Shown: one piece after another, positions 1-38,425 of the stretch | Layout of the letters: the number at the start of each line of letters is the position of its first letter | Position numbering within the stretch: the first letter of the stretch is position 1 | Assembly: GCA_016870815.1 (NCBI GenBank) | Contig: VGAI01000007.1 | Location: 1 to 38,425, forward strand | Length of the DNA: 38,425 bases | Direction of reading: 5' to 3' | Source: Actinomycetota bacterium | Lineage (GTDB): Bacteria; Actinomycetota; Actinomycetes; Nanopelagicales; Nanopelagicaceae | Notes under the pieces: model-generated | Databases searched by the model: none | Seen by the model: only the letters and a program-made list of their open reading frames with translations | Told to the model about the DNA's origin: nothing | Made by a program: the position numbers and the translations under genes

Positions 1-1337
1 AGGGCTTTTGGGACAGGTGCAACTCCAAGAGCCCTTAAGTGCCAACCGGCATCCAGCCATTTCTTGCGATCCAAAGCATTACGACCATCAATGATGTTTC
101 GCTTCGCGACTACTGAATCAAGAGTTGTTGGATCAATCTCTCGATACTGGCGCCATTCAGTGAGGTGCAATATGAGTTCGCTATCTTTCAAGCACTCGTG
201 AAGGTCGGTAGTGAAGTTAAGTGCTGGGAATCGACGTTTCGCATTCTCAGTAGCTTTCGGGTCGTGAATGCGCACATCTGCACCGGCGCCATGTAGTTGC
301 ACTGCAATATCTAGCGCGGGAGAGTCGCGGACATCATCGCTCTCTGGCTTGAAAGCGGCGCCAAGAATCGCGATCCGTCGCCCCTTTAACTCTTCACCGA
401 GATCAGCTCGAACCAGCTCGATCATTCGTTCCCGAGCGCGAAGATTGATCGAATCGATTTCGCGCAAGAACTCAAGCGCTTGTCGTGCGCCAAGTTCGTC
501 GGCGCGGGCCATGAAGGCTCGAATGTCTTTTGGAAGACAACCTCCACCGAAACCAATACCTGCCTGAAGAAATCGACTGCCGATACGTGGATCAAAGCCG
601 ATTGCTCGTGCAAGAACGGTGACATCACCATCTGCTGCTTCACAGATTTCAGCCATCGCATTGATGAAAGAGATTTTTGTTGCAAGGAATGAGTTGGCCG
701 CGACCTTCACTAATTCAGCTGTGGGAAGGTCCGCGCGAATCCACGGAATCTCAAGCGCCAAGAGATCTGCATAGACTTCGCGCAAGATCTCTTCAGCTCG
801 ATCTGAAGTGACACCAACAACAAGGCGATTTGGCCGAAGCGTATCCTCGACCGCAAATCCTTCTCGTAAGAATTCTGGGTTCCAGGCAAGTTCGGCGCCG
901 GAATTGATTGAAGCGAGTTCAGAAGCAAGACGTGCTGCAGTTCCGACTGGAACAGTTGATTTTCCAACAATGAGTGACCCGCTCTTTGCAATGGGAGCGA
1001 TTGCCTGTAGAGCACTATTGACATAGGTCATATCTGCAGCGAGTGAGTTCTTTGTTTGCGGTGTGCCGACACAGATGAAGTGGACGTCGCATTCAGATGC
1101 TGCTTTGAAATCGGTGGTGAAAGTCAAGCGCCCTGATGCAATCTCATCGCTGAGAAGTTGGTCGAGACCGGGCTCGAAAAAAGGAACTCGACCCTCTGAG
1201 AGCACCGATATCTTCTCGTGATCAAGATCAATTCCCACTACTTCGAAGCCAAGCGAAGACATGGCAGCAGCATGCGTTGCACCGAGATAACCGGTGCCGA
1301 TTACCGATAGGCGAAGCCGCTTACTTGCCTTTGCCAC
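1..1337 (-). CDS. ugd: UDP-glucose 6-dehydrogenase (nucleotide-sugar dehydrogenase), C-terminus truncated by window edge
   Basis: Reverse strand read from GTG at 1337: VAKASKRLRLSVIGTGYLGATHAAAMSSLGFEVVGIDLD...; contains FGGGCLPKDIRAF active-site Cys motif and C-terminal ILGAAFKPESDDVRDSP. Not in the ORF track because of the GTG start and the open end. Confidence 0.93.
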   Translation of the reverse strand, partial: MAKASKRLRLSVIGTGYLGATHAAAMSSLGFEVVGIDLDHEKISVLSEGRVPFFEPGLDQLLSDEIASGRLTFTTDFKAASECDVHFICVGTPQTKNSLAADMTYVNSALQAIAPIAKSGSLIVGKSTVPVGTAARLASELASINSGAELAWNPEFLREGFAVEDTLRPNRLVVGVTSDRAEEILREVYADLLALEIPWIRADLPTAELVKVAANSFLATKISFINAMAEICEAADGDVTVLARAIGFDPRIGSRFLQAGIGFGGGCLPKDIRAFMARADELGARQALEFLREIDSINLRARERMIELVRADLGEELKGRRIAILGAAFKPESDDVRDSPALDIAVQLHGAGADVRIHDPKATENAKRRFPALNFTTDLHECLKDSELILHLTEWRQYREIDPTTLDSVVAKRNIIDGRNALDRKKWLDAGWHLRALGVAPVPKA

Positions 1338-1395
1338 TACAAATTGCCCTTCATATTTCTAATCACCAATGGTGAATCGCTAAGAAAGGTTACCT

Positions 1396-2535
1396 TCATT
1401 GGAATCCCTTACATGGGTTGTCACTGGCCTTCTGAGTGCCAAACTTATCGATATAGGTGGGCTCGATCTCGCCTGGCTCGGTCGCTGAGCCATCACTAGA
1501 GTCTGAAGGTGATGCGCTCGGCGAGGGCTTAACTTCATCGAGGAGAGGTCGATCTTCCTTCAATCTCAGAAACAAATCCCCTGCAAGTGTTGGATCCCAG
1601 AGCACCGCTGCGGTAACGCCATTTTTGTTGTAGTTGTAATACTTCAGCGGGACAGTCAAGGTCGTGACATTCTTCGCCGAGAGGCTTCGTAACTGTTTTC
1701 CGAGTGTGAGAAGATCATTTCGATCAAGATTCTGGTCAGTGATGACAGAGTCGAATGCAGAGTTGAGCAGTTTGGTCATCTTTACAGGATTAAGAAGCAC
1801 GCCAGCGCTCGTCACTTCTCGCAGGATCGTTGAGATGAATTGCTGTTGACGTTTCATCCGTCCGATATCGCTAGTCCCATCAAAGGATCGAGCGCGGACA
1901 TATTTCAGAGCATCAATGCCATCGAGGGTATGTCGACCCGCCTCAAGGTCAATATGGCTCTTCGGATCATAGATCGCTCGGTTGGTGCAGATTTCTACGC
2001 CACCGAGGGCGTCGACAATCCTGACGAATCCGGTGAAATCCACTTCGATGTAATGATCGATTCGAAGATCTGACATCGATTCGAGAGTCTGGATAAGTAG
2101 CGGCGCACCGCCCCAGGCAAATGCTGAGTTGATCTTGGAGTGAGTCTCGCTATGGACTTTGCCTTGCGCATCGGTCCAACTTGGAATCAGCGCATAACTA
2201 TCTCGAGGTATTGAAACAATCGATGCGCGATCTCGATTCTTCGAAATATGGACCAGCAATATCGTGTCAGATCGCTTTCCTGCAGCTACCTTTGTGCTAC
2301 CCGTGCGAAGCCTTCGTTGCTCCTCCCGGGTGAGTCCCTCTCGTGAATCAGAACCAACGATCAGGTAGTTAACGGCACTTGTGGGTTTACTCGGGCGATC
2401 ATCAAGATTGGCGAAGGCATCAGTGCGCTTTATCGAATTTGTGATGGCACCAAGACCGACCCAGGAGACGGCAGAGAGTGCGACGATGGCGATGGAGAGC
2501 TTGGTGAAAAAGCGAATCGCACGTGGGGATTTCAC
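1396..2535 (-). CDS. LytR-CpsA-Psr (LCP) family cell-wall polymer ligase
   Basis: N-terminal TM segment, then NYLIVGSDSREG, RSDTILLVHISKNRDRASIVSIPRDSYA, KINSAFAWGG, VDFTGFVRIVDALGGVEIC, YVRARSFDGTSDIGRMKRQQQF: classic LCP motifs. Confidence 0.93.
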   Translation of the reverse strand: MKSPRAIRFFTKLSIAIVALSAVSWVGLGAITNSIKRTDAFANLDDRPSKPTSAVNYLIVGSDSREGLTREEQRRLRTGSTKVAAGKRSDTILLVHISKNRDRASIVSIPRDSYALIPSWTDAQGKVHSETHSKINSAFAWGGAPLLIQTLESMSDLRIDHYIEVDFTGFVRIVDALGGVEICTNRAIYDPKSHIDLEAGRHTLDGIDALKYVRARSFDGTSDIGRMKRQQQFISTILREVTSAGVLLNPVKMTKLLNSAFDSVITDQNLDRNDLLTLGKQLRSLSAKNVTTLTVPLKYYNYNKNGVTAAVLWDPTLAGDLFLRLKEDRPLLDEVKPSPSASPSDSSDGSATEPGEIEPTYIDKFGTQKASDNPCKGFQ

Positions 2536-2584
2536 AGGGTCAGCCTAATCGTGGCTCCTTCAATGATTCGCTAAGTTTGAGAGC

Positions 2585-3589
2585 ATGAACTCGGTCACCT
2601 ATCCCGGCGTCTCAGTGATCATGCCTGTACTCAACGAGTTCAATCATCTCGAGGCGGCGGTACGTGCAGCTTTGGCACAGGATTATCTGGGCGAGATTGA
2701 GGTGATCTTGGCAGTAGGCCCCTCCAAAGATGGGACTGAAAACTTAGTGAGTCAAATAATTCAGGCAGAAAAGAGAGTTAAATCGATTGTGAATCTAACT
2801 GGAAGAACTGCCACTGCATTGAATCTTGCCATCAAAGAGTCTCGGTTCGACTACATAGTAAGAATTGATGGGCATAGTGAGATAGAGCGAAGTTATATCG
2901 CCAATGCGGTCAATGCTCTCCGGCAGCGCGAGAGTGAAGGCGTGGTCAATGTCGGCGGAGTAATGGCTGCAGAGGGGATTACCCGATTCGAAAGAGCGGT
3001 TGCCAGGGCAATGCGCTCGCCACTTGGAGTAGGAAGCTCTCGCTTCCATGTTGGTGGCGATGCAGGAGAGAGTGACACGGTCTATCTTGGTGTTTTCAAG
3101 AAATCTGCGCTCCTTGCCGTGGGCGGTTTTGATGAGCGCTACACAAGAGCACAAGATTGGGAGTTGAACTATCGACTTCGATTGAATGGTGGAAAAATTT
3201 GGTTTGACCCCGCTCTCAGAGTCACTTATCGACCTAGGGGTGACTTTCGATCACTAGCCAAGCAGTACTTTGAATATGGACGTTGGCGAAGAGTTGTTTC
3301 ACGGCAACATCTCGGCACGGTCAACTTGCGCTACCTCGCAGCTCCACTCGCTGTTGCAATCAATGCGCTTTCGCTAGTGCTCGCAATGACTAACACCTAT
3401 TACTTCTTGGCTCCAGTTGCGCTTTATCTTGCTTCAATGATTCTCGGCGGGATAGTCATTGGTAAGAGTTGGAGTGAAAGAGCCCTTTTGCCCATGGTGA
3501 TTACAACGATGCATCATTCCTGGGGACTTGGATTCCTCACCTCGCCGAAGCGCTTGTTGGTTCAAGGTCGATTGAAGGCGAACGGGTAA
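2585..3589 (+). CDS. Glycosyltransferase family 2 (ExoA-like)
   Basis: VSVIMPVLNEFNHLEAAVRAAL, VRIDGHSEIE, GGFDERYTRAQDWELNYRLRLNGGKIWFDP; C-terminal TM segments. Confidence 0.9.
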   Translation: MNSVTYPGVSVIMPVLNEFNHLEAAVRAALAQDYLGEIEVILAVGPSKDGTENLVSQIIQAEKRVKSIVNLTGRTATALNLAIKESRFDYIVRIDGHSEIERSYIANAVNALRQRESEGVVNVGGVMAAEGITRFERAVARAMRSPLGVGSSRFHVGGDAGESDTVYLGVFKKSALLAVGGFDERYTRAQDWELNYRLRLNGGKIWFDPALRVTYRPRGDFRSLAKQYFEYGRWRRVVSRQHLGTVNLRYLAAPLAVAINALSLVLAMTNTYYFLAPVALYLASMILGGIVIGKSWSERALLPMVITTMHHSWGLGFLTSPKRLLVQGRLKANG

Positions 3590-3598
3590 TCTTCGCGA

Positions 3599-4450
3599 GT
3601 GAGTTCTTTCCAGCAAGATATTGCGCGAAAGCCAGTAGCGGTTTATCAACCGTTCAGGCACGGTCTGCCTTCGCTCAGGGAGTACCTCACCTCACTCTGG
3701 CGACGTCGCGATTTCATCTTTGAATATGCCAGGGCGGACCTGCATCAAAAGCAATATGGGACAGTCCTCGGACAGCTTTGGCTGATCTTGACTCCTCTGA
3801 TCCTGGCTGGGATTTACTACCTACTGCTGATCATTATCGGAGCTAAAGGTGGCGCTACACGCTTTGGTCATCTCACCGGAACCCTCTTCCTCTTCTATCT
3901 AGTAACTAACTCAATCACTTCGGGGGCAAAGTCAGTGACCTCAGGATCTAAATTGGTTCTTAACTCAGCATTTCCAAGACTGGTGTTGCCCATCGCAGAG
4001 ACCCTGATTGCCTTGATGCGATTCCTGCCGACGATGATCGTCTTGCTTGGAATCCATATTGCTTTAGGTCTTCCTTTCACTCTCCATATGCTCTGGGCGC
4101 CCGTGATTCTTCTTCTCGTCCTCTTCTTTGCATTGAGTTGTGCCATCATCGCGGCCACAGTCAATGTGTATTTTCGCGATGCACAGAACCTTCTTCCCTA
4201 TCTCTCGCGAACGCTGCTCTATCTATCACCAGTTCTCTACACCAGTGCGATGTTGGATGAGCGTCTGAATTTCTTGACCGTGATCAATCCACTCTTTCCT
4301 CTCCTTGATAGTTGGTCGGCGATCATGATCGAGGGGAAAGCGCCGTTGATGAGCGACCTACTCCTTGGCCTTGGCTGGACTCTTGCGCTTTTCTCACTTG
4401 GCAGCTACATCTTCTTGACTCGGGAGCGTGAGTTCGCTGTCCGCATCTAA
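3599..4450 (+). CDS. ABC-2 type polysaccharide export permease (Wzm/TagG-like)
   Basis: LWRRRDFIFEYARADLHQKQYGTVLGQLWLILTPLILAGIYYLLL..., 6 TM segments, LLYLSPVLYT; precedes an ABC ATPase. Confidence 0.88.
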   Translation: MSSFQQDIARKPVAVYQPFRHGLPSLREYLTSLWRRRDFIFEYARADLHQKQYGTVLGQLWLILTPLILAGIYYLLLIIIGAKGGATRFGHLTGTLFLFYLVTNSITSGAKSVTSGSKLVLNSAFPRLVLPIAETLIALMRFLPTMIVLLGIHIALGLPFTLHMLWAPVILLLVLFFALSCAIIAATVNVYFRDAQNLLPYLSRTLLYLSPVLYTSAMLDERLNFLTVINPLFPLLDSWSAIMIEGKAPLMSDLLLGLGWTLALFSLGSYIFLTREREFAVRI

Positions 4451-5231
4451 AACATCTCGCACTCGAGAGAGCGCCGTCTCAATTAAGTCACTTGGTCTGG
4501 TCTACAAGACGACACTTGATCGCCGCCCGACACTTCGAAACCGTCTCGGGCGTCTCGCACGTCGTCAACGTCAGACTCGCGTCGTGCATGCAGTGAGAGA
4601 TCTAACGCTTGATATTCCCTATGGACAGGTAACGGGGATCATCGGCAGTAATGGAGCAGGTAAATCCACGTTAATGCGCGTCATCTCAGGAATTTTGCCT
4701 CCAACTTCAGGAAGGGTCGAAGTCTTCGGGAAAGTCTCCACACTCCTCTCTCTTGGGGTTGGTTTCAATAACAAACTCACCGGCAGAGAGAATGTCTATC
4801 TAGGTGGGCTTGCCGCAGGAATGAGTCGCGACCAAATTGATGAGAAGTTTGATTCCATCGTCGAGTTCTCTGGGTTGGAAGAGGTGATTGATGCACCGAT
4901 GCGCACTTACTCCTCTGGGATGCAGTCTCGTCTTGCCTTCTCTGTTGCGGCCTCACTTGACCCCGATATCTTGATTATCGATGAAGCTTTGAGTACTGGC
5001 GATGCGCGCTTTAAAGTGAAGTCGATCGAGCGAATCCGGCAGATGAAAGGTGATGATCGCGCACTCATCGTCGTCTCGCACGCCCTCAAAGTCCTGCGAG
5101 AGATTTGCGATGAGGTTATCTGGATGGATAAGGGGAGAATGGTCAAGCGTGGCGACCCGCTCGAAGTGATCAAGGCTTACCGGAATTTCTTACAAGTTGG
5201 AAGTAGTCCTGAGACTGATGAGGATTTCTAA
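4428..5231 (+). CDS. ABC transporter ATP-binding protein, polysaccharide export (Wzt/TagH-like)
   Basis: Walker A GSNGAGKST, signature YSSGMQSRLAF, Walker B DILIIDEALSTGD; short overlap with the permease CDS. Confidence 0.92.
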   Translation: MSSLSASKTSRTRESAVSIKSLGLVYKTTLDRRPTLRNRLGRLARRQRQTRVVHAVRDLTLDIPYGQVTGIIGSNGAGKSTLMRVISGILPPTSGRVEVFGKVSTLLSLGVGFNNKLTGRENVYLGGLAAGMSRDQIDEKFDSIVEFSGLEEVIDAPMRTYSSGMQSRLAFSVAASLDPDILIIDEALSTGDARFKVKSIERIRQMKGDDRALIVVSHALKVLREICDEVIWMDKGRMVKRGDPLEVIKAYRNFLQVGSSPETDEDF

Positions 5232-6588
5232 TCGTAGGTTTTCGACTCTTGCCGTAGCACTCCTACTCTCAGTACTCACGCCAATGAGTGCAGATGCAAG
5301 TGCCCCTGCGAAATTCGTCTTTACGGGATCAGGTTTTGGTCATGGCGTGGGAATGAGTCAATACGGTGCTAAAGGCATGGCAATGGAAAGCGCCACCTCT
5401 GCCATTATTTTGAATCACTACTATCCCGGAACCTCACTTCTGCCAAGTGATGACACTCAACTTATTCGCGTCAATGTCGGACATAAACAACGCGATGCCT
5501 CTCTGACCATTAAGTCAGAGAGTGGAACGGTCACCTTGATTCGTGGGCGATTCACCATCAATCGCCCGATTCCCGAGAGCGCTGTCGTTGGCAGTTATAG
5601 TGGCGACATCACTATTTCAATGACAAGTATTGCGGGCAAGATAGAGATCACTCGCTCATCCAAAACCGCGAAATTCACGAGTCTTGAGCCAGATGATGAT
5701 TGGACGATTCGCTGGGATAGCGAGACGGTCATGACGCTTCGGACGTCGGCGCGAAATTATCTTCTCAAGTATGGACAACTCAGTCTCAAGCGGGTGGCAA
5801 ATGATGTGGGTCCTGGTGAGATGGAGATAACCACAACGCTTCGCCTTGGCGATCACTATCTCTACGGAATTGGCGAGGTTCCCTCATCCTGGCCCGATGC
5901 CGCCCTTGATGCGCAAGCGATCGCAGCTCGGACATTCGCGCTCTCGAAGTTGCCCACTATTCGAAAGGCCTGTGACTGTCATATCTATAGCACCATCCGT
6001 GACCAGAACTTCGTTGGTTATGGCAAAGAGAGTGAACCGTTCTATGGCATCCGTTGGCGAAATGCAGTTGATCGGACACGAAATCAAATCCTCTTCTTTG
6101 AAGGAAAACCGATTCAATCTTATTTCTTCAGTAGTAGCGGTGGCATGACTCAGAATGTGAAAGATGTTTGGGGTGCAAAGGTGGCATACCTCATCAACCG
6201 GCCCGATACCTGGAGTGTGGATCTCGCAGTCAACCCACGTTATGCAAAGTGGCGAAGAGAAGTCCCCCAGTCAGTGATGGCAAAGGCCTTTGAATTCAAG
6301 GATCTGGTGAAGTATCAAATCCTGGAGCGTTCAGTAACTGGGAGCATTTTGAAGATCCGAGGGATTGATAGCGAAGGGCGAGAGAAGATTCTGACCGGCG
6401 AGCAGTTCAGGTCGCGAGTCGGACTTCCCTCGACCTGGATAAACCTTGCCGGCATTTCACCTGATGGTGAGCCTGAGCGAGAGCCACCGTCAGAACAAGT
6501 GATCGAAATCTGTCTGGATCTCTTTAGATTCTCTCAATCCTTACGAGAATCGTGCGAGCAAGGAAAGATTCTGGAGCGACGATATTAA
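5218..6588 (+). CDS. SpoIID/LytB domain protein, secreted
   Basis: Signal peptide MRISNRRFSTLAVALLLSVLTPMSADA; FTGSGFGHGVGMSQYGAKGMA and AQAIAARTFAL...YFFSSSGGMTQNVKDVWG typical of SpoIID/LytB. ATG 5218 preferred over TTG 5197. Confidence 0.88.
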   Translation: MRISNRRFSTLAVALLLSVLTPMSADASAPAKFVFTGSGFGHGVGMSQYGAKGMAMESATSAIILNHYYPGTSLLPSDDTQLIRVNVGHKQRDASLTIKSESGTVTLIRGRFTINRPIPESAVVGSYSGDITISMTSIAGKIEITRSSKTAKFTSLEPDDDWTIRWDSETVMTLRTSARNYLLKYGQLSLKRVANDVGPGEMEITTTLRLGDHYLYGIGEVPSSWPDAALDAQAIAARTFALSKLPTIRKACDCHIYSTIRDQNFVGYGKESEPFYGIRWRNAVDRTRNQILFFEGKPIQSYFFSSSGGMTQNVKDVWGAKVAYLINRPDTWSVDLAVNPRYAKWRREVPQSVMAKAFEFKDLVKYQILERSVTGSILKIRGIDSEGREKILTGEQFRSRVGLPSTWINLAGISPDGEPEREPPSEQVIEICLDLFRFSQSLRESCEQGKILERRY

Positions 6589-7532
6589 TCGTTGGCGTGA
6601 AGTAGCGAGTTGAGCCCGCCCCAATCACCACTCTTAGGCAGAGCTTCTATCGCCCCGTTATTTGAATTGCGCCTGAAGAGAAGTCCATGTGCGCCCGAGA
6701 GATCCCGTGCTTTCACTGTCGTGCCATCTGGGAGTGCGACTTTCGACCCAGCTGTGAGATAGAGCCCCGCTTCAACAACGCACTCATCACCAAGTGAGAT
6801 ACCCAGTCCTGAATTAGCGCCGAGGAGAGAACGTTTACCAACTTTGATCACTTCTTTTCCGCCGCCCGAGAGAGTTCCCATTATGGATGCGCCACCACCG
6901 ATATCACTGCCATCGTCAACTGTGACACCGGCGGAGATTCTGCCCTCGACCATAGATGCACCGAGTGTTCCAGCATTGAAATTCACGAAACCTTCATGCA
7001 TCACCGTCGTGCCTGGTGAAAGATAAGCGCCAAGCCTGACTCGATTTCCATCGGCAATTCGAACGCCCTCAGGCACTACGTAGTCGAGCATCCTTGGGAA
7101 TTTATCCACACCATGGACGGTGAGATGGCCGAACTCGACTCGAAGTTGCTCTCGAACTGAAGCAAATCCCGTGATTGCCGCGGGTCCGAAATTAGTCCAG
7201 ACGACGTTAGGCAGTTGAGCGAATATCCCATCGAGATTTTGTTGATGTGGTTTGACGATGCGATGTGAGAGTAGATGAAGTCGTAGATAAGCATCGCAGA
7301 CACCTTCAATCTTCTGATCAAGATTGATCTCAAGCGCCACTGGTTCGCGATGAATACCTCGAACCTCCTCATCTCTGCGAGGAGTAGAGATAAAACTTTC
7401 AAGTGCAGGAGCTTTCGCATCGGCGATTCTCCCGAGGCCGAGGGAGTGGAAGTAGGTATCGAGTACTCCGGTCGCATGGATGGTTGCGATACCGAATCCA
7501 TAAGCAAAACGCTGAGAATCCTGCGATGACAT
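6585..7532 (-). CDS. dapD: 2,3,4,5-tetrahydropyridine-2,6-dicarboxylate N-succinyltransferase (actinobacterial type)
   Basis: Hexapeptide-repeat protein with GTTVMHEGFVNFNAGTLGASMVEGRISAGVTVDDGSDIGGGASIMGTLSGGGKEVIKVGKRSLLGANSGLGISLGD. Confidence 0.92.
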   Translation of the reverse strand: MSSQDSQRFAYGFGIATIHATGVLDTYFHSLGLGRIADAKAPALESFISTPRRDEEVRGIHREPVALEINLDQKIEGVCDAYLRLHLLSHRIVKPHQQNLDGIFAQLPNVVWTNFGPAAITGFASVREQLRVEFGHLTVHGVDKFPRMLDYVVPEGVRIADGNRVRLGAYLSPGTTVMHEGFVNFNAGTLGASMVEGRISAGVTVDDGSDIGGGASIMGTLSGGGKEVIKVGKRSLLGANSGLGISLGDECVVEAGLYLTAGSKVALPDGTTVKARDLSGAHGLLFRRNSNNGAIEALPKSGDWGGLNSLLHAND

Positions 7533-7568
7533 GGCTTAACGCTATCAAGGGCAGCGCGAGTTCTGAGG

Positions 7569-8135
7569 ATGGTCAATTACTCTGGTCTCATGAGAAGGCG
7601 AGTCGCTGTCTATTGCTCATCCTCCACCGCTATCGAAGAGCGCTATATCGAGCTTGCCTTCGGAGTTGGTTCGGCCATCGCGGATGCTGGATGGGAACTG
7701 GTTTGGGGCGGCGGGAAGATCTCGATGATGGGCGCTGTAGCGCAGGGCGTGCGCTCTCGTGGCGGGCAATCGATTGGTGTGATCCCGAGCAAGTTGAAGC
7801 AGATTGAATTCGTCGATGACCAAGCCAGTGAGATGATCGAAGTGGCCGATATGCGTGAGCGGAAGGGAAGAATCGAGTCACTCTCAGATGCGTTTATCGC
7901 CCTTCCAGGAAGTCTTGGCACATTGGAAGAGCTCTTTGAAATCTGGGTAGGTGGTTATCTGAATTTCCATGAGAAACCGATTGTCATCCTTGATCCCTTT
8001 GGGACTTATCGTTCATTGCACTCTCTCCTTGATGATCTTGATCGAGAGAAATTAATGAAGCCTGGTCAACGAGGCAGAGTCCACTGGAGCGACTCTGTCG
8101 AGGACTCAATCGAATTCCTCAAGGGACGTTTCTGA
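7569..8135 (+). CDS. LOG family (TIGR00730-type Rossmann fold) nucleotide phosphoribohydrolase-like protein
   Basis: VAVYCSSSTAIEERY, ELVWGGGKISMMGAVAQGV, and ALPGSLGTLEELFEIW (PGGxGTxxE-like). Confidence 0.88.
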   Translation: MVNYSGLMRRRVAVYCSSSTAIEERYIELAFGVGSAIADAGWELVWGGGKISMMGAVAQGVRSRGGQSIGVIPSKLKQIEFVDDQASEMIEVADMRERKGRIESLSDAFIALPGSLGTLEELFEIWVGGYLNFHEKPIVILDPFGTYRSLHSLLDDLDREKLMKPGQRGRVHWSDSVEDSIEFLKGRF

Positions 8136-8602
8136 TGCGCCCAATAAAGGAGTTCGCGCTCACGGTAAAAATAGATGCGCCTCTTGCAGAGGTCTGGCGC
8201 GAGATGATTGATTGGCAGGGTCAATCAGAGTGGATGCTTGCGACAAGAGTCTACGACGATAGTGAAAGTCCAGTAGGTGTGGGGCATCGACTTCGAGCAT
8301 TCACTGGACTCTTTGCCAAGCGAAGCACTCTCATCGGAGTGATGGATGAGATGGTGGTCTCGGAGTGGCAGCCGCCAACTTTCGCCCGTGTGGAACACAT
8401 CGGAAGAGTTATCAAGGGCTACGGAACATTCACTCTCACTGATCTTGGTAAGAATCAGACCAGGTTTGATTGGTTCGAAGAGATAGCTGCACCGCGATTG
8501 ATACTGGCCTTGATCAAGATCCCTACTCTCTTTGGTGTTCTGATTTCCTTGAAGCGTTTTAAGAAAATTGTGGAATCAAAGGGTTCCATCTCATCGAAAT
8601 GA
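8135..8602 (+). CDS. SRPBCC family (polyketide cyclase/dehydrase-like) protein
   Basis: KIDAPLAEVWREMIDWQGQSEWM...; start overlaps upstream stop (tgatg), suggesting translational coupling. Confidence 0.75.
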   Translation: MRPIKEFALTVKIDAPLAEVWREMIDWQGQSEWMLATRVYDDSESPVGVGHRLRAFTGLFAKRSTLIGVMDEMVVSEWQPPTFARVEHIGRVIKGYGTFTLTDLGKNQTRFDWFEEIAAPRLILALIKIPTLFGVLISLKRFKKIVESKGSISSK

Positions 8603-8883
8603 AAGTGCCAGAGGCATCGTCATCCCCTAATTCTTCGATGGCTCAACTGATCGCCGCTTTGCCTGAAGAGGAACGCATCATCCTTACTCTCTTCTACCTC
8701 AAGTCAGAGAGCGCGGATTCCATAGCAAAAAGACTTGGCGTGCCCGAACGAGCAGTAGAGAGCGTCTTAATATCAGGTCGATCGCGCCTCTTGGCCTCAC
8801 TTGGTCTCGATACCTCCAAAACAGCAGACAAGACCTCGGATAAGAAGGCAGAGGACCACGCTCAGGAAGGGAAGCAGGAGTAG
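8599..8883 (+). CDS. Orphan sigma-70 region 4-like HTH protein
   Basis: MAQLIAALPEEERIILTLFYLKSESADSIAKRLGVPERAVESVLISGRSRLLASLG resembles sigma region 4 (LPxxxRxxLxLxYxxxxSxxEIAxxLGxxxxxVxSxLxRxRxxL); no region 2; atga overlap with upstream gene. Confidence 0.7.
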   Translation: MKVPEASSSPNSSMAQLIAALPEEERIILTLFYLKSESADSIAKRLGVPERAVESVLISGRSRLLASLGLDTSKTADKTSDKKAEDHAQEGKQE

Positions 8884-8990
8884 CGCTTTCCTCGCCAATT
8901 TCCCACGAGAAGGCTTATCGGGGATAATTCCTCCCCTACCTCGGAATTCCAAAGCTTCTTCCCCGACAGGGGATTCGGATGGGAGTCGAC

Positions 8991-9170
8991 ATGGCCGCTA
9001 TGAAACCTCGAACAGGCGATGGCCCCATGGAAGTAACTAAAGAGGCGAGAAGTTTGGTCATGCGCATTCCACTCGAGGGTGGCGGACGACTAGTTGTTGA
9101 ACTCAATCAAGAAGAGGCTCGAAGTTTGGCCGATTGCCTCCATGCAGCAGTTAACCTCATCAAGAAGTAG
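8991..9170 (+). CDS. DUF3117 family protein
   Basis: MAAMKPRTGDGPMEVTKEARSLVMRIPLEGGGRLVVELNQEEARSLADCLHAAV matches the conserved actinobacterial DUF3117 pattern; ATG 8991 preferred over 8979. Confidence 0.9.
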   Translation: MAAMKPRTGDGPMEVTKEARSLVMRIPLEGGGRLVVELNQEEARSLADCLHAAVNLIKK

Positions 9171-9193
9171 TTCTAAGCGTTGAACGGATCACT

Positions 9194-10690
9194 GTGAACC
9201 GTTCCATCCCTTCTCTAACTTCGCTAAAGCCGAGTAAGAATGCGGCAAGAAGTTTCTCTACTTTCGATGCAGTCGCCATTGGCTATCGAAAAGATTCAAA
9301 GAAGATCAACTTTCTTCTCAGTAAGAATGAGATTAGCGAAATCGAGCGCTCGCTCTCAATAGGGATTGGCGAGCTATTCGATCTCCACTCCAAAGAAGCT
9401 CGAGGCAGTAACGAGAGCGTTGATGCAAAGGCTGGCGAACTCTTTATCGCTCCACTGGCCAAAGGCCCATCGATCGCTTTCTATTCGATTGGGAGCGCGA
9501 GCGTCCCTGATCTGCGCAAAGCAGGTTCATCTCTAGGACGTCGCTTCAAAGGTAAAGACCAGCGAGTGCATCTCATTGGCCGTCTTGAGAACGCCTTCAT
9601 TGAGGCGCTGATTCTGTCGAATTACAGCTGGAGTGAGAAGAGCGCTCCTGCTCCTACTAATCCGAGATTCACATTCGATGACGGAGCGATCAATCAGAAG
9701 GAGTTCGATTCTACGATGGTGATCATCGCCTCGCTCTGGCGAGCCCGAGATCTCATTCACACCACATCGAATATCAAGTCGCCCGCTTGGGTCGCGCAAG
9801 AAGTGAAGAAGATGGCGAAGGGAATAGCACAACTTAAAGTTGAAGTCAGGGCAGGCAGAGAGCTCGCTGAATTTGGTGGGCTTCGTGCAGTCGGCGGTTC
9901 GTCGACGGTGCATCCACCACGACTTGCTCAGATGAGCTATACCCCTCGAGGTGCAAAACGACATGTAGTTCTCGTGGGCAAAGGAATCACTTTCGATACT
10001 GGAGGAGTCTCACTCAAGCGACCATACGAGATGATGGTTGCGATGAAGACCGATATGAGCGGTGCAGCAGTTGTTAGCGCTGTGACGATCGCCGCTGCAA
10101 AGTTGAAGATTCCGGTGAAGGTGACAGCGCTCTTGATGCTTGCCGAGAATACGATCTCGGCGACCGCGCAGAGACCCTCTGATGTCATCAAACATTATGG
10201 TGGCACAACTGTTGAAGTTATCAATACCGATGCTGAAGGACGCTTGGTTCTTGCAGATGGATTAGCTTTCGCAGACCTGCACCTAGACCCAGATTTCTTG
10301 ATTGATGTCGCAACTTTGACCGGAGCCGCATCTCTTGGACTTGGAAAGCAATATGCAGCGATGTATACCCGAGATAATCGTCTTGCAAAGAACCTCCATG
10401 AGATAAGCCTCTGGGCGGGCGATCCACTCTGGCAGATGCCATTGATCGATGACTATGCGATTGCACTGAAGAGTGAAGTAGCAGATTTCAATCACACCGC
10501 AGATAAGCCAAAGTTTGGCGCGGGCTCAGTGACTGCAGCGCTATTTCTAGAGAAGTTCGTTGGAAAGCGAAAGTGGGTCCATCTAGATATTGCGGGCCCT
10601 GCTCGTTCAGAAGTTGATGCTGGTGAATTCGTCAAGGGCGGTACAGGCTTTGGTGTGCGGACTCTTACTCGTTGGTTGGCGACGCTCTGA
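9194..10690 (+). CDS. pepA: Leucyl aminopeptidase (M17)
   Basis: VGKGITFDTGGVSLKRPYEMMVAMKTDMSGAA and NTDAEGRLVLADGLAFA metal-binding motifs. Confidence 0.95.
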   Translation: MNRSIPSLTSLKPSKNAARSFSTFDAVAIGYRKDSKKINFLLSKNEISEIERSLSIGIGELFDLHSKEARGSNESVDAKAGELFIAPLAKGPSIAFYSIGSASVPDLRKAGSSLGRRFKGKDQRVHLIGRLENAFIEALILSNYSWSEKSAPAPTNPRFTFDDGAINQKEFDSTMVIIASLWRARDLIHTTSNIKSPAWVAQEVKKMAKGIAQLKVEVRAGRELAEFGGLRAVGGSSTVHPPRLAQMSYTPRGAKRHVVLVGKGITFDTGGVSLKRPYEMMVAMKTDMSGAAVVSAVTIAAAKLKIPVKVTALLMLAENTISATAQRPSDVIKHYGGTTVEVINTDAEGRLVLADGLAFADLHLDPDFLIDVATLTGAASLGLGKQYAAMYTRDNRLAKNLHEISLWAGDPLWQMPLIDDYAIALKSEVADFNHTADKPKFGAGSVTAALFLEKFVGKRKWVHLDIAGPARSEVDAGEFVKGGTGFGVRTLTRWLATL

Positions 10691-11358
10691 TGGCATCCTC
10701 ACTTCCATTCGTTCCACAACGAGGGGATATGGCCTCCTATAGCGAGAGCCTCTTCCCTGAATCTGATCTCATTGCCCAAGCAAGAGCCCGCGGGCTGGAG
10801 TTTGGAATTCCCAATACCGAGCAGTTGGTCGGCTCTTTGATCCGTTACTTGGCAGAGCTGATCGGCGCATCGGCCGTGGTAGAGGTCGGCACTGGAACGG
10901 GAGTGAGCGGGCTTTACCTGCTCGAACTACCTCACCTCACTCTCACCTCGATTGACGCTGAGATGGCACATGCGAAGGCAGCACGTCTTGCCTTTGATGA
11001 GGCTCAGATTTCGCCAACACGTTATCGATTAATCACAGGCGCAACTAAGGAAGTAATCGGCAAACTTGCAGATAACTCGTATGACATATTCGTCATGCGC
11101 CAGACTCGAGATAGCGGAGATAGCGACTACCTCGTCGATGCCCTTGGCCATGCACAGCGGTCACTTCGACCTGGGGGTCTCTTGATTCTCGACAGCGTCT
11201 TAGGTGGTGGAAAAGTCGCAGATCCAACGCAACGAGATGATCAGAGCATCGCACGGCGTGAGGTCATCCGCGCCATTCGCGCAAGCAATAATTGGCGCCC
11301 ATTGCTCTTGCCGCTGGCTGATGGAGTGATGGTGGCAACGAAATCAATGGCGAATTGA
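10690..11358 (+). CDS. O-methyltransferase (Rv1220c-like class I SAM-dependent)
   Basis: VVEVGTGTGVSGLYLLE SAM motif; LRPGGLLILDSVLGGGKVADP; ATG overlaps pepA stop (tgatg). Confidence 0.88.
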   Translation: MASSLPFVPQRGDMASYSESLFPESDLIAQARARGLEFGIPNTEQLVGSLIRYLAELIGASAVVEVGTGTGVSGLYLLELPHLTLTSIDAEMAHAKAARLAFDEAQISPTRYRLITGATKEVIGKLADNSYDIFVMRQTRDSGDSDYLVDALGHAQRSLRPGGLLILDSVLGGGKVADPTQRDDQSIARREVIRAIRASNNWRPLLLPLADGVMVATKSMAN

Positions 11359-11389
11359 AAATAAATGGTGTGATGGAAGGGATAAGTAA

Positions 11390-12595
11390 GTGACCTCAGA
11401 GTCAAACGCAGATCAAGAGCCCACGACTAAGCGCGGCGGTTACGTGGGTGCATCTGGTCACACCAGTTGGTGGAGCGCTCCTGCGGGTGAAGGCGTCACG
11501 AAGAGTTTTGTAAGTTCAGGTGCTAAGCCACGACGCAAGGTAGGAATCGTGTCGACAGTGATAGTTGCGCTCGTAGCGGGCCTTGGTGGCGGAGTCGGTG
11601 GTGCTTATCTGGCAGATCGTGAGTTGATTTCGACAAATGCGAATTTGGTTCAGGTCAACGACACCATTGAGCGGGCACCGAATTCAATCGCAGGTATAGC
11701 AGGACGAGTCATTCCTTCCGTGGTCTCAATTACAACTCGAACCAAGAATGGTGGTGGAACCGGCTCGGGATTCTTCATTCGAAGCGATGGCTTCCTCCTC
11801 ACCAATAACCATGTCATTAGCGCTGCTGCAACTAATAATGGTTCGATCACGGTCAAACTCAATAATGGAAAATCATTCAAAGCGCGAGTTGTTGGAAGAA
11901 ATGCCTCATACGATTTGGCGGTATTGAAGATCGCAGTTAATGATGCCCCAGCGCTTCAGTTCGGCGATAGCGAGGCGATTCAAGTCGGTGACAATGTGAT
12001 TGCCATTGGCTCTCCCCTAGGGCTAAGTGGAACAGTCACAACTGGGATCATCAGTGCTAAGAACCGTGCAGTGACGACAGGTGGCGAGGGGGAGACATCC
12101 TTCATCAATGCGCTTCAGACTGATGCAGCTATCAATCCAGGAAATTCAGGCGGGCCGCTAGTGGATATGTCAGGCGCTGTGGTCGGAGTTAACTCAGCGA
12201 TTGCAACTCTTGGATCTGGTTTTGGCGGAAGTGGTTCGATTGGTCTTGGCTTTGCGATTCCAATTAATCAAGCTCGAAAGACGGCCGAGCAGTTGATAGC
12301 GACGGGAAGATCGGTCTATCCGATCATTGGGGTATCGATTGATTCTCGTTACACCGGAGATGGCGCGTTAGTCGCTGATCAGAAGGATGCAGTCCTACCA
12401 GGAGGACCTGGTGAGAAAGCTGGAATCAAGCCCGGCGATGTCATCATCAAGTTCGAAGAAATCGAAGTGAGCAATTCTGATGAGTTGATCGTCGCAGTGA
12501 GGTCGAAGGATGTCGGCGACAAGGTGACACTCGTCCTATTGCGCGACGGCAAGCGAATCTCGGTCACGCTCACTTTGATTGCGGGACAGAGCTAA
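11390..12595 (+). CDS. S1C trypsin-like serine protease with PDZ domain (HtrA/PepD-like), membrane anchored
   Basis: Catalytic motifs TNNHVIS, YDLAVLKI, NPGNSGGPLV; C-terminal PDZ AGIKPGDVIIKFEEIEVSN; N-terminal TM. Confidence 0.93.
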   Translation: MTSESNADQEPTTKRGGYVGASGHTSWWSAPAGEGVTKSFVSSGAKPRRKVGIVSTVIVALVAGLGGGVGGAYLADRELISTNANLVQVNDTIERAPNSIAGIAGRVIPSVVSITTRTKNGGGTGSGFFIRSDGFLLTNNHVISAAATNNGSITVKLNNGKSFKARVVGRNASYDLAVLKIAVNDAPALQFGDSEAIQVGDNVIAIGSPLGLSGTVTTGIISAKNRAVTTGGEGETSFINALQTDAAINPGNSGGPLVDMSGAVVGVNSAIATLGSGFGGSGSIGLGFAIPINQARKTAEQLIATGRSVYPIIGVSIDSRYTGDGALVADQKDAVLPGGPGEKAGIKPGDVIIKFEEIEVSNSDELIVAVRSKDVGDKVTLVLLRDGKRISVTLTLIAGQS

Positions 12596-12640
12596 AGGCT
12601 TCGTGGCTAATCGGATGAGAGAGTAAGTAGACTCGCGACT

Positions 12641-12964
12641 ATGTTCGACATAGGTTCAGGAGAAATCATCGGCCTTGCCATTCTAGGAATGATTCTGGTC
12701 GGCCCTGATCGTTTACCGAAAGCAGCTGCTGATGCTGCACGTTTCATCAAGCGTCTTCGGGAAGTGACGAGCGGTGCAGGTGATGAACTGAAGAAGAATC
12801 TAGGTCCTGGATTCGAAACGTTGGATATCCGGGATTTGAACCCAAAGAACTTGATACAAAAGCATGTTCTTGATGCTGTTGACGATAAACCACGGGTCAC
12901 AAATAGCACCAAGGCGGTAAGAGCAAAGAAACCTCCAGCACAATTCGATCCGGATATGCTCTAA
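12641..12964 (+). CDS. tatB: Sec-independent (Tat) translocase subunit TatB
   Basis: MFDIGSGEIIGLAILGMILVGPDRLPKAAADAARFIKRLREV; directly downstream of htrA as in other actinobacteria. Confidence 0.88.
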   Translation: MFDIGSGEIIGLAILGMILVGPDRLPKAAADAARFIKRLREVTSGAGDELKKNLGPGFETLDIRDLNPKNLIQKHVLDAVDDKPRVTNSTKAVRAKKPPAQFDPDML

Positions 12965-12973
12965 ATACCTTCT

Positions 12974-14089
12974 ATGGTTGAAGAGATACGTCAGGCACTT
13001 TCGAAAGTCAATGACCCCGAGCTCCGCCGACCGATCACAGAACTTGGGATGGTTGAGAAGGTCGAGCTAGTTGGAAGCAGAATTCATATTCGAATATTGC
13101 TCACCATTGCTGGCTGTCCGATGCGAGATCGTCTAGAACGAGATATCAAGGGCGCTCTCGACTCTTTTAAGAAGGTGGATGAGATAGAGATTGATTTTGG
13201 TGTGATGAGTGATGAACAGCGAAACGAGGTCAAGCGAATAGTTCGAGGCGGAAGAGAGAAAGAGATTCCTTTTGCACGCTCTGATTCTCTGACTCGCGTC
13301 ATTGGAGTTGCCTCGGGTAAGGGCGGGGTTGGCAAATCTTCAGTAACGGTCAATCTTGCGGTAGCACTGAGTGAGCAGGGATTTAGCGTGGGTATCTTGG
13401 ATGCCGATGTCTATGGCCACTCGATACCGCGATTGATCGGCGTACCCGGTTCAAGACCTACGGTAATTGATCAACTCTTCATTCCCGTAGAGAGCCATGG
13501 CGTCAAAGTTGTATCTATGGAGATGTTCAAACCCGAACGCTCTGACCCGATTGCCTACCGTGGTCCGCTCTTACACCGGGTCTTGGAACAGTTGCTAACT
13601 GATGCCTATTGGGGTGATCTAGATTTCTTGCTTCTTGATCTGCCTCCTGGCACTGGCGATATTGCAATCTCGTTAGCACAGCTGATTCCTAACTCAGAAA
13701 TCTTGGTGGTGACAACGCCTCAAGTTGCTGCAGCAGAGGTCGCTGAACGAGCTGGGCGAATCGCTCACCAACTTAAGCAGAGAATCATCGGAGTGATTGA
13801 GAATATGTCTGCATCTCCTTGCTCTTCATGCGGCGAGCCGCAAGAGCTCTTTGGAAGTGGTGGGGGCGAGGAGAGCGCGCGCAGACTCTCTACTTTGGTG
13901 GGAGCAGATGTGCCGCTTATTGCAAAGATCCCGTTCCAGTTGAATCTGCGCGAAGGTGGCGACGATGGCCATCCGATAGTGAAACAAGCGCCGGATTCTG
14001 CTGCGGCGAAGGGTTTCATAGAGCTTGCACGTACATTGAGTGAACGTCAACGCTCACTTCTTGGAGTCAGGCTCACTCTCGCCACTTGA
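12974..14089 (+). CDS. Mrp/NBP35-type Fe-S carrier P-loop ATPase with N-terminal MIP18/DUF59 domain
   Basis: VNDPELRRPITELGMV; GVASGKGGVGKSSVTVNLA; LLLDLPPGTGDIAISL; CSSCG. Confidence 0.94.
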   Translation: MVEEIRQALSKVNDPELRRPITELGMVEKVELVGSRIHIRILLTIAGCPMRDRLERDIKGALDSFKKVDEIEIDFGVMSDEQRNEVKRIVRGGREKEIPFARSDSLTRVIGVASGKGGVGKSSVTVNLAVALSEQGFSVGILDADVYGHSIPRLIGVPGSRPTVIDQLFIPVESHGVKVVSMEMFKPERSDPIAYRGPLLHRVLEQLLTDAYWGDLDFLLLDLPPGTGDIAISLAQLIPNSEILVVTTPQVAAAEVAERAGRIAHQLKQRIIGVIENMSASPCSSCGEPQELFGSGGGEESARRLSTLVGADVPLIAKIPFQLNLREGGDDGHPIVKQAPDSAAAKGFIELARTLSERQRSLLGVRLTLAT

Positions 14090-14269
14090 GTGTCGATCTT
14101 TCAAAGAATCTTTGAATTCTTTGAGTAGTTCTTGTACCTCTTCACGGACTGTTTCAGGTGTAGCCACCTTCTCAAGTTGTGCGCGAAGCGCGGCCCCACT
14201 CCGTCTACTTGGAACAACTCTGTCAATAAGTAAAGAGACATCTGCGATCCATGAGGGAGGGGATGCCAA
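14054..14269 (-). CDS. Small hypothetical protein, helical C-terminus
   Basis: MASPPSWIADVSLLIDRVVPSRRSGAALRAQLEKVATPETVREEVQELLKEFKDSLKDRHSSGESEPDSKK; plausible composition; TTG start uncertain; convergent 36-nt overlap with the mrp 3' end. Confidence 0.45.
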   Translation of the reverse strand: MASPPSWIADVSLLIDRVVPSRRSGAALRAQLEKVATPETVREEVQELLKEFKDSLKDRHSSGESEPDSKK

Positions 14270-14314
14270 GTGCGCATATTTTAGTCCAGATTCACTTAGG
14301 CTCGTTCCCTTATC

Positions 14315-15277
14315 GTGACTGCGCGTATCTGCGATGATGAAGGGACGAGGATGTCTGAGGGCAAATCAGGCTTTGATGGCGTTCGCGCTCAGAGTCATAC
14401 CGCATTGCCAACTGGACGCGATGTTCCTCTCCTCCTTGGCGGAATGATCGGGCTTGGCATGTCTGGACCACTCATTGCAGTGAGTGCAATGCCGATCATG
14501 GTCCTGATCTTCTGGCGGAATATCGCGGGTTCGATATTGATGCTCCCATTCGCCCTCCGCGCTCGTCAGTGGCGAAGTAGCGCAGAGCGTCGAGCAATCG
14601 CCTGGTCGCTTCTCGCCGGAGTCGTCTTGGCACTTCACTTTGTTGGCTTCTTCATCGCGATGCGATTCACCACAGTTGCTGCCGGAACTGCTCTTACCGC
14701 TCTTCAACCGCTATTCGTTGCCATTTATGTGAGCGCATTGGGTGGCCACATTCCAAAACGAGCCTGGATTGGCATGACGATATCTTTCATCGGAGTCTTA
14801 GCAGTTACTGGGGTTGACCTCACTATTTCAGTTCGAGCATTCCTTGGCGATCTTGCCGCGATCGGATGTGCGGCGCTCTCTGCACTCTATGTTTTGATCG
14901 GATCTCGGGCGCAGAGCGTTATCGCAACATCCACCTACACGAGCATCTGCTATCTCACCTCTGCCTTCACCGCTCTTCCTGCCATCTTGTTGCTAGGTGA
15001 TCCTGTCTTTGATTTTCCGTTGCAGCAGTGGCTAATCTTGATTGCACTGATTATTGGTGCACAGGTGATGGGGCATACCATGATGAACTTCTCGCTCAAG
15101 CGAGTCTCACCAACTGTCGTCTCCCTCGTGATCTTCTTCGAGGTACCACTTGGGGCGCTATTCGCATGGTGGTGGATCGACCAAGTTCCACCTATTGGCA
15201 TCATCCCGGGTATCGTGATTTTGCTCGTCGGATGCGCACTCTTTGTCACTCGAAACGATAGTAAGGTCCAAGTATGA
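14315..15277 (+). CDS. EamA/DMT family transporter
   Basis: About 10 TM segments with tandem EamA features (ALTALQPLFVAIYVSAL; SLVIFFEVPLGALFAW). Start may be ATG 14351. Confidence 0.87.
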   Translation: MTARICDDEGTRMSEGKSGFDGVRAQSHTALPTGRDVPLLLGGMIGLGMSGPLIAVSAMPIMVLIFWRNIAGSILMLPFALRARQWRSSAERRAIAWSLLAGVVLALHFVGFFIAMRFTTVAAGTALTALQPLFVAIYVSALGGHIPKRAWIGMTISFIGVLAVTGVDLTISVRAFLGDLAAIGCAALSALYVLIGSRAQSVIATSTYTSICYLTSAFTALPAILLLGDPVFDFPLQQWLILIALIIGAQVMGHTMMNFSLKRVSPTVVSLVIFFEVPLGALFAWWWIDQVPPIGIIPGIVILLVGCALFVTRNDSKVQV

Positions 15278-16125
15278 GTGCGCGGATAGATCTTCATACT
15301 CACTCCAATGAGAGTGATGGAACCGATACGCCGCTTGAACTTCTCAACAAAGTAGCCGAGGCGGAAATAGATCGCTTCGCGCTGACCGATCATGACTCCA
15401 TCGCGGGATGGCAACAAATCAAAGATTTAGTTCCAAGTGGTATCGAGCTAGTGATTGGTGCTGAGGTCTCGTGTCAGACGGTAGATGCCCTCAGCGTGCA
15501 TATGCTCGGTTTTCTCTTCGATCCTGAGAACAAAGCACTGATTGATTCGATGAATGAGACCCGAGGAAATCGGATCACAAGGATGGAGCGGATTGTCGGC
15601 AGGCTTCAAGAGGCAGGGATTAATATTTCAGTCGAAGATGTCTATGCCGAGGTGAGTGAGGGTGCGACTATCGGTAGGCCACATCTTGCCGATGCCATGA
15701 TTCGTAAAGGGATCGTCAGTGAGCGTGGCGAGGCATTCGAGAGATTCCTCCATAATCGATCGAAGTTCTACATCCCAGATGCATCACCAACTCCTGAGGA
15801 AGCGATCAGATTGATCAAAGAGGCGGGGGGCGTAGCGGTGATTGCCCATCCTTTTGCATCGCTACGTGGACGGATCATCTCAAGTGAATATTTGGAGAGT
15901 CTGATTGATGCTGGATTAGATGGGATTGAGATTTTCCATCGAGACCATAGTGAAGGTGAGCGCGATCAGCTTTTTGCCTTGGTTCGAAGATACGCTCTCT
16001 TGGTCACCGGTGGTAGTGATTACCATGGCAAAAGAAAAGTGAATCGACTCGGAGAGAATCTCACCGAGCTTTCGCAATGGGAGAAGATCTCAGAGCGCGC
16101 AACTGGTTATACGAAAGGAGCTTGA
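15274..16125 (+). CDS. PHP domain metal-dependent phosphoesterase (RNase AM/YciV-like)
   Basis: IDLHTHSNESDGTDTPLELL, FALTDHDSIAGW, VAVIAHPFA, GGSDYHG; atga overlap with upstream gene. Confidence 0.92.
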   Translation: MSARIDLHTHSNESDGTDTPLELLNKVAEAEIDRFALTDHDSIAGWQQIKDLVPSGIELVIGAEVSCQTVDALSVHMLGFLFDPENKALIDSMNETRGNRITRMERIVGRLQEAGINISVEDVYAEVSEGATIGRPHLADAMIRKGIVSERGEAFERFLHNRSKFYIPDASPTPEEAIRLIKEAGGVAVIAHPFASLRGRIISSEYLESLIDAGLDGIEIFHRDHSEGERDQLFALVRRYALLVTGGSDYHGKRKVNRLGENLTELSQWEKISERATGYTKGA

Positions 16126-16127
16126 AA

Positions 16128-16769
16128 GTGGATCTGATTGACTTAACTTTTGGGCTACAAGCCTTGGTCACACTCCTGGTCATCATGGATCCGCCAGGTG
16201 CAACGCCACTCTTCCTCTCTTTGGTATCAGCCAAGCCAATGCGCGAGCAGAGGAAATTGGCCTGGCAAGCAGCGATTACTTCTTTCATCGTGATCACACT
16301 CTTTGCCATCTTCGGACAGTGGATCCTCGACTACTTGAAGATCTCTCTCCCTGCCCTCAAAGGTGCCGGGGGACTTCTCCTACTTCTCGTCGCACTTGAG
16401 CTTTTGAAGGGAGATGGAAGCCGCGAAGCGGGGCGAAGAAGTGGCAATGTGGCTCTAGTTCCGCTTGGTACTCCACTTTTGGCAGGTCCAGGAGCGATTG
16501 TTGCCATCATGCTCTTCGTACAAGAGGCGAGCACTTCAAGTAATCCGTTAGATCAGTCGATTCAGTGGAACCGCTACTTGGCGCTTGCTCTGGCGGTGGT
16601 CATTGTCCATCTCATCATCGGCCTTACCTTGATGTACTCGACGAAGATCGTCGCAGTAATCAAAGAGTCAGGCGTAGAACTTCTCGCTCGAATTGCCGGC
16701 TTATTACTGGCAGCAATTGCAGTAGAGATGTTGGTCTCTGCAATTCGCGAATTCTTTCCGACTATCTAG
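16128..16769 (+). CDS. MarC family integral membrane protein
   Basis: VTLLVIMDPPGATPLFLSLV; TPLLAGPGAIVAIM; RIAGLLLAAIAVEMLVSAI. GTG 16128 preceded by aaaggag SD, preferred over 16077. Confidence 0.88.
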   Translation: MDLIDLTFGLQALVTLLVIMDPPGATPLFLSLVSAKPMREQRKLAWQAAITSFIVITLFAIFGQWILDYLKISLPALKGAGGLLLLLVALELLKGDGSREAGRRSGNVALVPLGTPLLAGPGAIVAIMLFVQEASTSSNPLDQSIQWNRYLALALAVVIVHLIIGLTLMYSTKIVAVIKESGVELLARIAGLLLAAIAVEMLVSAIREFFPTI

Positions 16770-16776
16770 CGAAGAT

Positions 16777-17034
16777 TTAGAGGGTAGCGAAGCCAACTTT
16801 TCGCTCGCTCGGAGCAGCTATCTCTACAAAACCGATCTTGCCGGCTGGGACGATTACTTGACGGCCACGGAAATCCGAGAGCACAAGTGGCGTTGTTGAT
16901 GACATTGCTTCATTGACTGCATCAATCACAGCCTCACGCGTCGAATCGCTCTCGAGAACTATCTCTCGAGCGGTATCGGTGACACTTATTCGAATCTCGA
17001 TTCGTGAACTTTCCGCACTCTTCTTTGTGGCCAT
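16777..17034 (-). CDS. DUF3107 family protein
   Basis: IEIRISVTDTAREIVLESDSTREAVIDAV...GRQVIVPAGKIGFVEIAAPSERKVGF; sits next to a TetR gene as elsewhere in Actinobacteria. Confidence 0.88.
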   Translation of the reverse strand: MATKKSAESSRIEIRISVTDTAREIVLESDSTREAVIDAVNEAMSSTTPLVLSDFRGRQVIVPAGKIGFVEIAAPSERKVGFATL

Positions 17035-17052
17035 AGCGTCAAGTCTAGTGAA

Positions 17053-17727
17053 CTAACTCTGTCGGGGAAAACCAGAGATACCCCGCCAGATGAGATTTGA
17101 GACGAAGGCAACAGCCTCTTCCTTGCTCGAGATTCCATCACGATCTAGCCAGTGGCGAGCAGTTATCTGAGCGTTTCCGATGATTCCGATGGCGAGCAAC
17201 ATTGATGCTTCCTTGCTCAGTCCAGTATCGATTGAAATGACCGCAGAGACTGCGGCAGCGCAGTCGTAGGTCATTCGATTGAGTCGTTCGCGAACTTGTG
17301 GCTCGATACTCATATCGCTTTCGAAGAGCAGTCGAAATGCCCCACCTTTGTCATCGATGAAATCAAAGTAAGCCTGGATCGTGCGGCGCACTCGATTCGA
17401 GTTATCACTCGTCGATGCAATCGCCTTCTGGATGGCGAAGACAAGTGAATCTATATGGGTATCGAGGACGGCCAAGTAGAGATCCAGCTTTGAGGGAAAG
17501 TGCTGATAGAGCACTGGCTTACTGACTCCCGCGCGAACTGCAATCTCATCCATAGATGCGGCGTGATATCCGGATAGCGTAAATGCTTCTAACGCTGCAG
17601 TGAGTAGCTGAGCTCTACGTTCATCGCGGGGAAGCCTTCCCTTATCTTTCGAATCATTAGATTTCGAGTCGACCACTTTGAGATTGTCAGGTCTCTTCTC
17701 GTGAGGAGCGCTTGCCGAGGGTGTCAT
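17053..17727 (-). CDS. TetR family transcriptional regulator (Rv3208-like)
   Basis: LTAALEAFTLSGYHAASMDEIAVRAGVSKPVLYQHFPSKLDLYLAVLD is a canonical TetR HTH. ATG 17727 or 17736 preferred over ORF start 17769 because the operator-like palindrome lies at 17734-17748. Confidence 0.9.
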   Translation of the reverse strand: MTPSASAPHEKRPDNLKVVDSKSNDSKDKGRLPRDERRAQLLTAALEAFTLSGYHAASMDEIAVRAGVSKPVLYQHFPSKLDLYLAVLDTHIDSLVFAIQKAIASTSDNSNRVRRTIQAYFDFIDDKGGAFRLLFESDMSIEPQVRERLNRMTYDCAAAVSAVISIDTGLSKEASMLLAIGIIGNAQITARHWLDRDGISSKEEAVAFVSNLIWRGISGFPRQS

Positions 17728-17733
17728 AAGTGC

Positions 17734-17748
17734 CATAGTAATACTATG
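17734..17748. promoter_or_regulatory. Operator-like palindrome CATAGTA-A-TACTATG in front of tetR
   Basis: Perfect 7-bp arms around a single central base, at the tetR 5' end and about 57 bp from the divergent PIG-L gene start. Confidence 0.65.
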
Positions 17749-17804
17749 AGTGATGCGAGCGGGAATCACGCATCAACTGAACGAGGCGATTAGACTCCAC
17801 GCTT

Positions 17805-18665
17805 ATGTCTAGAAAACCATCTTTGATGCTTGTTCATGCGCATCCAGATGATGAAACCATCAACAATGGCGTCACGATGGCGCATTACGCCAAGCTTGGC
17901 CATCGCATCACCCTGGTCACCTGCACGCGTGGTGAGGAGGGTGAAGTCTTAGTGCCAGAGCTTGCTCATCTCGCGAGTTCTGATCAGGACAAGCTCGGTG
18001 AACATCGCGAAGGAGAACTAGCAGATGCGATGCGTGTCCTTGGCATTAGCGACTTTCGTTTCTTAGGTTCAGGAAAAGTCAGATTTCGAGATAGTGGAAT
18101 GATGGGATCAGAGCCGAACGAAAGAAAAGACTCATTCTGGCAAGCCGATCTTGATGATGCAGCATCTCACTTGGCTGCTGTGATGTTAGAGGTCAAACCC
18201 GATGTCTTGATTACCTATGACGAGTTTGGTGGCTATGGCCATCCCGATCACATCAAGGCGCACCAGATTGCGATGCGCGCTGCTGAGATGATTCGAGATC
18301 GATGGGAAATCCGTAAGATCTATTGGAACACCATCCCGATTTCAGTCATCGAGGCAGGTATTAGCGCCATGAAAGAGGTAGGAAGTGACTTCTGGGGTGT
18401 TGAGAAGGCTGAAGACTTTCCTTTCGCCAAACCTGACGAGGCCGTGACAACAGTGGTCAGCAACGAGTCCTTGGTCGAGCTCAAGATGGCAGCGATGAAA
18501 GCGCATGCCACGCAGATAACAGTGGATGGGCCATTCTTTGCGCTCTCAAACAATCTTGGGGTCAAAGTCTGGGGTCAAGAGTTCTATTCACTGGTCTATG
18601 GAAAGAAGTCAGGCCCGTTTGACTCAGAGGGAAGAGAGACAGATATCTTCGCGGGGCTTGCATGA
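17805..18665 (+). CDS. PIG-L family deacetylase (MshB/Mca-like)
   Basis: LMLVHAHPDDETINNGVTMAHYAKLGHRITLVTCTRGEEGE; TYDEFGGYGHPDHIKAH: PIG-L/MshB zinc-binding motifs. Confidence 0.9.
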   Translation: MSRKPSLMLVHAHPDDETINNGVTMAHYAKLGHRITLVTCTRGEEGEVLVPELAHLASSDQDKLGEHREGELADAMRVLGISDFRFLGSGKVRFRDSGMMGSEPNERKDSFWQADLDDAASHLAAVMLEVKPDVLITYDEFGGYGHPDHIKAHQIAMRAAEMIRDRWEIRKIYWNTIPISVIEAGISAMKEVGSDFWGVEKAEDFPFAKPDEAVTTVVSNESLVELKMAAMKAHATQITVDGPFFALSNNLGVKVWGQEFYSLVYGKKSGPFDSEGRETDIFAGLA

Positions 18666-19000
18666 CCAGATCGCTGATCCGTGCGATTGTGGTTTCTGCA
18701 GTATTGGTTGTCGTAGCGGTATTTCTCCATAACACCATCTCGCCTTATGGCTTATTTCTCGCAATCGCAGTCGGACCAATTGGAATTCGATTCATCGCTA
18801 AAGGAGCGATCTCCAAGCTAGAACCTATATCGGCAGCGATCACCTGGTTCGTCCTTCTCTATCTCGCAAGCACCAACCAGAATGGCAATGAGATCCTGGT
18901 TCAGGGAGATACCAATGGCAACGCCTTCATCGTTGGCAGTAGTGCACTTATACTCTTGACCTTGATCACCTCATTTGGCAACCGTCGAGCTTCTAGATAG
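18662..19000 (+). CDS. Small hypothetical integral membrane protein
   Basis: Several hydrophobic segments, ATG overlaps upstream stop (atga); located after the mshB-like gene. Confidence 0.75.
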   Translation: MTRSLIRAIVVSAVLVVVAVFLHNTISPYGLFLAIAVGPIGIRFIAKGAISKLEPISAAITWFVLLYLASTNQNGNEILVQGDTNGNAFIVGSSALILLTLITSFGNRRASR

Positions 19001-20678
19001 CGCCCTCTCTCCACTCCCAAACTTGTCCATTCACTTCATCTCGGACTTCAATCCCTCGATCCGCCAAGAGATCACGTAACTGATCACTCTTGGCATAATC
19101 TTTTGCAGCACGCGCCTGGATTCGAGCTTCAAGGAGTAACGATTCGGCTTCACCGAGTTCTCTCGCAGGTTCGACCTCAATGCGCATCAGATCAAGACCG
19201 AGAACTTGCTCAATAGTTGCAAAGACTTCTGATTTGATCGAATCTGCCAACTGCTCATCCTTCTCGAGTGTGCGCAATCGCTGCAAGGCCCGGGGTGTAT
19301 CGAGATCGTTGGCAATATCTGAGGCAATCTCCTCGATGATTACTTGCCCTTGCCTACTCGATTCGACTGAAGGCGAAGCTGCCTGATGAGCAAAACGCTT
19401 TCGCCACCGGCGAAGCAATCGATCGGCCGCTGTAATCGAAGCCCAGGAGAGATCCATCTGGCTTCGGTAGCGATTTTCGAGGAAGCAGAATCTAACTGCT
19501 AGGGGATCAAGTCCACGTGCAATTACATCTGAGAGAAGTACAACGTTTCCTGCGCTCTTTGACATCTTTCGCCCTTCAAAGAGTAGATGTTCGCCATGAA
19601 GCCAGAGATCCACTGCCTCATCACTTGGATAGAGATCTTTCGCGACCGGATTGGACTGTGCTCGCTCATTCTCGTGATGAGGGAATCGAAGGTCGATCCC
19701 ACCGATATGAAGGTCGATATGGCCGTTCAGATAGCGAAGTGACATAGCTGAACATTCGATATGCCACCCCGGAAAACCCTTACCCCAGGGGGAATCCCAG
19801 ATCATCTCTCGCCTAGTTCCAGCAGATTTCCAGAGCGCCCAATCTGCGTGGAATCGCTTGGCTCCCGCCTCAGTAAATTCATAACGATGGCCAGGTTTGA
19901 GATCTGTAAGTCGATTACCACTCAATACGCCATAACTCTCAAATCCCTCGCTCGAGAAGTAGACCGTCCCATCTTCACCTTGATAGGCAAGATCTTTATC
20001 GATCAATTGTGAGATGTGTTGCTGCATCATCTCGATACATTCACTCGCTCGCGGATAATGATCTGCTGGCTTTATCCCAAGGAGTGCGAGATCTCGGTGA
20101 AATCTGGATTCATAGTCACGGGCTATTTCGAAGGGATCTCTCTTGCGCTCCTGTGATTCCTTCAAGACCTTGTCTTCATCAAAGTCCTCACTCATATGTC
20201 CGACATCAGTGATGTTTTGAATCATTAAGACATCAAACCCGGAAAACTCAATTGCTCGACGAATCAGGTCAGAGAGAAGGAATGTCCTTAAGTTACCTAG
20301 ATGTGCATCGCGATAAACAGTCGGACCGCAACAGTAGATTCGAACCTCTTGCGCATCACTGCTCTTGATCTCACGTACCTGCCTGGAGAGAGTGTCGTAG
20401 ATCTTGATTCCGGTTGCGCCTACTTCGCTTCCTTTCGCTTCACTGCGATTTCGGGGCAAGACTTCGCGAAGTGCAAAGACTGATCGGGGATCGAAGGTTG
20501 CGATCGAGCCATCTTTGCGTTCTACCTGGTTGGCGTTAACGAGGATTCCGAGCAAGTCTCGATATCCCCCCAATTCTTCACGGAGGCGAATGCTGACCCG
20601 CTTGCCGACAAGTGAGGCGAGATCGCGATGCTCTCTGCCAGAAGTAAGGCGACCTGACTCCCCACTAGTTGGGCTCAT
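18993..20678 (-). CDS. cysS: Cysteinyl-tRNA synthetase with N-terminal ~90-aa SH3-like extension
   Basis: Catalytic core YCCGPTVYRDAHLGNLRTF, GWHIECSAMS, FPHHENERAQS, KMSKSAGN, C-terminal ARIQARAAKDYAKSDQLRDLLADRGIEVRDEVNGQVWEW. N-terminal extension ASLVGKRVSIRLREELGGYRDLLGILVNANQVERKDGSIATFDPRSVFALREVLP. Confidence 0.93.
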   Translation of the reverse strand: MSPTSGESGRLTSGREHRDLASLVGKRVSIRLREELGGYRDLLGILVNANQVERKDGSIATFDPRSVFALREVLPRNRSEAKGSEVGATGIKIYDTLSRQVREIKSSDAQEVRIYCCGPTVYRDAHLGNLRTFLLSDLIRRAIEFSGFDVLMIQNITDVGHMSEDFDEDKVLKESQERKRDPFEIARDYESRFHRDLALLGIKPADHYPRASECIEMMQQHISQLIDKDLAYQGEDGTVYFSSEGFESYGVLSGNRLTDLKPGHRYEFTEAGAKRFHADWALWKSAGTRREMIWDSPWGKGFPGWHIECSAMSLRYLNGHIDLHIGGIDLRFPHHENERAQSNPVAKDLYPSDEAVDLWLHGEHLLFEGRKMSKSAGNVVLLSDVIARGLDPLAVRFCFLENRYRSQMDLSWASITAADRLLRRWRKRFAHQAASPSVESSRQGQVIIEEIASDIANDLDTPRALQRLRTLEKDEQLADSIKSEVFATIEQVLGLDLMRIEVEPARELGEAESLLLEARIQARAAKDYAKSDQLRDLLADRGIEVRDEVNGQVWEWREGAI

Positions 20679-20754
20679 GAGGGGAAGGTTATGCGAGAAT
20701 GACGCACCGAACCTTGAGAGAATCTCAACCCCTAGCCGAAAGGAATCTCTTTCG

Positions 20755-21081
20755 ATGACTTATGTGATCGCCGAGCCATGTATCGATGTGAAGGACAAGT
20801 CGTGCATCGAGGAATGCCCAGTGGATTGCATCTATGAGGGTGGCCGGATGCTCTATATCCAGCCTGATGAATGCGTTGATTGTGGGGCTTGCGAGCCGGT
20901 CTGCCCGGTTGAGGCCATCTATTACGAGGACGATGTCCCTTCGCAATGGAGCGAGTTCAAGGGATATAACTCGGATTTCTTCGATGAGCTGGGTTCACCA
21001 GGCGGTGCGGCAAAGGTTGGGCCAACAGGCAAGGATCATCCAGTAGTTCTTCAAATCCAGAAGAAGCCGGAGAGCAACTGA
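20755..21081 (+). CDS. fdxA: Seven-iron (3Fe-4S/4Fe-4S) ferredoxin
   Basis: MTYVIAEPCIDVKDKSCIEECPVDCIYEGGRMLYIQPDECVDCGACEPVCPVEAIYYEDD. ATG 20755 is the real start, not 20404. Confidence 0.95.
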   Translation: MTYVIAEPCIDVKDKSCIEECPVDCIYEGGRMLYIQPDECVDCGACEPVCPVEAIYYEDDVPSQWSEFKGYNSDFFDELGSPGGAAKVGPTGKDHPVVLQIQKKPESN

Positions 21082-21098
21082 GCACCTCTGATTTTGCA

Positions 21099-22157
21099 TT
21101 GCCAGATTTCCCTTGGGATCTACTGGCTCCCTATGGCGTAAGAGCAAAGAACCATCCCAAAGGAGCGATAGACCTTTCACAAGGGACTCCAGTTGATCCG
21201 ACTCCTGATTTCATTCAAAAGGCGCTACATGAAGCATCGAATGCCCCGGGTTATCCGGTAACGACAGGGTCACCGGAACTTCGTCGCGCAATCATCACGT
21301 ACTGTCGCGATCAACTCGGTGCAGCAGGGGAATTTGATGTACTGCCGGTGATCGGTTCTAAGGAATTTGTTGCCTGGTTGCCCTTCATGCTCCGTAGCAA
21401 GAAGGTACTGATACCTGAAATTGCATATCCCACATATCGCGTCGGAGCGATCATTGCGGGTGCCGAGATCAAGGAAGTGGGAATTGATGCAACGAAATGG
21501 AATACAGATTCTGGAGATCTGATCTGGGTAAATACTCCCTCTAATCCAACAGGTCGAGTTCATAGCGCCGATGAGATCACAGCCGCACTTGCGCATCGAT
21601 CGAGGGGTGCAATCGTTGCTGTTGATGAGTGTTACTTCTCCTTTGGTGATTCGAAGAAACCCATATCGACCTTTCAATTGGCGCGAGGGGATAACAAGAA
21701 TTTCCTCACTGTCCATTCGCTCTCCAAACGCTCTAATCTTGCGGGGTATCGGGGGGCCTTCGTCGCTGGGGACCCAGCGCTGATCTCGCGCCTGCTTGAA
21801 CTACGTAAACACGCCGGGATGATGGCACCGGCCCCGGTGCAGCACGCGGTAGCGGTGGCACTGGGCGATGAGGTTCACGTGCAAGAACAGGCGATGGTCT
21901 ACGCCGCACGGCGAAAACGTCTTGCACCGGCACTGACCTCGAAGGGATTTGCAGTCGACTTCTCTGATGCGGGGCTCTATATCTGGTGCTCGAATGGTGA
22001 GGAAGATTGGGCCCAGGTCGCTTGGTTTGCTGAGCGCGGAATCTTGGTAACTCCCGGGAATTTCTATGGCAAAGGGGGCGCTCGCCACATAAGAATCGCC
22101 CTCACAGCGACCGATGCGAAAATCGATGAGGCGATAGAGCGAATTCTTCATTCCTAG
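21099..22157 (+). CDS. dapC: Succinyldiaminopimelate transaminase (class I/II aminotransferase)
   Basis: PLP fold with VNTPSNPTGRV, VDECYFSFG, TVHSLSKRSNLAGYRGAFVAGD; directly after fdxA as in other actinobacteria. Confidence 0.9.
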   Translation: MPDFPWDLLAPYGVRAKNHPKGAIDLSQGTPVDPTPDFIQKALHEASNAPGYPVTTGSPELRRAIITYCRDQLGAAGEFDVLPVIGSKEFVAWLPFMLRSKKVLIPEIAYPTYRVGAIIAGAEIKEVGIDATKWNTDSGDLIWVNTPSNPTGRVHSADEITAALAHRSRGAIVAVDECYFSFGDSKKPISTFQLARGDNKNFLTVHSLSKRSNLAGYRGAFVAGDPALISRLLELRKHAGMMAPAPVQHAVAVALGDEVHVQEQAMVYAARRKRLAPALTSKGFAVDFSDAGLYIWCSNGEEDWAQVAWFAERGILVTPGNFYGKGGARHIRIALTATDAKIDEAIERILHS

Positions 22158-22168
22158 TTTTTTTGCAG

Positions 22169-22192
22169 GTGTTTGAGCAAGTGTTTGAGCAG
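22169..22192 (+). repeat. Two tandem copies of a 12-mer (gtgtttgagcaa / gtgtttgagcag)
   Basis: Read directly; one mismatch between copies; in the 66-nt dapC to nucleotidyltransferase gap. Confidence 0.85.
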
Positions 22193-22223
22193 GAGTTTTT
22201 GTAAGAGTGAGGAGGTCGATTAG

Positions 22224-23213
22224 ATGTCTGATCGGGTAGCGGCGATTCTTCTTGTTGGAGGACGCGGCACACGTCTTGCACCTTTAACTAACCAGACACC
22301 CAAACCAATGCTTCCAGTTGGTGGGGTTCCATTCACACTGCACCAAGTCCTTCAAGCGAAGGAAGCGGGAGTCGACGAGTTAGTCTTTGCAACAAGTTAT
22401 CTTGCGCAAGTTTTTGAACCCTACTTCGGTGATGGTTCTCGATTTGGTATGAAGATCAGGTATGCAACCGAGCGGGAAGCGCTCGGTACTGGTGGTGGAA
22501 TTCGAAATGCAGTTTCGCTTCTTGATCTTGATGACGAAGACGCGGTCGTCATATTCAACGGAGATGTGCTCTCAGATCATGACTTGAGCGGTCAGATAGC
22601 GAAGCACCGCGAAGTAGATGCAGATGTGACGCTCTATCTCACAAAGGTTTCCGATGCACGCCCCTTTGGTGTTGTCCCGACAGATGCTTCGGGTTGGGTT
22701 ACCGATTTCTTGGAGAAGATGGATCGCCCGATAACTAATCAAATCAACGCGGGATGCTATGTATTCAAAAAAAGAGTGATTGATGAGATTCCTAGCGGGC
22801 AAGTAGTCAGTATCGAGCGCGAGACTTTCCCCACATTATTGAAGTCAGGTCGTCGGATCAGAGGATTTGTCGACCATGGATACTGGCGCGATATTGGCAC
22901 TCCTGGCGCACTGATCGCTGCGTCAGCGGATCTCGTTACTGGTCGATTCCATTCACCTGCAACACCGATGAGTAACTCGCCAACTGGGCAGGGAGTAATC
23001 GAATCTTCAGCGAAAATCGCAGGAAATTCAGTGATTGATGCTGGTTCTGTTGTCCTTGCTGGCGCAGAGATTGGACAGAACTGCACCATTCTTTCCAGCA
23101 TTGTCAGTGCGGGTGCAAGGATCTCTGATGGCTTGAGAATCGAATCTGCTTTCGTCGCACCGAACTCACACATCACCCTTGATAATTGCCAGGGCGAAGT
23201 CCTGGGTTTCTGA
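22224..23213 (+). CDS. NDP-sugar pyrophosphorylase / mannose-1-phosphate guanylyltransferase-like
   Basis: AILLVGGRGTRLAPLTNQTPKPMLPVGGVPF signature; C-terminal hexapeptide repeats; SD gaggagg upstream. Confidence 0.9.
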   Translation: MSDRVAAILLVGGRGTRLAPLTNQTPKPMLPVGGVPFTLHQVLQAKEAGVDELVFATSYLAQVFEPYFGDGSRFGMKIRYATEREALGTGGGIRNAVSLLDLDDEDAVVIFNGDVLSDHDLSGQIAKHREVDADVTLYLTKVSDARPFGVVPTDASGWVTDFLEKMDRPITNQINAGCYVFKKRVIDEIPSGQVVSIERETFPTLLKSGRRIRGFVDHGYWRDIGTPGALIAASADLVTGRFHSPATPMSNSPTGQGVIESSAKIAGNSVIDAGSVVLAGAEIGQNCTILSSIVSAGARISDGLRIESAFVAPNSHITLDNCQGEVLGF

Positions 23214-23226
23214 CCCCAATTCCTAC

Positions 23227-23255
23227 TTGACTTAGGGGTCTTACATGCGTGTAAT
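23227..23255 (+). promoter_or_regulatory. Predicted sigma70-like promoter of whiB (TTGACT-N17-TGTAAT) with palindrome TTACA-tgcg-TGTAA over the -10
   Basis: -35 at 23227-23232, 17-nt spacer, -10 at 23250-23255; palindrome 23241-23254. Confidence 0.55.
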
Positions 23256-23268
23256 TCAGCCTAGTTAG

Positions 23269-23285
23269 GGGGCCATCTTGGCCCC
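23269..23285 (+). promoter_or_regulatory. Leader hairpin GGGGCCA-tct-TGGCCCC upstream of whiB
   Basis: Perfect 7-bp inverted repeat with 3-nt loop. Leader stem or short terminator of the preceding gene. Confidence 0.5.
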
Positions 23286-23312
23286 TTGTTTGCGAATGGG
23301 AGTGTCGCTGGC

Positions 23313-23627
23313 ATGCTCAAACCCTCGACCGGAGATGTCAATCCGCGGCGTGATGGAAGTTATCGAGAGACTGGTCCCAGTGTTCAGTTAGGAAGTGGGG
23401 AGATCCTTGAACTGTCTTGGCAGGAGCGAGCTCTCTGTGCTCAGACCGATCCAGAAGCTTTCTTCCCTGAAAAGGGTGGCTCAACCCGCGAAGCAAAGCG
23501 CGTCTGTATGTCATGCGAAGTTCGAGCGGAGTGTCTCGAATATGCCTTGGCACATGATGAACGTTTTGGAATTTGGGGCGGGCTCTCCGAGCGCGAACGT
23601 CGTCGCCTCAAGCGCAGACCCGCGTAA
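23313..23627 (+). CDS. WhiB family Fe-S transcriptional regulator (WhiB2/WhmD-like)
   Basis: LSWQERALCAQTDPEAFFPEKGGSTREAKRVCMSCEVRAECLEYALAHDERFGIWGGLSERERRRLKRR; four Cys and GIWGG turn. ATG 23313 preferred over TTG 23286. Confidence 0.93.
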   Translation: MLKPSTGDVNPRRDGSYRETGPSVQLGSGEILELSWQERALCAQTDPEAFFPEKGGSTREAKRVCMSCEVRAECLEYALAHDERFGIWGGLSERERRRLKRRPA

Positions 23628-23687
23628 CGCTCGAACTCCTCGCCACTCACTCGATCTTCTTCTGACTTCAATCGGTGTAGGTCACCG

Positions 23688-26600
23688 ATGATTCGTGTTA
23701 CCGCGATCCTTGTCTCTCATGACGGTGCAACATGGTTGCCACAGACCGTCGCTGCCCTCGCATCGCAGAGTCATCCGATTGATCGAATCGTTGCAGTTGA
23801 TACTGGTTCTACGGATGATTCAGTTCGCTTACTGCGAAGCGCAGGGATACATGTCATCCAGACGACACGTGGCATGGGTTTTGGCGAAGCAGTTCAGCTC
23901 GCTGTTGATGCGACTCCCGCTTTCGTTGCGACAGAGCCAAAAGGCAAGAGCGCTTCTTCCGCTTCTCAATCTACTTTGCCAGCAGTGCAAGAGTGGCTTT
24001 GGATCGTGCATGATGATTGCGCACCTGCAAAAGATGCCCTCGAGCGTCTTCTCGCTGGGGTAAAAGAGAAGCCACAAGTCGCTCTTGCTGGACCGAAGTT
24101 GCGTGGTTGGCACAATCGCAAGCACTTGCTGGAGTTGGGCGTCAGTATCGCCACAAATGGCGCCAGGTGGACCGGGTTGGAATATCGCGAACAGGATCAG
24201 GGTCAGCACGATGACGAGCGTGATGTCCTAGCTGTAAGCACCGCCGCCATGTTGATTCGCCGTGAAGTATTCACCGAGCTTGGCGGTTTCGATCCCAAGC
24301 TCTCGCTCTTTCGTGATGATGTAGATCTTGGCTGGCGTGTGCGGGCAGCGGGACATTCAGTTGTCGCAGTCCCTGAGGCGATCGCCTATCACGGTGAAGC
24401 GGCATCAAATGAGCGACGTTCCATTGATGTGGACGATGCCCTTCTACACCGTCCACTTCTATTAGATCGAAGGCATGCTGCTTATGTACTTCTAGCCAAT
24501 GCGTCGTTGATCTATCTGCCCATCCTCGCTCTCCAGCTATTGCTTAGTGCCCTCGTACGCTCGATCGGATATCTCATCGCCAAACTTCCTGGTTATGCCC
24601 TCGATGAATTGGCAGCAGTTGCACTAGTCCTTATCAAGCCGCAAGAGATCTTTGCCGCACGAAAGGTGCGGCGAGGTCAACGCCTTCTTGCAGGGTCAGC
24701 GATTAGATCTTTCCTTCCACCACGGGGTATTCAATTTCGCCTCGCTTTCGAAAGGGCGAGAAATGCACTGGAGCGCTATCTCGCTCGGCGAATCCCGTTT
24801 CAAATACTGCCGAACGAGCCCGAGAGATCAGTCCTGGATATTGATGACGAAAAGCTTGAAGAGGAAGAGATATTCACCGAGCGGAAATCAACGCTTCGCA
24901 CTCTCTTCACTCGACCGCTCTTTCTCTTCTCGCTCGCAGTTCTCTTTTTAACCCTAATCGCTTCAAGAAATCGTCTTGGTGCTATCGAGGGAGGGGCGCT
25001 GCTCCAATCGCCATCGAGTGGGATGGATTTGATCAGTAAGTATTTTGAGTCCTGGCACCCGATCGCTCTTGGTTCAAGCGCTAATACGCCGACCTGGATT
25101 GCTGTAGTGGGATTGGCTTCAGGGCTACTGCTTGGGAACTTGAAGCTAATGATTACCCTCTTTTTCTATGCTGCGATTCCACTGACGCTCTGGATCGGAT
25201 ATCGATTCGCAAAGGGATTTACTACCTCCACATTGATTGCACTTGCGGCGGCGAGTGCCTATGCATTCTCGCCACCGATACTTCATGCCGTCACCCATGG
25301 CTTGATAGGAACGCTGGTCATCGCCTTGATAACTCCTCTCTTGTTCAAGTCGATGATGGGCGCAAGTGCGATTGAGACTCTGAGCTGGCGCGCAGTAGCA
25401 GCCCATGCACTCCTCTACTCAATTGCCCTTGCCTTCTCGCCGCCAGCATTCATAGTCCTTACATCCTGGCACTTTCTTCTTTCGATGATGCAAACCCTTG
25501 GTGAGTTCGGTAAAAGATTGAGGGGCGATCGAGAAGATCTCCAGCTTGTGCTTGCCAGAGTTGTGAAGCGATCTCTGATCTTGGTTGGTGCGATCGCAAT
25601 CAATGTCCCGTGGTCACTTGAACTTTTGGCTCATCCTTCGCGCGCTCTCCTTGAGCCTGGAGTAAGCCTCGATGGTGCAAATGGTCTTCTCCTGCTCTTT
25701 GGCAATCCCGGTCTCAGCCTTGCGACACTCTCGGCCGCACCGATAATCATGATCATTGCTCTCTTTCGACGGGACTGCCGACAGTTCGCGCTGATTGCGC
25801 TCTTCATCTCTTCCATCACAGCCTTGTTCTCACTCTTTTCGATTGCAGGTCATGGAAGTAGCCAATTGATCTCACCTTCACTCGGTGGCGCGACAACTCT
25901 CTTCATTGCAGCTTCGATCATTGCCGGAATTAGGCTTCTTGAACTTGTCTTGCCTCAGATTCGTGACTCTGCACTCAACTTCAGACACTTTGCGGCGGCC
26001 GCAATTGCGATCTCTGTCTTGCTCACCTCACTCTCTTCCATCATCTGGTGGTTGGGTCCAGGTGCAGGAGGACCTGTGAAGAGTGAGGAGACTTTCGCAG
26101 TCCCAGCATTCATCATCGCTAATGCGACGACACAGGAGCGATACAAGTCTCTGCTGATACGCGAACGTGAGGGACGTTTGCTCTACTGGGTGGTTCGCGA
26201 CAAACCATTGGAGATCGGTGATTCCGATATCGTCTATGGAAGCAGTGAGCCAATCGAAGAAGCTGTCGCGGGATTAGTCACGGGGGCTGGAATTGAAAGT
26301 AGTTCGATTCTTGGTGACTATGGAATTCGATACCTATTCTTGACTCAACCAGTGAACAAGTCCCTTGCTCGGACCATTGATGGAATCGGAGGGTTCACTC
26401 GCGCTAGCTCTACCGATGCAGGCGTGGTCTGGAAGGTAGTTGGAGCATCCTCGCGAATCTCGCTCTTGCCTGATGTTGATGGCGATGCAGCTACCGAGCT
26501 TTCCATTTCGCTGGGAAGTGATGAGGTGGCAGCAGAAGGAACAATTACTCGACCCGGCATCGTGACCATCGCCGAACGCTTTGACGATCGCTGGCGGATG

Positions 26601-26828
26601 TTGGTCAATAACAATCGAGTCGAGTTAACCCGAGGTGTCTCTGGTCTGCCGCAATTTGAAGTCACCGAAGCGTTCCTTGTCGAAGGGGGAGATTTCATCA
26701 TCTATCACGACGGCACTTCTCGACGTGGCTGGCTCTCACTGCAATTCATTGCTTTTGCCACCTTTGCCATCCTTGCTCTTCCGTCAAGGCGCCGACGAAG
26801 TGATGTGCCGATAGAGGAATTGTCATGA
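23688..26828 (+). CDS. Large glycosyltransferase: N-terminal GT2 domain plus multi-TM C-terminal region
   Basis: VTAILVSHDGATWLPQTVAALASQ..AVDTGSTDDS; WLWIVHDDCAP; GGFDPKLSLFRDDVDLGWRVRAAGH; many TM segments from about aa 270. Confidence 0.9.
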   Translation: MIRVTAILVSHDGATWLPQTVAALASQSHPIDRIVAVDTGSTDDSVRLLRSAGIHVIQTTRGMGFGEAVQLAVDATPAFVATEPKGKSASSASQSTLPAVQEWLWIVHDDCAPAKDALERLLAGVKEKPQVALAGPKLRGWHNRKHLLELGVSIATNGARWTGLEYREQDQGQHDDERDVLAVSTAAMLIRREVFTELGGFDPKLSLFRDDVDLGWRVRAAGHSVVAVPEAIAYHGEAASNERRSIDVDDALLHRPLLLDRRHAAYVLLANASLIYLPILALQLLLSALVRSIGYLIAKLPGYALDELAAVALVLIKPQEIFAARKVRRGQRLLAGSAIRSFLPPRGIQFRLAFERARNALERYLARRIPFQILPNEPERSVLDIDDEKLEEEEIFTERKSTLRTLFTRPLFLFSLAVLFLTLIASRNRLGAIEGGALLQSPSSGMDLISKYFESWHPIALGSSANTPTWIAVVGLASGLLLGNLKLMITLFFYAAIPLTLWIGYRFAKGFTTSTLIALAAASAYAFSPPILHAVTHGLIGTLVIALITPLLFKSMMGASAIETLSWRAVAAHALLYSIALAFSPPAFIVLTSWHFLLSMMQTLGEFGKRLRGDREDLQLVLARVVKRSLILVGAIAINVPWSLELLAHPSRALLEPGVSLDGANGLLLLFGNPGLSLATLSAAPIIMIIALFRRDCRQFALIALFISSITALFSLFSIAGHGSSQLISPSLGGATTLFIAASIIAGIRLLELVLPQIRDSALNFRHFAAAAIAISVLLTSLSSIIWWLGPGAGGPVKSEETFAVPAFIIANATTQERYKSLLIREREGRLLYWVVRDKPLEIGDSDIVYGSSEPIEEAVAGLVTGAGIESSSILGDYGIRYLFLTQPVNKSLARTIDGIGGFTRASSTDAGVVWKVVGASSRISLLPDVDGDAATELSISLGSDEVAAEGTITRPGIVTIAERFDDRWRMLVNNNRVELTRGVSGLPQFEVTEAFLVEGGDFIIYHDGTSRRGWLSLQFIAFATFAILALPSRRRRSDVPIEELS

Positions 26829-28147
26829 GCGCTGATCGCATGAGCCAGAGTGCGCCGCTTCGATATTGGCGGGTGCAAAGCGCACTGCTTTTGATTGGAT
26901 CACTTCTCATCTCAACGGTTGCCTGGAGGCAGAGCGATCCAAGCGCTCGCGTCGAGCGCACCGCATCTATCCCTGCGACTGTCTGTCCAAATCTCGGTGG
27001 CGATGCAAGGACGGTGGCGCTCTTGCCGAGTGCGGCGACGAAGATCAAAGATGCAAAGAGTCGAAAGATCAACTTCGCCAAGGCAAAGAGCAATCCTTAT
27101 CTACTCTCGAGCGGCTCAATAGTCGTCGCAGGTAGTGAGGTCTCCTCGACCGTGATTAGATCTCGTGCGGGCAAGTACACCTCCGCAACTACTTGTCTCA
27201 TCGGCTCTGGAGATCAATGGTTTGTCGGAGGAAGCGGTGGCCTTGGATCGACTGCGCGAATCTTGGTCATCAACTCAGGGCTCAGCACTTCCACGATTGA
27301 GATTCGCTCCTTTGGCGAGTCAGGAAAAACGGGCGAGAAAGTCATTGCTCTCCCTGCTGTCTCGCAGCGGGAGGTGCGAGTCGATTCTCTTGCACCAGGG
27401 GAAGGGGTCGTTGCGCTCGAAGTGATTACCCGTTCAGGAAGAGTGAGCGCATTTCTCTTCGATCAGCGAGGTCGGGGTTTGAATTCCCTTGGCGCTGATT
27501 TCGTCTCATCAGGTGAAGCGAGTCAACGATTGGTGATCACTGCGATACCGGTTCGCCATCGTGGTTCAGCTATCCAGACGCATCAATTACATCTCATTGC
27601 AACAGGCGCACGATCGGCTGTCGTTGATGTCGAATTGGTTAGCGATGGCAGTCGTTTCACACCGGTAGGACTCTCTGATCGCACCATCGAGAGCGAACGT
27701 GTGACCTCGCTTCGATTGCCGAAGGAGCTCGGCAAACGTCCGGCAACTTTGATTGTCACATCGACCGAACCGATTGCGGGATCGGTCTACAGCAGCACGG
27801 GAAGAGAATTCGCTTGGTCCACTCCATCGATCTCGCTCAAAGGAGTGGGGTGGAATGTTGGTGGATTGGAGCCGACCATCACGATGGTGGGCAAAACCGT
27901 GAGAGTGAAAGCTCTGGTCAAACTGCGCAATGGAAAGACCCTCACGAAGAATCTCAATGGTGCCGAGGTCTTGCAGTGGAAGGTGCCGCCCAATTCGCGA
28001 TTGATCGAGTTAAGTGGTCTCGATTCGATTCACTTTGGCGCAACGTGGTCGAGCAGTGATGGGTTCACGAGTATTCCACTCAATCCAGGGACTGAACTCG
28101 AACGAGCGACGACACCAACATTTGATCTCGGCGCGCTCTTCGGTTGA
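26825..28147 (+). CDS. DUF5719 family protein, membrane anchored
   Basis: N-terminal TM, extracytoplasmic beta-rich sequence (CPNLGGDARTVALLPSA...); follows the giant GT2 gene as in other actinobacteria; atga overlap. Confidence 0.75.
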   Translation: MSADRMSQSAPLRYWRVQSALLLIGSLLISTVAWRQSDPSARVERTASIPATVCPNLGGDARTVALLPSAATKIKDAKSRKINFAKAKSNPYLLSSGSIVVAGSEVSSTVIRSRAGKYTSATTCLIGSGDQWFVGGSGGLGSTARILVINSGLSTSTIEIRSFGESGKTGEKVIALPAVSQREVRVDSLAPGEGVVALEVITRSGRVSAFLFDQRGRGLNSLGADFVSSGEASQRLVITAIPVRHRGSAIQTHQLHLIATGARSAVVDVELVSDGSRFTPVGLSDRTIESERVTSLRLPKELGKRPATLIVTSTEPIAGSVYSSTGREFAWSTPSISLKGVGWNVGGLEPTITMVGKTVRVKALVKLRNGKTLTKNLNGAEVLQWKVPPNSRLIELSGLDSIHFGATWSSSDGFTSIPLNPGTELERATTPTFDLGALFG

Positions 28148-28225
28148 TTCCCTTCGCTCTACTAGGCTCCCAATCCGTAGTTGATTTCTTTTGGTGGTGA
28201 CGTCCCAGTCCGGGAAGAGGAAGTG

Positions 28226-28579
28226 ATGAGTAGAGTCGCAGGTGTGAGAAGGTGTTCGCGGACCTCATGCAACGAACGTGCTGTTGCGATTCTCTCCTAC
28301 AACTACGGCGATCAAATCGCACAGCTCTCTCCGATTCAAGGATTTGTCGAACCGCATACTTACGACTTATGTCTTCGTCATAGCCAATCACTCAAAGTCC
28401 CGCTCGGCTGGAAGATCATCATCAATGAGATTTCTGACCAACCAGTAGCTTCCAATGAGGACTTCAATGAGATCGCCAATGCAGTACGTGGCGTTCTCGA
28501 GGATGATTCAGATGCGCAAGGATCAGATGCGAATCTTCAACCAGAGTTGAGAAGACGCGGACACCTTCGAGCCCTCTAG
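28226..28579 (+). CDS. DUF3499 family protein
   Basis: MSRVAGVRRCSRTSCNERAVAILSYNYGDQIAQLSPI...EPHTYDLCLRHSQSLKVPLGWKI; Cys/His pattern typical of DUF3499; SD gaggaag. Confidence 0.85.
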   Translation: MSRVAGVRRCSRTSCNERAVAILSYNYGDQIAQLSPIQGFVEPHTYDLCLRHSQSLKVPLGWKIIINEISDQPVASNEDFNEIANAVRGVLEDDSDAQGSDANLQPELRRRGHLRAL

Positions 28580-28615
28580 AATTCGTAGAACTGCTAGGGA
28601 AGAAGTTAGGGACTC

Positions 28616-29992
28616 ATGATCAAGCCTGCGACCCTTGATCGCATCATCAAGGCATATGACATTCGTGGTCTCGTCGGTTCTGAGATCAATGAGGAATTCG
28701 CCTTCGCAGCAGGAAGTGCCTTCGCGCGATTCATCGAGATGGAACGTGAACCCGGAAAAGTCGTCATTGGTGAGGATATGCGCCCATCTTCTTCACCGCT
28801 TGCCGATGCATTCTCAGATGGAATCAATAGCCAAGGACTTGATGTCATCCGTATTGGTTTGGCTTCGACCGATCAACTTTATTTTGCCTCGGGCCATCTT
28901 GCCCTTCCTGGTGCCATGTTTACCGCTAGCCATAATCCCGCCGAATATAACGGGATAAAACTCTGTCGCTCTGGCGCGAGGCCGATCAGTCAAGAATCTG
29001 GACTTGGCTGGATCAAGAGCGCTATTCGCGAGGGCACACCAATCGTCAATCGACCACCTGGACGCAGTGATAGTCAAGACTTTCTGCACGATTATGTCGA
29101 CTTCCTCTTCTCGCTCTTTGAGATCGACTTTTCGAAGGGGAGACGATTGCGCCTTGTGATTGACGCTGGAAATGGGATGGCAGGGCATACCGCACCGAAG
29201 GTATTCGATCGAATATCGGGCGAGCTCTTTCCCCTCTATTTCGAACTGGATGGGACTTTCCCCAATCATGAAGCCAATCCAATCGAGCCCTCCAATCTGG
29301 TTGACCTTCAAGATGCAGTAAGAAGGAACGAGGCAGACCTTGGTCTGGCCTTTGATGGCGATGCTGATCGCTGCTTCTTGGTTGATGAAAAAGGTGATCT
29401 GATCTCACCATCTGCTCTTACCGCACTTATAGCGGCACAAGAATTAGCGAAGAGTCCTGGGGCGAAGATCATCTACAACTTGATCTGCTCCCGTTCGGTA
29501 CCAGAAGTGATCAACGAGAGTGGTGGTTCTGGTATTCGAAGTCGCGTCGGACATTCCTATATCAAGAAGTTGATGGCAGAGAACAAAGCGATTTTTGGTG
29601 GTGAGCACTCTGGACATTTCTATTTCGAGAAGTTCTGGAATGCAGACTCTGGAATGCTTGCTGCGCTCTATGCAATTGCTGCCTTGAAGGCAACACGAAA
29701 GAGCATGAGCCAGATACTCACCGAATATGATCGTTATTGCCAGAGTGGAGAGATAAATAGCAAGGTGGATGATGTCGAAGGTGCGATCAACCGAATCCTG
29801 ACTACATTTCCAGAGTCATCACATCATCATGATCGATTGGATGGGCTCACTGTCGAGCCGGTCGATTCGACGCAATGGTGGTTCAATGTAAGGGCTTCTA
29901 ATACTGAACCCCTGCTCCGCCTCAATGTGGAGGCTAAGGATGAGGCGAAGATGGTCGAGATTCGAGATCAAGTCCTCGCTTTGATTCGCTAA
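28616..29992 (+). CDS. manB: Phosphomannomutase/phosphoglucomutase
   Basis: IIKAYDIRGLVGSEINEEFAFAAG, GAMFTASHNPAEYNGIKL, AFDGDADRCFLVDE, GGEHSGHFYF. Confidence 0.94.
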   Translation: MIKPATLDRIIKAYDIRGLVGSEINEEFAFAAGSAFARFIEMEREPGKVVIGEDMRPSSSPLADAFSDGINSQGLDVIRIGLASTDQLYFASGHLALPGAMFTASHNPAEYNGIKLCRSGARPISQESGLGWIKSAIREGTPIVNRPPGRSDSQDFLHDYVDFLFSLFEIDFSKGRRLRLVIDAGNGMAGHTAPKVFDRISGELFPLYFELDGTFPNHEANPIEPSNLVDLQDAVRRNEADLGLAFDGDADRCFLVDEKGDLISPSALTALIAAQELAKSPGAKIIYNLICSRSVPEVINESGGSGIRSRVGHSYIKKLMAENKAIFGGEHSGHFYFEKFWNADSGMLAALYAIAALKATRKSMSQILTEYDRYCQSGEINSKVDDVEGAINRILTTFPESSHHHDRLDGLTVEPVDSTQWWFNVRASNTEPLLRLNVEAKDEAKMVEIRDQVLALIR

Positions 29993-31344
<1,352 letters not shown>

Positions 31345-31345
<1 letters not shown>

Positions 31346-32034
31346 TGCCATCGGTTCTGGTCGTTGAGGATGATCAAGATCTCGCTGAGATGCTTGGGAT
31401 CGTCCTCAACGGAGCTGGAATCGAAGTCGATCTCGTAAGCCGTGGCGATGAGGTCATGGATGTATTTCGCAATAACCAACCAGATGTCGTTCTCTTAGAT
31501 GTGATGCTTCCTGGCCTTGATGGAGTCGAGGTCTGTAAGGCGATTCGTGAGGAGTCGCCTCGAGTACCGATCATCTTCCTCTCTGCAAAAGGTGAGACCA
31601 CTGACAAAATAAGTGGTCTCGATGCAGGAGCGGATGATTACCTCGTCAAACCGATGGAGCATTACTCAGAACTTGTCGCGAGGATCCGCGCACAACTCCG
31701 TCGAAATTCACGGCAGTTAAGTGGTGCATTGACCATGGGTGACCTCAACATTGATCTAGTCGAGCACACGGTGACCCGTGGTGGGAAAGCGATTGCATTG
31801 ACTCGACTCGAGTTTGATCTATTAGTTGCGCTCGCCAAAGAGCCTGGTCGAGTGTTCACGAGAGAAGAACTTCTCCATGAAGTCTGGGATTATCGTCACT
31901 CGTCAGATACGAGGCTAGTCAATGTCCATGTCCAACGACTTCGAGCGAAGATCGAACATGATCCAGAGAATCCGCAGTTGATCACCACCATCCGTGGCGT
32001 TGGCTACAAATCCGGCGTGCCCACAGTTCGATAG
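31345..32034 (+). CDS. mtrA: OmpR/MtrA-like response regulator
   Basis: VLVVEDDQDLAEML, DVVLLDVMLPGLDG, C-terminal winged helix ALTRLEFDLLVALAKEPGRVFTREELLHEVWDY; upstream of a histidine kinase and downstream of ahcY as in other actinobacteria. Confidence 0.9.
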
Positions 32035-32052
32035 TTTCGGATCTCGATCGCG

Positions 32053-33606
32053 ATGCCAAAGCGCCTCTTCACGGCGCTGAGCCAATCCCTCGCCCTGCGA
32101 GTCGTCGTCATCGCTATCACCTTCTTCACTGTCTCTGCTGGTGTCGTGGGAACAGTGATCTTCAATCAGATTCGAGACCGAATCATCGATGATCGAATCG
32201 AAAACTCCATCAATGAAGCAACGACGACGATCGCTGCCGCTGAATTCCGCTTCTCCATCGTCCAGGGAACTGATACCGCTATCTTGGAGCGGACTTTCAA
32301 TGATGTTCTGGAACTTGGTAATACTCCAGGGGCGCTTCTCTTTGGCAGAGAGATTGCCCTTGTTAAAAGCCCTGGCAATGAGATAGCGACTCTAGATTTC
32401 ACTCGTACATCTAACTTTCTCAAGCTCACCTCGATTCCTTCGGATCTCCGGGCTGATCTGGTCGACTCGACAGAGGTGAAGTGGCGACTTACCGAGATCA
32501 CCTATCTCAGTGGCCGTTCATTCCCTGGCGTTGCGATAGGAAGGAAAATTTTGGTTCAAGGTGCCGGGCCATATGAGATGTACGTCTTCTTCTCCTTCAA
32601 AGGCCAACAAGATTCCATTGACATTGTGGCGCGGGGTCTACTGATTGCAGGAATCTTGGTCTTCCTCCTCATCCTTGGTATCGCTGCGCTCATCGTGAGG
32701 CGAGTGGTAGAGCCAATACGCAAAATCGCCTCGACTGCTGAATCGTTCACGAGTGGGGATTTCTCCAAACGTGTTGAGGTTGAAGGTGCCGATGAGATTG
32801 CAGCGCTGGGTCGGTCATTCAATGAGATGGCATTCTCTATCCAGCAACAGATTTCACGGCTTGAGAATCTCTCAAGAATGCAGCAGAGATTCGTATCTGA
32901 TGTCTCTCATGAGTTGCGCAATCCACTGACCACGGTACGCATGGCCTCTGAAGTCATCCTTGCGGCAAAGCATGGTTTTGACCCAACAGTCGCACGAAGT
33001 GCCGAGATCTTGATGACGCAGATAACTCGATTCGATCAACTTCTCACTGATTTGCTTGAAGTAAGTAGATTCGATGCCGCAGTCGCGACCCTTGCTTCGG
33101 AGCCGATTGACCTTGCCGGGCTCCTTCGCGAGACCATTGATGAGTTTGATATTCGTAGCACCCGTGTAGAGATTCGATTGGTGCCAGCAAGCGCTTCCAC
33201 AGTAGCTGCGGGGGATGCTCGGCGAGTCAAACGGATCATGAGAAATCTCTTGAGCAATGCACTCGACCATGGTGAGGGCAAGGAGATTTTGGTGACAATC
33301 GAGCGAAAAGAGAGCAGCGTCGATATCGGATTTCGCGATTTTGGCATTGGCCTTGAACCAGAACAATTCGATCGAGTCTTCGAGCGATTCTGGCGAGCCG
33401 ATGCATCCAGGTCGCGAGAGCGAGGTGGCACAGGGCTTGGACTGGCAATCGCACGTGAGGATACGAAACTTCATGGGGGATCTATCCGTGTATTTGGGGA
33501 ACCAGGAAGAGGAGCGCTTTTCATCGTCACGCTCCCGATTGCCTCAGGTCAACCAATCTCTGATTCCCCAACCGATCTTCGTGCACAGTTCGACTCGTTG
33601 GGTTGA
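32053..33606 (+). CDS. mtrB: MtrB-like sensor histidine kinase
   Basis: Two TMs, HAMP, HisKA FVSDVSHELRNPLTTVRM, HATPase NLLSNALDHGEG, GGTGLGLAIAREDTKLHGGSI. Confidence 0.92.
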   Translation: MPKRLFTALSQSLALRVVVIAITFFTVSAGVVGTVIFNQIRDRIIDDRIENSINEATTTIAAAEFRFSIVQGTDTAILERTFNDVLELGNTPGALLFGREIALVKSPGNEIATLDFTRTSNFLKLTSIPSDLRADLVDSTEVKWRLTEITYLSGRSFPGVAIGRKILVQGAGPYEMYVFFSFKGQQDSIDIVARGLLIAGILVFLLILGIAALIVRRVVEPIRKIASTAESFTSGDFSKRVEVEGADEIAALGRSFNEMAFSIQQQISRLENLSRMQQRFVSDVSHELRNPLTTVRMASEVILAAKHGFDPTVARSAEILMTQITRFDQLLTDLLEVSRFDAAVATLASEPIDLAGLLRETIDEFDIRSTRVEIRLVPASASTVAAGDARRVKRIMRNLLSNALDHGEGKEILVTIERKESSVDIGFRDFGIGLEPEQFDRVFERFWRADASRSRERGGTGLGLAIAREDTKLHGGSIRVFGEPGRGALFIVTLPIASGQPISDSPTDLRAQFDSLG

Positions 33607-33641
33607 TTGACTCAACCAGCTAGCCGTTTCACTGGTTGAGT
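33601..33641 (+). promoter_or_regulatory. Three-arm inverted repeat (attenuator-like) at the mtrB/comF junction
   Basis: ACTCAACCAG (33610-33619) / CTGGTTGAGT (33632-33641) perfect 10-bp stem; competing GGTTGA (33601-33606) / TCAACC (33612-33617). No following T-tract. Confidence 0.6.
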
Positions 33642-33678
33642 GGGTATCAATTCAGTTGCGGAATTTCTGGGATCGGCG

Positions 33679-34320
33679 ATGCGTGGGCTTCGCTCTCTAG
33701 TTTTTCCTCCCTCGTGCCCGCTCTGTTGTCTTGAGGAGAGTGAAGGGTGCAAGGAGTGCCTTGGCTCGTGGCGGATAGCGCCGAGTATCAGAGTTATTGA
33801 TTCGATTCCGATCTACTCACCAGTCATCTACGACCTTCGCGCTAGATCGGTAGTTCTTGCAGCGAAAGAACGTGGTGAGCGCCTCGCTCGAACCTTCATT
33901 GTCGAAGCAATCTCTTCTGTCGTTGAGAGGATTGAACCAGTTCAAGCTCTTGCACTGGTATCCATCCCATCTTCAAAGAGAGCTCTGCGAAAACGTGGTG
34001 ATGATTTCTTGGCGCGAGTCGTTGATGAAGTAGTGGCAAAAGATCCCAAAAGACTACAACGACTTTCACTTCTCGACTTCAAATTTCAAGTCAGTGATCA
34101 GAGTGGTCTATCAATGCGAAATCGAGCAGCGAACCTCGATGGGTCTCTTGAGATAAAGAGCCGATCAACTCAAAATTTGATGCGCGCACCTTCTCTTGTG
34201 ATCATTGATGATGTGCTCACCACTGGTTCAACGATGCGAGCTGCGATACAAGCGCTACGGATCGACCCATCGACAAGAATCATCGCCGGCGTGACCGCTT
34301 GTAGAAGTGAACGCTTCTAG
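33679..34320 (+). CDS. comF: ComF family phosphoribosyltransferase-like protein
   Basis: MRGLRSLVFPPSCPLCCLEESEGCKECLGSW zinc-finger-like N-terminus; SLVIIDDVLTTGSTMRAAIQAL PRPP-binding motif. ATG 33679 preferred over GTG 33640. Confidence 0.88.
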   Translation: MRGLRSLVFPPSCPLCCLEESEGCKECLGSWRIAPSIRVIDSIPIYSPVIYDLRARSVVLAAKERGERLARTFIVEAISSVVERIEPVQALALVSIPSSKRALRKRGDDFLARVVDEVVAKDPKRLQRLSLLDFKFQVSDQSGLSMRNRAANLDGSLEIKSRSTQNLMRAPSLVIIDDVLTTGSTMRAAIQALRIDPSTRIIAGVTACRSERF

Positions 34321-34343
34321 CCTCTAAGTCGCAGAGTGCATTT

Positions 34344-34398
34344 CTCAGAGACTCTTCAAGGGTTGTTTCTGAGGATGATAAGCGTCACCTTCCTCAGG
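34344..34398 (+). promoter_or_regulatory. Alternative hairpins in the secA upstream region
   Basis: CTCAGAGAC (34344-34352) / GTTTCTGAG (34365-34373), 9 bp with one GU; competing TCTGAGGA (34368-34375) / TCCTCAGG (34391-34398), 8 bp with one GU. Confidence 0.4.
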
Positions 34399-34441
34399 AT
34401 CTAAGTTATTTATGGGGCTGCTTACGCTCTAAGATATCCAC

Positions 34442-37156
34442 GTGGTGGCCGTCCTCGACAAGATTTTGCGCGCAGGTGAAGGTCGAATCCTCAAGCGATT
34501 GAGCAAGATCGCTGATTCCGTTAATGAATTCGAATCAGAGATTTCTCAACTGAGTGATGGCGAACTTCGAAACAAGACCGATGAGTTTAAGAAGCGCTAT
34601 CAGGATGGCGAAGAACTCGATGACTTGCTCCCCGAGACCTTTGCTGTGGTTCGCGAAGCTGCCAAGCGAACGTTAGGACAGCGACATTACGACGTTCAGC
34701 TTATGGGTGGAGCTGCTCTTCATCTAGGAAATATCGCCGAGATGAAGACCGGTGAGGGAAAGACCTTAGTCTCGACTCTTCCCGCTTATCTCAATGCTCT
34801 CTCCGGTGAAGGTGTACATGTCGTTACCACCAATGACTATCTTGCCGAGCGCGATAGCGAATGGATGGGACGTATCCATCGCTTCTTAGGACTTCGGGTT
34901 GGTGTGATTCTGGCTTCGATGACCCCAGATGAACGGCGCGACGCCTACCGTTGCGACATCACATACGGAACCAATAATGAGTTTGGATTCGATTATCTCC
35001 GTGACAACATGGCGTGGAACCTTGAAGGTTGCGTGCAACGTCAACATAACTTCGCGATCGTCGATGAAGTTGACTCCATCCTCATTGATGAGGCAAGGAC
35101 GCCACTGATCATCAGCGGACCTGCAGACAAGGCCACCAAGTGGTACGTCGAGTTCGCCAATATTGCCGCTCGACTCGAGCGAGATCACCATTACGAAGTT
35201 GATGAGAAGAAGCGAACAGTAGGAATCGTCGATGCCGGTGTCGCTCGAGTCGAAGAGTTGTTGAAGATCGACAACCTCTACGAATCGGTCAATACCCCGC
35301 TCATTGGCTATCTCAATAATGCGATCAAGGCGAAAGAGCTCTTCAAGCGAGACCGGGATTATGTGGTTCAAGCAGGTGAGCTGTTGATTGTTGATGAACA
35401 TACCGGTCGAATTCTTGATGGTCGGCGATACAACGAAGGACTTCATCAAGCCCTTGAGGCGAAGGAGCGAGTGCCGATCAAGGATGAGAACCAGACCTTG
35501 GCCACAATCACGCTACAGAACTATTTCCGACTCTATGAGAAGTTGAGTGGCATGACTGGAACGGCCATGACGGAAGCCGCTGAATTCCTGCAGATTTACA
35601 AGTTAGGTGTGGTTCCGATTCCCACTAACAAATCGATGCAACGTATCGACCAGAGCGATTTGATCTATAAGAACGAGAAGGCGAAGTTCCAGGCAGTTGC
35701 TGAGGACATCGCAGAGCGTCATCGAAAAGGTCAACCAGTTCTTGTTGGCACAGTGAGCGTCGAGAAGTCTGAGCTCTTGTCCGAGACGCTCAAGCGTCGT
35801 GGCATCAAGCATGAAGTGCTCAATGCAAAACAACATGCACGTGAAGCAGCAATCATCGCTCGAGCCGGAAAGCTCGGGGCAGTCACTGTCGCAACCAATA
35901 TGGCTGGTCGCGGTACCGACATCATGCTCGGTGGCAATCCTGAGTTCATGGCTGATTTCGAACTTCAAGAGCGAGGGATATCGCCCGTTGATACCGCCGA
36001 GGAATATGAGAAGACTTGGCCGATTGAATTGGCAAAGCAGAAGGAGTTAGTCGCAAGAGAACACGATCAAGTTGTCGAACTTGGCGGTCTCTACGTCCTC
36101 GGTACGGAGCGCCACGAATCCCGCCGCATCGACAATCAGCTCCGTGGTCGATCCGGTCGTCAGGGCGATCCCGGTGAATCGCGGTTCTACCTCTCGCTCG
36201 AAGATGACTTGATGCGAAGGTTCAATTCGGTCTTGGTGGAAAGGTTCCTTGGCGCAGCAGGAATTCCTGATGATATGCCAATTGAATCGAAGATGGTCTC
36301 TAACGCAATCAAGTCAGCGCAGACTCAAGTCGAAGCTCAGAACTTCGAGATGCGCAAGAACGTCTTGAAGTATGACGATGTGATGAATCGTCAACGAGAA
36401 GTGATCTATGGTGAACGACGCGAGATCTTGGAAGGTCTCGAACTCGCAGATCAGATTCAAGGTTTCATTGATGACACTGTCTCTGCCTACATCCAGGCAG
36501 CTACTTCAGAGGGATTCCCAGAGCAATGGGATCTTGATCAACTATGGACAGCATTTAAAGCGCTCTATCCAGTCAGTTTCACCAAAGAACAAGTGATCGC
36601 TGAAGTTGGCGAGCTTGGTGGACTCGATCCAGAGTTCCTGTTACAGAGGTTCCTTGAGGATATCCATAATGCTTATGGCAATCGTGAGGCAGAGCTGACC
36701 ACTGATGTGATGCGTGAGTTGGAGCGAAAGGTATTGCTCTCAGTTCTTGATCGAAAGTGGCGTGAACACCTTTACGAGATGGATTATCTCCAAGAGGGAA
36801 TCGGCCTTCGAGCAATGGCTCAACGTGATCCACTCGTTGAATATCAGAAAGAGGGCTACGACCTCTTCGTTGCGATGATGGATGCGGTCAAGGAAGAGAC
36901 TGTCGGATTCCTTTTCAATGTCGAGGTGAAGAGCGAATCGGGTGCAACGCCTCAAGTTCAAGCTAAGGGAATTGAAGCCAAGGGTCTCGAAGCAAAGAGT
37001 GCGCAGTACTCCTACTCAAGTAGTGAGGGCGCAGCCTCTGGTCAAGGTGTCACAGTTAACGGTGTCAAGGTTGATGGTGTTACTCGTAACGCACCTTGTC
37101 CCTGCGGTTCGGGGAAGAAGTTCAAACGTTGCCATGGAGATCCACGAAACCAGTAG
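34442..37156 (+). CDS. secA: Preprotein translocase ATPase SecA
   Basis: Full-length Sec[58 protein letters not shown]-terminal zinc motif [16 protein letters not shown]. Confidence 0.97.
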
Positions 37157-37160
37157 CCCT

Positions 37161-37634
37161 TCACTGAGTCGAGCGCAGTGGTTCGATAACAGTGCAGAGC
37201 CAGCGTCGATCCACCCCTTCAAATCGAAGCACTAACGCGATGATGCGTGATCCGGTATCAACAGTCACAATGACTTCAGCTAGAGACTCTAAGGGCTGGC
37301 GGATGTGAACTCTTCGTATTCTGCAGCCGCCTTCCAAAAGTTTAGTCATGGAGAGAAGTCGATTAAAAGTTGTGCGATGACACCATCTCGCTAGCTGTTG
37401 CGGTGAGCGTCGCATAGACATGATCTCGACCATTCGAAGCACAAAGTGTTTCACCCACTGCCTTATTTCGGGCAGTTCTGATTGCGGTGTTGGAACCGGG
37501 GCAAAATCATTCTCATAGAGCTCGCCAAAGTTCGAGGGGATTAGAAATAGTCGACGCTTTATCCCGGGTTCGCTGCAACGCTGGCGAGGTGGATAGAGCG
37601 GAAGCATCGGTTCTTGCCAATTTGTTGAAATCAT
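37161..37634 (-). CDS. DUF6459 / Rv3235-like family protein
   Basis: RQWVKHFVLRMVEIMSMRRSPQQLARWCHRTTFNRLLSMTKLL...RIRRVHIRQPLESLAEVIVTVDTGSRIIALVLRFEGVDRRWLCTVIE; downstream of secA as in other actinobacteria. Confidence 0.8.
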   Translation of the reverse strand: MISTNWQEPMLPLYPPRQRCSEPGIKRRLFLIPSNFGELYENDFAPVPTPQSELPEIRQWVKHFVLRMVEIMSMRRSPQQLARWCHRTTFNRLLSMTKLLEGGCRIRRVHIRQPLESLAEVIVTVDTGSRIIALVLRFEGVDRRWLCTVIEPLRSTQ

Positions 37635-37698
37635 TGGCTGAGATTGGGCTTATTGCAAGGCGTTTGAATCGACGAGAAGGTTGACTCCTGCTCACCCA

Positions 37699-37723
37699 AA
37701 AAGGTGATTGTGTAAAACCTTTT
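37699..37723. promoter_or_regulatory. Inverted repeat AAAAGGT-N11-ACCTTTT between divergent genes
   Basis: Perfect 7-bp arms; overlaps a second short IR TCACC (37692-37696) / GGTGA (37703-37707). Confidence 0.4.
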
Positions 37724-37756
37724 ATTGGCTCTCTGAGTCAAAATAAATAATGCGCC

Positions 37757-38326
37757 ATGAATCTCACCAAACGAGGCATAACCGGAATAGTTTTAATCGT
37801 GGTATCAATCATGGCGGCAGGGTTGATCGCAAGAAGTACCGATAAGACTTCGCTCTATTGGGTAGCAACCGGTGAGATAGCTACCGGTGATCGAATCAGT
37901 GATGAACAGGTCGCATTGGCCAGACTCTTTCTACCGGGCCATAGCGAGTATTACCTGAGCGCAACCGAGGATGTGATCGGCATGATTGCCAGAGAAGCTA
38001 TCTCTCAGGGTGAGGCGTTGAATCGCGGTGACCTCTCTGAAAATTCAGACTTTCGACTCTGGCGTCTGATTTCTTTGGATATCTCAAGTGCAGACCTTCC
38101 CTATAGCGCCGTCAAAGGGTCGCTGATCGATATCTATCGCTTGCTCGAGGATGGTTCACTTGGCGCCGAGTTAGTCCTTGAATCAGTTGTCGTTGACTCA
38201 GTGAGTATCGGTAACGTAATCAGCGATCGGGTTCAGGTGGTGGTCCGTCTTCCACTTGCACAGGTGCGCCCGCTTCTTGATGCTTATGCAACATCTCGCA
38301 TTACGATCTCATCTCACCTTAACTGA
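37757..38326 (+). CDS. SAF domain-containing membrane-anchored protein
   Basis: N-terminal TM; WVATGEIATGDRISDEQVALARLFLPG...IGMIAREAISQGEALNRGDLSE is a typical SAF/CpaB-like arrangement. Confidence 0.8.
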   Translation: MNLTKRGITGIVLIVVSIMAAGLIARSTDKTSLYWVATGEIATGDRISDEQVALARLFLPGHSEYYLSATEDVIGMIAREAISQGEALNRGDLSENSDFRLWRLISLDISSADLPYSAVKGSLIDIYRLLEDGSLGAELVLESVVVDSVSIGNVISDRVQVVVRLPLAQVRPLLDAYATSRITISSHLN

Positions 38327-38342
38327 GATTTACCAGCTAGCG

Positions 38343-38425
38343 ATGACTGTATCTGTCTCGACATTCTTCAATGACTTCGCACTTGAAGAAGTGGTTGTCG
38401 CTCATCTCACCCAGATGGGGTATCG
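38343..38425 (+). CDS. Partial CDS, N-terminus only (MTVSVSTFFNDFALEEVVVAHLTQMGY...)
   Basis: Open frame from ATG 38343 to the window end, just after the SAF gene. Confidence 0.4.
   Translation, partial: MTVSVSTFFNDFALEEVVVAHLTQMGY

Follow-up and report, generated by a model that had tools for sequence, protein, structure and literature searches.

The window, a 38,425-nucleotide stretch of DNA from a member of the Nanopelagicaceae, carries a gene for a second cysteinyl-tRNA synthetase (CysRS2) with an SH3-like domain at its N-terminus. The fusion is real and well bounded, and it gives a known enzyme family a new domain architecture, the evolutionary path to which is clear. Related genomes show each step from a GNAT gene with an SH3-like front end, through an SH3-only reading frame, to SH3 fused to CysRS2, several separate times, so that the series is both repeated and resolved at one locus. 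A small conserved barrel emerges from the series as a candidate partner for the second cysteinyl-tRNA synthetase. The series also opens two questions to direct testing: which ligand the Rv0428c-type SH3 domain recognizes, and what leads streamlined actinobacteria to maintain two CysRSs for one tRNA-Cys. No description of an SH3-CysRS2 fusion, or of a second CysRS in these actinobacteria, was found in open-licence papers.

Structure of the fusion gene

Translation of the minus-strand reading frame at 18993-20678 gave an uninterrupted protein of 561 aa (Table 1). In a profile search of this protein, the TIGR00435 (cysS) match covered aa 91-555 and scored 377.5 bits (cut-off 340). Since CysRS homology begins only at aa 91, the preceding 90 residues (20409-20678) are a true extension, as an earlier note on this DNA had held. 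That note had seen no ATG or GTG near the canonical CysRS start, and we likewise found none there or in the linker of the window gene; a TTG at L74 (20457-20459) is the sole late start candidate in the frame. An assembly or frameshift artefact was ruled out, because the same fusion is present in two other genomes of the genus (G003 and G004) and in complete single-contig genomes (G019, G064, G083, G101 and G119).

The CysRS portion is complete, also in agreement with the earlier note, and possesses the catalytic motifs, the zinc ligands and the anticodon-binding domain PF23493. We take the roles of C117, C309, H334, E338, HLGN and KMSKS to be those of established CysRS biochemistry. Among 106 CysRS2 proteins, the second position of HxGN varies between L, V and I, and the anticodon domain and conserved C-terminal residues are retained in 101. 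Five fused proteins of genus g8 end at about the point that corresponds to window aa 500; the whole anticodon domain is gone and all catalytic motifs are kept (L221-L224 and L229 in G129, G105, G135, G078 and G141; core of 397-399 aa).

Table 1. Features of the SH3-CysRS2 locus in the window
Feature	Position	Strand	Remarks
SH3-CysRS2 fusion gene	18993..20678	-	561 aa; ATG at 20678, stop TAG; TIGR00435 377.5 bits
SH3-like domain, aa 21-74	20457..20618	-	A2 profile 89.8 bits; PF24551 sub-threshold; AlphaFold2 barrel
Linker PRNRSEAKGSEVGATG	20409..20456	-	without in-frame ATG, GTG or TTG
Complete CysRS2, aa 91-561	18996..20408	-	PF01406 302 bits; PF23493 28.2 bits; PDB CysRS 8qhp E 7e-81
First zinc-ligand Cys, C117	20328..20330	-	invariant in 106/106 CysRS2
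HIGH-type motif HLGN, aa 126-129	20292..20303	-	HxGN in 106/106 CysRS2
Second zinc-ligand Cys, C309, in FPGWHIECSAMS	19752..19754	-	invariant in 106/106 CysRS2
HHENE zinc-ligand stretch, aa 334-338	19665..19679	-	H334, H335, E336 and E338 invariant
KMSKS motif, aa 371-375	19554..19568	-	K, M, K and S invariant; S/A at 373
CysS_C anticodon-binding domain, aa 507-554	19017..19160	-	PF23493 28.2 bits, cut-off 23
TAACCT (TANNNT type)	20686..20691	-	7 nt before ATG of fusion gene
fdxA, divergent neighbor	20755..21081	+	
dapC	21099..22157	+	TIGR03539 448 bits
Small membrane-like ORF	18662..19000	+	convergent with cysS2, 3' overlap 8 nt; weakly DUF6113-like, sub-threshold
mshB, mycothiol biosynthesis deacetylase	17805..18665	+	TIGR03445 347 bits

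Identity of the N-terminal extension

The earlier note had recognized in the extension the accessory domain of a GNAT that adjoins fdxA in many actinobacteria, and the association of this GNAT with fdxA proved to be real. In Pfam, PF24551 (SH3_Rv0428c) matched window aa 24-71 with 15.8 bits (E = 0.015), under the gathering cut-off of 27. In a genome search, the profile of alignment A2, in which the window sequence is itself a row, matched the extension with 89.8 bits, and the SH3 profile also recovered relatives lying outside the model. The PF24551 cut-off was exceeded by the SH3-only proteins encoded upstream of cysS2 in families f5 and f22 (41.7 and 48.1 bits). AlphaFold2 predicted a helix and a five-stranded barrel, with a pLDDT of 89-95 over aa 21-70, both for the extension alone and for the full-length protein. 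The best Foldseek neighbors of the barrel were the small barrels of LSm/Edc3, Hfq and GatD with E values of 0.01-0.2, which therefore support the fold class and nothing narrower. When PDB sequences were searched with the SH3 profile, the only matches were to uL14, at chance level, and no match to a GNAT catalytic domain was found in the fusion protein with Pfam.

Because the Pfam score alone is sub-threshold, it is the family context, synteny together with the profile built from relatives, that settles the identity. Two genomes of the same genus (G001 and G002) share the locus, the start region and the profile family with the window gene. Judged from these comparisons, the extension is homologous to the N-terminal SH3-like domain of the Rv0428c-type GNAT that adjoins fdxA in many actinobacteria.

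GNAT, SH3-only and fused states of the locus

All three states occur within the genus of the window genome. In G001, the same syntenic spot holds a full SH3-GNAT gene directly before cysS2, whose TGA overlaps the ATG of cysS2 by one base; its product matches PF24553 (Rv0428c_C) with 64 bits and PF24551 with 24.1 bits, under the cut-off of 27. In G002, a lone SH3 frame overlaps cysS2 by 4 nt and ends in GTGA, the GTG of which is the cysS2 start. The window genome (G000), G003 and G004 have SH3 and cysS2 in one frame. The sequence CTCGCATAAYCTT lies 6-8 nt before the ATG or GTG in all five genomes, fused or unfused, in flanks that diverge (20679-20700 in the window). TAACCT/CTCGCATAAYCTT is probably the -10 element of a transcript that is leaderless or has a short leader. 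Since this upstream motif is common to all five genomes, the fusion gene has taken its 5' end from the former GNAT gene and its 3' end from cysS2. G004 also has a second cysS2 locus without SH3 on a 3.1 kb contig (G004:C66, L037), which falls inside genus g17 in the tree; the contig is probably a contaminant in this MAG.

We surveyed 121 genomes of the family, which are small actinobacterial genomes (1-2 Mb) and include many MAGs. The SH3 profile matched 101 of them, and CysRS2 was present in about 100. The loci comprised 30 with SH3-GNAT and cysS2, 38 with SH3-only and cysS2, and 17 fusions. Fifteen cysS2 loci were without SH3: 14 in g17 and the probable contaminant contig of G004. The two SH3-only loci without cysS2 that we checked (L235 in G123 and L236 in G131) have a conserved SH3-only frame beside fdxA, and cysS2 is missing between this frame and mshB. 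Three loci (L066, L069 and L078) came from public MAG records titled 'Bifidobacterium breve' that carry the freshwater-actinobacterial cysS2 locus described here; these organism labels look wrong.

Fusion was confined to SH3-only pairs (17/55, compared with 0/30 where the GNAT was whole). CysRS2 was found in 55 of the 57 genomes with a GNAT-less SH3 and in 30 of the 44 with SH3-GNAT (p 1.6e-4 by Fisher test, with no correction for relatedness). The 68 unfused pairs overlapped by 4 nt in 42 cases and by 1 nt in 10. Most SH3-only proteins stop 0-3 aa past the barrel, which leaves a clean end with no GNAT part. The linkers of the fused proteins are 7-24 aa long, and an internal ATG or GTG is absent from most of them; in G003 and G016 the old CysRS2 start survives as an in-frame ATG.

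Genera g1 and g16 each contain the GNAT, SH3-only and fused states, g8 the latter two, and g15 the GNAT and SH3-only states. The CysRS2 tree follows the genera closely. It requires at least six changes between the fused and unfused states, with gain not distinguishable from loss, and at least ten between presence and absence of the GNAT. A single clade for the 17 fusions was rejected (delta lnL 186, p-AU 8e-53). As a control, we examined four neighboring gene pairs at these loci; none of 108 cases was fused, in a small sample in which the pairs differ in overlap.

The dN/dS of SH3 was 0.09-0.15 in the SH3-only state where computable, about the level of CysRS2, and in the fused state it was 0.24 in g1 and 0.21 in g16, with 0.19-0.32 between fused relatives; the values are rough, as they were computed with no saturation filter and synonymous sites were often near saturation. 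Codon comparison of this kind indicates that the SH3 domain stays under purifying selection.

CysRS2 and the other CysRS genes

The window genome also possesses a canonical cysS (C15:7686-9059), which is about 34% identical to CysRS2, and an mshC-like gene (C1:27713-28705). A canonical cysS was present besides CysRS2 in every genome checked. In a quick tree, actinobacterial CysRS2 grouped with Euzebyales (99) and next with Chloroflexota (95-96), apart from canonical actinobacterial cysS, which agrees with the Chloroflexi-like branch suggested in the earlier note. The horizontal replacement that the note had considered was ruled out: because the canonical cysS and the mshC-like gene remain in the genome, CysRS2 is an addition. 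It is a long-standing second CysRS, since it occupies this locus throughout the family and is also found beyond it, in further families of actinobacteria. An MshC identity of CysRS2 was rejected (TIGR03447 224 bits, cut-off 485).

In a pattern search of 14 genomes, 13 had a single canonical tRNA-Cys (GCA), whether CysRS2 was present or not. The remaining genome, G123, had two tRNA-like matches, one of them 37 bases from a contig start. With one GCA gene in 13/14 genomes, a second, dedicated tRNA-Cys was rejected as a candidate, and no tRNA gene was found within the window.

Discussion

The analysis shows three states at one locus in sister genomes, with loss of a domain, gene overlap and repeated fusion, and it shows that SH3 is under purifying selection and that the catalytic and zinc-binding residues of CysRS are intact. 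The account that we favor, with moderate confidence, is that the front end of an SH3-GNAT gene and cysS2 fused after loss of the GNAT, and that SH3 is a putative non-catalytic docking or RNA-binding module of CysRS2. The SH3-GNAT gene divergent to fdxA contributed its promoter region, its start and its SH3-like domain, and the downstream cysS2 gene contributed the rest. Loss of the GNAT catalytic domain produced an SH3-only frame with its stop overlapping the cysS2 start, and this overlap junction then became a single reading frame. SH3 and CysRS2 would putatively have been coupled in trans first and fixed in cis later. We infer that the barrel serves CysRS2 either as a docking surface, through which the GNAT or some other partner would once have been kept on the enzyme, or alternatively as an RNA-binding patch that might help to hold tRNA. 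CysRS2 is predicted most likely still to activate cysteine, and the window protein, in which the anticodon domain is intact, most likely still to charge the single tRNA-Cys.

In favor of SH3 as a module of CysRS2 we count the confinement of fusion to SH3-only pairs, the 0/108 result for neighboring gene pairs, the loss of the internal start from most fusions, the more frequent co-occurrence of CysRS2 with GNAT-less SH3, and the recurrence of SH3-only next to or near cysS2 in f5 and f22. A direct precedent, which we count likewise, is the SepCysE, SepCysSn and SepCysSN series of archaeal tRNA-dependent cysteine synthesis (PMC8762117). In that series, too, a longer partner protein is reduced to one domain, which persists either as a small peptide or joined to the enzyme that it serves. 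The fold, enzyme and pathway differ from those described here, where binding between SH3 and CysRS2 is putative.

The main rival explanation is that SH3 is a passenger with its own job beside fdxA, unrelated to cysteine, and that small indels repeatedly joined the two frames into a tolerated fusion with independent halves. Neither partner absolutely needs the other, because SH3-only occurs without cysS2 (G123, G131 and across the class) and CysRS2 occurs without SH3 (the 14 g17 loci). Since each partner survives alone in some lineages, and the SH3-CysRS2 interface is putative, this rival is a serious one; the 4-nt overlaps would also make frame joining easy, and G003 and G016 still have an ATG from which CysRS2 might start. 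However, the neighboring pairs, some of which also overlap (mshB with the DUF6113-like gene, dapC with NTPtr), never fused, in contrast to the at least six state changes seen here. The loss of the internal start from most fusions and the higher co-occurrence of CysRS2 with GNAT-less SH3 than with SH3-GNAT also argue against independent halves. On balance we regard the passenger explanation as possible but rather unlikely.

It is less probable again that CysRS2 functions mainly in activating cysteine for thiol, persulfide or peptide chemistry, with SH3, and originally the GNAT, as pathway partners. A canonical cysS is present in addition wherever checked, only one normal-type tRNA-Cys gene is present per genome in 13/14, and the five g8 fusions have dispensed with the anticodon domain and kept the catalytic motifs. 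The locus, which adjoins mshB and has a GNAT, resembles MshB/MshC/MshD chemistry, and MshC (Cys:GlcN-Ins ligase) is, like CysRS2, derived from CysRS. On the other hand, the anticodon domain and conserved C-terminal residues persist in nearly all CysRS2 proteins, the protein scores as a CysRS (377 bits) and lies below the MshC cut-off, and the genome has a separate mshC-like gene. In its most extended form, CysRS2 and SH3/GNAT would make up a conserved extra-translational cysteine-activating system of abundant freshwater actinobacteria, for example a mycothiol-linked persulfide or acyl-cysteine system, in which SH3 would replace anticodon recognition in the anticodon-less clade; we give this proposal slightly less credence still. 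The CysRS* of Desulfobacterales (PMC9437257) is also an extra, non-canonical CysRS, and the g8 fusions, like it, are without the anticodon domain. In contrast to CysRS*, which is paired with SelC*, its own tRNA nearby, the window CysRS2 has an anticodon domain and no accompanying tRNA.

The least probable explanation, which we hold to be very doubtful, is that of an annotation artefact in which CysRS2 begins at the TTG at 20459, a permitted start in an open frame, and the 74 upstream codons are an untranslated or separate leader; the earlier note had named such a start as evidence against a fusion, but the SH3 part is conserved at the codon level among fused relatives (dN/dS 0.19-0.32), the homologues in the genus have ATG or GTG starts that follow the conserved upstream motif in each of the five genomes, and a usable start near the core is absent from most fused relatives.

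Among known proteins, CysRS2 resembles bacterial CysRS (TIGR00435/PF01406 and PF23493; E. coli 1LI5/1U0B) in fold, zinc ligands, HxGN, KMSKS and anticodon domain, but it is a second copy beside the canonical cysS and carries the SH3-like domain. With the Rv0428c-type SH3-GNAT (PF24551 and PF24553) the fusion shares the SH3-like domain, the fdxA-side locus, and the start and upstream motif of the sister GNAT, although it has CysRS2 in place of the GNAT domain. The checks proposed in the earlier note detected profile and fold similarity of aa 1-90 to SH3, both a second cysS and an mshC-like gene, and 17 fusions among the 121 family genomes. Its interpretation stood as to a GNAT-derived SH3 on a complete CysRS and failed as to replacement, and it had missed the SH3-only intermediate, the 4-nt overlap and the recurrence.

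Outside the family, no fusion was found in 22 members of the class with CysRS2. SH3-only lies directly before cysS2 in f5 and f22, apparently adjacent to it in f35 and nearby in other families. In f5 (L040, L270, L271, L275 and L276), the SH3-only frames lie about 55 nt upstream of cysS2, within open frames of 200 or more codons that extend toward fdxA. Across many families of the class, the SH3 domain is anchored beside fdxA, whether or not the GNAT is present and whether or not cysS2 is. The neighborhood may even predate the class, because a Euzebyales genome (L082) carries, close together, fdxA with an adjoining SH3-only frame, a CysRS of the CysRS2 type and a MarR-like regulator.
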